Source: Thermocrinis ruber
Lineage (GTDB): Bacteria; Aquificota; Aquificia; Aquificales; Aquificaceae
Direction of reading: 5' to 3'
Assembly: GCF_000512735.1 (NCBI RefSeq)
Contig: NZ_CP007028.1
Location: forward strand, 620,001 to 684,000
DNA: 64,000 nucleotides
The notes beneath the pieces are model-generated. The model had not been told where the DNA came from. It searched no databases and saw only the letters and a program-made list of their open reading frames with translations. The first letter of the stretch is position 1, and every line of letters starts with the position of its first letter. The position numbers and the translations under genes are program-made. Of the stretch, positions 1-64,000 are shown piece after piece.

Positions 1-758
1 GTTTCCACATAGGCAAGGGACACATCAAGGGCTACCACTATGTCCATGTTCTGAGGACCAGCGGAGACAAGTATAGCCTTCCCCTCTGGCACTATGGGGG
101 AGGTGTGAACTTCGCTGACTATTTTCTTTATCTGCTCTATCTCAAGGAGCCCTGTGTTGTGATAGACGCGGTTTAGCTTGAAGTAATCCTTTGGGTTCAA
201 AAGAAGATGGTATGGACCAAAAAATCCGCTTTCACTGAGCTTTGCCACACCCAAAGAAACATCATTAAAGGCATTTCCCATCACATCCCAATCGCTCATT
301 GAGATGCTTTGCCTTCCCTCCGCCGTCAAGAGCCCTTCTATGCCTAGCTTTTTGTTGCCGTGTATTATAAGGGTGTCTTCTGCCACTGCGGTGGCAAAGG
401 CTGCGGCGGACGCGGTGGATGTATCTATGGGCAAGCTAAACTGCCTGCTGTATTCAAGGTCCCTCCAGCTTATGGAAAAAGGTTTGTAGATGGTAGGAAG
501 AACTATGTGTATTCTTTTACCTACCCTAACTGGCTCGCAGGTTTGGGCTTCCTCTCCGGGTCTTACCTCACAGCTACCGGGCTCCACACCAAGAAACACA
601 TCGTAGGATATAACCTGATGCCCTGCACCTATTGGACCAACTACAGGCATAAACCTTCTGCAAACTAATGTATTTTTTGCTACCCTTATAACCGCCTCCT
701 CTAAGGCGGACCACTCTTCCTGCGTAAGGGGTGATTGATCTCTACCCAGAAAGTCCAT
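1..758 (-). CDS. Encapsulin nanocompartment shell protein (5' part; 3' end beyond window)
   Basis: An open frame of 252 codons runs from an ATG at 758 to the window edge, so the last part is missing. The N-terminus (MDFLGRDQSPLTQEEWSALE) closely resembles the start of family 1 encapsulins of the linocin/HK97-like type. Further matches are a central KLGIEGLL segment and a GPYHLLLNPKDYF motif near residue 180, equivalent to GPYTLVIN in the Thermotoga shell protein. These proteins self-assemble into protein cages that enclose a cargo enzyme, often a ferritin-like protein or peroxidase. A strong AGGAGGTG site precedes the ATG. The gene overlaps the tsaE stop by 17 nt. No cargo gene lies upstream, so a cargo, if linked, would be past the left edge. 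The family call is firm; the cargo is unknown. Confidence 0.9.
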   Translation of the reverse strand, partial: MDFLGRDQSPLTQEEWSALEEAVIRVAKNTLVCRRFMPVVGPIGAGHQVISYDVFLGVEPGSCEVRPGEEAQTCEPVRVGKRIHIVLPTIYKPFSISWRDLEYSRQFSLPIDTSTASAAAFATAVAEDTLIIHGNKKLGIEGLLTAEGRQSISMSDWDVMGNAFNDVSLGVAKLSESGFFGPYHLLLNPKDYFKLNRVYHNTGLLEIEQIKKIVSEVHTSPIVPEGKAILVSAGPQNMDIVVALDVSLAYVE

Positions 759-1161
759 AGCGCACCTCCTTTTTGTTAAATTTTAACACTACCCTTCTTC
801 CATCTCCTTCAAACAGAAACTCAATAATACAATCGCAAAGCTCTAGGTTCCTTGCCCACTCCACCACCACTATACCTTCTCCCACAAACTGCTCCACGTC
901 AAAGTCCTCCACCCTGTACAGGTCTATGTGTATTAACCTTCCCCTTTGGGTGGGATACTCATTGACGATTGTAAAGGTGGGACTTCTAACCTGATAGCCC
1001 TCCCTTATTCCTAAACCCTCTGCCAAACCTTTTACGAAAGTGGTTTTGCCCGACCCCAGGTCTCCAAGTAGGCATATTACTTCATCCCCCTTTAGCCTTT
1101 TGGCAAACTCTTTTCCAAAGTTTATAGTCTCTTGTTCGTCCTTCAAAAAGATCTCATCCAT
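742..1161 (-). CDS. tsaE: tRNA threonylcarbamoyladenosine biosynthesis ATPase TsaE
   Basis: A 139-residue protein of normal TsaE length. It has a P-loop GDLGSGKTT near residues 33-41, the family motif SPTFTIVNEY, and a VVEWA strand near the C-terminus. TsaE is the ATPase that drives the TsaB-TsaD complex in making t6A37 on ANN-decoding tRNAs in the cytoplasm. The ATG at 1161 overlaps the end of the upstream CDF gene by 8 nt. Its 3' end overlaps the encapsulin start by 17 nt, so the genes are probably co-transcribed. The partners tsaB and tsaD are not in this window. Confidence 0.93.
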   Translation of the reverse strand: MDEIFLKDEQETINFGKEFAKRLKGDEVICLLGDLGSGKTTFVKGLAEGLGIREGYQVRSPTFTIVNEYPTQRGRLIHIDLYRVEDFDVEQFVGEGIVVVEWARNLELCDCIIEFLFEGDGRRVVLKFNKKEVRYGLSG

Positions 1162-2311
1162 CCTTACACTCCTTTATGCATTTGGCTATTTGAGAGAGGG
1201 CTATGTATGGGTTTTTTTCCTCTGTTTCCCACACAAATATACCCGCCCTGCTCAGGTTAAGCCTGGCGGTTTGATCTTCGGGATGCCACCCGCACACTAC
1301 AATGTTCACTCCACTTTCTGCCAATATTTGAGATATCTCCCTTTCATCGCCGGAGATCTCCTTTAAAAGCTCCCTCTTTCCGTCGGAGAATATGGCCAAG
1401 TATTTGGTATTTTCAAAGTGGGAAGAAACCTTTTGCTCCTCGTCCAAAAGCACACCCACCCTTGGCTTCATTCCTCCCACCGGCTCGTAATGGATAAAGA
1501 CCATCTCCAACTCAGGGATCTCCCTCTTTAGCCTTTCTTCCAAAGCATCCACCGTTTGATGGATGTGATGGAAGTTCCAACCCTCTACCGCTACTGTAAT
1601 ATCCGCAAAGAGCCTTCCGCCAGAGGACCTAACATAAAGATGTTTTATTTCCTTTATGTTTTCAAAATCCAGTATGATCTGCCTTATTCTCTCTAAGGTC
1701 TTTTCATCGGCAGAAACATCCAAAAGCACCGCAAACTCCCTTTTGAGTATGCTTATGGCAGTCCAAAGGATCAAAAGGCTCACAGCCATCGCAAAGTATC
1801 TGTCCAACTGGTACCCAAGCTTAGCACTTACAAAGCTCAAAAGCACCAAAGAGGAGCCAAAGGCATCCGTTAGGGTGTGATAGGAGTCCGCTATGAGGGC
1901 TGGAGAGTTGTACCTTTTGCCCGCCCACCTTTCCAGCATAGAAAGGCTAAGGGAGCCAAGGAGAGAAAAGACCACAACCCCCGCACCAATGCCCCAAAAC
2001 TCCTCCTTTATCTCCACCCTTTGGGAAAAAGCCCTTTTTATTATCTCGTAGCTTGCCAAAAATAAAAAGAAGGAGATCACCACAGAGGCTAAGTTTTCCA
2101 GCTTGTAAAGCCCGTAGGGAAATCTCTCGTTCTTTTTGTTAGAGAACTTTATGGAGATGTATGTGATCACGGAGGCAAAGGAGTCCGAGAGGGAATGAAC
2201 CGCTTCTCCGATCAGAGACAAACTACCGGATAAAACACCACCTACAAACTTGGCAAGAGACTGCAGTAGATTAACCAAAAGTGCGATTAAAGCCCAGTGT
2301 TCCTTGCTCAT
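1154..2311 (-). CDS. Cation diffusion facilitator family metal exporter with C-terminal NifX-like domain
   Basis: A 385-residue CDF transporter. The N-terminal 200 residues hold about six membrane segments with two HxxxD metal sites (HSLSD in helix 2, HTLTD in helix 5), the pattern typical of zinc-type CDF proteins. A cytoplasmic dimerisation domain follows to about residue 285. The last ~100 residues (from about VGVLLDEEQKVSSHFENTK) resemble the dinitrogenase iron-molybdenum cofactor (NifX/NafY) fold. The role inferred is export of Zn2+, Fe2+ or a similar ion, with the extra domain perhaps sensing or binding metal. The start overlaps the radical SAM stop as ATGA. Confidence 0.88.
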   Translation of the reverse strand: MSKEHWALIALLVNLLQSLAKFVGGVLSGSLSLIGEAVHSLSDSFASVITYISIKFSNKKNERFPYGLYKLENLASVVISFFLFLASYEIIKRAFSQRVEIKEEFWGIGAGVVVFSLLGSLSLSMLERWAGKRYNSPALIADSYHTLTDAFGSSLVLLSFVSAKLGYQLDRYFAMAVSLLILWTAISILKREFAVLLDVSADEKTLERIRQIILDFENIKEIKHLYVRSSGGRLFADITVAVEGWNFHHIHQTVDALEERLKREIPELEMVFIHYEPVGGMKPRVGVLLDEEQKVSSHFENTKYLAIFSDGKRELLKEISGDEREISQILAESGVNIVVCGWHPEDQTARLNLSRAGIFVWETEEKNPYIALSQIAKCIKECKDG

Positions 2312-3246
2312 CGGTTGAAAGGAGACTTACAGCCCTGATAACTACCTCTACTTTCCATTTCCCTTTGGATAGCCTGAAGGACCTCCGATTTTTTCCTGTA
2401 GGTGCAATAATCTGGAGCGATGAGCCTGTCCTCCTCCACCTCTCCCGTTAGCCTGTGGATCACCACGTTGGGAGGCAGGATCTCTATTAGGTCCACCGCC
2501 CTTTTTGCATACTCCTGAAGGCTCAAAACCTCAAACTCTCCGTTCAGATACTGCTGTGCCATCTTGGTTCCTTTTATAACATGGAGCGGGTGTATTTTAA
2601 CGCCGTCTATGGGTAGGGCGCACAGGAGCTTTCCAGTTTCTAACATATCCTCCTCATCCTCTCCGGGAAGTCCCAGTATCACGTGGGCACAGACCTTTAG
2701 GTTTCTCCTTTTGGTCCTCAGGACCGCATCCACAAAGTCCGAAACTCCGTGCGCCCTGTTGATCCTTCTGAGGGTAGTAAAGTTGGCAGACTGAAGCCCA
2801 TACTCTACCCACACCTCTAAACCTTTTTGGGTGTAGCTTTCCAAAAGGTCCAACACCCACTCGGGGGCACAATCGGGTCTTGTTCCCACGTCAATCCCTA
2901 CCACCTCGTCAAACTCTAAGGCGGTGTCGTAAATGCTCTTTAGGTAATCCCTCTCTCCGTAGGTGTTAGAGTAGGACTGATAATAAACAAAAAAGAGTAT
3001 GTTTTTGCCGTACCTTTCCTTTGCCCGGAGGATACCCTCCTCTATCTGTTTTTTCAGTGGTACGCTGGGGCTGAGGTGGGCGGGTCTTGTGCCAGAAAAA
3101 CAGTAGGTGCAACCTCCCACTGCCTTCGTGCCGTCTATGTTAGGACAAGTGAAGGGTAAGGCTACGGTGATCTTCTGAACCCTTTTGCCGTACTTTTCCT
3201 TTAAATAGTCCTTTAAGGAGTAGTAAGTGCTCTTTTCCTTGAGCAT
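2308..3246 (-). CDS. Radical SAM protein, YhcC/TIGR01212 family
   Basis: A 312-residue radical SAM protein close to Elp3 in sequence. The cluster-binding cysteines lie in TCPNIDGTKAVGGCTYC (residues about 32-48), the spacing typical of the YhcC/TIGR01212 group. The motifs GLPGEDEEDM and VKIHPLHVIKGT are also characteristic. Members probably bind a 4Fe-4S cluster and SAM; the substrate is not settled. It is the first of a run of four overlapping minus-strand genes ending with encapsulin. The ATG at 3246 is the only sensible start. Confidence 0.87.
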   Translation of the reverse strand: MLKEKSTYYSLKDYLKEKYGKRVQKITVALPFTCPNIDGTKAVGGCTYCFSGTRPAHLSPSVPLKKQIEEGILRAKERYGKNILFFVYYQSYSNTYGERDYLKSIYDTALEFDEVVGIDVGTRPDCAPEWVLDLLESYTQKGLEVWVEYGLQSANFTTLRRINRAHGVSDFVDAVLRTKRRNLKVCAHVILGLPGEDEEDMLETGKLLCALPIDGVKIHPLHVIKGTKMAQQYLNGEFEVLSLQEYAKRAVDLIEILPPNVVIHRLTGEVEEDRLIAPDYCTYRKKSEVLQAIQREMESRGSYQGCKSPFNR

Positions 3247-3257
3247 AAAGTATAAAT

Positions 3258-3611
3258 TTATGCCTTTGAGTTAAGCAAGCTCCATATAAGGAAGGCTACG
3301 GGTTCGGGAACTATTATGGTTTTTTTGTTGGCGGTTTGACTTAAGATCTCGTATAGCTCCGTCTTAACTATTGCATCCCCTGTCAAGTCAAAAAGGACAT
3401 CTATGGCATCCTCAAGGGACCTCAGCATATCTCTGGCATCCCTGTAGTAGGCTATTCCCCTCTCCTTTGCTTTTTTAACACTTTCTAGCTCTTCCCTTGG
3501 CTCCGCTACCGCTATAACCTTTACCGCGTCCGTGCTAACGCTGAGGAGGGCATCAAGAAATTGACTTCCCACCCTACCTAAGCCTGCAATGGCTACGTTT
3601 ATACGGCGCAT
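3258..3611 (-). CDS. Small Rossmann-fold NAD(P)-binding protein, function unknown
   Basis: A 117-residue protein with an N-terminal dinucleotide-binding motif GLGRVGSQF at residues about 10-18, resembling the N-terminal domain of homoserine dehydrogenase-like or Gfo/Idh oxidoreductases. There is no catalytic domain after the Rossmann part, so it may be a sensor, a partner subunit or a reduced enzyme. The frame is open upstream into tRNA-Phe, but the ATG at 3611 has a GGGAGG site 5 nt before it and is chosen. It lies 20 nt after tRNA-Phe on the same strand and may be processed from a common transcript. Confidence 0.7.
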   Translation of the reverse strand: MRRINVAIAGLGRVGSQFLDALLSVSTDAVKVIAVAEPREELESVKKAKERGIAYYRDARDMLRSLEDAIDVLFDLTGDAIVKTELYEILSQTANKKTIIVPEPVAFLIWSLLNSKA

Positions 3612-3631
3612 GAAAACCTCCCTTTGTAAAA

Positions 3632-3704
3632 TGGCCCAGGGCGGACTCGAACCGCCGACACCCCGGTTTTCAGCCGGGTGCTCTACCAACTGAGCTACCG
3701 GGCC
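3632..3704 (-). tRNA. tRNA-Phe (GAA)
   Basis: A complete cloverleaf reads on the minus strand. The acceptor stem GGCCCGG pairs with CTGGGCC with one G-U. The D arm is GCTCAGTTGGTAGAGC, the anticodon stem CCCGG/CCGGG encloses loop CTGAAAA (anticodon GAA), and the T arm contains GGTTCGAGTCC. The discriminator is A and no CCA is encoded, so it relies on CCA addition. Confidence 0.96.
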
Positions 3705-3728
3705 TCTTTGGTATTAAAATTATACCAC

Positions 3729-4283
3729 ATGATAAGAATTGAAACGCCTTTAACAGATGAAACCGTAGAACGCCTAAGGGCGGGGGACAGGGTACTCATA
3801 AGCGGTGTTATATACACTGCCCGGGATGCGGCACACAAGAGAATGGTAGAAGCACTGCAGAGGGGAGAGCCACCACCCTTTGACCTAAAGGGACAGATCA
3901 TATACTATGTGGGACCTACTCCACCAAAGCCCGGACAGGTAATAGGCTCTGCTGGACCCACCACCGCCATAAGGATGGACAAGTACGTGGAACCTCTTCT
4001 AAAACTGGGTCTAAAGGGCATGATAGGTAAAGGTTATAGAAGTCCTCAGGTGAAGGAGCTTTTGGTTAAATATAAGGCGGTTTATTTTGCGGCGGTGGGC
4101 GGAGTGGCAGTCCTTTTGGCAAAGGCAATAAAATCCTCCGAGGTAATAGCCTATGAGGACCTTGGCACGGAAGCCATAAGAAGGCTTATTGTGGAAGATT
4201 TCCCTGTAATAGTTGCCAACGACATCTACGGCGGGGATATCTTTGAAGAGGGCAGAAGGAGGTTCGCAAGGATAGACCTATGA
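3729..4283 (+). CDS. Fumarate hydratase class I, beta subunit
   Basis: A 184-residue protein matching the beta (C-terminal) domain of iron-sulfur class I fumarases/tartrate dehydratases. The motifs are TARDAAHKRM near residue 35, IYYVGPTP, GSAGPTTAIRMD, and GMIGKGYRS followed by AVGGVAVLLAK. With the 4Fe-4S alpha subunit it interconverts fumarate and malate, here probably in the reductive TCA cycle (inference from the lineage). The alpha gene is not in this window. The frame extends back into tRNA-Phe; the ATG at 3729 is chosen because it lies 8 nt after a TAAAAT box (3715-3720) and gives the normal N-terminus. Confidence 0.88.
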   Translation: MIRIETPLTDETVERLRAGDRVLISGVIYTARDAAHKRMVEALQRGEPPPFDLKGQIIYYVGPTPPKPGQVIGSAGPTTAIRMDKYVEPLLKLGLKGMIGKGYRSPQVKELLVKYKAVYFAAVGGVAVLLAKAIKSSEVIAYEDLGTEAIRRLIVEDFPVIVANDIYGGDIFEEGRRRFARIDL

Positions 4284-5209
4284 AGCAACTGGCCATAATA
4301 GGCGGAGGTCCTGCGGGCATTTCTGCTTCAATATACGCAGCACGGAAGAAGATGGACTTCGTACTGATCACCAAAGAGGTGGGAGGGCAGGTGATAAAGG
4401 CGGGCAACATTGAAAACTACTTGGGCTACGCTATGGTAGATGGCATCATCCTTGTGGAAAAGATGATGGAGCACATGAGAAAGTTGGAAGTGGAACCCAT
4501 ATTGGACGAGGTGGTGGATGTGGAAAGGCTATCCGAGGGCTTTGAAGTGAGAACTGCGTCTGGACAATCTTTCAAGACAAAAACCGTACTCTTTTGCACG
4601 GGTTCAGAGCACAGAAGGCTAAACGTGCCCGGAGAGAAGGAATACACCGGTAGGGGTATATCCTACTGCTACACCTGTGATGCGCCCTTCTTCAAGAACA
4701 AAAAGGTGGCTGTGGTAGGTGGAGGGAACTCGGGCTTTGAGGCGGCAGAGCAGTTGTTAAATTATGCAAGTACCATCTACCTTTTGGAGATCTCCGACCA
4801 ATTCAGGGCAGATGAGGTGCTGAGGGAAAAGGTGTTAGGGAACGAGAAGGTCATTCCTCTCCTCAGGCACAGGGTTGTGTCTGCGGAAGGGGATGGTATG
4901 TTTCTCAAGGCTATTGTGGTGGAAGACTTGGAAAAGGGCAAAACTTACCGGTTGGATGTGGAAGGGCTCTTTGTGGAAATAGGGCTGGAGCCTAACACCA
5001 AGCTGGCTCAAAAGCTGGGAGTATTACTTAACAGTAGGGGCGAGATCATAATAGACTGCAACAACAGAACCTCCGAGAGGGGTGTCTATGCGGCGGGAGA
5101 TTGCACAAACATATTTGCGAAACAGATCATTACCGCCGCAGGGGATGGGGCAAAGGCTCTACTTTCTATATACCACGACCTTACCTACGGCGTGAGCTCA
5201 TGGATATAG
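4280..5209 (+). CDS. trxB: Thioredoxin reductase (NADPH), flavoprotein
   Basis: A 309-residue protein of normal TrxB length. The FAD-binding GGGPAGISA lies at residues about 7-15, the redox pair is in SYCYTCDAP near residue 133, the NADPH-binding GGGNSGFEAA follows, and the C-terminal GVYAAGDCTN closes the second FAD site. The active-site CYTC differs from the common CATC but keeps both cysteines. It would reduce thioredoxin in the cytoplasm. The start overlaps the fumarase beta stop as ATGA. Confidence 0.9.
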   Translation: MKQLAIIGGGPAGISASIYAARKKMDFVLITKEVGGQVIKAGNIENYLGYAMVDGIILVEKMMEHMRKLEVEPILDEVVDVERLSEGFEVRTASGQSFKTKTVLFCTGSEHRRLNVPGEKEYTGRGISYCYTCDAPFFKNKKVAVVGGGNSGFEAAEQLLNYASTIYLLEISDQFRADEVLREKVLGNEKVIPLLRHRVVSAEGDGMFLKAIVVEDLEKGKTYRLDVEGLFVEIGLEPNTKLAQKLGVLLNSRGEIIIDCNNRTSERGVYAAGDCTNIFAKQIITAAGDGAKALLSIYHDLTYGVSSWI

Positions 5210-5835
5210 CCAGGTTCATAGACCACTCCATACTCAAACCTCAAACCACCGAAAAGGATTTAGAAGAACAAATCAAAAGATGCATAGAGCTAAAGGTCTA
5301 TGCGGTCTGCGTCCATCCTTACTGGGTAAAAAGGGCGGTAGAACTGGCGGGAGGGAAGTTGGTGGTGTGTGCGGTGGTTAGCTTTCCTTTTGGAATGGAT
5401 ACCAAAGAGCAAAAGCTGTTCCAGTGTTTGGAAAGCTTGGAAAGGGGTGCAAAGGAGCTGGACATTGTTATGAACTTCTCCGCCCTAAAAAGCGGTCATC
5501 TTCCCTATGTTAGGGAAGAGCTCCTTGCCATCGGCAGAAACACGGAGGGTTTTGTAAGGAAGGTAATAATTGAGGCGGGCTACCTTAACGAAGAGGAAAA
5601 GAAGCTTGCGGTGGAGCTTATAGCAGAAAGTGGCATGGAATTTGTAAAGACTTCCACAGGATTTTCTTTCTCCGGTGCCACAGAGGAGGATGTTAAACTG
5701 CTTTATTCTGCCTCAAAGGGTAGGCTAAAGATCAAGGCGTCCGGTGGTATAAGAACCAAGGAACAGGCGCTTAGGTTCCTGTCCCTTGGTGCGGAACGCA
5801 TAGGCACCAGCGCTACTTTTGATATTCTCAGTTAA
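5200..5835 (+). CDS. deoC: Deoxyribose-phosphate aldolase
   Basis: A 211-residue DeoC. The N-terminal DHSILKP motif, the conserved VCVHP strand near residue 37, and the Schiff-base lysine in FVKTSTGFS near residue 150 are all present, and KASGGIRT forms the phosphate site. It cleaves 2-deoxyribose-5-phosphate to glyceraldehyde-3-phosphate and acetaldehyde. The open frame continues upstream inside trxB; the ATG at 5200 gives the family N-terminus and overlaps trxB by 10 nt. The TAA ends 4 nt into the convergent 3' end of the next gene. Confidence 0.93.
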   Translation: MDIARFIDHSILKPQTTEKDLEEQIKRCIELKVYAVCVHPYWVKRAVELAGGKLVVCAVVSFPFGMDTKEQKLFQCLESLERGAKELDIVMNFSALKSGHLPYVREELLAIGRNTEGFVRKVIIEAGYLNEEEKKLAVELIAESGMEFVKTSTGFSFSGATEEDVKLLYSASKGRLKIKASGGIRTKEQALRFLSLGAERIGTSATFDILS

Positions 5836-6317
5836 GGGCACTTGCTGGCGTCGTAAGAAGGTTTGCCCAAGGCGGTCAGAAAGGCTTCAAAGGGTCCCAT
5901 GTTCTTCATGGCAACACCCTTGGGACCTTCAAACTTGAGCCTTCCGAGCATCATTGCCTTCATGGGTCCATATGCTCCCTTCCCCATCTCTTCCCATCTT
6001 TTGGTTTCTGCATACATCAAAAAGTCATCTTTGCCTCTCTTATCCTTCGCCGGTCCTCCGTAAACGCATACAGCCTTGTTCCCTTCGTTTCTTATGGTAA
6101 GTTGGATCTGCTTATCGGGCGAACAGTCTTCCCTATACAGGAATATCTTTCTCTCCGGCACCGCCATCCAGCTTTCGCTCTTCCCAAGTTCCTCCATTAG
6201 CCTTGGCGTCTTGTTCCAAACCTCGCACAGTTCCTTTGCATACTCGGGACCCATAAAAACATTGGCGGACAGGGCACTACCAACTAAGACTAAAGAAAGA
6301 AGAATTGTCTTTTTCAT
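5832..6317 (-). CDS. Secreted SCP-2 sterol-carrier-like domain protein, hypothetical
   Basis: A 161-residue protein with a clear signal peptide (MKKTILLSLVLVGSALSA). The C-terminal half, from about FLMYAETKRWEEMGKG through GRLKFEGP, resembles the SCP-2-like lipid-binding fold. Four cysteines remain in the mature part, which could form disulfides. A periplasmic lipid- or small-ligand-binding role is an inference. The ATG at 6317 is chosen over one 27 nt upstream because a GGGAGGTG site lies just before it. It is convergent with deoC. Confidence 0.6.
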   Translation of the reverse strand: MKKTILLSLVLVGSALSANVFMGPEYAKELCEVWNKTPRLMEELGKSESWMAVPERKIFLYREDCSPDKQIQLTIRNEGNKAVCVYGGPAKDKRGKDDFLMYAETKRWEEMGKGAYGPMKAMMLGRLKFEGPKGVAMKNMGPFEAFLTALGKPSYDASKCP

Positions 6318-6427
6318 CTTTTCACCTCCCAAAGTTTTTTTCAATAGAAAGATAACGCAAACCCAAAGGAAAGGACTTAAAAACTTTTTATATGCCTATA
6401 AAGCATGCAAATATTCGCATTTCCTAA

Positions 6428-7570
6428 ATGGTAGTTTATGGATTATATTTATTCCTTATGCTACTGGTTGAGTCCAAAGAAAAGCTAAAAGAGCTAAGGG
6501 AGAGGTTTGAGGATGTCAAGCTTAGCCTGGATCCTTCCGCCCTTGAAAGGGAACTGGAGGAGATAGATAAAAAAATGGCAGAAAGCGACTTTTGGAGTGA
6601 TGGAGAAAAAGCAAAGAGCTTAACCCAAAGGAGAAAAGTGCTTGAGGAAAACATAAAGGCTATAAAAAGCGTGGAGAGGTCCCTACGGGATGTGGAGGAG
6701 CTCTTGGAGATCACCTCAGAAGAGGACCTTGAGAGCCTTCAGATGATAGAAGAGGAGCTAAAAACCGCAGAGAAGCTAATAGAAGAGCTTGAGATAAAAG
6801 TCTTTCTCTCCGGTGAGATGGACCAAAAGAACGCCTATCTTACCGTCCAAGCTGGAGCTGGAGGGACAGAGGCTTGCGACTGGGCGGAAATGCTCTTTAG
6901 GATGTATAGAAGATGGGCTGAAAAGAAGGGTTACGAGGTGGAGATGATAGACTATCAGCCCGACGATGTGGCGGGTATAAAGAGCGCCACCATGCTAATA
7001 AAGGGACCTTACGCTTATGGTTATCTGAAGGGTGAAAGCGGTGTGCACAGGCTTGTTAGAATATCTCCCTTTGATGCCAACGCAAGGCGTCATACATCCT
7101 TTGCATCGGTTTCTGTGATGCCTCAGATAGATGAGACGATAAAAATAGAGATCAGGGAAGAGGACCTTGAGATGGAGACTTTCCGTGCCAGCGGTGCGGG
7201 TGGGCAGTATGTGAATAAAACGGACACAGCAGTTAGAATAAGACACAAACCCACGGGCATTGTGGTTACATGTCAGCAGGAAAGGTCCCAATACCAAAAC
7301 AGGATGAAGGCTTTGGAGCTGTTAAAAGCCAAGCTCTACCAGTTGGAGCTTCAGAAGTTGGAGGAGAAGAAGAAGGCTTTGGAAGGAGAAAAGACGGAAA
7401 TAGGATGGGGACACCAGATAAGGTCTTATGTGTTCCAACCCTACCAGATGGTCAAGGACCTTCGCACAGGCTTAGAGGTAGGTGATGTGGAAAGGGTCAT
7501 GGACGGAGACATAGACCCCTTCATAGAGGAATACCTCAAGTGGAAAGCAAAGCAATCCTTAAAGGCTTAA
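6428..7570 (+). CDS. prfB: Peptide chain release factor 2
   Basis: A class I release factor of up to 380 residues. The tripeptide SPF in VRISPFDAN marks it as RF2, recognising UGA and UAA, and [16 protein letters not shown] holds the GGQ catalytic loop. An N-terminal helical domain with many E/K residues precedes these. The usual programmed +1 frameshift of prfB is not seen; the frame is continuous. The start is uncertain: ATG at 6428 or in-frame ATG at 6458, neither with a Shine-Dalgarno site. The 3' end overlaps the next gene by 31 nt. Confidence 0.93.
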
Positions 7571-7983
7571 TCCTCGGGCTGGTTCTTTTCCAAACCGCCA
7601 TTGGTGGAGAGGTATGCCTCAGTGAATTGAAAAATCCCTACCCTGACGACTATTTGGACTATGCCTTGAGAAGGACTGTGGAAAGGGCTTTCCTTCAGGC
7701 GGGAGAAAGGCTAAGGTGTGGAGAGGGTTCAGAAAAAGTAACCGTGGAGGTTCTTGAGTATAAAGACATTCCCACGGGGCTTTCGCCCTTTCAGAGGGTA
7801 AACAGTTACAATCTGTTTTTAAGCTTTGAGCTAAAAACACAAAGTAAAAGTTATAAATACAGTGTAGCGGTTCCCTACTTTTTGCCCTCCTGGGGGCAGG
7901 GAGATTTGCCAAAGCGCTCTGCCTTGGAGGATGCCCTTGGTATAATATATCCAAGGCTAATAGAAGACTTAATCAGGAGGTGA
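7540..7983 (+). CDS. LptE-like periplasmic protein (putative LPS-assembly component)
   Basis: A 147-residue protein starting at GTG 7540, inside the end of prfB, with AGAGGA about 9 nt upstream. A hydrophobic signal segment (residues about 7-20) is followed by a cysteine near residue 26, but the sequence GGEVC is not a good lipobox. The rest ([14 protein letters not shown], then beta-rich [10 protein letters not shown]) resembles LptE, the plug of the LptD LPS transporter. The assignment rests on overall pattern and is tentative. Confidence 0.5.
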
Positions 7984-7987
7984 AACC

Positions 7988-8368
7988 ATGCTTATAAACT
8001 TTGAAACCCAAAAGAGTGTTCAAGAGGTAAGGACTGCTTTGGAAGAAAAAGCAAAGGCTAAGGGCTTTGGTGTAATGGCTGTGCATGAGGTCTCTAACAT
8101 TCTCAAAAACAAAGGGGTGCCTATAGATTACGAATGCGTCATATTGGAGGTTTGTTCTCCAAGGCACGCCAGTCAAGTGCTTTCCAAAAATGCCTTCATA
8201 TCCACCGCCATGCCATGCAGAATAGCTATATTCCAAAAGGATGGCAAGACGGTTGTTAGCACCATGGCACCCACCGCTATGCTTGAAATGTTTCAAGAGC
8301 CTCAGCTCAAGGATGTGGCGGAGGAAGTGGAAAAGTTGATGAAGGAGATCATCCAAGAGTCTATTTGA
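7988..8368 (+). CDS. DUF302 domain protein
   Basis: A 126-residue protein of the DUF302 family. Features are the N-terminal EVRTALEEKAKAKGFGV, the central YECVILEVCSPRHAS with a conserved cysteine, and ISTAMPCRIAIF. Members are small single-domain proteins of unknown biochemical role, often linked with sulfur or redox genes. An AGGAGG site precedes the ATG at 7988. The stop TGA overlaps the ribD start as TGATG. Confidence 0.8.
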   Translation: MLINFETQKSVQEVRTALEEKAKAKGFGVMAVHEVSNILKNKGVPIDYECVILEVCSPRHASQVLSKNAFISTAMPCRIAIFQKDGKTVVSTMAPTAMLEMFQEPQLKDVAEEVEKLMKEIIQESI

Positions 8369-9444
8369 TGGATGATCAACACTTTATGGAGCTAGCCCTA
8401 AGGCTGGCTCAGGAGAGAAAGGGGCTTACCCACCCTAATCCTACTGTAGGTTGTGTAATAGTCAAAGAGGGAAAGGTTATAGCCCAGGCGAACCACGAAA
8501 GGGCAGGACTGCCACACGCGGAGGCAAAGGCACTCTCTATTGCCGGTGAATCTGCCAGGGGCTCTACCCTTTACGTTACCCTTGAGCCCTGCACCCACTT
8601 TGGAAGAACTCCTCCCTGCGTGGATGCCATAATAAAAGCGGGCGTAAAGAGGGTAGTCATTGCCACCTTGGACCCAAACCCTTTGGTTTCCGGAAAGGGG
8701 GTTCAAAGGCTAAAGGAAGCGGGCATAGAGGTAAAGGTGGGAGTTTTGGAAGAAGAGGCAAAGAGGCTAAACGAAGATTTTTTTACATACATAACCAAGG
8801 GAAGACCATACATAACCCTTAAGTTTGCCCAGAGCCTTGATGGTTCTCTGGCAACAAAGGATTTCCATAGCAAATGGATCAGTTCTGAAGAAAGTAGGAA
8901 ATATGCTCACAGGCTAAGGGCTGAGGCATCGGCGGTGTTGGTGGGAATAAACACCGTCCTCAGAGACAACCCAAGTCTGACGGTTCGGGCTTTTGAGTGG
9001 GAAAGAAATCCCACAAGGATAGTTTTGGACCCAAAGCTAAGAATACCGATGGATTGCAACCTTGTAAAGGACAAAAAGGCTAAAACCATCGTTATAACGG
9101 CGGTGGAGGACAAAGACAAGATAAACGCCCTGCAGGAGGAGGGCGTGGAGGTTCTCTTGGCTGAATACAGGGATGGACTTTTGAACCTTCGGGAAGTTCT
9201 CCGAGAGCTGTACTTTAAAGAGGTTATGCATCTTTTGGTGGAAGGTGGAGCCCGCACGCTTACCAGCTTTATCCGGGAGGATCTTTACGATAGGGTCTGC
9301 ATCTTCTTGGCGCCCATTTTTATCGGGGAGGGAGTAAGGCTTGGAGACTTGGGAATAAAAAGGGTGGAGGATGCTATAAGGTTAAAAAGAAGGGAGCTTA
9401 AGTTCTTTGATGGGGACATCTATCTGGAGATGGTTAGAGAATGA
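8368..9444 (+). CDS. ribD: Riboflavin biosynthesis deaminase/reductase RibD
   Basis: A 358-residue bifunctional enzyme. The N-terminal deaminase domain carries the zinc motif HAEAKAL near residue 49 and [11 protein letters not shown] near residue 74; the C-terminal part (from about [13 protein letters not shown]) is the NADPH-dependent reductase. It performs the second and third steps from the GTP cyclohydrolase product towards riboflavin. The ATG at 8368 is preferred over the in-frame TTG one codon upstream. The 3' end overlaps fmt as ATGA. Confidence 0.94.
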
Positions 9445-10337
9445 GAGTTGTCTTTATGGGCACTCCTTCCTTTGCACTTCCATCCTTGGAGGAACTTTTA
9501 AAACACTTTGAAGTGGTGGGCGTGATCACTCAGCAAGACAAGCCTGCGGGTAGGGGGCAAAAGCTCACACCTCCACCGGTAAAGGAATATGCCCTCAGGA
9601 AGGGACTAAGGTGCTTCCAGCCAGAAAGTAAGGGAGAGATATATGCCATAGTGAAGGAGCTAAAGCCTCAGTGCGTGGTGGTGGTAGCCTACGGAAGAAT
9701 ACTACCCAAAGAGGTCCTTGAGCTTCCAAACTTTGGCTGTATAAACCTGCATGCGTCCTTGCTTCCCAAATATAGGGGGGCGTCTCCTATACAGAGGAGC
9801 CTTTTGGCGGGAGACCTTTTAACGGGCAACTCAGTAATGCTCATGGATGAAGGCATGGACACGGGTCCTGTGCTCCTCCGACAGGTGATAAAGATACAAG
9901 AGGAGGATAACTATCAGACCCTGTCTGAAAAGCTCGCCAAAGAGGGAGCAAAACTTCTAATTCAAGCACTAAAAGGTTGGTTCAGAGGAGAGATCAAGCC
10001 AAAGCCTCAAAAGGGTCCGGCTACTTACGCACCACCCGTCAGCAAGGAAGAACTCAGGATATGCTGGAAGGCATCCGCACAGAGTGTGATAAACCGCATA
10101 AGGGCGTTCTATCCCAACGCTTACTGCTTTAATATCAAAGGAGAGAGGCTAAAGATTTTGAAAGCTAAGAAGGTGGAAGGATTGGAAGGGGAGGAAGGGC
10201 AGATATTGGATAACAAAAGGCTTGTGGTAGCTTGCGGAGAAGGTGCGGTGGAAATTTTGGAGCTTGTAAATCAAAAGGGTAAAAGGGTCTCCGGGGAAGA
10301 GTTTTTGAAAGGCTACAGAGAGGATTTTCTTTTATAA
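9441..10337 (+). CDS. fmt: Methionyl-tRNA formyltransferase
   Basis: A 298-residue enzyme. The N-terminal [12 protein letters not shown], the formyl-folate site segment [16 protein letters not shown] near residue 110, and [11 protein letters not shown] are diagnostic. It formylates initiator Met-tRNA using 10-formyl-THF. The C-terminal OB domain follows residue 205. It overlaps ribD by 4 nt. Its TAA stop lies within the -10 box of the next gene. Confidence 0.95.
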
Positions 10338-10338
10338 T
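10333..10338 (+). promoter_or_regulatory. -10 box for a leaderless DegT aminotransferase transcript
   Basis: TATAAT lies across the fmt stop codon and ends 8 nt before the GTG at 10347. No Shine-Dalgarno sequence separates them, so the transcript would begin at or next to the start codon. The same geometry recurs elsewhere in the window. Confidence 0.5.
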
Positions 10339-10346
10339 TTTTTGCC

Positions 10347-11390
10347 GTGATAAACATAATAGAACCTAGGTTTTTTGAAGAGGAAGAAGAGGCTATTCTC
10401 AGCATCTTAAGAAGCCGTAAGATCACTAGGGGTGAATGGACAAAAGCCTTTGAGGAAGCCTTTGCCAAATACTTGGGGGTGAAGCACGCCTTTACGGTGT
10501 GCTCGGGCACCGTTGCCCTCTTCATAGCCCTAAAAGCCCTTGGAGTGGAAGGGCAGAAGGTAGTTGTTCCTGCCATGAGCTTTATGGCTACCATAGACGC
10601 AGTTTATTTGGCGGGTGGTGTGCCAGTGGTGGTGGATGTGGATGAATACTACACCATAGACCCAAACCAGTTGGAGGATGCGGTAAAGAAATACAACCCA
10701 AAGGTGGTAATCCCTGTCCATCTTTACGGCCAGCCTGCAGACATGGATGCCATAATGGGGTTATCTGAAAAGTATGGCTTTTATGTGCTTGAGGATTCCG
10801 CCCAAGCCCACGGTGCAGAGTTCAAGGGAAAAAAGGTGGGTAGCTTAGGACATCTATCCGCCTTTAGCTTTTATGCCTCAAAAAACGTGCCCATGGGAGA
10901 GGGAGGAGTTATAGCCACGGATGACGACAAGCTTGCCAAAGAGGTAAAAAAGTGGATAGACTTTGGGGAGCATCCCGCCTTTAATGTTAGGATAACTGAG
11001 TTTCAAGCTGCCCTGGGCTACATCCAGCTTAAATACTTGGACCAAAGGAACAAGAGAAGAAGGGAAATAGCCCAGAAATATAAAGAGCACATAAACTCTT
11101 CCTTTGTCCATCCTGCAGAAAGGGAAGGTGCCTACCACGTTTACCATCTTTACACCTTAAGGCACAAGGAAAGGGACCGCATTATAAAGTTTTTAAAGGA
11201 GAGGGGCATAGATGCCCGCGTTTACTATAGTTATCTTTTGAACGAGTTGAGAAATGCTGAACATCTACCGGTGGATAGGGCAAAGGTATTTAAAGAAGAG
11301 GTCTTCTCTATACCCGTCCATCCCTACCTTACGGATGAAGAGGTGGATTTTATAATAGAAACCCTCAAGGCTGTTGAGGTTCCTGTTTAG
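10347..11390 (+). CDS. DegT/DnrJ/EryC1/StrS family PLP aminotransferase
   Basis: A 347-residue sugar-aminotransferase-type protein. CSGTVALFIALKAL lies near residue 52, VIPVHLYGQPADMD near residue 123, and the PLP lysine is in FYASKNVPMGEGG near residue 182. Family members transfer an amino group to a nucleotide-linked keto sugar for surface glycans; the exact sugar cannot be told. The GTG start at 10347 follows a TATAAT box by 8 nt. The 3' end overlaps the convergent motB 3' end by 26 nt. Confidence 0.9.
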   Translation: MINIIEPRFFEEEEEAILSILRSRKITRGEWTKAFEEAFAKYLGVKHAFTVCSGTVALFIALKALGVEGQKVVVPAMSFMATIDAVYLAGGVPVVVDVDEYYTIDPNQLEDAVKKYNPKVVIPVHLYGQPADMDAIMGLSEKYGFYVLEDSAQAHGAEFKGKKVGSLGHLSAFSFYASKNVPMGEGGVIATDDDKLAKEVKKWIDFGEHPAFNVRITEFQAALGYIQLKYLDQRNKRRREIAQKYKEHINSSFVHPAEREGAYHVYHLYTLRHKERDRIIKFLKERGIDARVYYSYLLNELRNAEHLPVDRAKVFKEEVFSIPVHPYLTDEEVDFIIETLKAVEVPV

Positions 11391-12105
11391 TAAGCTCTGA
11401 GCCCTTTATGTTGAGTATTACGATCTCTACCCTCCTGTTCTGAGCCCTGCCCTCTGGCGTGGCGTTGGAAGCTATTGGCCTAGTGTCTGCGTATCCGGAC
11501 GCCTTCAATCTTTCAGGGTTAATACCCTTGGCTATAAAGTATCTAACTATGGAAGAAGCCCTTGCGGTTGAAAGCTCCCAATTGGAAGGAAACTTTTCGG
11601 TGGATATGGGTATGCTGTCTGTATGACCCTCCACCTCTACCGGGTTTGGTAAATCCTTCAATATTTCATAGAGTTTGTCTAATATAGGATAAGTCTCCCG
11701 TTTTAGCTCTGCACTGCCGGATGGAAAGAGGATCTTCTCCTGCAATATCAACCTAATACCTATAACTTCGTATGAGACTTTAAACTCACCCTCCAAACCC
11801 ATCCGTTTTAGCATCTCCTCCAACTCCCTAATTTGTCTTTGGATCCTTCTTCCCTTCTCTGTAGGCTCGCTCCTTGGCACCACAGGTTGAGGCAATATCT
11901 GCTTTGGTAGGCTCTCCTGAAAGGGAACAAGTCGCATACCAAAGGCTTTGGCAAAGGCTTGAGCATACTCCAACGCCGCTTGCTTTCCCGCTTGAGCCAT
12001 AGCAAAGAGAGCTATAAAAAGACAAAGCAGTAGTGTCAAAAAGTCTGCGTAAGGAATTGCCCACTTTTCGGAGACTTCTTCGGGGCACTTTTTCTTTTTT
12101 GCCAC
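11365..12105 (-). CDS. motB: Flagellar motor stator protein MotB
   Basis: A 246-residue protein with a basic N-terminus, one membrane segment containing the proton-carrying aspartate in IPYADFLTLLLC near residue 20, and a C-terminal OmpA-like peptidoglycan-binding domain (VEGHTDSIPI, NWELSTARA, ENRRVEI-like ending). With MotA it forms the ion-conducting stator of the flagellar motor. The GTG start overlaps the motA stop by one base (TAGTG). Confidence 0.92.
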   Translation of the reverse strand: MAKKKKCPEEVSEKWAIPYADFLTLLLCLFIALFAMAQAGKQAALEYAQAFAKAFGMRLVPFQESLPKQILPQPVVPRSEPTEKGRRIQRQIRELEEMLKRMGLEGEFKVSYEVIGIRLILQEKILFPSGSAELKRETYPILDKLYEILKDLPNPVEVEGHTDSIPISTEKFPSNWELSTARASSIVRYFIAKGINPERLKASGYADTRPIASNATPEGRAQNRRVEIVILNIKGSELTKQEPQQP

Positions 12106-12851
12106 TACTTAACCTCCACAAAGGAGTTGAGGCGTTCTTCTATGAGCCTTGGGTTTTCGCCCCTCACCATCATCCTGCACGCGTCAACGATCATATACAT
12201 CCTGGCAATCTCCTCTTTTGATTTGATCTTTATCTTTTTTGCTATGGGACCGAATATAAGGTAGGAAAAGGTTATTCCATAGACTGTTGCCACAAAGGCG
12301 GCGGATATACCATGGGCTAATTCCTGGGCATTGTCCAAACTTTTCAGGGCTTTCATAAGACCAAAGACTGCCCCCACAAGTCCAAAGGTGGGTGCACTCT
12401 CTGCGGAGTTCTTCCAATATTCAACCGCTATTTCAAAGTCTTCCTCCTTTTTAGCAATCTCCGCCTCCAAGCTTTCAACTAAAACGTGCTCTTCAACCCC
12501 CAACACCATAAGATCAATGGCCCTCTTCAAAAATGGGTCTCTTATTTCTTCTGCCTTGGTTTCCAAGGCTAACACGCCCTCCTTTCTTACAAGGTTGGCG
12601 AGCTCCACTAGCTGATTTTTTGTTTCCAAAAGTTCGTTGCCACCACCAGAAAAAGCCATCTTCAAACCTTGGATTATCAGAGAAAATTTGGATAAAGGAA
12701 CTGTTATCAGGCTTGCAAAGAGCGTTGTAGGAACAACTATAACAAAGGCGGCTGGCTGGATCAAAAACAGAATGCTTGCACCCTTTAATACAGCACCTAT
12801 TAATAGTGCAATAAGTCCCCCTACTATACCAACTATAGTAAGTATGTCCAT
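12105..12851 (-). CDS. motA: Flagellar motor stator protein MotA
   Basis: A 248-residue MotA/TolQ/ExbB-type protein with four predicted membrane segments (residues about 5-25, 30-50, 145-170, 180-205) and a cytoplasmic loop rich in E/K between the second and third. The segment SAPTFGLVGAVFGLMKAL is the family signature. It pairs with MotB in the torque-generating stator. The ATG at 12851 lies 8 nt after a TATACT box, so its mRNA is probably leaderless. Confidence 0.93.
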   Translation of the reverse strand: MDILTIVGIVGGLIALLIGAVLKGASILFLIQPAAFVIVVPTTLFASLITVPLSKFSLIIQGLKMAFSGGGNELLETKNQLVELANLVRKEGVLALETKAEEIRDPFLKRAIDLMVLGVEEHVLVESLEAEIAKKEEDFEIAVEYWKNSAESAPTFGLVGAVFGLMKALKSLDNAQELAHGISAAFVATVYGITFSYLIFGPIAKKIKIKSKEEIARMYMIVDACRMMVRGENPRLIEERLNSFVEVK

Positions 12852-12859
12852 GGTTAATT

Positions 12860-12865
12860 AGTATA
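12860..12865 (-). promoter_or_regulatory. -10 box for motAB
   Basis: TATACT on the minus strand ends 8 nt before the motA ATG with no ribosome binding site between. The divergent ompH-type gene has its own TATAAT (12907-12912) and, in contrast, a normal AGGAGG site. Confidence 0.45.
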
Positions 12866-12931
12866 TCGTAAGAAGATTTAAATTTTTTAGCCCTATAATT
12901 TTGGTTTATAATTTTCCACAAGGAGGTTATT

Positions 12932-13414
12932 ATGAAAAGACTCGTTCTCTTGTCCGCAATACTAAGCACTCTCTCTTTTGCCCAGCAGAAGTTTGCCTGC
13001 ATAGACGCAAACAGGATACTTCAGGAATCGGAGACTGCCAAAAAGGCTCAAAGTGAGCTAAGGGAAAAAGTCCAATCTTACCAAAAGAGTCTTGATGAAA
13101 AAGCCAAGAAACTTGAAGAGTTGAAAAAGCAAATAGAAAGTAAGTCTATAAACCAAAAGGCAAGGGAAGAAAAGATAAGGGAGTATCAAAAGATAGAGTC
13201 AGAAGCCTTTGAGCTTCAGCAAAAGGCACAGAAGGAGTTGGCAGAGATGAAGGCAAAGCTTGAAGATGAACTCACGAAGAAAGTAAAGGACATAGCGCAG
13301 GATATATCAAAGAAAAATGGCTTTACCGGTGTTTTAGACTGTTCGGTTTTTGTATATAATGCTCCGGAGATAGATATAACCACAGAAGTTATAAAGAGGC
13401 TTGATGGGAAGTGA
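12932..13414 (+). CDS. OmpH/Skp-family periplasmic chaperone
   Basis: A 160-residue protein with a signal peptide (MKRLVLLSAILSTLSFAQQ) and a long charged coiled-coil region (residues about 35-120) between short beta segments, the Skp layout. Skp holds unfolded outer-membrane proteins on their way to the BAM complex. FACIDANRILQES at the start of the mature protein is characteristic. An AGGAGG site lies 6 nt before the ATG. The end overlaps the next gene by 4 nt. Confidence 0.85.
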   Translation: MKRLVLLSAILSTLSFAQQKFACIDANRILQESETAKKAQSELREKVQSYQKSLDEKAKKLEELKKQIESKSINQKAREEKIREYQKIESEAFELQQKAQKELAEMKAKLEDELTKKVKDIAQDISKKNGFTGVLDCSVFVYNAPEIDITTEVIKRLDGK

Positions 13415-13617
13415 GCATTAGCAAAGAGCTTTTGGAAATTTTGGCTTGTCCTCTGTGTAAGGGTGATTTAAAGTGGGAGGGGAGTTTCTACGTCTTAATC
13501 TGTGAAAAGTGTGGAGTCTTTTACCAAGTAGTGGATGATATTCCTATACTTCTTCCTGATTCTGCAAAGCCTCTTTCAGAGCTTGGAAAAGTTCCTCCTC
13601 CGAGCGAACAACCTTAA
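13411..13617 (+). CDS. Trm112-family/UPF0434 small zinc-ribbon protein
   Basis: A 68-residue protein with two cysteine pairs, ACPLCKG near residue 12 and CEKCGVFYQV near residue 31, followed by DDIPILLP, the hallmark of the Trm112/YcaR family. Eukaryotic Trm112 activates methyltransferases; the bacterial role is less clear. The GTG at 13411 overlaps the ompH-like stop. Its last 74 nt overlap the convergent HAD gene. Confidence 0.85.
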   Translation: MSISKELLEILACPLCKGDLKWEGSFYVLICEKCGVFYQVVDDIPILLPDSAKPLSELGKVPPPSEQP

Positions 13618-14224
13618 CGGAGGGTGGAAGAACGCGATCACCAAAGTGTATGTAATCCACCTTCTTTGTGTACTGCCTTTTAAAGCCTTCCACCATCTGA
13701 TAGTCCGCCAAGCTATCTCCCACGTAAACTGCATAGTCTAGGTTCATCCTTTCCATGCAGAAGTTCAAAGCGTAAGGATTGGGCTTTCTGAGACTTGGCT
13801 GTTCTATGGTGTCATCGTCCACGACCACATCAAAAAACTCCCAAAGCTCAAACCTATCAAAGGCATCCTTTAGGTCCTGTCTTGGTCTTCCCGTTAAAAC
13901 TCCAAGTGGAACCTTTAAATCCCTCAACTTTTTGAAAAAATCCCTGCTGAGAATGAGCCTCTCCATTTCTTTTAGCTTTTCATACTCTTGGTTAAAGACT
14001 TCAACAACCTCTTCCAAGCTTGCGGAACCACCAAAGGTCTTTATGACTTCCAGGGTAGCCAAGTAGTCGTTGTTAATGCCCTTTTTGAACTTTATCTCTC
14101 TGACCAAATCTATGTCCAGATACTTGCTTAAAAACCTTTCCGCAGTATTTTTTATAGCGTAATGGTAAGAATGGCTAACGTCTATTATCACACCATCCAC
14201 ATCAAAGATTAACCCTTTCCTCAT
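13544..14224 (-). CDS. HAD-superfamily phosphatase
   Basis: A 226-residue HAD hydrolase of subfamily IA. Motif I is FDVDGVIIDVS at residues about 7-17, motif II is GVLTGRPRQD near residue 117, and motifs III/IV are KPNPYAL and YVGDSLADYQM. It resembles a hypothetical phosphatase group next to phosphoglycolate phosphatases; the substrate is unknown. It overlaps the LysR gene's 3' end by 23 nt, suggesting one transcript. Its own 3' end is antisense to the Trm112-like gene. Confidence 0.82.
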   Translation of the reverse strand: MRKGLIFDVDGVIIDVSHSYHYAIKNTAERFLSKYLDIDLVREIKFKKGINNDYLATLEVIKTFGGSASLEEVVEVFNQEYEKLKEMERLILSRDFFKKLRDLKVPLGVLTGRPRQDLKDAFDRFELWEFFDVVVDDDTIEQPSLRKPNPYALNFCMERMNLDYAVYVGDSLADYQMVEGFKRQYTKKVDYIHFGDRVLPPSVKVVRSEEELFQALKEALQNQEEV

Positions 14225-15131
14225 CCTTTATTATGTTCTCCTGTGTTTTGGACAGCAAGAACTTGGCAAAGCTATTTGCTAAGAAGGTCATCTTACTATC
14301 ATCTGGGAATACTATGTAATACCACCTTCTTGCGTTAAAACCTCTTATTTTTACCTCTACTATGTTGCCCTCCTGCAGGTCCTTTTCCAAAAGACCTTTC
14401 GACAGGAAGCTACAGCCATAGCCACATTTCACCATTCTGAGTATGGACCTTCCGCAGTTGATCTCAATCTTTATGTTTAATTTCTCAAAGATCACCCCCA
14501 ACCTCTCCAGCTCCTCCTTAACCACCTTTCTGGTGCCAGAACTAACCTCTCTGAAGATAAGTTCTGTGGAATATAGGTCTTCTGGTTCTATTTCTCCCTC
14601 TTTGGCAAAAGGGTGGGAGGGATGGGTAAAGAAGATGATCTCGTCATAGAACCAACGAATGGCACGGAATTTTTCTGAGGGCTCCCTCTCTATTATTCCA
14701 ATGTTTAGAATGCCAGAAGATAGCCCTTCCTCTATTTGTTGGGAGTTTTCCACAAAAGCCCTTATGTAAATGCCAGGCATTTGGGAATGGAACTCCACCA
14801 AAAGTTCTGGGACTTTATACTCGCTTAGAGTGGTGCTTATACCCACAAAGAGGCTGTCTTTGAAATCCTTTTTGATCTTTGCCATTTCCTCTAGCAGGTT
14901 CTCGTAGTCCTTTAGCAGTGCCTTGGCAAGTTCGTAAATCCGCTTTCCCTCTTCCGTTAGCACTATACGCCCACCCTGCCTCTGAAAGAGCTTGGCACCC
15001 ACCATCTTTTCAAGGGACTTTATCTGTTGGGTAACTGCGGGTTGGGTGATGTAGAGCATCTCGGATGCCTTTGAGAAGCTCCCAAGGTCCGCAACCGCCA
15101 CAAAGGTCTTCAATTTTGTTATATCAATCAT
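14202..15131 (-). CDS. LysR-family transcriptional regulator
   Basis: A 309-residue regulator. The N-terminal winged helix (KLKTFVAVADLGSFSKASE, then ITQPAVTQQIKSLE) is typical, and residues from about 90 form the LysR substrate-binding domain. It resembles CysB/CbbR-type regulators, but the inducer cannot be told. It is followed by the HAD phosphatase in the same transcript. The ATG at 15131 lies 8 nt after a TATATT box, so a leaderless start is likely. Confidence 0.9.
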   Translation of the reverse strand: MIDITKLKTFVAVADLGSFSKASEMLYITQPAVTQQIKSLEKMVGAKLFQRQGGRIVLTEEGKRIYELAKALLKDYENLLEEMAKIKKDFKDSLFVGISTTLSEYKVPELLVEFHSQMPGIYIRAFVENSQQIEEGLSSGILNIGIIEREPSEKFRAIRWFYDEIIFFTHPSHPFAKEGEIEPEDLYSTELIFREVSSGTRKVVKEELERLGVIFEKLNIKIEINCGRSILRMVKCGYGCSFLSKGLLEKDLQEGNIVEVKIRGFNARRWYYIVFPDDSKMTFLANSFAKFLLSKTQENIIKDEERVNL

Positions 15132-15164
15132 CAGATTAAAATATAATACAAAATTATAACGAGT

Positions 15165-15575
15165 TTAAGTAGAACTTATTTTGAGGAATTCTTTTACAGA
15201 CTTTTCTATGCTGTCTCTAAGATCTCTCAACGCCCTCAGGTCTGTTAGGTCCTTCACCTCTTCCAAAACCCAGTGTTCCCTTCTTTTGTGGTTTATATGG
15301 TAAGGGCACTGATCCCTTGCCTCGGAAGATAAGGTAATGAGTATGTCTAGCTTTTCGTAGGGCACAAGGGAACAATCAAGGGGTTCAAGGTCTTGGGTGG
15401 GGTAGCCTTTTTCAGAGAGTACATCAAGGACTGCCTGGGGAACTTCCCTTTCTGTCTGCACACCCGCAGAATAGACTTCTATGTTCAAAAGGGCAATGCG
15501 CGAAAGTTTTGTAAATATGGACTTTGCCATTGCAGCCCTTACATTACCTCTGGTAGATACAAAACACAGTTTCAT
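15165..15575 (-). CDS. Low-molecular-weight phosphatase/arsenate-reductase-like protein lacking the nucleophilic cysteine
   Basis: A 136-residue protein with the LMW protein tyrosine phosphatase/ArsC fold. The P-loop CX5R is replaced by STRGNVR (residues 7-13), so the attacking cysteine is a serine; Cys4 is not in register. Downstream, YSAGVQTEREV and YEKLDILITLSSEARDQCPYH follow the family. In thioredoxin-linked ArsC this second segment holds two redox cysteines, of which only the later one is kept. The protein is probably not an active phosphatase or arsenate reductase. Its ATG at 15575 directly abuts the left end of the TnpB element, so its former upstream region has been replaced. Confidence 0.75.
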   Translation of the reverse strand: MKLCFVSTRGNVRAAMAKSIFTKLSRIALLNIEVYSAGVQTEREVPQAVLDVLSEKGYPTQDLEPLDCSLVPYEKLDILITLSSEARDQCPYHINHKRREHWVLEEVKDLTDLRALRDLRDSIEKSVKEFLKISST

Positions 15576-15591
15576 GAGGCTGTTCTAAAAA
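15576..15591 (+). repeat. Left terminal inverted repeat of the TnpB element
   Basis: GAGGCTGTTCTAAAAA is perfectly complementary to the sequence at 17205-17220. Its outer end touches the start codon of the phosphatase-like gene. Confidence 0.8.
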
Positions 15592-15601
15592 TATAAACCC
15601 A

Positions 15602-15630
15602 TTGACACAAAAAGGTATTTCCTCTAAAAT
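15602..15630 (+). promoter_or_regulatory. Near-consensus promoter of the tnpB-like gene
   Basis: TTGACA (15602-15607) and TAAAAT (15625-15630) are separated by exactly 17 nt. The -10 box ends 9 nt before the ATG at 15640 and there is no ribosome binding site, so the mRNA should be leaderless. Confidence 0.65.
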
Positions 15631-15639
15631 CTAACCCTG

Positions 15640-17199
15640 ATGTTTGTTAGCCTTCAATTCAAGCTTGAACTGAAAAGAGAAGACAAAGAAAAACTCATCC
15701 AGCTAATGCGTAAGCAATCCTCCGCTATCCGAGTAGCATACAATATGCTAAAGGAGCTGGGAAAAGAGAAAACAAAAAATCCACATTCTCAAATCTACCA
15801 AAGACTGAGACAGTTATTCCCTGACCTACCTACCAAATACATTGACTCAGCAATATACAAAGCTAAACAATATCCCACAGACAAATCAGTTGTCTTTGGA
15901 GGCAAAAGACTTTTTGAAAAGCTTTGTAAAAATCACCTTACAGGAAAATTGAGAGAAAGACTTAAAAAGCAGTGGAGAGAACTAAGACAAGGAACATTGA
16001 TCAGCATAGGTTCAAGACATGAAACAGTAAAGGGCAATCTACTACTCAGGTTTATAGAACTGGATGGGGAACTACATCTAAGAATTACCACAGGAAATAG
16101 GGAGTTCATCTATGCCAAAGTGTTAAGGGAACCAAGCAATAGTAAAGACAAGTGGATAACCTTTATGGCTATGCTTTTGGAAAGCTGGCAAACAAAAAAC
16201 TACTTTGCCTACACAGTAGAACTAAAGCTAAGAGATGGAGAAGTCTATGGAAATGTATCCTTTGAAATCCCAACACCTAAAGTGAAATACACAAAAGAAA
16301 ATGGAGTAATAGCCATAGATACAAACGCATCACCCATCCACTTAGCCATAGCTGAAGTTTCAAAGACTGGAGAACTACTAAGCTATCAGACTATTAGCCT
16401 ACATCACCTTTTAGGACTTTCCAAAAACGCCAAGGACCATCAGGAGTGGATATTAGCCCACAAGATAGTGGATTTGGCTATTGAGAAAGGCAAAGCTATA
16501 GCAGTGGAAAATCTAAAGAAACTCAAAAAGGGAACCCGTGGAGATGGGAAAGCTAAGCTACGAAAAAGACTTCACAAATGGAACGCTAAAAAGCTTTTGC
16601 AAAAGATTAAGAGGGTTGCGATGTTAAAGGGAGTGGAAGTAGTAGAGGTCAATCCCGCCCATACATCAATCATAGGCATGCTAAAGTATGCACCGCAGTT
16701 AAGCATAGATAAAGACATAGCTGGTGCTTATGTGATAGGGAGAAGGGCACTGGGATTTAAAGAGGACATGCCTGAGAATTACGAAAGACTACTAAAAGAT
16801 AAAGCATATTTGGAATTTGCCCTAAAGAGGTATGAAGAGAGAGAAAAGGAACTTAGAGAACTTATAGAGAAGGAAACTAACGAATACAAGGGGAATGCCT
16901 TAGAAAGCGAGCTAAGGAGTGTAGAGAATGCAAAAAAGCTATTAACTAATTTCCTACAAAGCCTTCAGAGCGAACCAAGTTCTTGTGAGGGAGCCAATGG
17001 AAGGAATCCCGAACAGGGAAGAGGTGATAAAGCCTCTTCTGTAGCTTGGCAAGTTCTGAAGGTAGCCCTCCTCTTCCCTATCCTTGGAAGGGTCTTACCA
17101 AGAGACCTTTCTCCTCTGAAGCCCATACTGGTGGAAGGGGCGTGGGATAGGGTGAGGAGTAGGTTAGTCCCTCTAGAGGTTGGAGGGGCGTCCCGATGA
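15640..17199 (+). CDS. TnpB-related RuvC-like nuclease protein without zinc finger
   Basis: A 519-residue protein of the TnpB-related group. RuvC-I is VIAIDTNASPIH (Asp about residue 227), RuvC-II is IAVENLKKLKKG (Glu about residue 290), and RuvC-III is SIDKDIAGAYVIGRR (Asp 357 or 359). VEVNPAHTS precedes RuvC-III, but the four-cysteine zinc finger normally found there is absent. About 140 residues of charged, then proline/arginine-rich sequence follow RuvC-III. TnpB proteins are RNA-guided DNA nucleases of IS200/IS605 elements; activity of this form is unproven. The 3' end runs to 5 nt from the right terminal repeat. Confidence 0.82.
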   Translation: MFVSLQFKLELKREDKEKLIQLMRKQSSAIRVAYNMLKELGKEKTKNPHSQIYQRLRQLFPDLPTKYIDSAIYKAKQYPTDKSVVFGGKRLFEKLCKNHLTGKLRERLKKQWRELRQGTLISIGSRHETVKGNLLLRFIELDGELHLRITTGNREFIYAKVLREPSNSKDKWITFMAMLLESWQTKNYFAYTVELKLRDGEVYGNVSFEIPTPKVKYTKENGVIAIDTNASPIHLAIAEVSKTGELLSYQTISLHHLLGLSKNAKDHQEWILAHKIVDLAIEKGKAIAVENLKKLKKGTRGDGKAKLRKRLHKWNAKKLLQKIKRVAMLKGVEVVEVNPAHTSIIGMLKYAPQLSIDKDIAGAYVIGRRALGFKEDMPENYERLLKDKAYLEFALKRYEEREKELRELIEKETNEYKGNALESELRSVENAKKLLTNFLQSLQSEPSSCEGANGRNPEQGRGDKASSVAWQVLKVALLFPILGRVLPRDLSPLKPILVEGAWDRVRSRLVPLEVGGASR

Positions 17200-17209
17200 G
17201 GGATTTTTT
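17168..17209 (+). other. Hairpin and T-tract at the 3' end of the tnpB-like gene (possible guide-RNA end or terminator)
   Basis: TCCCTC (17168-17173) pairs with GAGGGA (17198-17203), which is followed at once by six T. The palindrome CCTCTAGAGG lies inside. This resembles an intrinsic terminator, and in TnpB systems the guide (omega) RNA comes from this part of the gene. Which of the two it is cannot be told from sequence alone. Confidence 0.4.
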
Positions 17210-17220
17210 AGAACAGCCTC
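17205..17220 (-). repeat. Right terminal inverted repeat of the TnpB element
   Basis: Exact 16-base inverted copy of 15576-15591. The ffh -10 box begins 10 nt beyond it. Confidence 0.8.
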
Positions 17221-17228
17221 TAGGCTTG

Positions 17229-17236
17229 GTTATAAT
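17229..17236. promoter_or_regulatory. ffh -10 box, formerly a shared divergent promoter core
   Basis: TATAAT (17231-17236) ends 9 nt before the ffh ATG. Overlapping it on the minus strand is TATAAC (17229-17234). If the element 15576-17220 is removed, that box would end 8 nt before the ATG of the phosphatase-like gene, the spacing seen at other leaderless genes here. Confidence 0.5.
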
Positions 17237-17245
17237 TTTACCATT

Positions 17246-18559
17246 ATGTTAGAACTTTTGACCGAGAGGTTTAGCAAAGCTTTTGCTAAAGTAGAAAACA
17301 GCCGAAAGCTAACGGAAAAGCAAATAAACGACTTCTTAAGGGAGATAAGGTCTGCCCTTTTGGAAAGTGATGCGGATTACGATGTGGTAAAGGATTTTCT
17401 GAAGAGGGTGAGGGAAAAGGCACTACAGGAGGACATTACCAAGAAGGTCTCACCTTTTGAACACCTGCTTTTGACCGTTTATGAGGAGTTGGTTAAGGTT
17501 TTAGGAGAGACGGTATCCGAGTTAAAAAAGGGGACCGTTCTCTTTGTGGGTCTTCAGGGAACGGGAAAGACAACCACTATAGGAAAGCTGGCAAAATATC
17601 TAAAAGACAAGGGCTTTAAGGTGGCGGTATCCTCCACCGATGTTAGGCGTCCCGCTGCCATGCTCCAGCTCCAGAGGTTGGCGGAAAAGGTAGGAGTTCC
17701 ATACTATCACTTTGATGAAGGACTCTCTGCCCTTGAGATAGCCAAAAGGTCTCAGGCAAAGGCAAAGGAAGATGGTGTGGATTACCTTCTTTTGGACACT
17801 GCGGGAAGGTTACATATAGATGAGGAGCTAATGGAAGAGCTCAGTAGCATAAAATCTGCAGTGTCTCCTTCGGAAGTGCTTTACGTAGCGGACGCTATGC
17901 AAGGACAAGAAGCCCTTAGAATTGCCAAGGTTTTCCACGAAAAGATTGGACTTACGGGTGCGGTGCTAACCAAGATGGACGGAGACGCAAGGGGAGGTGT
18001 TGCCTTCTCTTTGAGGTCTGCCCTTGGCATACCCATAAAGTTCGTGGGTGTGGGAGAAAAGTTAGAGGACATAGAACCCTTCTATCCGGACAGAATAGCT
18101 CAAAGGATTATGGGGCTTGGAGATATCCAAAGCCTTATAGAAAAGGCACAGCAGGCTATACCGGAGGATGAGGCGCAGGTGCTTGCCACCAAAGTTCTAA
18201 CGGGCAGTTTTGACTTGGAGGACCTTTTAAAACAGCTTGAGTTTATGGAAAAAATGGGACCCCTTGATAAACTCCTTGGAATGATCCCCGGTCTTTCTGC
18301 CCAACTGAAAAACTTAAAAATAGACGAAAAAATTATAAAAAAGAAAAAGGCTATAATCCAGTCTATGACTAAGGAAGAGAGGAGAAATCCACTCATAATA
18401 AACATGAGCAGGAAACAGAGAATAGCAAAAGGCAGTGGAACCACCATTTCCGATGTGAATAAACTTCTCAAAGAGTATGAAGAAATGAAAAAACTTATGA
18501 AAAAGCTAAAGAACGCCAAGGGTCCAATTGGTATTCCAAGGCTACCTTTTAGGATATAA
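17246..18559 (+). CDS. ffh: Signal recognition particle protein Ffh
   Basis: A 437-residue SRP54 GTPase. The N domain (about 1-95) is followed by the G domain with GLQGTGKTTT near residue 107, DTAGRLH near 189 and TKMDGDARGG near 246. The methionine-rich M domain occupies residues about 300-437 (SMTKEERRNP, SRKQRIAKGSGT). It binds signal sequences together with 4.5S RNA and docks on FtsY, which is encoded at 33997. The ORF is open upstream, but the ATG at 17246 gives the correct N-terminus and lies 9 nt after TATAAT. Confidence 0.95.
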   Translation: MLELLTERFSKAFAKVENSRKLTEKQINDFLREIRSALLESDADYDVVKDFLKRVREKALQEDITKKVSPFEHLLLTVYEELVKVLGETVSELKKGTVLFVGLQGTGKTTTIGKLAKYLKDKGFKVAVSSTDVRRPAAMLQLQRLAEKVGVPYYHFDEGLSALEIAKRSQAKAKEDGVDYLLLDTAGRLHIDEELMEELSSIKSAVSPSEVLYVADAMQGQEALRIAKVFHEKIGLTGAVLTKMDGDARGGVAFSLRSALGIPIKFVGVGEKLEDIEPFYPDRIAQRIMGLGDIQSLIEKAQQAIPEDEAQVLATKVLTGSFDLEDLLKQLEFMEKMGPLDKLLGMIPGLSAQLKNLKIDEKIIKKKKAIIQSMTKEERRNPLIINMSRKQRIAKGSGTTISDVNKLLKEYEEMKKLMKKLKNAKGPIGIPRLPFRI

Positions 18560-18674
18560 GAATATACTAAATAACTAACATAATCCCTTCTTATAAACCC
18601 ACAAAAAACTTTTTATGGTTTTTTCTCTAACTTTTTGCTAAACTATGGGTAAAATTTCAAAAGGAGGTGTTTCT

Positions 18675-19943
18675 ATGACAACGAGAAGGGAGCTTCTCAA
18701 GTTGGCGGGCTTTGGGGTGGTTTATGCCACCTTTTATAAGGGTTTTGCCCTTGCTCAGGAGAGGGTGAATCCAGTTTTTGCCCTAAGGGGTGATGGTTCT
18801 GTGGTGGTTATTGACCCAAGGAAGGATGAGGTGATAGCCAAAATATCCACCGGTGGGAAGGGTGGAACCTTGGGCTCTATAACGAAAGATGGAAAATATC
18901 TCTTTGTAGCCAACAATGCACCAGACCAAAGGACGGTGAGCGTAATAGATGCGGTAAATCTTCGCAAGGTAAAGGATATAGAAACGGGTGCCAGACCAAA
19001 GCATCCCCTAGTTTCTCCCAATGGGAGAGTGGTTGCGGTAAATCACTCGGGTATTGATGATGGCAAAAACCGGGTAGCCTTTATATCCACAAGGAACTTG
19101 GAGGTTATAAATACAGTAGAACTGCCCGTTTTGAACACAGGGCACAAAGGAGACTTTAGCATGCACGGCACCTTTAGCCCCGATGGAAAATACTACTTCG
19201 TAGGAAGCTATTCAGACAACAGGTTTTTCATCATATCCACCTCGGACTTTTCGGTGGTAGCCCATGTGGATGTGGCGGGCAATCCCCACTACTTTGACTG
19301 CTACAAAAACACTCTTTGGGTGACGGTAGAATTCAACGAACCAAAGAAGGAAACATCCAAACCAATGGTATACGTCTATGACATCTCCAACCCCGCAAAG
19401 CCCAGGGAGATGATGGTTCTTGAGGTGGAACTTGACACCAACGAAATCTCCAACACTGCACGCATAGAAGGGCACCATGGAAACTTTACCAACGACGGAA
19501 AATACTTTATGGTTTGCAACAGAGGAGCTTCCCCCTTTGAAGGAACCACCGTTAGGGTATATACCAACGACGGAAAGCTGGTAAAAGCTATAAAATCTGC
19601 GGTCAAAGGCGTAGGACACGCTTACGTTTCTCCCAACGGAGAGTATGCGGTAATAACTCAATACGGAGACACTAAGATTGAGATCGTGAGCCTGAAGAAC
19701 TTTGAGACCATCAAGGTTATAGACACGGGAGTTGGACGGCACATGGGACATGTGGTCTTTATGGAGGATGGTAGCAAGTTTTACGTCACCAACAGGGTGG
19801 CAGATTCGGTCTTTGTGATAGATGGAAAGAAGTTTGAGATTATCAAAAGAATACAGACCGCAGAGGGCGGACAGGCACAGGGACAGGTGGTAAGACACTT
19901 TTACGGCGTCTTTGAAAGGGTTGTAAATCCATACTTGGCATAA
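18675..19943 (+). CDS. Periplasmic beta-propeller protein, AztD-like (candidate zinc metallochaperone)
   Basis: A 422-residue exported protein. TRRELLKLAGFG at the N-terminus looks like a twin-arginine signal. The mature part is a YVTN-type beta-propeller with repeating blades (SPDGKYYFVGS, TNDGKYFMVC, SPNGEYAVI). Histidine clusters recur at blade starts: GHKGDFSMHG, GHHGNF, GVGHAY and RHMGHV. This histidine pattern and the neighbouring zinc genes suggest the AztD zinc metallochaperone group; heme d1/NirF-type propellers are the alternative. AAGGAGGTG precedes the ATG at 18675. The stop overlaps the GTPase start by one base. Confidence 0.65.
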   Translation: MTTRRELLKLAGFGVVYATFYKGFALAQERVNPVFALRGDGSVVVIDPRKDEVIAKISTGGKGGTLGSITKDGKYLFVANNAPDQRTVSVIDAVNLRKVKDIETGARPKHPLVSPNGRVVAVNHSGIDDGKNRVAFISTRNLEVINTVELPVLNTGHKGDFSMHGTFSPDGKYYFVGSYSDNRFFIISTSDFSVVAHVDVAGNPHYFDCYKNTLWVTVEFNEPKKETSKPMVYVYDISNPAKPREMMVLEVELDTNEISNTARIEGHHGNFTNDGKYFMVCNRGASPFEGTTVRVYTNDGKLVKAIKSAVKGVGHAYVSPNGEYAVITQYGDTKIEIVSLKNFETIKVIDTGVGRHMGHVVFMEDGSKFYVTNRVADSVFVIDGKKFEIIKRIQTAEGGQAQGQVVRHFYGVFERVVNPYLA

Positions 19944-21223
19944 TGGCAAAAATTCCGGCGGTAGTTGTAAGCGGTTTCTTGGGCAGTGGGAAGACCACCT
20001 TTATTCTCAGGTCTCTCCTGCCCCGCCTAAAAGGAAGGAAAATTTCCGTAGTAGTCAATGACTTTGGAGAGGTCAACTACGATAAGATCAGGCTATACCA
20101 AGAGGGTTTGGAGGTCTATGGTATAGAGGGAAACTGCTTTTGCTGTGAGTTGGGTGGAGAGTTTTTAAACACCCTTGCCAGCATAAAAAGGCAGGGCGTT
20201 GAATTTTTGGTGGTGGAGACCTCGGGCGTTTCGGACCCATCCCCCATCTACTACAGCTTGGAGTCTTCAGGCTTTAGTGTAGAGTTAATAATGGGCGTCT
20301 TTGCCCTGGATATAGAGGAAGGACTTTTGAAGCACCCCCTTCTGCAAGCCCAAATGGATGCATCCCACTGCTTTGTTCTTACCAAGGCAGACCTGCTACC
20401 GGAGAGAGAAGTTTTAAGAAAGCTAAAGCCCTTTCTTGAGTGGCAAAAGCCCACCTTTTTGGCAAAGGAAGGCTATGTGGAGGAGGACATAGAGAGCCTA
20501 TTTGGGCAGGTTCAAGAAAAGCCAAGAAGTGGTGGAAAGCACCAAAGCTTTGAGTCTTATACCCTAAGGCTGAAGGGCTTTTACTCAAAGTTGGAGGTGG
20601 AGGAGTTTTTCAGAAAGCTTCCCAGAAATATATACAGGGCAAAGGGTATAATTCACTGTTTGGAAAGCCCCCTTCCACTGTCTCTCAACTACAGCTTTGG
20701 AAACCTAATTTGGGAAAGGCTTGAGGTGGAAGAGGAGCCCTTTTTGGTGTTCATAGGAGACAAGATAGACCATAAACTCTTTGAAGCATTTCCAAAGCCT
20801 CAAAGGCTCAGCTACATACACGAAAAACAGTGTTTTCCCCTCTGCGATTTTGACGCAAGGGAAGGCGTAGGGTACATAAAGGGTAATTTGGCGGGTGAGC
20901 TTGAAACTGCGGAGAGGCTTTTGGAAGAGTTGGAAGAGGAGGATTTCCTCTTTGTTTCGGGAGAGGCATTGAGCTTTAAGGGATTTTCAGACATAAAAAA
21001 GTTCTGCGAGGATTTAAAGAATTCTCACTTTAAAAGGCTTGTTCTCTGGAAGGTTCCGAGCGGTGTGGTTAGCTATCTTTTAGAACATCTCCCACCGGAC
21101 AAGCTGGTTTATCATCTCAGCAAGCATTACCTTTTACCCAAGGCTCACCTTTCCCTCCGGGTGGATACCAAGGAAAAGGAGGAAGTGCTTCTTTCTCTGA
21201 TTTCCAAAAGTTTCGTCGTTTGA
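19943..21223 (+). CDS. COG0523 (CobW/ZNG) family GTPase metallochaperone
   Basis: A 426-residue G3E GTPase. The P-loop is SGFLGSGKTTF at residues about 9-19, the metal-binding GNCFCCELGG (CxCC type) lies near residue 68, VVETSGVSDP near residue 90 is switch II-like, and TKAD gives nucleotide specificity. The C-terminal CobW_C domain follows residue 190. Family members deliver zinc or cobalt to enzymes. The position directly behind the AztD-like gene and opposite znuBA genes supports a zinc role by inference. Confidence 0.85.
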   Translation: MAKIPAVVVSGFLGSGKTTFILRSLLPRLKGRKISVVVNDFGEVNYDKIRLYQEGLEVYGIEGNCFCCELGGEFLNTLASIKRQGVEFLVVETSGVSDPSPIYYSLESSGFSVELIMGVFALDIEEGLLKHPLLQAQMDASHCFVLTKADLLPEREVLRKLKPFLEWQKPTFLAKEGYVEEDIESLFGQVQEKPRSGGKHQSFESYTLRLKGFYSKLEVEEFFRKLPRNIYRAKGIIHCLESPLPLSLNYSFGNLIWERLEVEEEPFLVFIGDKIDHKLFEAFPKPQRLSYIHEKQCFPLCDFDAREGVGYIKGNLAGELETAERLLEELEEEDFLFVSGEALSFKGFSDIKKFCEDLKNSHFKRLVLWKVPSGVVSYLLEHLPPDKLVYHLSKHYLLPKAHLSLRVDTKEKEEVLLSLISKSFVV

Positions 21224-21231
21224 GCTTGTAA

Positions 21232-21975
21232 TTAGCCTCTGAACCCTTTCAAAAACAGGACAGAAATGAACATCAAAATCCCAAAGAGGGCTTGCAAAAA
21301 GACCAAACTGAAGCCCGTGGGAAGGTCTAAATAAAAGGACAAAACTATGCCCGCAGTGTTTATAACAGCCCCATAAACCCACGCAAACAAAAGTCCCTTT
21401 CTTAAAAGCAAAGAAACCAAGGCTGGTGCCACAAGGATTGAAAAAACAATCAAAACACCCACCAAGCTAACAGAACTGGTTATAGTCAAAGAAAAAAGTA
21501 CAAAGAACGCCAACTCAGACCAAAAACCCTTTAAAAACTTCTTCCTCAGGTAAAGAAAAAGTCCAAAAACCGCGTAAAGGATGCCCGTTTTTATAACCTC
21601 CTCCCTTGGCACAAAGAGAATATCCTTAGCACTTAGCTTTAAAAACTCCTCCATGCCATGAAGAGACTTAGAAAGCACCAAAACCACCAAAGAAAAGCCA
21701 AGGGCATACAAAAGCCCTATAAAGGCTTCCGCGTAATCCCTTAACCTTTGGGAAAGTAGAACAAGCACACCGGCGAGCAAAGAGCATAAAAGGGAAAGAA
21801 GGTAAGAAGGTCTATCAAAGAGAAAGAGGGAGAGGGCGAGCCCCACCGCAGACGCTTGGGCTATGGCAATGTCTGTGAAGATGATCCCTCTTCTTACCAC
21901 CTCCATTCCAAAGTATGCATGGATGCCCAAAAGCACAAAGGAGAGCAGCAGGGCGTTGAGCAAAACATCCATCAT
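21232..21975 (-). CDS. Metal ABC transporter permease, ZnuB type
   Basis: A 247-residue ABC-3 family permease with seven to eight hydrophobic segments. RRGIIFTDIAIAQASAVG near residue 28 is the family signature, and a charged DYAEAF loop follows the third segment. It would form the inner-membrane channel for Zn2+ (or Mn2+). The start overlaps the znuA-type stop as ATGA. No ATPase gene lies in this operon. It is convergent with the COG0523 gene, 8 nt apart. Confidence 0.88.
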   Translation of the reverse strand: MMDVLLNALLLSFVLLGIHAYFGMEVVRRGIIFTDIAIAQASAVGLALSLFLFDRPSYLLSLLCSLLAGVLVLLSQRLRDYAEAFIGLLYALGFSLVVLVLSKSLHGMEEFLKLSAKDILFVPREEVIKTGILYAVFGLFLYLRKKFLKGFWSELAFFVLFSLTITSSVSLVGVLIVFSILVAPALVSLLLRKGLLFAWVYGAVINTAGIVLSFYLDLPTGFSLVFLQALFGILMFISVLFLKGFRG

Positions 21976-22844
21976 TGGCTGAGCCTTCTTAGAATCTCGT
22001 CAAACAGAGAGAAAAGGTCTTTGGCTTCTGGCACCGCACCCACCTCGTGGGGCAAAATAACCACCTTGGCGTTTAGCCTTTGGGCTACAAATTGGGCAGT
22101 CCTTTTTTCGTGATATACATCCTGAAGTATAAACTTTACTCCTTGGGCTTGGGAGATAAGACCCTCTATGTGCTTTCCAGTGGGAGGAATGCCCGGGAGG
22201 GGCTCCAAAGTGCCCACCAACACCATGCCATATCTTCTCAGGAGATAGTCGTAGAGTTTGTGGTATTGGATAACCTTTATGCCTTTGAGCTTTGCAAACT
22301 CTCTGTCCCACTCTGTTAGCTTTGCATTCCATCTCTTTAAAAAGTCCTCAAGGTTTCCTCTGTAATAAGCACAGTTTGGACTGTCCAACTGGCATAGCCT
22401 TTCCGCTATTGCCCTTGCCAATGGGGGAATGTTGTGAGGGTCAAGCTGATAGTGGGGGTTTCCCTCCGGATGGACATCCCCCATAGCCCTTGAGATATTT
22501 GCTGGCTTTTCTATGAGTTCCACAAACTGGGAGAGGTCCAAGTAGCCCTGCCTTCCGGGTTGGATTTTGGGGTTGTTGGATTGTTGTAAAAGAGGGGGCA
22601 AAAAGCCCACCTCAAGGCTTGCCCCTTGAACTATAAGAAGGTCTGCATCTCTCATTTTGGCTATGTGGGAGGGCTTTGGCACCACAAAGTGGGGGTCATC
22701 GGTTCCTCTGGCGATCACATAAAGGCTCACCCGGTCTTTGCCAACTTCCTTCACCAGCTCTCCGATCCAAGGGTAAGTGGCAACCACCTTTAGCTTGGCA
22801 AAGCTGACGGTAAGAAAAAGCAGGAAAAGAACCAAAACCCTCAT
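21972..22844 (-). CDS. Periplasmic metal-binding protein, ZnuA/AztC type
   Basis: A 290-residue cluster A-I binding protein with a signal peptide (MRVLVLFLLFLTVSFA). Candidate metal ligands are the histidines in TDDPHFV near residue 52, GNPHYQLDPH near residue 135 and QYHKLYDY near residue 190, with a late acidic residue. The usual His/Asp-rich loop of ZnuA is absent, as in AztC-type proteins. It would hand periplasmic zinc to the permease encoded next. Confidence 0.87.
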   Translation of the reverse strand: MRVLVLFLLFLTVSFAKLKVVATYPWIGELVKEVGKDRVSLYVIARGTDDPHFVVPKPSHIAKMRDADLLIVQGASLEVGFLPPLLQQSNNPKIQPGRQGYLDLSQFVELIEKPANISRAMGDVHPEGNPHYQLDPHNIPPLARAIAERLCQLDSPNCAYYRGNLEDFLKRWNAKLTEWDREFAKLKGIKVIQYHKLYDYLLRRYGMVLVGTLEPLPGIPPTGKHIEGLISQAQGVKFILQDVYHEKRTAQFVAQRLNAKVVILPHEVGAVPEAKDLFSLFDEILRRLSQ

Positions 22845-22856
22845 GGCTTTACCTCT

Positions 22857-24188
22857 TTAGAATGGATGGGCACCGTGGGCACCTATGGCAAAGTTGAACT
22901 GCAGGATGAATTCATTGACGGTTTTGCGCTTTCCATCATGGAAGAATGCCCTGTTTTGTCCCACTTGGAACCTTATGCGGGAGAACTCGGTGGGGTTGTA
23001 TTCCAGCATGGCGTAGTAGGCAGGGAGGTTGTTTGGTAAATTGAGATTTACCCCGTTTTTCTTAACATCGTTCTTGTTTATAAGGTTGTATTGAATGCCA
23101 GCCCTCCACCTTCTGTCAAACTTGAAGACCAATTGGGTATAAAAACCTCCTTGCTTCTTTTTGAGCTTTTCTGTTTCTAAGTCTCCCGCACTGTCATATT
23201 CGTACTTGGTTCCCTTTTGGTCCCTGTAGAGATACTCTCCTTGGAAGGAGATATACCTGTAAGAGTCTATCATGTACTTGGCGGTGAGGTCAAAGCCGTA
23301 AAGCTTGGTCTTTCCTGCAAAGGCGTGAGGATGTTCTGCATCAAGGTGGTTAACTCTGCTGTGCCCTGTTGCAAAAGAAAGCCCAGTCAGGAAAGAGAGA
23401 TTACCCACATCAAAGGAGGTCTTTACAAAGCCCAAATAGAGGTTTGGCTTTTTGGTGTCGCCTATGGTTATAGAGGTTGTAGGTGTGTTGATGTTATCAA
23501 CCAATCTAAACCCTTCCGTTCCAAAGCTCTGCTCGTTTTCTCCTTGCAAGACTTCCACGCCAAAGAGTAAATAGAAGGGTGTGGGTGCCAGCCAGTTTAA
23601 CTGAACTCCTTTTTCTACTAGTCCGTCATCTCCCAAGAAGACTTTATAAACGAGGGGTTGGTTGGCAAAGTCCCAAGCGTGGGGGTGTTGGGCGTTTAGC
23701 CTTCCAAAGGAACTTCTGAACTTTCCAACCTTGAACTGAAAGCCAAAGGGGAGTCCTCTGGTAACTGCGTAGGCTTCCTCTACCTCTGCACCATCTTCGG
23801 AGAAGGGAATGGTTGCATACAGGTCAAAGTATGGGTCTACGGGGGCATACAGATAAAGCTCTGCGTAGTTGAGGTTAAAACCTCTCTTTTCGTTTAGGGC
23901 TCCGTGTCCGTGTCCGTTGCCTTCGTGCCTATGATATAGCCCTGGGATCTCTAAGTGCTTGAATTCTTGGTCGTTTTTGTTCCTTGCCACAAAAGAGGTA
24001 TCCACGATCAAAGAAAGGTTGAGAAGGCTCCTCTGACCGGCAGGAGTAATCTGAAGGGCTTTTAGCCTCTCGTCGTATTTGCTCCTTAGCTGTAAGCCTC
24101 TGTCGGCGGGTGCTGACTCTTGTTCTTTTTTAACTTCTTGGGCAAAGGTAAAGCTAAAGATGGATAGTAAAAGCACAGCTTTTTTCAT
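22857..24188 (-). CDS. Outer-membrane beta-barrel protein of the zinc island
   Basis: A 443-residue protein with a signal peptide (MKKAVLLLSIFSFTFAQ), a short charged region, then about 400 residues of alternating amphipathic strands ending in a hydrophobic-aromatic terminus (HPF), the layout of a porin. A His-rich stretch YHRHEGNGHGHGAL near residue 93 could bind zinc. Zinc passage across the outer membrane is inferred from position. The ATG at 24188 is chosen because AGGAGGTG lies just before it; that site is one arm of a 12-bp inverted repeat. Confidence 0.75.
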   Translation of the reverse strand: MKKAVLLLSIFSFTFAQEVKKEQESAPADRGLQLRSKYDERLKALQITPAGQRSLLNLSLIVDTSFVARNKNDQEFKHLEIPGLYHRHEGNGHGHGALNEKRGFNLNYAELYLYAPVDPYFDLYATIPFSEDGAEVEEAYAVTRGLPFGFQFKVGKFRSSFGRLNAQHPHAWDFANQPLVYKVFLGDDGLVEKGVQLNWLAPTPFYLLFGVEVLQGENEQSFGTEGFRLVDNINTPTTSITIGDTKKPNLYLGFVKTSFDVGNLSFLTGLSFATGHSRVNHLDAEHPHAFAGKTKLYGFDLTAKYMIDSYRYISFQGEYLYRDQKGTKYEYDSAGDLETEKLKKKQGGFYTQLVFKFDRRWRAGIQYNLINKNDVKKNGVNLNLPNNLPAYYAMLEYNPTEFSRIRFQVGQNRAFFHDGKRKTVNEFILQFNFAIGAHGAHPF

Positions 24189-24194
24189 GGCTTT

Positions 24195-24263
24195 CACCTC
24201 CTGTGGTTTTTTGGTTTTTTGGGTTTAAGGGATTTTTTGAAAAGCCTTAGCCCACAGGAGGTG
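24195..24263 (-). promoter_or_regulatory. mRNA hairpin sequestering the outer-membrane gene's ribosome binding site
   Basis: On the minus-strand mRNA, CACCTCCTGTGG (24263 to 24252) forms the last codons of the His-rich ORF. It is perfectly complementary to CCACAGGAGGTG (24206 to 24195), which contains the Shine-Dalgarno site of the outer-membrane gene. The loop is 45 nt. A ribosome stopping at the His-rich TAA (24249-24247) would cover the first arm and free the site. Confidence 0.65.
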
Positions 24264-24513
24264 CCCGAATGGGATGGTTATATGGAATTTCAAGCTTTGG
24301 TGCGGTCTCTTGGGTTTTTTCTTTCTCTACAAAAAGGACAGGATTTTCAAGCCTTGGTTGAAGTTTTACATCCTCCTTGTGCTGGGGTTGATGCTGGATT
24401 ATACAGAGCTCACAGTCTTGGTGGAATTGGTGGTCTTCGTGATGGTGCTCTGCGGTCTTAAAATCCACAAAGACCAGAAGAAAGGAAAGCAGAAGGGTAG
24501 CTAACTTTCTCAT
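24247..24513 (-). CDS. Secreted histidine-rich small protein, first gene of the zinc operon
   Basis: An 88-residue protein with a signal peptide (about residues 1-21), then EHHHEDHQFHQDCELC, which carries five histidines and two cysteines, and IIQHQPQHKED. The composition suggests periplasmic metal binding, similar in style to small DUF2946-like proteins; no firm family can be named. The ATG at 24513 lies 12 nt after a TATAAT box and has no ribosome binding site. Its last codons supply the anti-Shine-Dalgarno arm for the next gene. Confidence 0.65.
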   Translation of the reverse strand: MRKLATLLLSFLLVFVDFKTAEHHHEDHQFHQDCELCIIQHQPQHKEDVKLQPRLENPVLFVEKEKTQETAPKLEIPYNHPIRAPPVG

Positions 24514-24521
24514 AACCTGAG

Positions 24522-24531
24522 TATAATTATA
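24522..24531. promoter_or_regulatory. Overlapping divergent -10 boxes (A-adding enzyme / zinc operon)
   Basis: TATAATTATA contains TATAAT on the plus strand (24522-24527, 9 nt before GTG 24537) and TATAAT on the minus strand (24531-24526, 12 nt before ATG 24513), sharing two bases. The surrounding GTATAATTATAAC is nearly palindromic and could also serve as an operator. Confidence 0.5.
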
Positions 24532-24536
24532 ACACA

Positions 24537-26970
24537 GTGAAAGTCATTATCTTAGAAGAAGGGGCGGACTTGGACGCCCTCTCCTGTGCCTACGGCGTGC
24601 TCCTTCTTTATCAGGACGCATACCTTCTAAAGCCCTCTTTACTTTCAAGAAGGGCAAGCGAGGTTTTCAAAAGGTTTAAAGAAAGGTTCAGAATTTTGGA
24701 AGAACTTCCGCAGGAGTTTGACCTGGTTTTGGTGGATGCCCACCATGTGGAGGAATACAAGCTTCCGGGAGTGAAGGAAATTTACATATTTGACCATCAT
24801 CCAAAGGCACCCAAAGGGTTCAAGGGAAAGGTGGATGAGGTGGGCAGTGCAACCACCTTGGTGGTGGAAGAACTCCAAAGGCTAAACGTAGATATATCTC
24901 CGGAGGATGCAACCCTTTTGGCTTTGGGCATCTACGAAGACACTGGGAGTTTAACTTACGAGGGAACCACTGAACGGGATGCCCTTGCATTAGCTTGGCT
25001 TTTAAAGAAGGGTGCAAATCTAAGAACTATAAGGGAATTTCTCAGGGAGAGCCTGAGTAAGGAGGAGATAGACTTTTTGTCTAAAAGCTTGGTTGCCCTT
25101 GAAAAGCTGTTTATTGATGGCTCAAAGGTGGTGGTCTTTGTGCTAAGGTCGGAGGAATACAACCCGGACTTTTTGCAGGTGGCTTATCGCTTGGAGGATG
25201 TAAAAGATGCGGATGCTTTTTTCGTGATTGTTTCCGTTGGCAGTAAAACCTACCTCTTTGGCAGAGGACTAAAGGGTCGCTTTGACACTTCAAAAATTTT
25301 GGAAGCCTTTGGTGGTGGAGGGCACAGCTTTGCCAGTGCGGTAAAGTTAGAAAACGTGTCCGCAGAAAGGCTAAAAACCCTATTGGTGCAACTCCTTAAG
25401 GGAGAAAATCCAGCCATAAGGGTTAGGGATGTGATGAACTATCCACCCTTTGCCCTGAGGGAAGATATGACCGTGGAGGAAGCTCTGATTTCCCTTGCGG
25501 AGAGAAACTTTGCTGGTGCGCCCGTTTTGGACCAAGAGGGAAGGCTTGTGGGTGTGGTTTATAAAAAAGTCCTTTTAAAGGTTGCCAAGCTTTTTCCTTC
25601 AAAGCAGGTGAAGGACTTTATGCAGACGCAGTTTCACACCCTGAGCCCGGAGGATTTTGTTTGGGATGCGGAGGCTATTTTATCCACCTACGGAGAAAAG
25701 CTAATACCCGTGGTGGAAGACCAAAAGCTTGTGGGTGTGATCACACGCTTGGACCTTATGCAAACCCTGATAAAGCAGACGGAGCCCTTAAAGCCCTCCC
25801 ACCGTAAGGTGCAACTTCCAAAAGAGGTGGAGGAGTTGGCAAGGGTTGTGGGAAAAATCTGTCAGGAGCTTGGTTTTAAGGGCTACTTGGTGGGTGGTGT
25901 GGTAAGGGACATACTTATGGGAAGGCGCATTTGGGATTTGGACTTTGTGGTGGAAGGAGACGGAATAAAGGTGGCGGAGAGGTTTGCCCAACATTACCGC
26001 GTGAATGTCCATCCCTTTCCAGAGTTTGGCACCGCACATTTAAAGGTGGGAGACTTTAAGATTGAGTTTGCCACCACCCGCAGGGAAACCTACCCTCATC
26101 CCGGTGCCTACCCAGTGGTAGAGCCCGCCTCTTTAAAGGAAGACCTTTTTAGAAGGGACTTTACCATCAACGCCATGGCAATATCGGTGATGGAGGAGGA
26201 CTTTGGAACCCTCATAGACTACTTTGGAGGACTCAGGGATCTAAAGGACAAGCTTATAAGAATACTCCATCCCCTCAGCTTTGTAGAGGACCCCGTCAGA
26301 ATCCTCAGAGCCCTACGCTTTGCAGGCAGGTTTGACTTTAAGCTTTCCAAAAGCACAGAAAAGGCAATGCTAAACGCCCTCTCTATGCATCTTTTAAAGC
26401 AGGCATCAAGAGGCAGACTTCTAAAGGAGCTAACCTTAGCCTTCCGAGAGGAAAAACTCCTTGACATACTTAAGCTTTACAGGCAGTACAAGGTTTTGGA
26501 GGAGCTAATAGATGGCTTTCAGTGGAGCCAAGATTTAGAACTAAAGCTGGAAAAGTTAAAGGAGGTGGTCTCTTGGCACAAAATTGAGTTTCCGGATAAA
26601 AAACTGGAATACGGCTGGCTTTACCTGGTGATTCTCTTGGAAAAGGTAAAGGGAGAGGAGTTTTTAAGAGACATGAGCGCGCCCGCATGGGTTAGGGAGC
26701 TATACCGCACCTACAAGGAGCAGGCTAAAGAGGTGATAAGAAAACTCCACCAAGCCAAAAAGCCCTCGGAGGTTTACTTGACCCTGAAAGGGTTCAGCGA
26801 GCCCTTTTATTTGCTTTTGGCGATAGAGGAGAGCCTAAGACCAAAGATCGTCCTTTACATGGAAAAGCTCAGCAAGCTGAAGGTGGATGTCTCCAGGTTT
26901 TCAGGTTTGAAAGGAAAAGAGCTCGGAAAGGCAATAGAGAACGAAAAACTAAGGTTGATGGACGAAACCT

Positions 26971-26984
<14 letters not shown>
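24537..26984 (+). CDS. tRNA nucleotidyltransferase (A-adding type) fused to DHH and CBS domains
   Basis: An 815-residue multidomain protein. Residues about 1-300 form a DHH/DHHA1 phosphoesterase unit ([32 protein letters not shown]). Two CBS domains follow (about 300-420, starting [10 protein letters not shown]). The C-terminal part is a class II nucleotidyltransferase ([46 protein letters not shown]). In Aquifex the CCA end is built by separate CC- and A-adding enzymes, and this architecture fits the A-adding one. The GTG start lies 9 nt after TATAAT. The 3' end overlaps rph by 14 nt. Confidence 0.88.
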
Positions 26985-29513
<2,529 letters not shown>

Positions 29514-29530
<17 letters not shown>

Positions 29531-30140
29531 GGTAAAATTCTGCGGGATCAAAAGGGAGGAGGATATAAAAAAGGCTTTGGAGTTAAAGGTAGATTACGTG
29601 GGTTTTATACTCTATCCAAAGAGCCCAAGGTTTGTAGGTTGGGAAAGGTTGGTAGGGCTTTTGGAGTTAGCCCAAGGAGTGAAAAGAGTGGGCGTTTTTG
29701 TCAATCCCACCTTTGAAGAGATAGAGAAGGCTTTTGAGCTTGGCATAGATTTGGTGCAACTCCACGGAGAGGAGGATTTTGAGTTTGCAAAAAGGGTAGG
29801 ATTGGAGAGGGTGATAAAAGCCTTTCGAGTAAAAGACCAAATCCATGTGGAAGAAGCGTGGAAGCAAGCTTACGCGATCCTTTTGGACACCTACTCAGAC
29901 AAAGCTTACGGTGGTACAGGAAAGAGCTTTGATTGGAGCATAGCCCAAGCTTTGGTGGAAGAGGGCTTTAAGGTTTTTCTCTCGGGAGGTTTGAACCCGA
30001 AGAATGTTTCCCTTGCGGTGCAACAAGTAAAACCCTATGCGGTGGATGTATCCTCGGGCATAGAAAAGGAGCCCGGTGTAAAGGACCACAAAAAGATGGA
30101 GGAATTCATCCATGCAGTTGAGAACCCATGTAAAGATTGA
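29514..30140 (+). CDS. trpF: Phosphoribosylanthranilate isomerase
   Basis: A 208-residue TIM-barrel enzyme. VKFCGIKREEDI at the N-terminus holds the catalytic Cys, VGVFVNPT and QLHGEED are conserved, the acid is in LLDTYS near residue 125, and FLSGGLNPKNV and VDVSSGIE form the phosphate site. It converts PRA to CdRP in tryptophan synthesis. The ATG at 29514 follows AGGAGAG by 9 nt and overlaps the PIN-like gene by 17 nt. No other trp genes are nearby. Confidence 0.94.
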
Positions 30141-30501
30141 TCAGGAGCTGAGTGGGACTCCCATAGAGGTGGGAGAAGGTTATGCGGTGGTGGAGCTAAA
30201 GACAAAGGAAAACATGCGTGCGGATGAGAAAAACTTGGTGCATGGAGGTTTTATCTTTAGCCTTGCGGACTACTGCGCCATGCTGACGGTCAATGAACCC
30301 ACCGTTGTTTTAGCATCCGCCAAGGTGGATTTTAAAAAACCCGTGGTGGTAGGAGACACCCTCCGGGCAGAGGGCAGGCTTCTAAGGGCAGAGGGCAAAA
30401 AGCGGTGGGTAGAGGTAAAGGTCTATAGAAACCAAGATTTGGTCTTTTTGGGAGAGTTCCTGTGCGTGGTGCCCGATAAACATGTGCTTGATGTTGAGTG
30501 A
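30112..30501 (+). CDS. PaaI-type hotdog thioesterase
   Basis: A 129-residue hotdog-fold protein. NLVHGGFIFSLADYCAM near residue 42 is the active-site signature, and the strand KVDFKKPVVVGDTL follows. Such enzymes hydrolyse acyl-CoA thioesters; FapR-like acyl sensing is an alternative but no DNA-binding domain is present. The ATG overlaps trpF by 29 nt. Confidence 0.8.
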   Translation: MQLRTHVKIDQELSGTPIEVGEGYAVVELKTKENMRADEKNLVHGGFIFSLADYCAMLTVNEPTVVLASAKVDFKKPVVVGDTLRAEGRLLRAEGKKRWVEVKVYRNQDLVFLGEFLCVVPDKHVLDVE

Positions 30502-30547
30502 ATTTTGTGATAGATTTAATACAAATCCAACTCAAGGAGGTGATCTC

Positions 30548-30985
30548 ATGGTCAGGGCAGTGCTCTTTGGCTTAAGTGCGGTTGCCTTAGCCTTAGCCCA
30601 ACCGAAGATTGAGGTGAAGGATCCATGGGTCAGGCTTGTCCCACCCAACGCAAAAGCCACCGCCGCATACATGAAGATTGAAAACAAGGGGACAGAAGCA
30701 GACAGGCTGGTGGATGCGTCCAGCAATGTTTCCAAGATCACCGAGCTTCACGAGACGGTGGAGGGCAAAATGCGCCGAGTAAAAGCCATAGAAGTTCCCG
30801 CAGGAAAGACCGTTGAACTAAAGCCCGGAGGTCTCCATGTAATGCTCATAGAACTCAAGGAGCCCCTCAAGGAAGGTCAAACGGTGGAAATTACCCTAAA
30901 GTTTGAAAAGTCAGGAGAGATAAAAGTTCAAGCGCCCATCAAAAAGGGAATGGGTGGTATGCATCACCATCACCACGGGCATTGA
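30548..30985 (+). CDS. PCuAC-family periplasmic copper chaperone
   Basis: A 145-residue exported protein (signal MVRAVLFGLSAVALALAQ). The copper site pattern is present: His in TELHETVEG, then Met in GKMRRVKAI, and HVM in GGLHVMLIEL about residue 98. The C-terminus is His-rich (GGMHHHHHGH) and may also hold metal. The family delivers Cu(I) to cytochrome oxidase CuA centres. CAAGGAGGTG precedes the ATG at 30548. The upstream frame is open, but the signal peptide fixes the start. Confidence 0.9.
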   Translation: MVRAVLFGLSAVALALAQPKIEVKDPWVRLVPPNAKATAAYMKIENKGTEADRLVDASSNVSKITELHETVEGKMRRVKAIEVPAGKTVELKPGGLHVMLIELKEPLKEGQTVEITLKFEKSGEIKVQAPIKKGMGGMHHHHHGH

Positions 30986-30988
30986 GCC

Positions 30989-31483
30989 TTGGCTCTTGGG
31001 AGGACTCACGAACTTATAAACCTGCTTGCCCTCCCGGGCTTTCTTTACTTTTTACCAAAAGAGTTTTATTTGCCCTTTAGCGTTGGCTACGTGCTGGGCA
31101 CCTTTTTTCTGTCCCCCGATTTGGACCTAAAGCACTCCAAACCTTCCAAAAGATGGAAAGCACTAAAAATCCTCTGGCACCCCTATCAAAAAAAGTCAAA
31201 ACACAGAGGCATTTCTCACATTCCCATCTTGGGCACCTTCACAAGGCTTTTATACATCTTCCTTATAATCACAGCCCTTTATTACCTGCTTTACTTTTTC
31301 CTTTCCTATTATTGGCAGGAGGGCACCCAAAAAATATCCCAACTCCACCCTCTTATTCTTGTGGAGGAGCTCGCATACAAAGAATGGACCTTTTACGCCC
31401 TCTTAGGTCTAATAGCCTCTGAACTTACCCACATAAGCCTTGACTTGCTTTGGAGCTTTTGGAAGAGAATAAAACCCTTTTGA
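30989..31483 (+). CDS. DUF2227-like membrane protein
   Basis: A 164-residue protein with histidines and aspartates arranged around short hydrophobic segments (GRTHELINLL, SPDLDLKHSKPSKRW, KHRGISHIPILGT, ELTHISLDLLW). This resembles DUF2227, a putative metal-binding membrane family related to YdjM-type hydrolases. Two or three membrane helices are likely. The start is TTG 30989, 3 nt after the copper chaperone stop, so the two are co-translated. Confidence 0.7.
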   Translation: MALGRTHELINLLALPGFLYFLPKEFYLPFSVGYVLGTFFLSPDLDLKHSKPSKRWKALKILWHPYQKKSKHRGISHIPILGTFTRLLYIFLIITALYYLLYFFLSYYWQEGTQKISQLHPLILVEELAYKEWTFYALLGLIASELTHISLDLLWSFWKRIKPF

Positions 31484-31485
31484 CC

Positions 31486-31821
31486 TCAGCTCATCATAGC
31501 GAACTCTTCCTTTATAGTGTTGCTCAGTTCTTCGTGAAGGATAAACCAAAAGTGCCTTTTTAACTCCGGTGGGATGTTCTCTATCTGCTTTGCAAGATAA
31601 AAACTAACCACAAGACGGAAATCCTTACTTTTTCCCCTCTCCAGCCTGTAAAAGTCCATCGGTCTAATAGGTCTTAACTCGTGCCTTCTTTCCAAGGCTC
31701 GCCTTAGTGCCTTTTTGAGTATGGGCATAAACTTTCTATCGTACTGAAGCTCAAGCCTGTCTGGGCAGTAAGGTTCAAAAAGCCTTATAGAAACTGGTCT
31801 AAAAAACACAAGAAACTTCAT
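31486..31821 (-). CDS. Hypothetical protein downstream of the CRISPR array
   Basis: A 111-residue protein with no family I recognise. It starts MKFLVFFRPVSIRLFEPY and is rich in Arg/Lys (RRALERRHELRPIRP). It lies on the strand in which the CRISPR array is read, starting 44 nt after the last repeat, so it may be on the pre-crRNA transcript. The ATG at 31821 is preferred over TTG 31839. No link to Cas proteins can be shown. Confidence 0.55.
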   Translation of the reverse strand: MKFLVFFRPVSIRLFEPYCPDRLELQYDRKFMPILKKALRRALERRHELRPIRPMDFYRLERGKSKDFRLVVSFYLAKQIENIPPELKRHFWFILHEELSNTIKEEFAMMS

Positions 31822-31864
31822 ATAGTTTATAAAACACAAAAATTAAGCAGTTTCTGACAATTCT

Positions 31865-32564
31865 TTTTTAACTCCACACGGTACATTAGGAACGTAGTCC
31901 CTGAACACTTGCATACCATGATTGAGTATCTTTCAACTCCACACGGTACATTAGGAACACCATCCACCAGCCAGACCCAACTGGGGGACCGTATCTTTCA
32001 ACTCCACACGGTACATTAGGAACACCATCCACCAGCCAGACCCAACTGGGGGACCATATCTTTCAACTCCACACGGTACATTAGGAACAGGAACCAGACA
32101 AAGGAGATAAGAACAACAAAGAAAAAAGCACCTTTCAACTCCACACGGTACATTAGGAACCTTCCTTCGGAGGATGAGGGCTTACCTAAAGAAGGTTAAG
32201 ACTTTCAACTCCACACGGTACATTAGGAACACCGCAACACGTTTCTTTACCTACCTAAACCATTACTTTCTTTCAACTCCACACGGTACATTAGGAACCA
32301 CCCACAATAACAAAAAACAAAGATAAGAACACACTTCTTTCAACTCCACACGGTACATTAGGAACATACACTTTGGTTGACCAGGAAGCATGGCGGAGTA
32401 TGATCTTTCAACTCCACACGGTACATTAGGAACGCTAATATTCCTTTCCATAGCCTGCACCTCCTTAAAACTTTCAACTCCACACGGTACATTAGGAACT
32501 GTTAGAGGTGGCTAAACTTGAGATTTGGGCGGTTACTTTCAACTCCACACGGTACATTAGGAAC
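31865..32564 (-). CRISPR. Orphan CRISPR array, 11 repeats and 10 spacers
   Basis: Eleven 29-nt repeats begin at 31865, 31930, 31995, 32060, 32132, 32202, 32270, 32337, 32405, 32471 and 32536. All are identical except the leftmost, which has two changes at its left end. Read on the minus strand the repeat starts GTTCCTAATGTACC and ends GTTGAAAG, as in type I/III arrays of thermophiles. Spacers are 36-43 nt. The degenerate repeat on the left and a promoter on the right set the direction as leftward. Spacers at 31959-31994 and 32024-32059 differ at one base. The window has no cas genes. Confidence 0.97.
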
Positions 32565-32584
32565 CCCAAACGACCGCATTAACT

Positions 32585-32613
32585 AAGATAAGACATATCA
32601 ATAATTTTGTCAA
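32585..32613 (-). promoter_or_regulatory. CRISPR leader promoter
   Basis: On the minus strand TTGACA (32613-32608) and TATCTT (32590-32585) are 17 nt apart. Transcription would start about 13 nt before the first (right-most) repeat. The rest of the leader, up to about 32728, is AT-rich without an ORF. Confidence 0.6.
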
Positions 32614-32728
32614 GAGGGCACCCCTTTCAAATGAAGTTAATTTTCCGAAATCCGAGATCATGCAAAGTTGAGTCTGCTATTATCAAATTTAAATCCCTGT
32701 CTCTCAATGTTTTCCGCCACTGACCATA

Positions 32729-32776
32729 ATTACGGCATTACGGCATTACATAATTACGGCTTTACGGTTTTACGGC
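32729..32776 (+). repeat. Six tandem 8-bp repeats (consensus ATTACGGC)
   Basis: Six exactly adjacent 8-bp units read ATTACGGC, ATTACGGC, ATTACATA, ATTACGGC, TTTACGGT and TTTACGGC. They fill the -35 region directly upstream of the TATAAT of the small RHH gene. MetJ, another ribbon-helix-helix repressor, binds tandem 8-bp boxes, so an autoregulatory operator is the likely role (inference). Confidence 0.75.
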
Positions 32777-32783
32777 GAGAGTA

Positions 32784-32789
32784 TATAAT
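32784..32789 (+). promoter_or_regulatory. -10 box of the RHH gene
   Basis: TATAAT ends 8 nt before the ATG at 32798 and begins 7 nt after the last 8-bp repeat. A leaderless transcript is expected. Confidence 0.55.
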
Positions 32790-32797
32790 TAAAACCT

Positions 32798-32989
32798 ATG
32801 GGATGCAAAAAGAAGAAAGTGGTAAAAACCACAATTTTGCTACCTTCCGATGTGCATCAAGCCCTGCGCATAGAAGCCATAACCAAGAAAATGTCCATGG
32901 GAGAACTCATCGTCCAAAAGCTAAGGGAGTTGGAAGAATACAAGCAAAAATACGGTGGAGTTGTAAAGGCAGAGGACTATCTCACTTAG
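32798..32989 (+). CDS. Ribbon-helix-helix DNA-binding protein
   Basis: A 63-residue basic protein. KTTILLPSDVHQALRIEAI followed by MSMGELIVQKLREL gives the strand-helix-helix order of Arc/CopG/MetJ-type repressors, and a lysine-rich N-terminus precedes it. Six 8-bp repeats stand at its promoter. It could be a plasmid- or toxin-type antitoxin, but no toxin gene follows. It lies beside the CRISPR leader, so a role in array control is possible but unsupported. Confidence 0.75.
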   Translation: MGCKKKKVVKTTILLPSDVHQALRIEAITKKMSMGELIVQKLRELEEYKQKYGGVVKAEDYLT

Positions 32990-33027
32990 GAAGACTACAC
33001 CCTCCTTATTCAGTTGCCAAGTTGACA

Positions 33028-33046
33028 AGGGTCCTCGTGGGACCCT
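33028..33046 (+). terminator. GC-rich hairpin after the RHH gene
   Basis: AGGGTCC and GGACCCT form a perfect 7-bp stem with a 5-nt loop, about 40 nt after the RHH stop and before the atpG promoter. There is no T-tract, so an intrinsic terminator is only possible. Confidence 0.35.
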
Positions 33047-33110
33047 CAAGCTCCCTTACGTAGGCTATTTAGAATTATAACACAAAGTAGCAGAGGGAAG
33101 GAGTCTGTGT

Positions 33111-33116
33111 TATAAT
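33111..33116 (+). promoter_or_regulatory. -10 box of atpG
   Basis: TATAAT ends 9 nt before the atpG ATG at 33126 and there is no ribosome binding site, so a leaderless atpG-ftsY-lon transcript is expected. Confidence 0.5.
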
Positions 33117-33125
33117 TTAAATGCC

Positions 33126-33995
33126 ATGCCAAAGCTTTCTCCGAGGGATATAAGAAGAAAGATCCAAGGTATAAAGAACACCAGAAGGATCACCAACGCT
33201 ATGAAGGTGGTCTCCGCCGCCAAGCTGAGAAAGGCTCAGGAGGCAATATACGCCTCAAGACCTTACTCAGAAAGGCTTTACGAGGTGCTTGCTCATCTTT
33301 CTGCCCATGTGGATATGAGCGCGCATCCCCTTTTGGAGGTTAGAGAGGAAAGAAAGGTTGATATCATCCTTATAACTGCAGATAAAGGTTTGGCTGGTGC
33401 CTTCAACTCAAACGCAATAAAGAAAGCAGAAGAGCTTATCGCAGAAAAAAATCAGAATGGCATAAAGGTATCCCTCATACTCATAGGACGCAAGGGTGCT
33501 CAATACTTCCAAAAGAGAAGCTGGAAGGTTCTAAAGGCTTACGAGGAGGTCTTTAGAAAGGAAATTAACTTTGAAGTGGTCAAAGAGGTGGGCGAGTTAG
33601 TCCGGCAAAGATACCAAAACAAGGAGACAGACGGAGTGTATCTAATAAACAATGAAATGATCACAAGGGCAAGCTACAAACCTGTAGTTAGAAGGTTCTT
33701 GCCCTTTGAAAGGATAGAGCAAAAAGAGCAAGACTATAGTTCCTACGAGTTTGAGGTAGATGCGGAAACCTTCATAAACAAGCTCATTGACCTTTATTTG
33801 AACTATCAACTGTACAGGGCTATGCTTGAGTCCAACGCAGCGGAGCACTTTGCCCGGATGGTGGCTATGGATAATGCTACCCGCAACGCGGACGAACTTA
33901 TAAGGACATGGACCTTGATCTTCAACAAGGTAAGGCAAGAGTCCATAACCTACGAGCTTATAGATATAGTCAACGCAGTGGAAGCTATGAAGTGA
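33126..33995 (+). CDS. atpG: F1F0 ATP synthase subunit gamma
   Basis: A 289-residue central-stalk subunit. The N-terminal helix (MPKLSPRDIRRKIQGIKNTR, TNAMKVVSAAKLRKAQ) and the C-terminal MDNATRNADELI plus TLIFNKVRQESITYELIDIV are diagnostic. It couples rotor movement to catalysis in beta. It is encoded far from atpD and from atpH/F here. A second ATG at 33121 is out of frame. ftsY follows after 1 nt. Confidence 0.95.
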   Translation: MPKLSPRDIRRKIQGIKNTRRITNAMKVVSAAKLRKAQEAIYASRPYSERLYEVLAHLSAHVDMSAHPLLEVREERKVDIILITADKGLAGAFNSNAIKKAEELIAEKNQNGIKVSLILIGRKGAQYFQKRSWKVLKAYEEVFRKEINFEVVKEVGELVRQRYQNKETDGVYLINNEMITRASYKPVVRRFLPFERIEQKEQDYSSYEFEVDAETFINKLIDLYLNYQLYRAMLESNAAEHFARMVAMDNATRNADELIRTWTLIFNKVRQESITYELIDIVNAVEAMK

Positions 33996-33996
33996 A

Positions 33997-35364
33997 ATGT
34001 TTGGCTTTTTCAAAAAGTCAGAAGAGGAGAAGTTAGCGGAAAAGGGAGATAAATCTGCCATTCTTAAGCTCATAGAAAAGGGTAAAAAGGACAAGGCTAT
34101 AGAAATCTTAGAAAGATTCAAAGAAGACCCTGAACTAAGACCCATTCTCTTTAAGCTTTACATGGAGGAGGGCAAATATTACTATGCCTACCAACTGGTG
34201 GAATACTACGACAAAAACTTAGCCACCGCCAAAGAAAGGGCACTTCTCTACGAAAAGGTGGGAGAGATCCAAAAGGCGGTGGAGGAGTACTCCAAGGTGG
34301 GAGACTATGAGAGCCTCTATAGGGCTGGGATGCTTTTGAAGGAGGCACAGCCCAAAGAAAGCCTTGAGTTTTTTGAGAGGGCTTTTAAGCTGGCAAACGA
34401 AATCCAAAAGAAGGAGTTGGAAGAACACATTTTGGAGATAAAGAAAAAGCTCGGTCTTGTAGAGGTAAAAAAAGAGGGCTTTTTGGAGAGGCTCCGCAAA
34501 GGTTTAAGAAAAACGAGGGAACTCCTTGAGTTTGGCGTTATCTTTGCAGGGAGAAAGGTGGATGAGGAGCTGTTGGAAGAGCTTGAAGAGAGGCTCATAA
34601 GAGCAGACATTGGAGTAAAGACTGCGGAGCAACTGGTGGAGGAGCTAAGAAAGGAAGCTATAAGAAAGAACATAAAAACTTGGGAAGAACTATTACCTGT
34701 GCTGAGGGAGAAGTTGCTGAGCTACATAGGAAACTGTAAAGGAGAGTTAAAGGAAGGCAAGGTTTATCTCTTTTTGGGAGTCAACGGCTCTGGAAAAACC
34801 ACCACCATAGGAAAGCTCGCCTATAGGTTCAAAAGTCAAGGGAAAAGGGTTCTGCTATGTGCTGGAGATACCTTCAGGTCTGCAGCAATAGAGCAGTTGC
34901 AGGTTTGGGCTCAGAGGAGCGGAGCGGATATAGTCTATAAGGAGGAGGGTGCAGACCCTGCGTCGGTGGTCTATCAGGCTTTGGAAAAGGCTCAGAAAGA
35001 AAACTACGATGTGGTTTTAATAGATACCGCCGGAAGGCTACACACAAAGGAGCCACTCATCAGGGAACTAAGGAAAATAAAGCAGGTCATTCAGAAGTTC
35101 TACCCAGAGGAGCTCACCGAAACCCTTTTGGTGTTAGATGCCACAATAGGACAGAACTCTCTTTCACAGGCTAAGGTCTTTAAGGAGGCGGTGGACGTTA
35201 GCGGTATAGTGCTTACCAAGTTGGATGGTTCTGCAAAGGGTGGTGCGGTGGTGCCCATATGCAGTGAGTTAAAAATTCCCATAAAGCTTTTGGGGGTAGG
35301 TGAGGGTTTGGAAGATTTGCAGGAGTTTGATCCAAAAACCTTTGTGGAGGAGCTGACAAGTTGA
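33997..35364 (+). CDS. ftsY: Signal recognition particle receptor FtsY with TPR-like N-terminal extension
   Basis: A 455-residue SRP receptor. Residues about 160-455 are the NG domain: [18 protein letters not shown] near residue 260, [23 protein letters not shown], and [12 protein letters not shown]. Instead of the usual acidic A domain, the first ~150 residues are helical repeats ([44 protein letters not shown]) resembling TPR units. It receives SRP-ribosome complexes at the membrane. It sits between atpG and lon with 1-nt gap and TGATG overlap. Confidence 0.93.
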
Positions 35365-37739
35365 TGATGGAGGACTTTTTCAAATTGCCGGAGGTTCCGT
35401 CGGAGGAGTTTGAACTGCCCGCCATGCCCCTGAGGGACCTGGTGGTCTTTCCCGCCATGGTTGTTCCTCTCTTTGTGGGCAGGGACTTTTCCGTCAGAGC
35501 CATAGAGAGCGCCCTCAAAAGGGACAGGCTAATCCTCTTGGTCTTGCAAAAGGAAAAGAGCGTGGAGGAGCCAGACAAAGAAGGCATTTACTCTATGGGC
35601 GTTATAGCCCACATCATCCGGGCGACACCTTTGGAGGAAGGAAAGCTAAAAATACTCGTGCAGGGCATAAAGAGGGCGCATATAAAGGATTACTACAAAA
35701 AGGAGGACCACTACTGGGCGTTGGTTAAAGCTATAGATGAAAAGGAGATAAACCCAGAGGAACTTAGCAGGGAAGACAGGGCGTACATTTCCGCTGTAAA
35801 GGAGCTTTTGGATAGGGCAGTAGCCCTAGGAAAGCAAGTGATACCGGACCTCTTGATGGTAATAAGGGAGTTGGAGGACCCCGGAAAGCTGGCGGACCTC
35901 GTAGCGTCCATCTCGGACATAAAGTCCCACGAAGCCCAGAAGGTCTTAGAAAGCTTGGATCCTATCGAAAGGCTAAAGCTGGTACATCAGTATCTATCCA
36001 ACGAAGTGGGTATGCTGGAAGTCCAGAGCAGGATCAGAAACACTGCAAGGGAAAGAATAGAGAAGGAGCAGAGGGAGTACTTCCTCAGGCAACAGCTAAA
36101 AGCTATCCAAGAGGAGCTCGGAGAGCTTGATGAGAAAAAGGAAGAAATAGAGAATTACAGAAAGAAGTTAGCCCAGTTGAAGCTTTCAAAAGAGGTGCGG
36201 GAGGAAATAGAAAAGCAGATAAAGAGGCTGGAGAGAATGCATCCAGAATCTGCGGAGGCTGGAGTGATAAGAACTTGGCTTGATTGGGTCTTGGAATTGC
36301 CCTGGAACAAAAAAACCAAAGACAGATACAACTTAGAAAGGGTCCAACAGATCTTGGACAGGGATCACTACAACTTAGAGAAGGTAAAGGAGCGGATCAT
36401 AGAGTATTTGGCGGTTAAGAAGCTTACAAAAGGTAAAAGCACCGCGGTGCAGATCCTCTGCTTTGTGGGTCCTCCGGGCGTGGGCAAAACATCCCTTGGA
36501 AAATCCATAGCGGAAGCCTTGGGTAAAAAGTTTGTGAGAATATCCTTAGGTGGTATAAGGGATGAGGCGGAGATCAGAGGACATAGAAGAACCTACGTGG
36601 GTGCCCTACCGGGTCGGATTATTCAGGCGATAAAGCAAGCGGGCACCAAAAACCCTCTGATCGTTCTGGATGAGGTGGATAAGATATCCATATCCTTCCA
36701 AGGGGACCCTGCCGCAGCGCTGTTGGAGGTATTGGACCCAGAACAAAACAAGACCTTTACAGACCTGTACATAGGCTTGCCCTTTGACCTGTCGGAGGTG
36801 TTCTTTATCTGCACCGCCAACAGGGTGGATACAATTCCAAGACCTCTCCTTGATAGGATGGAGGTGATCTACCTCTCTGGTTATTCGGAGGAAGAGAAGG
36901 TATTTATAGCCAAAAATCACCTGTTGCCCAAGCTTTTGCCCTTGCATGGCTTTAAAGAGGGAGAGGTTATATTCCAAGAAGAAGCCCTTTTGGAGGTTAT
37001 AAGGGGATACACCCGCGAATCTGGAGTTAGAAACCTCCAAAGGCAGTTGGGAACCATCCTAAGAAAGCTTGCCCTCAGAAAGCTAAGGGGCGAAAAGCCA
37101 CCCTTTGAGGTAAAAGCCCAAGATGTTAAAGGGTTCTTGGGAGTGCCCAAGAGATTTACAGATAAGGAAGATACACCAATGGTTGGCTTGGCAATAGGTC
37201 TCGCTTGGACGGAGGTGGGCGGTGAGATCATGCTAATAGAGGCAACTCGGTTCAAAGGCAAGGGCAATCTCATACTTACCGGTTCCCTTGGAGATGTGAT
37301 GAAGGAGTCTGCCCAAGCGGCAATGTCTTACATAAAGTCTAAGGCGGAAGATTACGGAATAAACCCGGAGGAGTTTTCCAACTGGGATGTGCATATACAT
37401 GTGCCGGAGGGAGCTGTGCCCAAAGATGGACCCTCTGCGGGTATTACCATTGCCACAGCCCTACTCTCTCTGTTTACGGATATACCCGTCAGGTCTGACA
37501 TCGCCATGACCGGAGAGGTTACACTGCGCGGAAGGGTTTTGCCGGTGGGTGGGCTAAAGGAGAAGATCCTCGCCGCCAAGAGGGCTGGCATATATGAAGT
37601 GATCCTTCCGGAGAAGAATAAGGATGAGGTTTTGGAAGATTTGCCCGCCTACGTGAGAGACAAAATGACCTTTCACTTTGTCAAAGACCTAGACCAGGTC
37701 TTCGAAAAGGCGCTTGTTTCTAACCCAAGGAAAACTTGA
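35364..37739 (+). CDS. lon: ATP-dependent protease Lon
   Basis: A 791-residue Lon of type A. The N-terminal substrate-binding domain ([19 protein letters not shown]) covers residues up to about 310. The AAA+ module has Walker [12 protein letters not shown] near residue 374 and Walker [10 protein letters not shown]. The protease domain carries the Ser-Lys dyad, Ser in [14 protein letters not shown] and Lys in [14 protein letters not shown]. It degrades misfolded and regulatory proteins. The ATG at 35364 overlaps the ftsY stop as TGATG. Confidence 0.96.
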
Positions 37740-37795
37740 AAGGCTTTTATTTGTGGCTATATTCATTTTTGCATAAGTATGATTGGCGTGCAAAC

Positions 37796-38035
37796 ATGAG
37801 AAAGTTACTTTATAGAACTATTGCTGGGATTTTACTACTGCTTGCTGTTTTGGGCGTCTTTTTGCCACTGCTTCCAACGGTTCCCTTTGTGCTGTTGGCT
37901 GTTTTCTTTTTGGTTAGGTCTTCAAAAAGGGACTTAGTACGCATTAAAAGGGTTCCCTATATTGGTAAAATCCTATATCCTTACATAAAAAGGGTGGCAA
38001 AGTGGAATACACAACAGCCAAGTTCTTCCACCTGA
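37796..38035 (+). CDS. DUF454 (YbaN-like) small membrane protein
   Basis: A 79-residue protein with two membrane segments (LLYRTIAGILLLLAVLGVFLP and VPFVLLAVFFLV) joined by LLPT, and the family end VRSSKRDLVRI, KRVPYIGKI. This is the DUF454 pattern; the function is unknown. The frame is open upstream, but the ATG at 37796 gives the family N-terminus. It overlaps the next gene by 34 nt. Confidence 0.75.
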   Translation: MRKLLYRTIAGILLLLAVLGVFLPLLPTVPFVLLAVFFLVRSSKRDLVRIKRVPYIGKILYPYIKRVAKWNTQQPSSST

Positions 38036-38442
38036 TAGGCGTCTTTTTGTGGGTTGCGTCCTCCTCTTCCTTAGGGCTTTTTATGATCTACGGAAACTTT
38101 AAAGATACCAAGTGCGACAAGCACATTCTCAGAAACTTTTACCGATGGATGACAAACCTTGAGATAGCCGGCTTTGTTCTTGCCCTTGCTATGGGCTTTT
38201 ATATGCTACATTTACTTAAATATCGCTTTGACATAAACTGGTTAAACTACAAACTGCCTATTGTACTGCTCCTCTTTTTGCCCTTGGAGGTCCTAAACTT
38301 CTGGTTTGTGAATGTATACATCCCAAAGAGCCAAGACAAAGAAAAGGCATACAAAAGATACGACCTTTTTAACTACATCGTAGCCCTGCCCTTGCTGGTG
38401 GGTGGTTTAGTGGTGGTCTATTTGGCGGTGGTTAAGCCATGA
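38002..38442 (+). CDS. Four-helix membrane protein, DUF2269/CopD-like
   Basis: A 146-residue protein with four predicted membrane helices. The first contains KFFHLIGVFLWVASS, where a conserved His follows the pattern of DUF2269, CopD or HemJ-like proteins; a second region has YRWMTNLEIAGFVLAL. The His could bind heme. The exact family is not certain. The GTG start at 38002 lies inside the DUF454 gene. The stop overlaps the QueC-like start as ATGA. Confidence 0.55.
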   Translation: MEYTTAKFFHLIGVFLWVASSSSLGLFMIYGNFKDTKCDKHILRNFYRWMTNLEIAGFVLALAMGFYMLHLLKYRFDINWLNYKLPIVLLLFLPLEVLNFWFVNVYIPKSQDKEKAYKRYDLFNYIVALPLLVGGLVVVYLAVVKP

Positions 38443-39059
38443 AAAAAAGTGTTGTTCTTTTTAGTGGAGGAGTGGAAAGCACGTGTGTTCTATACCTTAA
38501 GCTCTTGGAAGGGCAGGTTGTCTATCCGGTTTATGTTAAATGCGGAATGCCCTGGGAAAGGCTTGAGTATGTGAAAGCTACTGAGCTCTGGCAAGAGACA
38601 AAAAGAAAGTTTTCAAAGTTGATGCCTATAAAGGTTCTGCCTCTAAAAACTTACCATAAAAAGTACAAAGCCATAGAGACAGAAGAGGAATTGTTTATCC
38701 CTCTGAGAAACTTAACACTATTAACTGCAGTGGCAGGATACGCCCTGTCAAAGAGGGCAGAAAGCGTTAGCATAGGCAGTTTGGGACTGTATCCCTTTCC
38801 CGATAACAACCTTGCCTACCTTAAAGAGGTGGAAAGGCTGATCACAGAAGGTTCAAAGCAAAGGTTAAAAGTAGAGGTTCCCCTTTTTGGCATGGAAAAG
38901 GGCGAGGTTGTAAAGAGATTTTCAAAGTGGGTTCCACTGCATCGGACCTTTTCCTGCGTCAATCCAGTTTTACGAAATGGGAAGATCCTTCATTGTGGAA
39001 TATGTATAAAGTGCAAAGAGAGAGAAGAAGCCTTCAAAGAAGCCCAAATTCCTTTATGA
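38439..39059 (+). CDS. QueC-like PP-loop ATPase (7-cyano-7-deazaguanine synthase family)
   Basis: A 206-residue PP-loop enzyme. The ATP motif is LFSGGVESTCVLYL near residue 8. FIPLRNLTLLTAVAGYAL and the zinc-binding C-terminus HCGICIKCKEREEAF match QueC, with an additional Cys in FSCVNP. QueC makes preQ0 for queuosine. The N-terminal variation (GGVEST rather than GGxDST) suggests a divergent member; other que genes are not nearby. It overlaps the convergent permease gene by 26 nt. Confidence 0.75.
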   Translation: MKKSVVLFSGGVESTCVLYLKLLEGQVVYPVYVKCGMPWERLEYVKATELWQETKRKFSKLMPIKVLPLKTYHKKYKAIETEEELFIPLRNLTLLTAVAGYALSKRAESVSIGSLGLYPFPDNNLAYLKEVERLITEGSKQRLKVEVPLFGMEKGEVVKRFSKWVPLHRTFSCVNPVLRNGKILHCGICIKCKEREEAFKEAQIPL

Positions 39060-39786
39060 AGAACACAAAGCTAAGCAAAAATCCCCAAGCGACGATCACC
39101 GCTTTGGCGGTTCTCTGATTTAACCTTTTGGCTACCACCGCCCCCAAGTATCCACCCAGCATAAAGGCTGGCATCATAACAAGCACAAAATTAAAGGCAA
39201 CCTTACCACTAAACAAAAAGATAAGGGCACCCAAAAGGTTTATCACAAAACCCAAAAAATTCTTGAGGGCTATGGTCAGTTGCATGTTTGAAACACCAGA
39301 AAGCACTATAGAGGATGCCATCATTATGCCTATACCCGCCCCAAAGTAGCTCCCATAGATGGCTGTGAGAAACTGAAGCAAGATAGGAAGAAACTTTGAG
39401 GAGTTGCCAAGCCTTGTTATGAACTTGAGAATAAACTCACTGAAGGCAAGCAGAAGGGTGGCAAAACCTATCAAAAAGGGAACAGCCTTTTTAAAGGTCT
39501 CGGACGGAGTGTGTATGAGCAAAAAGGCACCAAGCAGGGCACCAAGCAAGGATGGAGGCAAAAAGGTTTTAAGAGTAGAGAAGTTTTCCCTCAGAGTCTT
39601 TCTGTAGCTCAGGGCACTGGTAAACGGTCCAAGCCATAGGGCTACGGTGTTTGTTATGTTGGCAGAGAGCGGGTCTAAGCCTGCAAAGACCAAAGCGGGA
39701 AAGGTTATAAGGGTTCCACCGCCAGCTATGGCGTTTATAAAACCAGCTACGATGGAGGCAAGGATTGGTATTAGGTAGGTTTCCAT
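39034..39786 (-). CDS. TSUP-family (TauE/SafE) membrane permease
   Basis: A 250-residue protein with about eight membrane helices and the TSUP signature (FINAIAGGGTLITFPAL near residue 16, then GAGIGIMMA and GYLGAVVAKRLN). The family exports sulfite, sulfoacetate or similar anions, or imports organosulfur compounds; the substrate is unknown here. The ATG is at 39786; tRNA-Cys lies just upstream on the same strand. Confidence 0.85.
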   Translation of the reverse strand: METYLIPILASIVAGFINAIAGGGTLITFPALVFAGLDPLSANITNTVALWLGPFTSALSYRKTLRENFSTLKTFLPPSLLGALLGAFLLIHTPSETFKKAVPFLIGFATLLLAFSEFILKFITRLGNSSKFLPILLQFLTAIYGSYFGAGIGIMMASSIVLSGVSNMQLTIALKNFLGFVINLLGALIFLFSGKVAFNFVLVMMPAFMLGGYLGAVVAKRLNQRTAKAVIVAWGFLLSFVFFIKEFGLL

Positions 39787-39805
39787 TGTTGGTGGATTTT
39801 TCTTA

Positions 39806-39877
39806 AGGCAACGGGCGGATTCGAACCGCCGTAGAAGGGATTTGCAGTCCCTCGCCTAGCCACTCGGCCACGTTGCC
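39806..39877 (-). tRNA. tRNA-Cys (GCA)
   Basis: The acceptor stem GGCAACG pairs fully with CGTTGCC, the D arm is GCCGAGTGGCTAGGC, the anticodon stem AGGGA/TCCCT encloses CTGCAAA (anticodon GCA), and the T arm is GCGGTTCGAATCCGC. The discriminator is T (U), as expected for tRNA-Cys. No CCA is encoded. Confidence 0.96.
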
Positions 39878-39881
39878 TAAG

Positions 39882-39953
39882 AGCGGGCGACGGGACTCGA
39901 ACCCGCGACCTGCTGCATGGCAAGCAGCCGCTCCACCTCTGAGCTACGCCCGC
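39882..39953 (-). tRNA. tRNA-Gly (GCC)
   Basis: The acceptor stem GCGGGCG pairs with CGCCCGC, the D arm is GCTCAGAGGTGGAGC, the anticodon stem GCTGC/GCAGC encloses TTGCCAT (anticodon GCC), and the T arm is GCGGGTTCGAGTCCCGT. It lies 4 nt upstream of tRNA-Cys, so the two are transcribed together. No CCA is encoded. Confidence 0.96.
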
Positions 39954-39979
39954 TATAGAATATAGAATATATTATAACA

Positions 39980-40831
39980 CTACTCTATGTTTGCCACCTG
40001 CTGTTTTAACCGGTCAACCTCTGTTTTTATCTCCACCACCCATTGGGAAAGCTCGGGCATTTTGTTTCCTAAGGTGTTTATCTCCCTGTGCATCTCTTGG
40101 AGCAAAAACTCCAGCTTCCTTCCTACCTCTCCCTGTGCGTCCAACAGTCCTTCAAACCTCTCAAGATGAACCTTAAAACGTGTTACTTCCTCCTCTATGT
40201 CCATCTTTGAAAGGATAAGACTGATCTCATTGAGAACGGTGGGATTTCCCTCCGGGAGGTTTAACTCCTTTGCCTTCTCCAAAACCCTTTTCTTTGTCCT
40301 TTCTAGAATGCTATCCTTGTTTTCAAGAATATTTCTTAGGTGCTCCCTTATAATCCTCAGCCTAGAAAGAAGGTCCTCCTTTAGTTTTGCCCCTTCTTCT
40401 TCCCTGCTCTTTACAACTTCCTTTAGTGCGTCGGTCAATGCCTGAATAATGAGTGCTTTGGTCTCTTCTTCTAGCTCCTCCTCTGCTATCTCCACATACC
40501 TTAAAGAGGCGTAAAAAGCCATATCATCGGAGAGATTGAACCCAGAACGCTGGGCTAAATCTTTAAAAAACTGGAAAGTGCTAACCAGGGCGTCAGGATT
40601 TACCACGTTTCCCTTTGGCTTTTTTGCTTCTACCTGCACGAGGACGCTAACGGTTCCCCTTTGCAGATACTCCCTTATCTTATTCCTTACCTCAAACTCA
40701 AACTCATAAAGGTTTATGTTGGACCTTATTGAGACGTCAAGTCCCTTCCCGTTTAAGGTCTTTATAAAAACTGTTACCTTTCTCTCTTCATCCTCCGCGG
40801 TAGCCCTTCCGAGCCCTGTCATACTGCGCAT
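39980..40831 (-). CDS. YicC-family endoribonuclease
   Basis: A 283-residue YicC/YloC protein. It starts MRSMTGLGRA, has the motif TLNGKGLDVSIRSN near residue 28, and ends with the conserved LEFLLQEMHREINTLGNK and VVEIKTEVDRLKQQVANIE. Family members are endoribonucleases or RNA decay adaptors. The frame continues upstream, but the ATG at 40831 gives the family start and directly follows the preceding gene's stop. The two tRNA genes follow it on the same strand. Confidence 0.88.
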   Translation of the reverse strand: MRSMTGLGRATAEDEERKVTVFIKTLNGKGLDVSIRSNINLYEFEFEVRNKIREYLQRGTVSVLVQVEAKKPKGNVVNPDALVSTFQFFKDLAQRSGFNLSDDMAFYASLRYVEIAEEELEEETKALIIQALTDALKEVVKSREEEGAKLKEDLLSRLRIIREHLRNILENKDSILERTKKRVLEKAKELNLPEGNPTVLNEISLILSKMDIEEEVTRFKVHLERFEGLLDAQGEVGRKLEFLLQEMHREINTLGNKMPELSQWVVEIKTEVDRLKQQVANIE

Positions 40832-40832
40832 G

Positions 40833-41141
40833 TTAGCCACCGCCGTATTCGGAGCTTTCCGACTCAGCCACAAACTCTTCTATCATATCGGTTATAAGTT
40901 TTATAAGCTCGTTCGTGTCCTTTTCCAGGTAGTAGTCAAAGAGCTCTATCTTCCTCTCCTTGGTTATGTTTTCTGAAACCTCAAACCGCACCAGGAGATA
41001 AGGAATTTCCTTATGTAGCTTAAACTGAGGATCCTCTGGAAGCACAAGCTCAACATCCACATCCGCACCAAAGGGTCTTTCCCTTTCAATAAGCTCCCTC
41101 AAAGCCAAGAGCTTTTCTTTATATTTCTTCCAGTCATACAT
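40833..41141 (-). CDS. Hypothetical protein between ndk and yicC
   Basis: A 102-residue protein I do not recognise. It is mostly charged and helical (MYDWKKYKEKLLALRELIER, DTNELIKLITDMIEEFV) around a middle beta-like part (VELVLPEDPQFKL) and ends in SESSEYGGG. There is no signal peptide or membrane segment. The ATG at 41141 overlaps the ndk stop as TGATG, so it is co-translated with ndk and followed after 1 nt by yicC. Confidence 0.65.
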   Translation of the reverse strand: MYDWKKYKEKLLALRELIERERPFGADVDVELVLPEDPQFKLHKEIPYLLVRFEVSENITKERKIELFDYYLEKDTNELIKLITDMIEEFVAESESSEYGGG

Positions 41142-41572
41142 CACTCTACCATCTCCAACCTTGAGAATATAAAGGGAATCTCATACTGGGCGGATTCTAC
41201 TGAATCTGAGGCGTGCACCGCATTTTTACCCTTATCGGTTCCAAACAGTGCCCTTATGGAGTTTGGAGCAACCCTCCTTGCTTCCTCGCTGTCGGTGGGA
41301 CCTATGATCTCCCTTACCCTCCTTATGGCATCCTCTCCTTCTAAAACCATGGCGACCACAGGTCCCGAGGTCATAAACTCCACAAGCTCCCTATAAAAGG
41401 GTCTGTCTTTGTGCACTATGTAAAAGCCCTTCGCCTGCTCTGTGGTGAACCTGAAAAGCTTGAGGGCAACAATCCTAAAGCCTTCTGATAGGAACCTGTC
41501 TATTATTTTACCGGTTGCTCCCTTTTCAAAGGCATCGGGTTTAACAATTACCAAGGTTCTCTCCACCGCCAT
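41141..41572 (-). CDS. ndk: Nucleoside diphosphate kinase
   Basis: A 143-residue Ndk of normal length. ERTLVIVKPDAFEKG starts the protein. The phospho-accepting histidine lies in the C-terminal segment GKNAVHASDSVESAQYEI near residue 117, the family's NxxHGSDS site with Ala in place of Gly. It balances nucleotide triphosphate pools. A good AGGAGG site precedes the ATG at 41572. It lies 10 nt downstream of atpH. Confidence 0.94.
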   Translation of the reverse strand: MAVERTLVIVKPDAFEKGATGKIIDRFLSEGFRIVALKLFRFTTEQAKGFYIVHKDRPFYRELVEFMTSGPVVAMVLEGEDAIRRVREIIGPTDSEEARRVAPNSIRALFGTDKGKNAVHASDSVESAQYEIPFIFSRLEMVE

Positions 41573-41582
41573 CTGGAACCTC

Positions 41583-42107
41583 CTATGTTAATTTTTCTAA
41601 AGCCCTCTTTACTGAAGCATCCAAAACAAAACCGCTTGTCTTCACCACAAAGCCCCCTATGAGGGATGGATCCTCTTGTACCTCAAACTCTAATTCCCTG
41701 TTGAGGATCTGTTGAACCTTTGACTTTATGGACTCTAAGGTATTCTCATCAAGCTTTTTGGCAACGAGTATGAAAGCCTTGGAAAGCCTTAGGAGCTTTT
41801 CCACTTCGTGATCATAGAGCCTTTTAATTTCTCCCAGCATAGGCATTGCGTTGAGCTCCACCAGGTAATTTATAAACTCCCTTACTTCCGAGGGCAGGGA
41901 AAATTTTGAAGAAAGACTTACTAAATACTCCACCTTTTTTTCGTTGGGAACTTGTGGGTTCAGTATAAAGTCCCTGAAGAGCCTCTCTTTCCGGTATAGG
42001 CTATAAACAAAGCCGAGAAACTCGCTGACTTGAATCAAAACAGACCTTTCTTTAGGAAGTTTGCTCAGCAGGGATTTAGCCAGCTTTTTTGAAAGCTCCT
42101 TGTTCAT
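41583..42107 (-). CDS. atpH: F1F0 ATP synthase subunit delta
   Basis: A 174-residue delta (OSCP) subunit. The helical N-terminal domain (AKSLLSKLPKERSVLIQ) is followed by the C-terminal signature DPSLIGGFVVKTSGFVLDASVKRALEKL. It links the F1 head to the b/b' stator stalk. Its ATG overlaps the atpF stop by 4 nt. Downstream lies ndk. Confidence 0.88.
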   Translation of the reverse strand: MNKELSKKLAKSLLSKLPKERSVLIQVSEFLGFVYSLYRKERLFRDFILNPQVPNEKKVEYLVSLSSKFSLPSEVREFINYLVELNAMPMLGEIKRLYDHEVEKLLRLSKAFILVAKKLDENTLESIKSKVQQILNRELEFEVQEDPSLIGGFVVKTSGFVLDASVKRALEKLT

Positions 42108-42598
42108 TTTTGTACCTCCAGTTTCCTGAGCATTTTCTCTGCGTATTTTTTCTGGATGTCTGGGTTTTCAAAGTCTTGAAATAGCCTTTGGAGGGCAAGC
42201 TCCTTTGCCTGCCTCATTCCAAACCGCAGGAGTTCTTCCTTTGCTTTCTTGGTCTCCAACTCAATGGTCTCTTTTGCCTTTTCCTTTATCCTGCTTGCAA
42301 TCTCTTCTACCTTTTTGAGCTCCTCTTCCTTCATCTGCTGGGCGGTTTGCTTGGCGAGTTCTATCTGCTCACGGTGGCGTCTTTTGGCATCCTCATACTC
42401 TGCCTTTGCCCTTTCTAAGGTCTCCTTTGCCTCCTTCAGTTCCCTCTCGGAGCTTTCCAGACCTTCCGTTAGTTTGGAGAAAAAGCCTTCAAAGGCTTGG
42501 CTTATGTGCTTTCTACCAAAGTAATAGACTATCGCCAAAAAGAGCAGTATGTTGAGCCCCTTCCAAACTAGCTCTATGGTGTGGTGCCCTTCTGCCAT
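42104..42598 (-). CDS. atpF: F1F0 ATP synthase subunit b
   Basis: A 164-residue stator subunit with one N-terminal membrane helix (LVWKGLNILLFLAIVYYFG) followed by a long charged coiled coil (SSERELKEAKETLERAKAEY). It overlaps atpH by 4 nt and the b' gene by 1 nt. Two different b-type genes in tandem imply a heterodimeric stalk. Confidence 0.88.
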   Translation of the reverse strand: MAEGHHTIELVWKGLNILLFLAIVYYFGRKHISQAFEGFFSKLTEGLESSERELKEAKETLERAKAEYEDAKRRHREQIELAKQTAQQMKEEELKKVEEIASRIKEKAKETIELETKKAKEELLRFGMRQAKELALQRLFQDFENPDIQKKYAEKMLRKLEVQK

Positions 42599-43038
42599 TA
42601 CGCCGCCTCCTCTTCTATTTTTCTCACGATTTCTTCCGCAATGTCCTTTACCCTTTCTTGAAGTTTTTGTTTTTCTTCTTCAAGTTTTTTCCTTATTTCC
42701 TCCACTGCCCTTTCTGTCTCCTCCTGGGCTTCCTTTTCCACCTGTGCAATTCTTTCCGCCTTGATCTTTTCCACTTCCCTCTTGGCAGAGTTTAATATCT
42801 CTTTGGAGGTCAAGCTTGCCTTTTCCAACTCCTCCTTTGCCAGCTCTAAGAACTTACTGGCTTCCTCTTGGAGTTTCTTTGCCTCTTCGTAGTTCTTTGC
42901 GGTAATACTCTCCCTCTCCTCTATTACCGCACTGTAGGGCTTTACAAGGATCTGCCCTATTATGAACAGGAAGATTAGAAAAAGGAAAGCTTGCACGAAC
43001 AATGTTACGTTCGGATAAAGGGCTTGCTGTATTTCCAT
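42598..43038 (-). CDS. F1F0 ATP synthase subunit b'
   Basis: A 146-residue b-type subunit. The N-terminal membrane segment LFVQAFLFLIFLFIIGQILVKP ends in VKPYSAVIEERESI, the b' pattern, and a charged coiled coil follows (EAKKLQEEASKFLELAKEE). It is the first gene of b'-b-delta-ndk. A GGAGG site precedes the ATG at 43038. Confidence 0.87.
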   Translation of the reverse strand: MEIQQALYPNVTLFVQAFLFLIFLFIIGQILVKPYSAVIEERESITAKNYEEAKKLQEEASKFLELAKEELEKASLTSKEILNSAKREVEKIKAERIAQVEKEAQEETERAVEEIRKKLEEEKQKLQERVKDIAEEIVRKIEEEAA

Positions 43039-43060
43039 CTTAGCCTCCTGAAGAGGTATT

Positions 43061-43507
43061 TTAACACATACCTTCTTCTATCTCTTGTATGAGTTCCAGC
43101 CTCTTTTGATGCCTTCCGCCCTCAAACTCCTCACTGAGCCAAGCGGACACTATGGAAAGGGCTAACTCTTCTCCCAATACTCGGTCTCCAAGGCAGAGTA
43201 CGTTAGCGTTGTTGTGCCTTCTGCTCATGCGTGCCATGTATTCGTTCAGACACAACGCTGCCCGAATACCCTTAAACTTGTTGGCAACTATACACATTCC
43301 TATACCGCTTCCGCAGATGAGGATGCCAAAATCCGCCTCCTTTCTTTGGATTGCCCTTGCCACCTCTTTGGCAAAGATGGGATAATGGGTTGATTCAGTG
43401 GAATTAGTTCCAAAGTCTAAAACCTCATAGCCCTTGGATAGCAAAAACTCTTTTATTTTTTCCTTTAGTCTGAAGCCCGCGTGGTCTGAACCTATGGCTA
43501 TTTTCAT
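43061..43507 (-). CDS. rpiB: Ribose-5-phosphate isomerase B
   Basis: A 148-residue RpiB. The N-terminal [17 protein letters not shown], the catalytic Cys segment [17 protein letters not shown] near residue 70, and [15 protein letters not shown] with the catalytic region are complete. It interconverts ribose-5-phosphate and ribulose-5-phosphate. The start overlaps the gatB stop as ATGA. Confidence 0.93.
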
Positions 43508-44919
43508 TGAGACAGCACCTCGTTGAGGATTTTATTTACCAGTTGAGGGTTTGCCTTTCCTTTTGTAGCCTTCATCACCTGTCCTACAAAAAAGCCTATA
43601 AGCTTTGTTTCTCCTGCTTTGAGCCTTTCGTACTCCTTTGGATGGGCGTTTAAGACCTCTTGTACTATTGCCCTAAGAGAACTTTCATCGGTTATTTGCT
43701 TGAGACCCTTCTTTTCCACGATCGTATCTGGGTCCTCTCCAGTTTCAAACATCTGGGCAAGCACTTCTTTGGCAAGCTTGGAAGAGAGCACACCCTCCTT
43801 TATGAGTTTTATTAATTTGGAAAACTTTTCTGGGTCTACGGGCGAGTCCTCAAGGTTCAGCCCACGGTCTCTTAGTTGTCCCAAAAAGTCGTTCAAGAGC
43901 CAGTTGGATGTTAGCTTTGGGTCTTCAGGGTAAAAGCTGAGGGCTTTCTCAAAGAAGTCTCCAAGCTCTTTTAAGTCCGTTAGAACGTTTGCCTCATAGG
44001 AAGAAAGGGCATAGTCCCTCATAAACCTTTCATACCTTTGTTTGGGAAGTTCGGGCATGGTTGCCCTGATCTCTTCTATCCACTCCTCCTTTATTACCAA
44101 GGGTAGTAGGTCCGGGTCCGGGAAGTATCTGTAGTCCTCCGCCTCTTCTTTGGTTCTCATGGAATAGGTGAGCCCGGTGGATGGGTCAAAGGTGCGGGTT
44201 TCCTGCACTATTTTTCCACCAGTAGAGAGAATTTTTACCTGCCTTTCTATCTCACTCTCTATTGCCTTTTGAACAAACCTAAAGGAATTGACGTTCTTTA
44301 TTTCTACCTTTGTGCCAAGCTGATTTGTGCCTTTAGGTCTTAGGGAAAGGTTTATGTCGCACCTTAGCTGTCCCTTTTCCATATCTGCCTTAGAGACGCC
44401 CGCATACCGGAGTATGTTCCTGAGAGCCTCCAAAAATTCCCTTGCAAGCTCTGGAGAGTCTATGTCTGGCTCAGTAACGATCTCTATAAGTGGTGTGCCA
44501 GCCCTGTTTAGGTCTATGTAAGTTTTGTTGCCCTCGTGAATGCTTTTGCCCGCATCCTCTTCTAGGTGCAGTCTCCTTATGCGAATTTTCCTACCGTTGA
44601 CCTCCACCCATCCATCTGTAGCCAAGGGCTGTTCATACTGGGATATTTGATATCCCTTTGGCAGGTCCGGATAAAAGTAGTTCTTCCGGGCAAAAACAGA
44701 AAAGGTATGCACCTTGCAATTGAGGGCTAAAGCTGCCCTTATGGCGTACTCAACAGCCCTTTTATTGACCACGGGAAGACTACCTGGCAGACCGAGGCAT
44801 ACAGGACACACAAGGCTGTTGGGCTCTGCCCCAAACTCCACAGGGCACGAGCAGAACATTTTGGTTTTTGTGTCCAATTGTACGTGGATCTCAAGCCCTA
44901 TAACCGGTTCAAATTCCAT
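43504..44919 (-). CDS. gatB: Aspartyl/glutamyl-tRNA amidotransferase subunit B
   Basis: A 471-residue GatB. The N-terminal [20 protein letters not shown] with the zinc cysteines CSCPVEF and [15 protein letters not shown], the [10 protein letters not shown] segment, [17 protein letters not shown], and the C-terminal YqeY-like tail ([17 protein letters not shown]) are all present. It makes Gln-tRNA and Asn-tRNA by transamidation with GatA and GatC, which are not in this window. Confidence 0.96.
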
Positions 44920-44985
44920 GATTTTTTATTTTAACGAATGGCTCAGAAGGAGCCCTAGTGGATGTTCAGCATAACCGGACAATAC

Positions 44986-45582
44986 TCACTCTGTCTCCCT
45001 TTGCTTTTTACACTGCTCAAGTTCAAGCCTCAAGGAGAGCATCTCCCTCTCTTTTTCCAAAAGTAGCTTTTGGATTTCTATGTCCTTCTGTGCCAGTTCA
45101 AGCTCCTTTTCTTTGAGCTTTCCTTCCAATTTGTGGATCTCTTTTTCCTTCTCCTTGAGCTCCTTCCTTAGCTCTTCCACCAAAGCCTTTTCCTTTTCGC
45201 GATCTTCTAAAGCCCTCTTTAGAAGTTCTATTTCCTTCTCCTTTACCGCCAGAAGGGTGTATAGACTGGAAAGCTCATGAAAGAGTTCTTCCCTTTGTCT
45301 GTCCTTTTGCATAAGCATCTCCAAGTAGGTGGCTATCAGGCTCCCTTCAAAGCCCGCCTTTAGCTTTTCCAAGTTGGAAGAAAGATTGGCCTCTTGCTTG
45401 GCTCTTTCTTCCTCCTTCTGGGTTAAAAACTCGTACTCCTCTCTGTTTAAAAGGACATACCATATGCCGTCCTCCCCCTTTTCGCCAGGAAGCACCCCCG
45501 CCCTTATGCGGTTCTTGACGGTGTTCAGAGATACCCCTATCAAATTTGCATATTCACTTGCCTTTATTTTGACAGTATCCAT
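44986..45582 (-). CDS. MerR-like HTH protein with long coiled-coil tail
   Basis: A 198-residue protein. Residues about 5-50 (KASEYANLIGVSLNTVKNRI, then an AGVLPGEK wing) form a winged helix of the MerR/excisionase type. Residues from about 60 to the end are almost entirely charged coiled coil with heptads (VEELRKELKEKEKEIHKLEG). A polymerising or partner-binding DNA protein is plausible, as in plasmid segregation or chromosome-binding proteins. No named family can be given. GGAGGG precedes the ATG, and a TTGACA/TATCAT promoter and a 26-bp palindrome lie upstream. Confidence 0.7.
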   Translation of the reverse strand: MDTVKIKASEYANLIGVSLNTVKNRIRAGVLPGEKGEDGIWYVLLNREEYEFLTQKEEERAKQEANLSSNLEKLKAGFEGSLIATYLEMLMQKDRQREELFHELSSLYTLLAVKEKEIELLKRALEDREKEKALVEELRKELKEKEKEIHKLEGKLKEKELELAQKDIEIQKLLLEKEREMLSLRLELEQCKKQRETE

Positions 45583-45618
45583 AATACCCTCCTTTTAAAG
45601 GTTTGATACTTGATATAA

Positions 45619-45648
45619 ATGATAGCAAATTGTTGTCAGAAATGTCAA
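45619..45648 (-). promoter_or_regulatory. Promoter of the HTH/coiled-coil gene
   Basis: On the minus strand TTGACA (45648-45643) and TATCAT (45624-45619) are 18 nt apart, about 37 nt upstream of the ATG, which has a normal ribosome binding site. Confidence 0.6.
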
Positions 45649-45667
45649 GGGATGGGATGGGAGGAGT

Positions 45668-45693
45668 GTTAATATAATGGCAATTATATTAAC
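45668..45693. promoter_or_regulatory. 26-bp perfect palindrome upstream of the HTH/coiled-coil gene
   Basis: GTTAATATAAT is followed by GGCA and then its exact complement ATTATATTAAC. It is too AT-rich to terminate transcription and lies about 20 bp upstream of the promoter, as expected for a dimeric regulator site. Confidence 0.6.
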
Positions 45694-45714
45694 AACAAAG
45701 TCCTAAAAACTGCC

Positions 45715-46256
45715 TTAAAGACAGGCAACCAAGCTACCCACCAAGGGAAGCAAGAAGTTATCATCAACCCTTTTGGAAAAAAGTTCTACCAATGTGCCCG
45801 CAAGGGCTACCAAGAAAGCCTTTGGACCAAGGAAGGGAAAAAGAACCAAGCTTGTGCTAACAAAGAAAGCCAAAGCACCCTCTAGGCTCTTGTTTCCTAT
45901 CTTCGTTTTTCCAAAGTGGTAGCCCACCATACCCGCAAAGCCGTCTCCCACTGCGGTAATTACCACGCCCACCGCACTGCATTCTTTTGGGAAGAAAATA
46001 AAGCTCAAAAATACGCCCAAGTTTAGCCAGAGGGCTTGAATGGATGGCTTTTCAAGGTTCTTTTCCCTCTCAAAGTAATAAATTAGATCGTATATGGACT
46101 TTAGTCGGTCTCTGCCTAACTTAAAAACCAGCGAAAGATTTAAAAGGATCACTAAAAGGCACAATAGTAAAAGCAAAGGCTTTGGAAGTAAAACAAGTGG
46201 CAAAAGCCACAGGAGGATGGAAAATACATGAAATAGCTTTCTTCTTAGTTCTACGT

Positions 46257-46260
<4 letters not shown>
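45715..46260 (-). CDS. Diacylglycerol/polyprenol kinase-type (SEC59/DGK1/VTE5) membrane protein
   Basis: A 181-residue membrane protein with about six hydrophobic segments. The N-terminus [16 protein letters not shown], the central [20 protein letters not shown] and SLEGALAFF match the CTP-dependent lipid kinase family related to phosphatidate cytidylyltransferases. It probably phosphorylates a lipid alcohol such as phytol, dolichol or diacylglycerol. The ATG at 46260 overlaps the guaA stop as ATGA. Confidence 0.75.
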
Positions 46261-49064
<2,804 letters not shown>

Positions 49065-49065
49065 C

Positions 49066-49152
49066 TCATCCACAGCAATCCCTACTTCCCCTTCTTTTAA
49101 ACCAAAAATAGAAAACCACTAGCCCGAGGGTAACTATCAAAGCATACTCCAT
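49066..49152 (-). CDS. 28-residue FeoB-associated-like Cys-ended membrane peptide
   Basis: A 28-codon ORF reads MEYALIVTLGLVVFYFW, then KRRGSRDCCG and TGA. It has one membrane helix, a basic anchor and a double cysteine at the C-terminus, the plan of the short FeoB-associated cysteine-rich membrane proteins. It lies on the feo strand 33 nt beyond the DUF996 gene. No clear ribosome binding site is seen, so expression is uncertain. Confidence 0.5.
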   Translation of the reverse strand: MEYALIVTLGLVVFYFWFKRRGSRDCCG

Positions 49153-49185
49153 AATCTTTAAACAATAATCCTACCTCATCCTATC

Positions 49186-49500
49186 TTATGCGCCCTGGAC
49201 TTCCACCTCCTTTGGTGCTGTAAAGAATGCTACTGCAAGTACTATATAACCCACGATTATCAGCAAAATACCCAATCCAAAAAGTATTGTTGTAATTGCA
49301 CCTATAAACATTAAAAGCCCTGCAATCTTAAAGAGATTATGAGCTGTTGCTTGGGCAAGGATTTCGTATGCTTTTTTCTGTAAGTAGAAACCAAACACAA
49401 AAATGGCATATGCAACCATAATAGCAATTAGGGCCACTGTAATAACAATTAAAGCTCCAAAGCCTAACTCTGAGTCTGTCGTTAAGTTAAATAACAACAT
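49186..49500 (-). CDS. DUF996 membrane protein, C-terminal part after in-frame amber codon
   Basis: A 104-residue stretch with three membrane segments (LIVITVALIAIMVAYAIFV, LFKIAGLLMFIGAITTILF, IVGYIVLAVAFFTAP). It is in the same frame as the ORF at 49507-49803 and separated from it by one TAG and two sense codons. Together they match one DUF996 protein. The ATG at 49500 has no Shine-Dalgarno site, so reinitiation, readthrough or a broken gene are all possible. Confidence 0.6.
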   Translation of the reverse strand: MLLFNLTTDSELGFGALIVITVALIAIMVAYAIFVFGFYLQKKAYEILAQATAHNLFKIAGLLMFIGAITTILFGLGILLIIVGYIVLAVAFFTAPKEVEVQGA

Positions 49501-49506
49501 TTTTGC

Positions 49507-49803
49507 CTATAGCCCAAAGGGGAAAGCTATTACCATTGTAAGGGCAAAAGGAGCAAAAGCTATTACCATACCAGCTATGTTTAAAACGAAACCTATCAAA
49601 GCTTTTTGAAAAATACTCGGCTTTCCTAGTATATTGCTCAGCTGGTACATGCCGATGAGCCATAGAACAGCCCCCACAATGCCAAAAAGAATCCCTACCC
49701 CCGTCATCCAACCTAACAGTATCAAAATAGAACCAATACCACCGAGCATTTTCTGGGTGGATATATTCACCCTGCGAGTGGGCAAGTTGCTTTGTTCTAT
49801 CAT
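49507..49803 (-). CDS. DUF996 membrane protein, N-terminal part ending at in-frame amber codon
   Basis: A 98-residue stretch beginning with a hydrophilic tail, then TQKMLGGIGSILILLGW, the usual start of DUF996 proteins. A GMYQLSNILGKPSIFQKALIGF segment follows; the frame ends at TAG (49509-49507). DUF996 is a membrane family of unknown function found in archaea and thermophiles. It lies 19 nt after feoB on the same strand, with a GGAGAGGGAG purine-rich site before the ATG at 49803. Confidence 0.6.
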   Translation of the reverse strand: MIEQSNLPTRRVNISTQKMLGGIGSILILLGWMTGVGILFGIVGAVLWLIGMYQLSNILGKPSIFQKALIGFVLNIAGMVIAFAPFALTMVIAFPFGL

Positions 49804-49822
49804 GATTCACTCCCTCTCCACT

Positions 49823-51823
49823 CTAACCTACTAAAAGGCTCATTAATCTATAAGCAATAACCCCCGAGACCCATGCCACCGCAAGGCTGTATGCTAAGAA
49901 CAGCAGGGCAAACTTCGTGCCCCCCTCCTTTTGCAAAACTGCCACCGTGCCTAAGCAGGAGGTGTACAAGAGTATAAAGACCATAAAGGCAAGGGCTTGG
50001 GCTGGGTTCATGGAGTTTTTAATGGCAGACTTTAGTTGAGAATGCTCCTCCTTCACCTCAAGGGCTTTTGGCATAGGGCTCAAAAGGTTAAGAACCGATT
50101 CTTTAAGGGCATTGACAAAGGCTACTCCTTGCTCCTGCAGTGCCTTTCTGGGTTCAAACTCTTCCTTCTTGCCTTCCTCCACCGAGTAGATCACTGCCAT
50201 AGAGCTAAGGACTATCTCTCTGGCAAGAAAGGCGGGGATAAGGGATGTGGTAATCTGCCAATCTTCAAGCCCCATTGGTTTGAATATGGGCACCAACGCC
50301 CTGCCCACATAACCCGCAAAACTATCCTTTGGATTGGAAACGCCCGGGGGTAAATTTAGCATAGCCCAAAGGATCACAGAAACCGCAAATATTAGGGTTC
50401 CAGCCCTGTATATGAAATGTTTCACATGTGCCCAGGTGATCCTAAGCACCAGCTTTAGGGCGGGCAAACGGTAGGGTGGTAGCTCCAAGATCATATGGTG
50501 CAAAGAGCCTCTATAAACCAGCTTTTGAAGGAAAAAGGAGGTTAAAAAGGCAACCAGAACGCCAAAAAGATAGAGCAGAAAAATCACAAGGGCGGGATTT
50601 GGAAAAAAGAGAACCGCAAAGAAGGAAAAAACCACAAGCCTTGCGGGACAGCTCATAAAGGGGACCATTGCAAGAACCAAGAGTTTGTCCCTCTTTGTCT
50701 CCATAACCCTTGACGCCATTATAGCTGGCACATTACAACCAAAGCCCAAAAGGAGGGGAATAAAACTGGTACCATGCAGTCCAAGCCTATGCATCAAGCC
50801 ATCCATCAAAAAGGCAACCCTTGGCAGATATCCAGAAAACTCAAGCAGGGAAAGGATAAAAAGAATGCTTGCGATCAGGGGTAAAAAGGTAAGCACAAAG
50901 CCCACACCACCTACAACCGCCTCGGATAAAAACCTTGAAAGCAAAGATTCGCCCAAAATATAAACTATCAAAGGAGAGATAAAGTTATTCATAAAACCGT
51001 CCAGCCACTCCATCCAAGGGGCAGAAAAGTCAAAAGCTATTTTGAACATAAGAAACATCAAAAACAAAAAGAAAAACAGACCAAAAATTGGATGCAAAAG
51101 GAGTTTATCTAAACTGTCCGTCAGCTCAAAGGCACCCTGATTTACCTTTTTCACCACCTTGTAGAACAAGCCATGGGCAAAGGCAAATCTCTCATCCTTC
51201 AAAAGTTTGTCAAAATCCTCTCCGTAAAGTTCTTGGGCTTTTTTGATCTTTTCAAACTTGGTATTTCCCTCCACCTTGGAAAGGTACTCTTCTAAAGTTT
51301 GGGAGTACCTCAAGGAAAAGGGCTTTATCTTTTGCTCGTAATTTTGGACTATTGCCTCCAAAAGTTCCCTTTTTCCCTCTCCAGTCCTGCCGTTGGTTTG
51401 GACTACCTTTATTCCCAAAAGTTCAGAAAGCTTTTCCTTATCCACCTCTATGCCGAGTCTTCGGGCTTCGTCCACCATGTTTAAAGCAATCACGGTAGGC
51501 AATTCCATCTCCAGTAGTTCTGCGGTTAGTAGGAGGTCCCTTTCCATGTTGGGAGTTTCCAGCACATTTACCACCACATCGGGCTTTTGGCTCAAAAGGT
51601 AGTCCCTTGCCACCTGCTCCGCCTCGGAAAAGGGCTCAAGGCTGTAAATGCCGGGCAAATCCACCAAGTAAATCTCATAGCCCTTGTAAAAGGCTTTGCC
51701 TTCCTTTTTTTCTACGGTGGTGCCCGCCCAGTTGCCTACACGTAGGGTGGTTCCTGCAATGTGATTGAGAAGGCTCGTTTTACCTACATTAGGATTTCCT
51801 ACAAGGGCTACGTTGATCCTCAT
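49823..51823 (-). CDS. feoB: Ferrous iron transport protein B
   Basis: A 666-residue Fe2+ transporter. The cytosolic G domain has GNPNVGKTSLLNHI at residues about 8-21, VDLPGIYSLEP, and NMVD. From about residue 250 the membrane part has two Gate domains, with conserved cysteines in LLGFGCNVPAIMASRV and FMSCPARLVVF and the ILLYTSCLGTVAVLQKE end. It imports ferrous iron driven or gated by GTP. Its ATG overlaps feoA as ATGA. Confidence 0.96.
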   Translation of the reverse strand: MRINVALVGNPNVGKTSLLNHIAGTTLRVGNWAGTTVEKKEGKAFYKGYEIYLVDLPGIYSLEPFSEAEQVARDYLLSQKPDVVVNVLETPNMERDLLLTAELLEMELPTVIALNMVDEARRLGIEVDKEKLSELLGIKVVQTNGRTGEGKRELLEAIVQNYEQKIKPFSLRYSQTLEEYLSKVEGNTKFEKIKKAQELYGEDFDKLLKDERFAFAHGLFYKVVKKVNQGAFELTDSLDKLLLHPIFGLFFFLFLMFLMFKIAFDFSAPWMEWLDGFMNNFISPLIVYILGESLLSRFLSEAVVGGVGFVLTFLPLIASILFILSLLEFSGYLPRVAFLMDGLMHRLGLHGTSFIPLLLGFGCNVPAIMASRVMETKRDKLLVLAMVPFMSCPARLVVFSFFAVLFFPNPALVIFLLYLFGVLVAFLTSFFLQKLVYRGSLHHMILELPPYRLPALKLVLRITWAHVKHFIYRAGTLIFAVSVILWAMLNLPPGVSNPKDSFAGYVGRALVPIFKPMGLEDWQITTSLIPAFLAREIVLSSMAVIYSVEEGKKEEFEPRKALQEQGVAFVNALKESVLNLLSPMPKALEVKEEHSQLKSAIKNSMNPAQALAFMVFILLYTSCLGTVAVLQKEGGTKFALLFLAYSLAVAWVSGVIAYRLMSLLVG

Positions 51824-52029
51824 TGAACCTTTATCTTTTGTGCCAAGCTCTTACTGATGGCTATCTTAGAGTGGTCTACTTTGACCACTATGCTCCTACC
51901 AAGCTTCTGCACCACTTCCAATACCTTACCCTTCCTTATGCCCATAGCCTGAAGCTTTCTTAGGCTATCCTCCTTTCCTTCAATGTCCAAAACCTTAACC
52001 TTCTTGCCTACTTCTACCTTTTCCAGCAC
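51820..52029 (-). CDS. feoA: Ferrous iron transport protein A
   Basis: A 69-residue SH3-like FeoA protein (LRKLQAMGIRKGKVLEVVQK, SIVVKVDHSKIAISKSLAQKI). It assists FeoB at the inner membrane. The start is GTG 52029 with AGGAGGTG 6 nt before it. The promoter lies directly upstream and contains a 14-bp palindrome. Confidence 0.92.
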   Translation of the reverse strand: MLEKVEVGKKVKVLDIEGKEDSLRKLQAMGIRKGKVLEVVQKLGRSIVVKVDHSKIAISKSLAQKIKVQ

Positions 52030-52047
52030 GATTTCACCTCCTGAAGG

Positions 52048-52061
52048 TATTAATATTAATA
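52048..52061. promoter_or_regulatory. 14-bp palindrome in the feo promoter (candidate operator)
   Basis: TATTAATATTAATA is a perfect palindrome. It overlaps the -10 region and lies about 20 nt before the feoA start. Fur- or DtxR-type iron regulators bind AT-rich palindromes at such places, but the regulator here is unknown. Confidence 0.45.
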
Positions 52062-52085
52062 TACAATCTCAAAAATTTTCGTCAA
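52058..52085 (-). promoter_or_regulatory. Promoter of the feo operon
   Basis: On the minus strand TTGACG (52085-52080) and TATATT (52063-52058) are 16 nt apart. It reads into feoA and lies between feoA and the 3' end of bioW. Confidence 0.55.
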
Positions 52086-52100
52086 CGGATATTCACCGTG

Positions 52101-52832
52101 TTACAACGCCTCCACCAACACCGCCTTTCTCTCAAGACAGTTTATTATTTCCTCCACCCTATCCCTCTCCACAAAATACACCCTTCCGCCCAGTGGGTTA
52201 TTGGGCTCTTTTAGAGGTTTAATCCTCACATAGCCTAAGTTCTTGCTTGCCACGTACCCGGTGGTGTAATCGGGATCATCGCTCCAGCAGAGCTCTGCAA
52301 GAACTCCACAGTACACATTCTTTGTGGCAAGGGCTAAGGCGTCCAGGAGCCTATGTAAATACTGTCTTTTTATTCCCCTCTTCAAAAGGGCAAGCTTTAT
52401 TGCTTTTCTGTCCTTCCAATCAACCCTAACGGTGCGTATTCCTCTCTCTTGGTCTGGCTCAAGTCTTTCCCCAGTTTTGACATCCATAAGAACTGCACCC
52501 CTCATGTTCCCACCCTTTGGGTTTGGACCCTTTTCCAAAAGTTCTATCGCCTTTTTGGCTAAATCTTTTCTTATACCCGCCTCCTCCAACTTCTTCACCG
52601 CAAAGTCCCGAGCAGACTGAACGCTGTCAAAGTCGTAGCTGTATATAGTCAGAGCCTTGGGAATCAGGTATATTTCCTCCAGCTTTTCTAGAGTTATAAC
52701 CATCTTGTCATAATCTTTTGGTCTTTTTAGTAGTTCCTTTACCACCCTCTCCACCTGCCCTTCATCCACTATCCTCTCTGCTCCGGATACATGGAGACCC
52801 TTTAGTTCCGCCCGCATACGCACGCTGATCAT
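52101..52832 (-). CDS. bioW: 6-carboxyhexanoate-CoA ligase (pimeloyl-CoA synthetase)
   Basis: A 243-residue BioW. The N-terminus ISVRMRAELKGLHVSGAERI, the central NMRGAVLMD and RLEPDQERGIRTVRVDW, and ELCWSDDPDYTTGYVA match the family. It activates pimelate to pimeloyl-CoA for biotin synthesis. The TTG at 52853 would lengthen the N-terminus beyond the family; the ATG at 52832 overlaps the lapA stop as ATGA and is chosen. Confidence 0.92.
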   Translation of the reverse strand: MISVRMRAELKGLHVSGAERIVDEGQVERVVKELLKRPKDYDKMVITLEKLEEIYLIPKALTIYSYDFDSVQSARDFAVKKLEEAGIRKDLAKKAIELLEKGPNPKGGNMRGAVLMDVKTGERLEPDQERGIRTVRVDWKDRKAIKLALLKRGIKRQYLHRLLDALALATKNVYCGVLAELCWSDDPDYTTGYVASKNLGYVRIKPLKEPNNPLGGRVYFVERDRVEEIINCLERKAVLVEAL

Positions 52833-53053
52833 CTCTTTAAACTTGTGAGCCAAGCTATCAAATACCCAAGCAAAAAGCCCAAAAAGAGCGCCCCAATCAC
52901 CAGAAATCCAAGTGGCATGGGAGGTATGCGGTAGTATTCTCCGTTAAACTCTGGAGTTAGCACCAACTCTACCGGAGTTTTGTTTAAGTAGACCACATAG
53001 CCAAAGGCCAAAAGCAAAAGTAAAAGTAAAGAAAAGTATATAAACATCTTCAT
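52829..53053 (-). CDS. LapA/DUF1049 small membrane protein
   Basis: A 74-residue protein with two membrane helices (FIYFSLLLLLLLAFGYVVYL and LGFLVIGALFLGFLLGYLIAW) around a short beta-like loop with NKTPVELVL, the DUF1049/LapA pattern. In E. coli LapA takes part in regulating LPS assembly. It overlaps argH and bioW by 4 nt each, so argH-lapA-bioW form one operon. Confidence 0.82.
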   Translation of the reverse strand: MKMFIYFSLLLLLLLAFGYVVYLNKTPVELVLTPEFNGEYYRIPPMPLGFLVIGALFLGFLLGYLIAWLTSLKR

Positions 53054-54423
53054 AGTCCTTCCTCCCTCTTCGCAACCTCTAATTGCAAAAGCACCTGCTC
53101 TTTTGCAGTACCACCGTAGCTCTTCCTTCTGTCTGCTACCTTTTCGGGCTTTAGCAGGCTCAGGGCATCCTCCTCAAAAAGCTCCGAGAAAGCTTTTAGC
53201 TCTTCCAAGCTAACTTCTTCCAAGCTTTTCCCTTTTTCCAAAAGCTGTGCCACCAGGCTACCCACCACCTTGTGGGCTTGTCTAAAGGGCATACCTTTTA
53301 AAACTAAATAGTTTGCCAGGTCTGTAGCCAAGGCAAAGTTTCCCGCTGAAGAGTAAGTCTTTTCTGAGTTTATACTCAGCCCTTCCAATAGGGGCTTTAG
53401 GACCACTAGAATGCTTTTAAGGGTGTCCAAGCTGTCAAAGAGGGGCTCCTTGTCTTCTTGGAGGTCCCTGTTGTAGGCGTAAGGCAGTCCCTTCAAGACG
53501 GTCAAAAGGGCAAAAAGGTTGCCATAGAGCCTTCCTGTCTTTCCTCTTATGAGTTCCAATACATCGGGGTTCTTCTTCTGAGGCATTATGGAACTTCCTG
53601 TGCAGAACCTATCGGGTAGAGAAACAAAACCGAACTCCTCAGAGGACCAAAGGATCAGGTCCTCAGACAGCCTTGAAAGATGCATACCGCAAACCGCACA
53701 GGCATACAAAACCTCAAGGATAAAGTCTCTCTCCGCCACCGCATAAAGGGAGTTTCTTGTTAGGGACCTAAAGCCAAGCTCTCGGGCTAAAAAGAACCGG
53801 TCTATGGGAAAATCCACACCCGCGGACGCACCGCTACCCAAGGGCAAGCTGTCCGCCAACCTGTAGGCGTGGGCAAAGCGCATGGCATCCACCAGCAGAG
53901 CTTCCCTGTAAGCTAAAAAGTAGTGAGCAAGCCTTATAGGCTGAGCCCTTTGAAGATGGGTGTAAGAGACCACTATCACATCCACCGTTCTATCTGCCAA
54001 GAGCACCAAGGTTCTTCTTAGCTCCCTCAAGCCTTCCAATATCTTTAGTAGTTCTTCTTTTATAAATAGCCTCTCGTCCGTTACTACTTGGTCGTTGCGG
54101 GACCTTGCGGTGTGAATTTTGCCACCTACCTCCCCCACCTTTTCTATTAGCCTCCTTTCTATGTTCATATGCACATCTTCCCAAGCTTTGGAAAACTCCA
54201 TTCTGTTTTCCTTTAATTCCTGCTCTATCTCCTCAAGTCCCTTTCTTAAGAGCTTCTCTTCTTCCTCTGAGACAATACCTGCCATTCTAAGAGCCTTCAA
54301 GTGGGCAAGATTTTGCCGTATATCCTGTAAGGCAAGCCGTTGGTCAAAGCTAACAGACTGGGTAAATTCCTCCACAAGTTCGTCAGTTTTTTCCCTAAAG
54401 CGTCCTTCCCAAGGTTTTTGCAT
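53050..54423 (-). CDS. argH: Argininosuccinate lyase
   Basis: A 457-residue enzyme. KPWEGRFREKTDELVEEFTQS starts the protein, ARSRNDQVVTDERL lies near residue 112, the second catalytic His is in SYTHLQRAQPI near residue 155, and the fumarase-superfamily signature GSSIMPQKKNPD is near residue 276. It makes arginine and fumarate. The ATG at 54423 lies 8 nt after a minus-strand TAAAAT shared with the divergent pncB promoter. Confidence 0.96.
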   Translation of the reverse strand: MQKPWEGRFREKTDELVEEFTQSVSFDQRLALQDIRQNLAHLKALRMAGIVSEEEEKLLRKGLEEIEQELKENRMEFSKAWEDVHMNIERRLIEKVGEVGGKIHTARSRNDQVVTDERLFIKEELLKILEGLRELRRTLVLLADRTVDVIVVSYTHLQRAQPIRLAHYFLAYREALLVDAMRFAHAYRLADSLPLGSGASAGVDFPIDRFFLARELGFRSLTRNSLYAVAERDFILEVLYACAVCGMHLSRLSEDLILWSSEEFGFVSLPDRFCTGSSIMPQKKNPDVLELIRGKTGRLYGNLFALLTVLKGLPYAYNRDLQEDKEPLFDSLDTLKSILVVLKPLLEGLSINSEKTYSSAGNFALATDLANYLVLKGMPFRQAHKVVGSLVAQLLEKGKSLEEVSLEELKAFSELFEEDALSLLKPEKVADRRKSYGGTAKEQVLLQLEVAKREEGL

Positions 54424-54427
54424 AACC

Positions 54428-54437
54428 TATAATTTTA
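54428..54437. promoter_or_regulatory. Bidirectional -10 core for pncB and argH
   Basis: TATAATTTTA holds plus-strand TATAAT (54428-54433, 7 nt before the pncB ATG) and minus-strand TAAAAT (54437-54432, 8 nt before the argH ATG). The two start codons are 18 bp apart. Both mRNAs should be leaderless. Confidence 0.6.
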
Positions 54438-54440
54438 AAC

Positions 54441-55685
54441 ATGGAAAGCACTGCCCTAATTACAGACCTTTATGAGCTAACCATGACCCAAAGCTACTTG
54501 GAGCACGGAAAGACCGGGAAGGCTGTCTTTAGCCTATTCGTCAGGAGACTTCCGGAGAACAGAAATTTTTTAGTTGCCTGCGGGCTTGAAACACTGATGA
54601 AGAGTTTAGAAAACTTCAAATTTGGAGACAGGGAACTGAAATACCTAAAGAGTTTAGGTATATTCAAAGATTGGTTCTTGGACTATCTGAGGGAGCTGGA
54701 GCTGGACTTGGAATTTTACGCCTTGGAGGAGGGAACTATCTTCTTTCAAAACGAGCCCATCCTTCAGGTGGAGGGCTCCCTGCCAAAGGCTCAGCTCATA
54801 GAAACCTTAGTTATAAACCTAATACACTTTGAAACCTTAATTGCATCCAAAGCGGTAAGAAATTACATTGCCGCAAAGGGTAAAACTTTGGTGGATTTCG
54901 GGTTAAGAAGGGCACACTCTCCCATGGCTGGGCTACTTTCTGCAAGGGCATGCTACATAGGAGGTTTTAACGGCACCTCCAACCTTCAGGCGGGAATGTT
55001 ATATGGCATACCCGTCTTTGGCACCATGGCACACTCTTACATAATGGTCTTTGATCAAGAAGAGGAAGCCTTCAGGGCTTTTGCAAAGAGCTTTCCAGAC
55101 AGGGTCTTTTTGTTGATAGACACCTACAACACTGTGGAAGGGGCAAAAAAGGCTTTAAAGCTTCTGAAGGAAGGTATAAAGGTCTTGGGTGTAAGAATAG
55201 ACAGCGGAGACATTCCGGAGCTTTGCAGAGAAGTAAGAAGGATCTTTGATCAGGAGGGCTTTAAGGATGTGAAAATTTTGGTCAGCGGAGGAGTGGATGA
55301 ATACGATATAGAAAGATGGGTCTCCGAGGGTGTGCCCATAGACGCCTTTGGCGTTGGGACAAAGCTCTTGACCTCTGCAGATGCACCTTACCTGGACATA
55401 GCGTACAAGCTCGTGGAGTATGAGGGAAAGCCCAAATTCAAAGAGAGCCCTGGCAAGAAGACCTTTCCATACAAAAGGCAGGTTTGGAGGTTTTTGAAGG
55501 ATGGAAAGTTTGATTACGATAAGGTCAGCAGGTTTCAAGAGGGTGGCTTGGTGAAAAGGGTAAGCTTTCCCCTGCCGAGCCTTAAGGAGATAAGGGAAAG
55601 GGTCTTAGAACAGATAAACCAGCTTCCGGAAGAGCTGAAAAGCTTAAGAAAGAAGGTAGAGTATAGGGTAGAAGTGGATGAATGA
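54441..55685 (+). CDS. pncB: Nicotinate phosphoribosyltransferase
   Basis: A 414-residue NAPRTase. DLYELTMTQSYLEHGKTGKAVFS starts the protein, VDFGLRRAHSPMAGLLSARA lies near residue 152, GTMAHSYIMVF near residue 194, and VRIDSGDIPEL near residue 250. It feeds nicotinate into NAD synthesis. The ATG at 54441 has no Shine-Dalgarno site. The stop overlaps acpS as ATGA. Confidence 0.94.
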   Translation: MESTALITDLYELTMTQSYLEHGKTGKAVFSLFVRRLPENRNFLVACGLETLMKSLENFKFGDRELKYLKSLGIFKDWFLDYLRELELDLEFYALEEGTIFFQNEPILQVEGSLPKAQLIETLVINLIHFETLIASKAVRNYIAAKGKTLVDFGLRRAHSPMAGLLSARACYIGGFNGTSNLQAGMLYGIPVFGTMAHSYIMVFDQEEEAFRAFAKSFPDRVFLLIDTYNTVEGAKKALKLLKEGIKVLGVRIDSGDIPELCREVRRIFDQEGFKDVKILVSGGVDEYDIERWVSEGVPIDAFGVGTKLLTSADAPYLDIAYKLVEYEGKPKFKESPGKKTFPYKRQVWRFLKDGKFDYDKVSRFQEGGLVKRVSFPLPSLKEIRERVLEQINQLPEELKSLRKKVEYRVEVDE

Positions 55686-56047
55686 TAGGCGTTGATATAG
55701 TTTCCAACGAAAGAATAAGGAAAGCAGTAGAAAGGTTCGGCGAGAGATTTTTAAAACGCATATACACTCCTTTGGAGCTTGAGTACTGCAAAAAACAGGC
55801 AGATTGGATAGCTTGCCTGTCAGCCCGTTGGGCGGGAAAGGAGGCAGTCTTAAAGGCGATTTATCAGAGCAAAGGGATCGTCCTAAAGTTCTCTGAGATT
55901 GAAATTTTGGGAGACTTTGGAAAGCCCGCAAAGGTTAGACTCTTGAGGGAAGAGCTCAAGGACCTAAAGGTACTTATTTCTCTGTCCCACGAGAGGGAGT
56001 ACTCGGTGGCAATTTCTATTATAATTACTAATGGAGGTTTTTTATGA
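55682..56047 (+). CDS. acpS: Holo-[acyl-carrier-protein] synthase
   Basis: A 121-residue AcpS. IGVDIVSNERI at the start, FLKRIYTPLELEYC, and SARWAGKEAVLKAIYQ carry the metal and CoA-binding acids; LSHEREYSVAISII closes the fold. It transfers 4'-phosphopantetheine to ACP. It overlaps pncB and the DsbC-like gene by 4 nt each. Confidence 0.94.
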   Translation: MIGVDIVSNERIRKAVERFGERFLKRIYTPLELEYCKKQADWIACLSARWAGKEAVLKAIYQSKGIVLKFSEIEILGDFGKPAKVRLLREELKDLKVLISLSHEREYSVAISIIITNGGFL

Positions 56048-56796
56048 AAAAGAAAAAGATTTTAGCCTTTGGGTTGTTTGTAAGCTTTCTGTCTGCTGGG
56101 CTTGCAAGCTGTCAGCAGAGTAAGGCTTGTCCCACTGAGGATAAGATAAAGACGGGCGTCAAGGAGCTTATCCCTCAAGAGTTTAAGGTAGAGAGCATTC
56201 AGACACTAAAGGATATTCCGGGACTTTGTGAGGTGGTTATAAAAGTGGGAGCCCAACCTCTTGTTTTTTACACAGACAAAGAAATGAAGTATGTGCTGGC
56301 TGGCAATCTCATAAGCCTTGCGGACAAGAAGAACATCACCAGAGAAAGACAGCAGGAGTTTATGAAGGTTAGCCAAGACCTTCTGAAGGAACTTGAAAAG
56401 CACAAGGACTTCGCCTTTGGTAAAGTAGGTTCCCAAAAGTATATTTATCTATGGACAGACCCAGACTGTCCCTTCTGCAAAAGGTCTGAGCCCATAGTGG
56501 AAAAATGGGCTAATGAAAAGGGAGTAGAGGTTCGTGTAATCCTTTTCCCGCTACCCATACATCCGCAGGCTTTTGGAAAGTCTGTTGCCTTGGTATGCGA
56601 CAAAAAGGGATGGGAAGAGTATAAAAGTGGGTATAACTCCAACAATCAGTGCGAGGATGGAAAGAAAAAGATTGAAAGCAACTTACAGCTTGCAGAAAAA
56701 TATGGCATAAGTGGGACGCCCACTTTCATAGGCATGAACGGCAGAATCCATGCGGGTGTGCCCACAGAACAGGATCTGGATAGGCTTATACAATGA
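56044..56796 (+). CDS. DsbC/DsbG-like thiol:disulfide interchange lipoprotein
   Basis: A 250-residue exported protein. The N-terminus ends in a lipobox-like GLASC near residue 22. The thioredoxin-like domain has WTDPDCPFCKRSEP near residue 140 and the cis-proline in SGTPTFIGM near residue 226, and the preceding ~115 residues resemble the DsbC dimerisation region. Further cysteines at about 29, 61, 184 and 201 could form disulfides. It would isomerise or reduce periplasmic disulfides. GGAGG precedes the ATG. Confidence 0.85.
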   Translation: MKKKKILAFGLFVSFLSAGLASCQQSKACPTEDKIKTGVKELIPQEFKVESIQTLKDIPGLCEVVIKVGAQPLVFYTDKEMKYVLAGNLISLADKKNITRERQQEFMKVSQDLLKELEKHKDFAFGKVGSQKYIYLWTDPDCPFCKRSEPIVEKWANEKGVEVRVILFPLPIHPQAFGKSVALVCDKKGWEEYKSGYNSNNQCEDGKKKIESNLQLAEKYGISGTPTFIGMNGRIHAGVPTEQDLDRLIQ

Positions 56797-58295
56797 AGAG
56801 GGAAACTTGGCAAACTAAGATAGGGCTTATTTTTGCTGCGGCGGGCAACGCGATAGGATTAGGAAACCTTCTAAGATTCCCATCCAAGGTAGCCCTATAC
56901 GGTGGTGGGGCCTTTATGGTTCCATACTTTGTTGCCCTCTTCCTCCTGGGCATTCCCTTAATGCTCATAGAGTGGGTTATAGGTAGGTATGCGGGGGCAA
57001 AGGGGCATGGCTCTATGACTGGCATAATAGGTTCCTTCTTCAACCACTCCTACGGCTCAAGGGTTATCGGCTCCATCGGAGTTTCCATTCCCGTCCTCAT
57101 AGTTTGCTATTACATATACATAGAATCTTGGACCCTGGGCTTTGCCTTTCTGTCTCTGCTTGGAAAGATGCCTCAGCCTGTGCAAAGTCCTGACTACAAA
57201 GCCGCCATGGAACCATATGTTTCCTTTTTCAAGGACTACACAGAACCCTCTTTAACTGCCCTTGTTTTCTTGGTGATTACCTTAGCCATCAACTGGGTAA
57301 TCCTTCAGAGGGGTATAGTTAAGGGCATAGAGCTAACCGCCAAGTACGGTCTTCCATTGCTAATTTTAATGGGAATCTTCTTGGGCTTTGTATCTTTGAG
57401 TATGAACGGATGGAAGGGTGTGGAGGGCTTGCTTTTCATATACACCCCCGATTTTTCAAAGCTTTCGGACCCTCAGGTTTGGCTTGAGGCTTCGGGTCAA
57501 ATATTCTTTACTCTATCCTTGGGTATGGGTGCTATCGCAACTTATGCCAGCTATGTCAAGAGGAACGAGGATGCGGTAAAGGCTGGTTTGTGGACTGCCG
57601 GTCTTAATGAGTTTGTGGAGGTGGTTATCGGTGCCAGCATAGCCATTCCTGCCGCCTTTGCGGTCTTTGGTGCTTTGGCGGTTCCAGAGCTTGCAAAAGA
57701 GGGAACATTCCGCATTGGCTTTATGACCATGCCAGCCATTTTAATGTCTTTGCCCTTCGGAAGCCTGCTATCTACTGTTTGGTTTTTCCTGCTCTTCATA
57801 GCGGCCCTTACCTCCTCTTTAGCCCTAACACAGCCTTTGGTTGCTCTATTAGAGGACGAGATGAGATGGAGCCACTCCAAGGCGGTTAATGTGTCTATGC
57901 TTTTGGTGAGCGCGGGTGCCTTTTTGTCTGCCTTTGTGCCAGGCTTTATAGACGATGTGGATTTTTGGGCGGGCACATTGATGCTCCTGTTCTTTGGTCT
58001 TTTGGAGATCATAATCTTTGTTTGGATCTTTGGTGTTAATAACTTTCACAGGGAGCTAAACACCAACAGCTTTATAAGAATTCCAAAGGCATTGGTCTAT
58101 TTCTTTGCAGTTGTCTCACCGGTATTTTTGGTTATCCTTCTGTATTTCTGGGGTGTTACCAAACTACCAGAGGTTTTATCTCAGACGGAGCCGGGCGTTC
58201 TCATTGCAAGGGCTTTTGTTATATTTGTGCTCGTGCTTATTGCCTTCTTTTCTGTGGAAAGCAGGAGGAGGTATCTGGCGGGTCCTCACATGTGA
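56793..58295 (+). CDS. Sodium-dependent transporter of the SNF (NSS) family
   Basis: A 500-residue protein with about 12 membrane helices and the NSS signature WQTKIGLIFAAAGNAIGLGNLLRFP (residues 4-28), where the glycines and asparagine form the Na1/Na2 sites, plus LSLGMGAIATYASYV near residue 240. It takes up amino acids or related solutes with sodium; the substrate is unknown. It overlaps the DsbC-like gene by 4 nt, ending the pncB-acpS-dsbC-SNF operon. Confidence 0.92.
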   Translation: MKRETWQTKIGLIFAAAGNAIGLGNLLRFPSKVALYGGGAFMVPYFVALFLLGIPLMLIEWVIGRYAGAKGHGSMTGIIGSFFNHSYGSRVIGSIGVSIPVLIVCYYIYIESWTLGFAFLSLLGKMPQPVQSPDYKAAMEPYVSFFKDYTEPSLTALVFLVITLAINWVILQRGIVKGIELTAKYGLPLLILMGIFLGFVSLSMNGWKGVEGLLFIYTPDFSKLSDPQVWLEASGQIFFTLSLGMGAIATYASYVKRNEDAVKAGLWTAGLNEFVEVVIGASIAIPAAFAVFGALAVPELAKEGTFRIGFMTMPAILMSLPFGSLLSTVWFFLLFIAALTSSLALTQPLVALLEDEMRWSHSKAVNVSMLLVSAGAFLSAFVPGFIDDVDFWAGTLMLLFFGLLEIIIFVWIFGVNNFHRELNTNSFIRIPKALVYFFAVVSPVFLVILLYFWGVTKLPEVLSQTEPGVLIARAFVIFVLVLIAFFSVESRRRYLAGPHM

Positions 58296-58502
58296 TCAGC
58301 CACCACCCACCAGATGCACAATTTCCACTTTGTCCCCCTCCGATAGTTTGTAGCTTTCGTACTTAGATTTTGGCACCACTTCCTCGTTGACTGCCACTGC
58401 AAAGCCCACTTCCCTCACTTGAATGTTTAAACTTTTGATAAGCTCAGAAATCGTAATACCTTCAGGAACTTCCAACTCTTCTCCGTTGAGATATATCCTC
58501 AT
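58296..58502 (-). CDS. Sulfur carrier protein ThiS
   Basis: A 68-residue ubiquitin-like protein (MRIYLNGEELEVPEGITISE) that ends in VHLVGGG, exposing the C-terminal Gly-Gly needed for adenylation and thiocarboxylate formation. A carrier in thiazole synthesis is most likely; MoaD is the alternative since molybdate genes lie nearby. It overlaps the preceding gene by 4 nt. Confidence 0.82.
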   Translation of the reverse strand: MRIYLNGEELEVPEGITISELIKSLNIQVREVGFAVAVNEEVVPKSKYESYKLSEGDKVEIVHLVGGG

Positions 58503-58978
58503 TGTTGTAGATAGTCAAACTGCACCTTCTTGACATTACCCTTTTCCTCGGTTATGTAAATGGTGATTGAGTAGAGCCCTCTGTCGTTCATTTGGAACCA
58601 CTCGCCGTAGTTTTCTCCCTGTTGATGAGGATACTTGGTTAGAACCTTCCTCTGAGATCTGAGAAGAGGAGAACGCACCTCTGCTTCAACCTTATAGTTG
58701 GAAAAGTATATTATCTTTCCACCCTCTTCCTTCCAGAGAGAAACCGCCAGATGATGGGTGTCGTATTTAGAAGGTTCTCCATGATGCTTTACAAGTAGGT
58801 CATAAGCCCTTTTGAACCTCTCCTTTAGCTCCTCAATACTTACCACACCTATGCTCACATTATACTTATCAAGCTTCTTTGTCAGAGGTGTTTTGAGGAC
58901 ACTATCTTCTTCTTGCCCAAAGGCAAGGGTAAAAAGGACAAGTAAAACGCTAAGTATCTTTAAGCTTACTCCCCTCAT
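58499..58978 (-). CDS. Secreted hypothetical protein upstream of thiS
   Basis: A 159-residue protein with a signal peptide (about residues 1-21, ending LAFGQ). The mature part is mixed alpha/beta with IEELKERFKRAYDLLVKHHG and ends with a beta-rich YSITIYITEEKGNVKKVQFDY. No family is recognised. It is co-translated with thiS (4-nt overlap), which probably reflects operon packing rather than shared function. No ribosome binding site is obvious. Confidence 0.65.
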   Translation of the reverse strand: MRGVSLKILSVLLVLFTLAFGQEEDSVLKTPLTKKLDKYNVSIGVVSIEELKERFKRAYDLLVKHHGEPSKYDTHHLAVSLWKEEGGKIIYFSNYKVEAEVRSPLLRSQRKVLTKYPHQQGENYGEWFQMNDRGLYSITIYITEEKGNVKKVQFDYLQQ

Positions 58979-59046
58979 GCGTACTAATTTAACACCATTT
59001 TATAAGATTCGCAAGCGTTCAAAGAGTTTGTTCCAAAAACACAAAT

Positions 59047-59928
59047 CTAAGCTTTACGAACTATGGGAACAAAAGCTTTTGTAGATAAAAGCACCCTGTC
59101 TCCCGGCTTGAACTCCTTCTCCTGATCCTTTGGCACCACCACCTGAACCACCTCAGACCCAACCGCCACACTGAGAATACAAGCATATTCTGCAATTTCT
59201 TTTTCAAGAACTATGCCGTTCAAAGAAAACTTAGGAGATTCTCTCCTTGAAAAGAGCACATCCTTTGGCTTTCCTACCGACTTTATCTTTCCTTCGGAGA
59301 GCAAAAGCACCCTGCTTGCCAAGCTTAGGGCATCCTCCCTGTTGTGGGACACCATAATTGTGGGTATGTTAAAGCTCCTTTGGAACTTCTTTATTTCTTC
59401 TCTGAGGATTATGGCGGTCTCCGGGTCAAGGGCAGAGAGGGGCTCATCCAACAGCAAAAGCTTCGGTTCCCTTGCCAAAGCCCTAAGCAAGGCTACCCTC
59501 TGTTTTTGTCCACCCGAAAGAACGCTTGGCTTTTTGTCCTTTAGCTGTTCTAAGCCTGCCAACCTCAAGAGCTCCATAACCCTCTGTAGGTCCTTCTTCT
59601 TCATTCCAAAGGCTATGTTTTCAAAAAGGCTCATGTTTGGGAATAGGGCGTAATCCTGAAAGACAAAGCCCACATCCCTCTTCTGCGGTGGTAAGTTTAT
59701 ACCTCTTTTTGAGTCATACCAGACTTCACCCTTTACCTCTATGTATCCTTCCTCTGGCTTTTCTAAACCTGCCAGCATTCTCAAAAGGGTTGTCTTCCCA
59801 CTGCCAGATGGTCCAAGGACTACAATAAACTCCTCTTCTTCCATTTCAAACTCCAACTCCAAAAGTAAGTCTCCCTGAGCGCCGTGAAGCTTCTTTTTTA
59901 AGCTAAACCTTATCACAGAATGCTCCAC
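59047..59928 (-). CDS. modC: Molybdate ABC transporter ATP-binding protein ModC
   Basis: A 293-residue ABC ATPase. Walker A is GPSGSGKTTLL near residue 39, the signature LSGGQKQRVALLRALA near residue 137, Walker B LLLLDEPLSALD, and the H-loop is in MVSHNRED. A C-terminal TOBE domain (about 230-293) is the molybdate-binding part. It overlaps modB by 16 nt. Confidence 0.9.
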   Translation of the reverse strand: MEHSVIRFSLKKKLHGAQGDLLLELEFEMEEEEFIVVLGPSGSGKTTLLRMLAGLEKPEEGYIEVKGEVWYDSKRGINLPPQKRDVGFVFQDYALFPNMSLFENIAFGMKKKDLQRVMELLRLAGLEQLKDKKPSVLSGGQKQRVALLRALAREPKLLLLDEPLSALDPETAIILREEIKKFQRSFNIPTIMVSHNREDALSLASRVLLLSEGKIKSVGKPKDVLFSRRESPKFSLNGIVLEKEIAEYACILSVAVGSEVVQVVVPKDQEKEFKPGDRVLLSTKAFVPIVRKA

Positions 59929-60584
59929 CTCCTGTTTAGCACATATAATGCGGTAAGGGAGAATACAGAAAAAAGTAAGAGCACAAGGGAATAAACATGG
60001 GCGGTGGTGTAATCAAGGGCTTCCACCGCAGAGTATATGGCTATGGAGATCACCCTTGTTTCCCCCTCAATGTTTCCGCCCACCATCAGAACTACACCAA
60101 ACTCCCCCAAGGTGTGGGCAAAGGAGAGAACTATACCTGTAAGCACGGAAGCCTTCATGTTGGGAAGGATTACCTTGATAAGTGTCTCCCACTTGGATTT
60201 TCCCAAAGTATAGCTGGCTTCTATGAGATTTTTGGGCACAGACCTAAAGCCCGCGGTGAGAGGATGAACCATCATAGGCAAGCTGTAGATCACAGAGGCA
60301 ACCAAAATCCCCTCAAAATGAAAAACCAGTTGCTTTCCAAAAAGCCTATACCAAAGGGAGCCAATAAAACCCTCTTTGTTCAAAACCAAAAGTAGATAAA
60401 AGCCCAAAACGGTTGGAGGAAGAACCAAGGGCAGGGAAACTAAAGCCTCCACCAAAGAGGTGTATCTACTTCTGCTGTACGCTAAAAAGTAAGCCAGTGG
60501 AATACCCAAAAGGAGCAGTATAAGGGTAGTCCAAAAGGAGAGCTCCAAGGTAAGCCAAAAGGGTGTAAAGTCCAAGCTATTCAT
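59913..60584 (-). CDS. modB: Molybdate ABC transporter permease ModB
   Basis: A 223-residue permease with five or six membrane helices. The EAA-loop motif EASYTLGKSKWETLIKVILPNM near residue 123 contacts ModC. LPTVLGFYLL-type segment occurs as LPPTVLGFYLL near residue 55. It overlaps the Mop-type gene by 8 nt. Confidence 0.92.
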   Translation of the reverse strand: MNSLDFTPFWLTLELSFWTTLILLLLGIPLAYFLAYSRSRYTSLVEALVSLPLVLPPTVLGFYLLLVLNKEGFIGSLWYRLFGKQLVFHFEGILVASVIYSLPMMVHPLTAGFRSVPKNLIEASYTLGKSKWETLIKVILPNMKASVLTGIVLSFAHTLGEFGVVLMVGGNIEGETRVISIAIYSAVEALDYTTAHVYSLVLLLFSVFSLTALYVLNRRWSIL

Positions 60585-60975
60585 CCTCTGCCTCCAAAAT
60601 CACATGCATGGGTGAGAGGAGCATATAAACTTTTGTTCCTTGAGAGAGTCCAAGGGTATCCACCTGCCTGCTTGTGAGCATAACTCTTATTTCCTGCCCT
60701 TTGCAATCCACCACCAACATAGAGAGCACGCGACCTTTTTCTAAGGACCTTATAGTTCCCTTAAAAAGATTTATCTGGGAGACCTTCTCCCTCAGAAGTA
60801 AAACCTCCGTCTCTTTGAAGATACATTTTACTTGCTTGTTTTGCTTCACAAACTCTGCCTCTCCAGGGCTTTCCAGTACCACCGCGTAGATGCTTCCCAA
60901 GGGAGTTTTAACCTCCACCTCAGATACACCGTTGGCGGAATTTATAGAGATAACAGTGCCTTTTATGGTGTTCAT
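60577..60975 (-). CDS. Tandem TOBE (Mop) molybdate-binding protein
   Basis: A 132-residue protein made of two TOBE/Mop repeats (residues about 4-65 and 67-130). The first begins IKGTVISINSANGVSEVEV and the second NLFKGTIRSLEKG. Such di-Mop proteins store molybdate or act as the sensor half of ModE; no DNA-binding domain is present here. It lies between modA and modB, overlapping both. Confidence 0.85.
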   Translation of the reverse strand: MNTIKGTVISINSANGVSEVEVKTPLGSIYAVVLESPGEAEFVKQNKQVKCIFKETEVLLLREKVSQINLFKGTIRSLEKGRVLSMLVVDCKGQEIRVMLTSRQVDTLGLSQGTKVYMLLSPMHVILEAEDE

Positions 60976-61733
60976 TGGCGACCTTCTGGCACAAAAAAGC
61001 CGTATTTAAGCAATATATTCCTTGCGGTTTTGGTTTCTATAAAGTTGTAAAACCTTCTTGCAGACGGAGAGTTTTCTCCAAACTTGGTTATTCCATAGCC
61101 CTGAACTATGGGTCCGTGCCTCTCTTGAGGAATTAGCCAGTATTTTCCCTTTTCTTTCATGGTGGGAGATAGAGCAAGGGAAAGGGCTATTATACCCACA
61201 TCCACCGCGCCCGAATAGACGTAGCTGGCTGTCTGGGAAATGTTTTCCCCAATAACCAGTTTGTTTTTTACTTTTTCAAAAACTCCGTAGCTTTCAAGGG
61301 CTTCCTTTGCGGCTTGTCCGTATGGAGCGTGTTCCCAGTTTGCTATGGCAATTTTGTTCGCCCTAAAAAGTACGTCCGGAAAGTTGGAAGGGTCCAAGCC
61401 CGAATCCTTCCTCACCCAAACCACAATCCTTCCTATTGCGTAAGCTTTAGGCTGTGTTATTATGTAGCCCTCTCTGTGGAGTTCCTCCACATACTTCATG
61501 TTGGCAGAGAAGAACAGATGGTAAGGTGCACCCTTTCTTATCTGAATGGCTCCCTTCCCCGAGGAGCCAAAGACCAGTTCCACCCTATCCTGAGGGTTAG
61601 CCTTCATGTACTCTTGGGCTATTTCTTTTAAGGCGTATTGGAGGTCTGCCGCTGCGAATACCCTTATAACCTCCGCCATAGAGCTTTTAAAGGCAAGAAA
61701 AAGCCAGAAAATAATAAAGAGCAATCTGTTCAT
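60972..61733 (-). CDS. modA: Molybdate-binding periplasmic protein ModA
   Basis: A 253-residue binding protein with a signal peptide (about residues 1-20). VFAAADLQYALKEIA, VFGSSGKGAIQIRKGAPYHLFFSAN and YVYSGAVDVGIIALSLA match ModA. It starts the modA-mop-modB-modC operon. A minus-strand TAAAAT (61750-61745) lies 11 nt before the ATG at 61733, divergent from recR. Confidence 0.91.
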   Translation of the reverse strand: MNRLLFIIFWLFLAFKSSMAEVIRVFAAADLQYALKEIAQEYMKANPQDRVELVFGSSGKGAIQIRKGAPYHLFFSANMKYVEELHREGYIITQPKAYAIGRIVVWVRKDSGLDPSNFPDVLFRANKIAIANWEHAPYGQAAKEALESYGVFEKVKNKLVIGENISQTASYVYSGAVDVGIIALSLALSPTMKEKGKYWLIPQERHGPIVQGYGITKFGENSPSARRFYNFIETKTARNILLKYGFFVPEGRQ

Positions 61734-61783
61734 GCTGTTTCAATATTTTAATCTCTCAAAGGATATCGTTAAAATACTACTAA

Positions 61784-62398
61784 ATGTTTGAAGACTACTT
61801 TCCTAAGGTTATAAAACAAGCCTTGGAAGAGCTATCAAAAATTCCCACCTATGGAGAGAGAACTTCCTCAAGGTTTTTGTATAACTTCCTTAAACTTCCA
61901 AAGGAGGAGAGGGATAGGCTCTTGGAGAGCTTGATTGCCCTAAACGAGCAGATAAAGGTGTGTAGTGAGTGTGGTTTGGTCTCAGATATGGACCCGTGCA
62001 GGATATGTCAGGATCCAAAAAGGAGCAAAAGGTTTATATGCGTGGTGGAAGAACCCCAAGACGCCTACGCCATAGAGAGGATTGAAAGATACACTGGCGT
62101 TTATCATGTGCTGGGTGGTAGGATCGCACCCTTGGAAGGTATCTCCCCTCAGGACTTGAACATAGACAAACTCCTTGAGAGGATAGAGAAAAACGCAGTT
62201 AAGGAGGTTATAATAGCCACAAACCCCAACTTGGAGGGAGAGGCAACCGCCAACTATCTGATAAAGCTTTTGAAGAAGAGGTTTAGCAAGCTCAAGGTGA
62301 GCAGGATCTCTCACGGTTTGCAGTTTGGAAGCTTTGTGGAGTTGGCGGATGAGTTATCTCTGGAGAAGTCCATTGAGAAGAGGACGAGCTTTCCATGA
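61784..62398 (+). CDS. recR: Recombination protein RecR
   Basis: A 204-residue RecR. The helix-hairpin-helix start (ALEELSKIPTYGERTSSRFL), the zinc finger CSECGLVSDMDPCRIC near residue 57, and the Toprim domain (ICVVEEPQDAYAIE, HVLGGRIAPLEGI) are complete. With RecF/RecO it loads RecA on gaps. The ATG at 61784 lies 8 nt after TAAAAT (61770-61775). The last 107 nt are antisense to the ChaN-like gene. Confidence 0.94.
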   Translation: MFEDYFPKVIKQALEELSKIPTYGERTSSRFLYNFLKLPKEERDRLLESLIALNEQIKVCSECGLVSDMDPCRICQDPKRSKRFICVVEEPQDAYAIERIERYTGVYHVLGGRIAPLEGISPQDLNIDKLLERIEKNAVKEVIIATNPNLEGEATANYLIKLLKKRFSKLKVSRISHGLQFGSFVELADELSLEKSIEKRTSFP

Positions 62399-63095
62399 TA
62401 AGCTGTTTTGTCCCCTTTCTGAGAAGCTGGACGATCCTCGGCACGCCGGAGTTTAAATCGGGTGCATGCCCTCTACCCAAGATAACCACTACCTTTGCAG
62501 ACTTTTCTTCCGAGAGTATGCGCACGATCCTCAGAGCCATACCATTGTCCCATGCAGACTGCACATCAAAAAACCTCTTTTCATCTACCTTTGGGTGTTC
62601 TTTCAGCACCTCTCTTAACCTTTCCTTTTCCTGCGGTGTGTGTTCATAGACCTTGGAGGGCAAAAGGTCATCTTTCACATTCTCTAAGCCATAAGTAGAG
62701 ACTCTTCTGACCAACTCGCTTGGTATGTTAAGGGCGTATATCCTTATGCCCTTTTCCTTCGCAAATCTCCACAAGGGTGAGTAATACTCGGCGGGAAACC
62801 CCCATCTCTTTTTGTATTCGGTCCTTTCCAACATTTCCTCCTCTGAAATCTTGCAGGCAATGTAATCATCAAGATGTTTTTGGAAGGGTTGCTGGAACAT
62901 CTCCATTGCCAAGACAAACCTGTAGCCTTCCTGATGGAGCCTTTTTATAACCTCCTCTTGGAACTTGTGGTCCTTGAGGTTGTCGTGGGTCTCTGGAAGG
63001 TATATAACCTCTGCTTCCTCCAAAGAAGGAGAACCAAAGGCAAAAAGGCTAAGGACCATCAAAGCTATACTCCATCTGAATAGCATTTTCGCCAT
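62292..63095 (-). CDS. ChaN-like (DUF399) putative heme-binding protein
   Basis: A 267-residue exported protein (signal about residues 1-22). VIYLPETHDNLKDHKFQ, LAMEMFQQPFQKHLD and VVILGRGHAPDLNSGVP match the ChaN/DUF399 family, which binds heme or serves iron uptake. The C-terminal ~35 residues (SSSSSQWTSPEITHPPTPQ onward) are low-complexity and encoded antisense to recR, suggesting that the original stop was lost or shifted. The start overlaps the rimI end by 47 nt. Confidence 0.78.
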   Translation of the reverse strand: MAKMLFRWSIALMVLSLFAFGSPSLEEAEVIYLPETHDNLKDHKFQEEVIKRLHQEGYRFVLAMEMFQQPFQKHLDDYIACKISEEEMLERTEYKKRWGFPAEYYSPLWRFAKEKGIRIYALNIPSELVRRVSTYGLENVKDDLLPSKVYEHTPQEKERLREVLKEHPKVDEKRFFDVQSAWDNGMALRIVRILSEEKSAKVVVILGRGHAPDLNSGVPRIVQLLRKGTKQLIMESSSSSQWTSPEITHPPTPQSFQTANRERSCSP

Positions 63096-63492
63096 CAGAG
63101 TAGTAATGCCTCCTTTCTCCTACGATGTAAAAGTTTAAAGCCTGATAGAGCCTTATAGCCCTCAGGTTTGACTTTCTAACATCCAGTTGCACCTTTTTAA
63201 CTTTGCCCTTAAGCCTGCTTAAAACTTCCTTTAAAAACTCCTTTCCTATACCTCTTCCCCAGTAAGCCCGGTCTATTGCAAAGGTCATAACGTGGGCGCA
63301 GTCTTCTATCAACCAAAGGATGCAGTATCCTACAAGCTTGCCCTCCACCTCAGCCACAAACCTAACCGAGTAAGGAAGCTTAAACTCCCTCTCAAAGCCC
63401 TCCATAGTCCACGCATCGGTGGTAAAGTTCTCTTTGTTGATCCTAAAAACCTCCTGTAGGTCCTCCTTTTCCATTTCCCTTACCTTTATCAT
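63049..63492 (-). CDS. rimI: GNAT acetyltransferase, RimI type
   Basis: A 147-residue GNAT protein. VREMEKEDLQEVFRINKENF starts it, the acetyl-CoA loop is FAIDRAYWGRGIGKEFLKEVL near residue 73, and LDVRKSNLRAIRLYQALNF follows. RimI acetylates the N-terminus of ribosomal protein S18. The ATG at 63492 is preferred over 63498 because it lies 9 nt after a minus-strand TAAAAT. Confidence 0.88.
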   Translation of the reverse strand: MIKVREMEKEDLQEVFRINKENFTTDAWTMEGFEREFKLPYSVRFVAEVEGKLVGYCILWLIEDCAHVMTFAIDRAYWGRGIGKEFLKEVLSRLKGKVKKVQLDVRKSNLRAIRLYQALNFYIVGERRHYYSDGENAIQMEYSFDGP

Positions 63493-63497
63493 CACCA

Positions 63498-63507
63498 TAT
63501 AATTTTA
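63498..63507. promoter_or_regulatory. Bidirectional -10 core for proC and rimI
   Basis: TATAATTTTA, identical to the core between pncB and argH, holds TATAAT (plus, 63498-63503, 7 nt before the proC ATG) and TAAAAT (minus, 63507-63502, 9 nt before the rimI ATG). The start codons are 19 bp apart, leaving no room for leaders. Confidence 0.6.
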
Positions 63508-63510
63508 GCT

Positions 63511-64000
63511 ATGCGTATTGGGATAATAGGCTTCGGAAATATGGGAAGTGCCTTTGGAGAGGGATTAAAAAAGTCCGCAGAGGTGGTAGCCTTTGACACG
63601 GACGCAAGCAAGAAGGAAAAGGCTTTGGAGATGGGAATAGGATGGGCAAAGGACTTGGAATTTTTGGTGGCAAACTCGGACCTTTTACTGCTTGCGGTGA
63701 AGCCCAAAGATGCGGGAAAGGTCCTTGAAAACCTTAGGGGCAAGATGGAGGGAAAGGTGCTGGTTAGCATTGTGGCAGGGCTATCTCTAAAAAAGATTGA
63801 GGAGCTTTTGGGAAGGGAAAAGGTCATAAGATGCATGCCCAACTTGGCTGTGGCGGTGGGTAAAGGCGCTATCGCCTATGTGTGCAACGATCTTGTGGAA
63901 GAAAGGGATGAAGAGAATTTTAAGGAGAGCTTTTCTAAGTGTGGAAGTTTGCACAAAGTGGAAGAGGGCTTGATGGATGCCTTTACCGCCTTGGCGGGTT
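63511..64000 (+). CDS. proC: Pyrroline-5-carboxylate reductase (5' part; continues past window)
   Basis: 163 codons from an ATG at 63511 to the right edge. The NADPH site is IGIIGFGNMGSAFGEGL at residues about 3-19, LLLLAVKPKDAGKVLE lies near residue 60, VSIVAGLSLKKIEELLG near residue 88, and VIRCMPNLAVAVGKG near residue 107, all typical of ProC. It makes the last step of proline synthesis. The C-terminal dimerisation domain is cut off. Confidence 0.92.
   Translation, partial: MRIGIIGFGNMGSAFGEGLKKSAEVVAFDTDASKKEKALEMGIGWAKDLEFLVANSDLLLLAVKPKDAGKVLENLRGKMEGKVLVSIVAGLSLKKIEELLGREKVIRCMPNLAVAVGKGAIAYVCNDLVEERDEENFKESFSKCGSLHKVEEGLMDAFTALAG

What the first reader, a model, noticed from the sequence alone, without database searches (positions are those of the whole stretch)
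24188..24263. A 12-bp hairpin hides the ribosome binding site until the His-rich ORF is translated
The last codons of the His-rich ORF (CACCTCCTGTGG) are perfectly complementary to CCACAGGAGGTG, the Shine-Dalgarno region of the outer-membrane gene, with a 45-nt loop. A ribosome at the His-rich stop codon would cover the first arm. This predicts translational coupling, in which stalling or loss of translation of the metal-binding leader shuts off the outer-membrane protein. A histidine-rich leader gating a zinc gene would be a new type of control.
Basis: partly seen in the sequence, partly recalled or inferred. Interest (0 to 1): 0.75.

Follow-up and report, generated by a model that had tools for sequence, protein, structure and literature searches.

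The report
RAPP-leader hairpin hiding a ribosome-binding site
In heat-loving Aquificales bacteria, the last codons of a small metal-binding protein form a conserved RNA hairpin over the start signal of the next metal-uptake gene, and the same codons spell a known ribosome-stalling motif, so a stalled ribosome probably switches the uptake gene on when metal is scarce.

Summary
The hairpin is real, exceptional in its genome and conserved as a pair. Of about 160 genes sampled from this genome, only this one has a perfect Shine-Dalgarno (SD)-masking helix of 8 bp or more (12 bp, 45-nt loop). In 45 related leaders from two Aquificales families, the arms co-vary. The helix stays with the leader even when a different gene follows it. 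The leader ends in Arg-Ala-Pro-Pro, a ribosome-arrest motif proven in CruR and other peptides, and the anti-SD arm is those codons (RAPPVG). Both Pro codons are CCT (32/35 and 30/35 leaders against 34% background). The leader also has HxHxD...HxxCxxC exactly 45 residues before RAPP, the spacing seen in CruR/DUF2946 copper-sensing leaders. It precedes an outer-membrane gene plus znuA/znuB. Best reading: a SecM-like, arrest-gated SD hairpin with a CruR/CutF-like metal sensor. Low metal would stall the ribosome at RAPP, melt the hairpin and turn on uptake. Arrest, metal identity and sign of the response are inferred, not shown. It is a new variant of a known kind: an anti-SD built into the arrest codons was not found described.

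The parts
24247..24513 (-). Leader ORF (88 aa): hydrophobic export-signal-like N terminus, HHHED, HQDCELC, C-terminal RAPPVG, stop TAA
   Evidence: homologues in 46 of 112 Aquificales genomes; invariant H23 H25 D27 H31 C34 C37 R83 P85 P86
24256..24267 (-). RAPP arrest-motif codons CGG GCA CCT CCT
   Evidence: Sequence. RAPP arrest is published: PMC12992588 (CruR in vitro, Pro3 in P-site, Pro4 in A-site), PMC10951233
24252..24263 (-). First hairpin arm CACCTCCTGTGG (anti-SD), inside the A-P-P-V-G codons
   Evidence: co-varies with second arm
24207..24251 (-). 45-nt A-rich loop holding the leader stop codon
24195..24206 (-). Second hairpin arm CCACAGGAGGTG with the SD (GGAGG at 24202..24198) of the outer-membrane gene
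22857..24188 (-). Outer-membrane protein gene (443 aa, His-rich loop HRHEGNGHGHG); the gated gene
   Evidence: no Pfam or NCBIfam hit for the window protein; a shorter protein after a relative's leader matches beta-barrel porin BBP2 weakly
21972..22844 (-). znuA-like metal-binding protein gene, same operon
   Evidence: PF01297 E 1.4e-40
21232..21975 (-). znuB-like permease gene, overlaps znuA
   Evidence: PF00950 E 4.7e-17
24526..24531 (-). -10-like TATAAT 12 nt before the leader ATG; implies a nearly leaderless transcript that always carries the leader ORF
   Evidence: Sequence; similar -10 elements just before many relatives' leaders; inference, not a tested promoter

Best explanation
This is a cis-acting translational switch. 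The leader encodes a small exported metal-binding peptide whose C terminus, RAPP, arrests its own ribosome. When the ribosome is not on these codons, they pair with the SD of the next gene and block its translation. A ribosome stalled with the two prolines in P and A sites covers the whole first arm and frees the SD, while leaving about 40 nt for a second ribosome to initiate. Metal binding to the HxHxD/HxxCxxC site of the nascent chain (or its export) relieves the stall, the hairpin closes and outer-membrane metal uptake falls; scarcity does the reverse. Shown by computation: hairpin, co-variation, codon constraint, tracking with the leader, energetic effect of a footprint. Inferred: arrest, metal sensing, direction, and zinc as the metal.
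For: 1) Co-variation in 35 non-redundant leaders: helix 9.9 bp for native arm pairs vs 7.3 for arms swapped between species (z 9.5, p 5e-5). It holds within Aquificaceae and Hydrogenothermaceae separately and against the nearest relative only (native longer in 31 of 35). 7 of 13 pairs change on both sides; covariation score 0.215 vs 0.093 shuffled, 0.04-0.08 for slid registers. 2) Pro codons CCT in 32/35 and 30/35 vs 34% background (p 2e-12, 4e-10); proteobacterial DUF2946 RAPP genes show no such bias (6/28, 7/28). 3) Where a DsrE-like gene follows the leader, the helix (9-14 bp) is at its SD and none is at the outer-membrane gene's SD. 4) RxPP at 1-8 residues from the stop in 45 of 47 leaders. 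CxxC-RxPP spacing is 44-47, mode 45, as in DUF2946 proteins (PMC9426467). 5) At 75 C a footprint on RAPP lowers the SD-opening cost from 6.4 to 2.3 kcal/mol in the window and from 5.9 to 1.6 in the median leader; ordinary genes 1.6. 6) RAPP arrests ribosomes in CruR in vitro (PMC12992588); SD-masking stem-loops gated by such leaders are shown for SecM and CutF (PMC10987492, PMC9973294).
Against: No expression, toeprint or metal data exist for this operon. Some leaders have RSPP or RGPP, and RSPP was only partly permissive for arrest in published mutants. A few relatives depart from the pattern: L006 and L036 use CCA codons and pair weakly; G056 has a frameshifted leader with both arms kept. 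The shuffles ignore part of the phylogeny. CruR and CutF respond to copper in opposite directions, so the sign cannot be read from sequence.
Confidence: 0.72

Rival explanations
1. Plain translational coupling: the hairpin only ensures that the outer-membrane gene is translated when the leader is, with no regulated arrest; the leader protein has its own periplasmic job, such as metal chaperone.
For: Hairpin and co-variation alone need no arrest. A terminating ribosome also covers the arm. The leader is conserved as a protein.
Against: Invariant RxPP just before the stop and fixed 45-residue distance to CxxC match known arrest leaders. RAPP-like motifs are otherwise avoided in proteomes (PMC12992588). 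The protein is otherwise poorly conserved between motifs (40% mean identity).
Confidence: 0.15
2. CruR-type control: arrest at RAPP prevents Rho-dependent termination before the outer-membrane gene, and the hairpin is secondary.
For: CruR with the same motifs works through Rho (PMC9426467); untranslated A/C-rich spacer after the stop codon.
Against: The CruR-bfrG gap is long (162 nt) while here the SD is usually 30-60 nt from the stop. RAPP codons in DUF2946 genes are not biased to CCT, so the anti-SD is specific to Aquificales and would be unexplained.
Confidence: 0.08
3. By-product: the RAPP protein motif happens to be encoded CCTCCT, and any SD is complementary to it; there is no selected hairpin.
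For: The five-base core pairs by necessity once CCTCC and GGAGG are present.
Against: Strong codon bias at both prolines, and compensatory changes outside the core, on both sides of it. Only one gene of 161 in this genome has such pairing.
Confidence: 0.03
4. The stem is an intrinsic terminator or a ligand-binding RNA (riboswitch).
For: Stable stem between two genes.
Against: Loop of 45 nt, no U-run; the terminator scan found none here. No Rfam family on this strand, and only sub-threshold microRNA models on the other.
Confidence: 0.02

Closest known systems
CruR (DUF2946 uORF upstream of bfrG, Bordetella pertussis; PMC9426467, arrest in PMC12992588)
   Same: Small leader, CxxC, C-terminal RAPP, 45 residues between them; followed by outer-membrane metal transporter; first gene of the operon
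   Different: CruR responds to copper through Rho termination across a 162-nt gap; its RAPP codons are not known to be an anti-SD. The Aquificales leader is not recognised by the DUF2946 profile
CutF (DUF2946-like, upstream of cutO, Rhodobacter capsulatus; PMC9973294)
   Same: Exported metal-binding leader with proline-rich C terminus; stem-loop masks the SD of the next gene; needs translation in cis
   Different: CxxxC motif, copper induces rather than represses, stem-loop described as intergenic, target is a copper oxidase; strong stalling was not detected
SecM-SecA (Escherichia coli; described in PMC10987492 and PMC7897499)
   Same: C-terminal arrest peptide (RAGP) near the stop; stalled ribosome opens a stem-loop that hides the next gene's SD
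   Different: SecM senses protein export, has no metal site, controls secA
RAPP arrest peptides ApcA, ApdA, ApdP (PMC7897499, PMC10951233)
   Same: RAPP-type arrest at the C terminus of exported or membrane leaders
   Different: No SD-masking hairpin was found for them (PMC7897499); they precede sec or yidC genes

Membership tests
CruR/DUF2946 (PF11162) | Scores above the Pfam cut-off | tested here: not met
   14.8 bits vs cut-off 23.7; 1 of 15 leaders gives any hit; profile-profile probability 3%; 0 of 21 Aquificales genomes match
CruR/DUF2946 (PF11162) | CxxC motif followed 45 +/-2 residues later by RAPP near the stop | tested here: met
   Spacing 44-47 (mode 45) in 44 leaders; 43-46 in 26 of 27 DUF2946 proteins measured alongside
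CruR/DUF2946 (PF11162) | Heads an operon for outer-membrane metal uptake | tested here: met
   Outer-membrane gene plus znuA/znuB, or TonB receptor
CruR/DUF2946 (PF11162) | Metal relieves RAPP arrest; Rho-dependent termination | not testable with these tools
   Needs in vitro translation and transcript analysis
SecM-type arrest-gated SD hairpin | Next gene's SD sequestered by a stem whose first arm a stalled ribosome would cover | tested here: met
   SD lies 40-95 nt after the first arrest proline, leaving room to initiate
SecM-type arrest-gated SD hairpin | Translation arrest at the leader C terminus | not testable with these tools
   RAPP motif present and invariant RxPP; arrest itself needs toeprinting
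SecM-type arrest-gated SD hairpin | Regulates a protein-export component (monitoring substrate) | tested here: not met
   Downstream genes are outer-membrane, DsrE-like, ZnuA/B or TonB receptor
Intrinsic terminator | Short-loop G+C stem followed by U-run | tested here: not met
   45-nt loop, A-rich, no hit at 24195-24263
Known riboswitch or RNA family (Rfam 15) | Match above gathering score | tested here: not met

The most novel reading that the evidence does not exclude
An order-wide metal (possibly zinc) sensor in Aquificales in which one stretch of mRNA has three jobs: it encodes the ribosome-arrest motif, it is the anti-SD that silences the next gene, and it is the site whose occupancy by the arrested ribosome switches that gene on. 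It arose independently of, or diverged beyond recognition from, the DUF2946 family.
Probability: 0.5. Interest if true: 0.8.

Novelty: new variant of a known kind. Interest (0 to 1): 0.7.

Why it matters
Arrest peptides that sense metals are known from a few proteobacterial copper operons. This would extend them to the deep-branching thermophilic Aquificales and to a znuA/znuB-type uptake operon. It also shows protein-level (RAPP) and RNA-level (anti-SD) constraints packed into the same four codons. The co-variation gives ready natural variants for testing how arrest peptides and SD hairpins co-evolve, and a hairpin strong enough to work at growth temperatures near 75-85 C.

Tried and rejected
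Alignment A1 was too diverse for a genome-collection scan; a strict hairpin pattern was scanned instead. Tested and rejected: DUF2946 membership by profile; anti-SD in proteobacterial DUF2946 RAPP codons; terminator; Rfam families. A single-sequence structure model of the outer-membrane protein failed (pLDDT 34) and was not used for fold searches. Folding at 37 C left residual SD pairing under a footprint, so I repeated it at 60-85 C.

Full report
WHAT IS THERE. The window lies in a complete 1.52-Mb genome of the same genus as a Thermocrinis metagenome genome (L104 corresponds to G054, same genus). On the minus strand an operon-like run reads: leader ORF 24513..24247 (88 aa), outer-membrane gene 24188..22857, znuA-like 22844..21972 (PF01297, E 1.4e-40) and znuB-like 21975..21232 (PF00950). 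The claimed arms are exact: CACCTCCTGTGG at 24263..24252 and CCACAGGAGGTG at 24206..24195, 45-nt loop, the second arm holding the SD.

IS IT MORE THAN CHANCE. The region folds at -32 kcal/mol, z -3.7. In 264 kb of this genome (window plus ten stretches), 161 genes with a good SD were screened for a complementary stretch within 95 nt upstream; this gene alone exceeds 7 Watson-Crick pairs. At 75 C its SD costs 6.3 kcal/mol to open, rank 1 of 154; the median gene costs 1.6.

RELATIVES. The outer-membrane protein has relatives in 48 of 112 Aquificales genomes and the leader in 46. Across the phylum, leaders occur only in this order; the one further match is a weak hit full of stops. Leaders share HxHxD, HxxCxxC and R[A/G/S]PP with nine invariant residues. 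I extracted 47 distinct leaders; 45 end in RxPP within a few residues of the stop. In nearly all, the Pro-Pro codons pair with the GGAGG of whatever gene comes next.

CO-VARIATION. Because Pro-Pro codons and an SD are partly complementary by nature, I tested only what lies beyond the core, and codon choice. With 35 leaders below 75% protein identity, native arms form 9.9 continuous pairs against 7.3 when arms are swapped between species (z 9.5). Flanking positions 3' of the core pair 3.17 of 5 against 2.31 (z 5.7), and 5' positions 2.69 of 4 against 2.30 (z 3.9). The effect holds within each family (Aquificaceae 10.1 vs 8.5; Hydrogenothermaceae 9.6 vs 7.2; the family names are my reading of the two groups), and against the nearest relative alone (31 of 35 native longer, p 4e-7). 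The pair counter gives 51 cells changed on both sides against 23.7 in shuffles, 7 pairs with double changes, score 0.215 vs 0.093, and no slid register comes near. Examples: CCTCCTGCTTTAGTT/AACTAAAGTAGGAGG (L026), CCTCCTCTCTT/AAGAGAGGAGG (L027), GCTCCTCC/GGAGGAGC (L045). Caveat: these tests treat rows as independent after thinning; a tree-aware test was not run.

CODON CONSTRAINT. The first Pro codon is CCT in 32 of 35 and the second in 30 of 35, against 34% of prolines in the same leaders and their downstream genes (p 2e-12 and 4e-10). In 28 RAPP-type genes from DUF2946 loci, mostly of Gamma- and Betaproteobacteria, CCT is used 6 and 7 times, and no such anti-SD arrangement is evident. So the RNA role appears particular to Aquificales.

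THE HAIRPIN FOLLOWS THE LEADER. In nine tested genomes a DsrE-like gene sits between leader and outer-membrane gene. There the helix (9-14 bp) is on the DsrE gene's SD, while the outer-membrane gene, now next to the DsrE stop codon, has none. In 15 of 16 genomes with the leader directly before the outer-membrane gene, the following junction could be checked and had at most 6 bp. In three genomes the leader precedes a TonB-dependent receptor instead.

WHAT THE LEADER IS. RAPP is an established ribosome-arrest motif: CruR arrests in vitro with the third and fourth residues' codons in P and A sites (PMC12992588), and structures exist for other RAPP peptides (PMC10951233). In CruR, copper at CxxC relieves arrest, and the 45-residue spacing is conserved (PMC9426467). 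The window leader has exactly 45 residues between C37 and R83; 44 Aquificales leaders have 44-47. Yet it is not a DUF2946 member by profile (14.8 bits vs cut-off 23.7; profile-profile probability 3%). I therefore say it works like CruR and do not file it in that family. SD-masking hairpins opened by arrested leaders are known for SecM and, for metal, CutF (PMC10987492, PMC9973294). For RAPP peptides ApcA, ApdA and ApdP, no SD-masking hairpin was found (PMC7897499).

HOW IT LIKELY WORKS. A ribosome stalled with Pro85 and Pro86 in P and A sites would cover about 15 nt on either side, that is, the whole first arm. The SD begins 40-95 nt after the first proline codon (median 55, 60 in the window), so a second ribosome can start. 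Modelling the footprint at 75 C drops the SD-opening cost to 2.3 kcal/mol in the window (from 6.4), and to a median of 1.6 (from 5.9) across 45 leaders, like an ordinary gene. When metal, or export, releases the ribosome, the hairpin closes. By analogy with CruR and with uptake genes downstream, scarcity should mean ON. The metal is unknown: znuA/znuB point to zinc, the CxxC and the known relatives to copper. A -10-like box 12 nt before the ATG suggests an almost leaderless transcript, so every transcript would carry the leader (inference).

VERDICT. Observation confirmed. The specific design, arrest codons doubling as the anti-SD in an Aquificales metal-uptake operon, I found in no paper searched, so I rate it a new variant of a known kind.

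Noticed in passing
24513..24533 (-): TATAAT-like box ends 12 nt before the leader ATG, leaving no room for an SD: a nearly leaderless start. Many relatives show the same. The AT palindrome GTATAATTATAAC (24521-24533) could also be a metalloregulator operator.
   Followed up: partly
L007, L008, L010, L013, L016, L017, L018, L021, L022, L070: A DsrE-like 112-aa gene sits between leader and outer-membrane gene; function in a metal-uptake operon unclear.
   Followed up: partly
L078, L079, L080: Leader followed by a TonB-dependent receptor (ExbB gene next in L080) instead of the porin-like gene and znuA/B.
   Followed up: partly
L042 1332-1400 (minus strand): Leader frameshifted in a metagenome genome (G056) while both hairpin arms are intact; may be a sequencing error or a decaying leader.
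   Followed up: partly
L037: G035 has DsrE-like and outer-membrane genes without any leader, directly after a SecF-like gene; a natural leaderless comparison.
   Followed up: partly
30482-30985 (+): PCu(A)C copper chaperone (PF04314, E 8.5e-41) with a C-terminal His tail MGGMHHHHHGH.
   Followed up: partly
18645-21223 (+): Beta-propeller protein and CobW-family GTPase (weak ZigA zinc-chaperone similarity) converge on the znuB end of the operon; no znuC was seen next to znuA/znuB.
   Followed up: partly
22857-24188 (-): The window's outer-membrane protein lacks the N-terminal coiled-coil stretch present in close relatives (443 vs about 475-490 residues).
   Followed up: no
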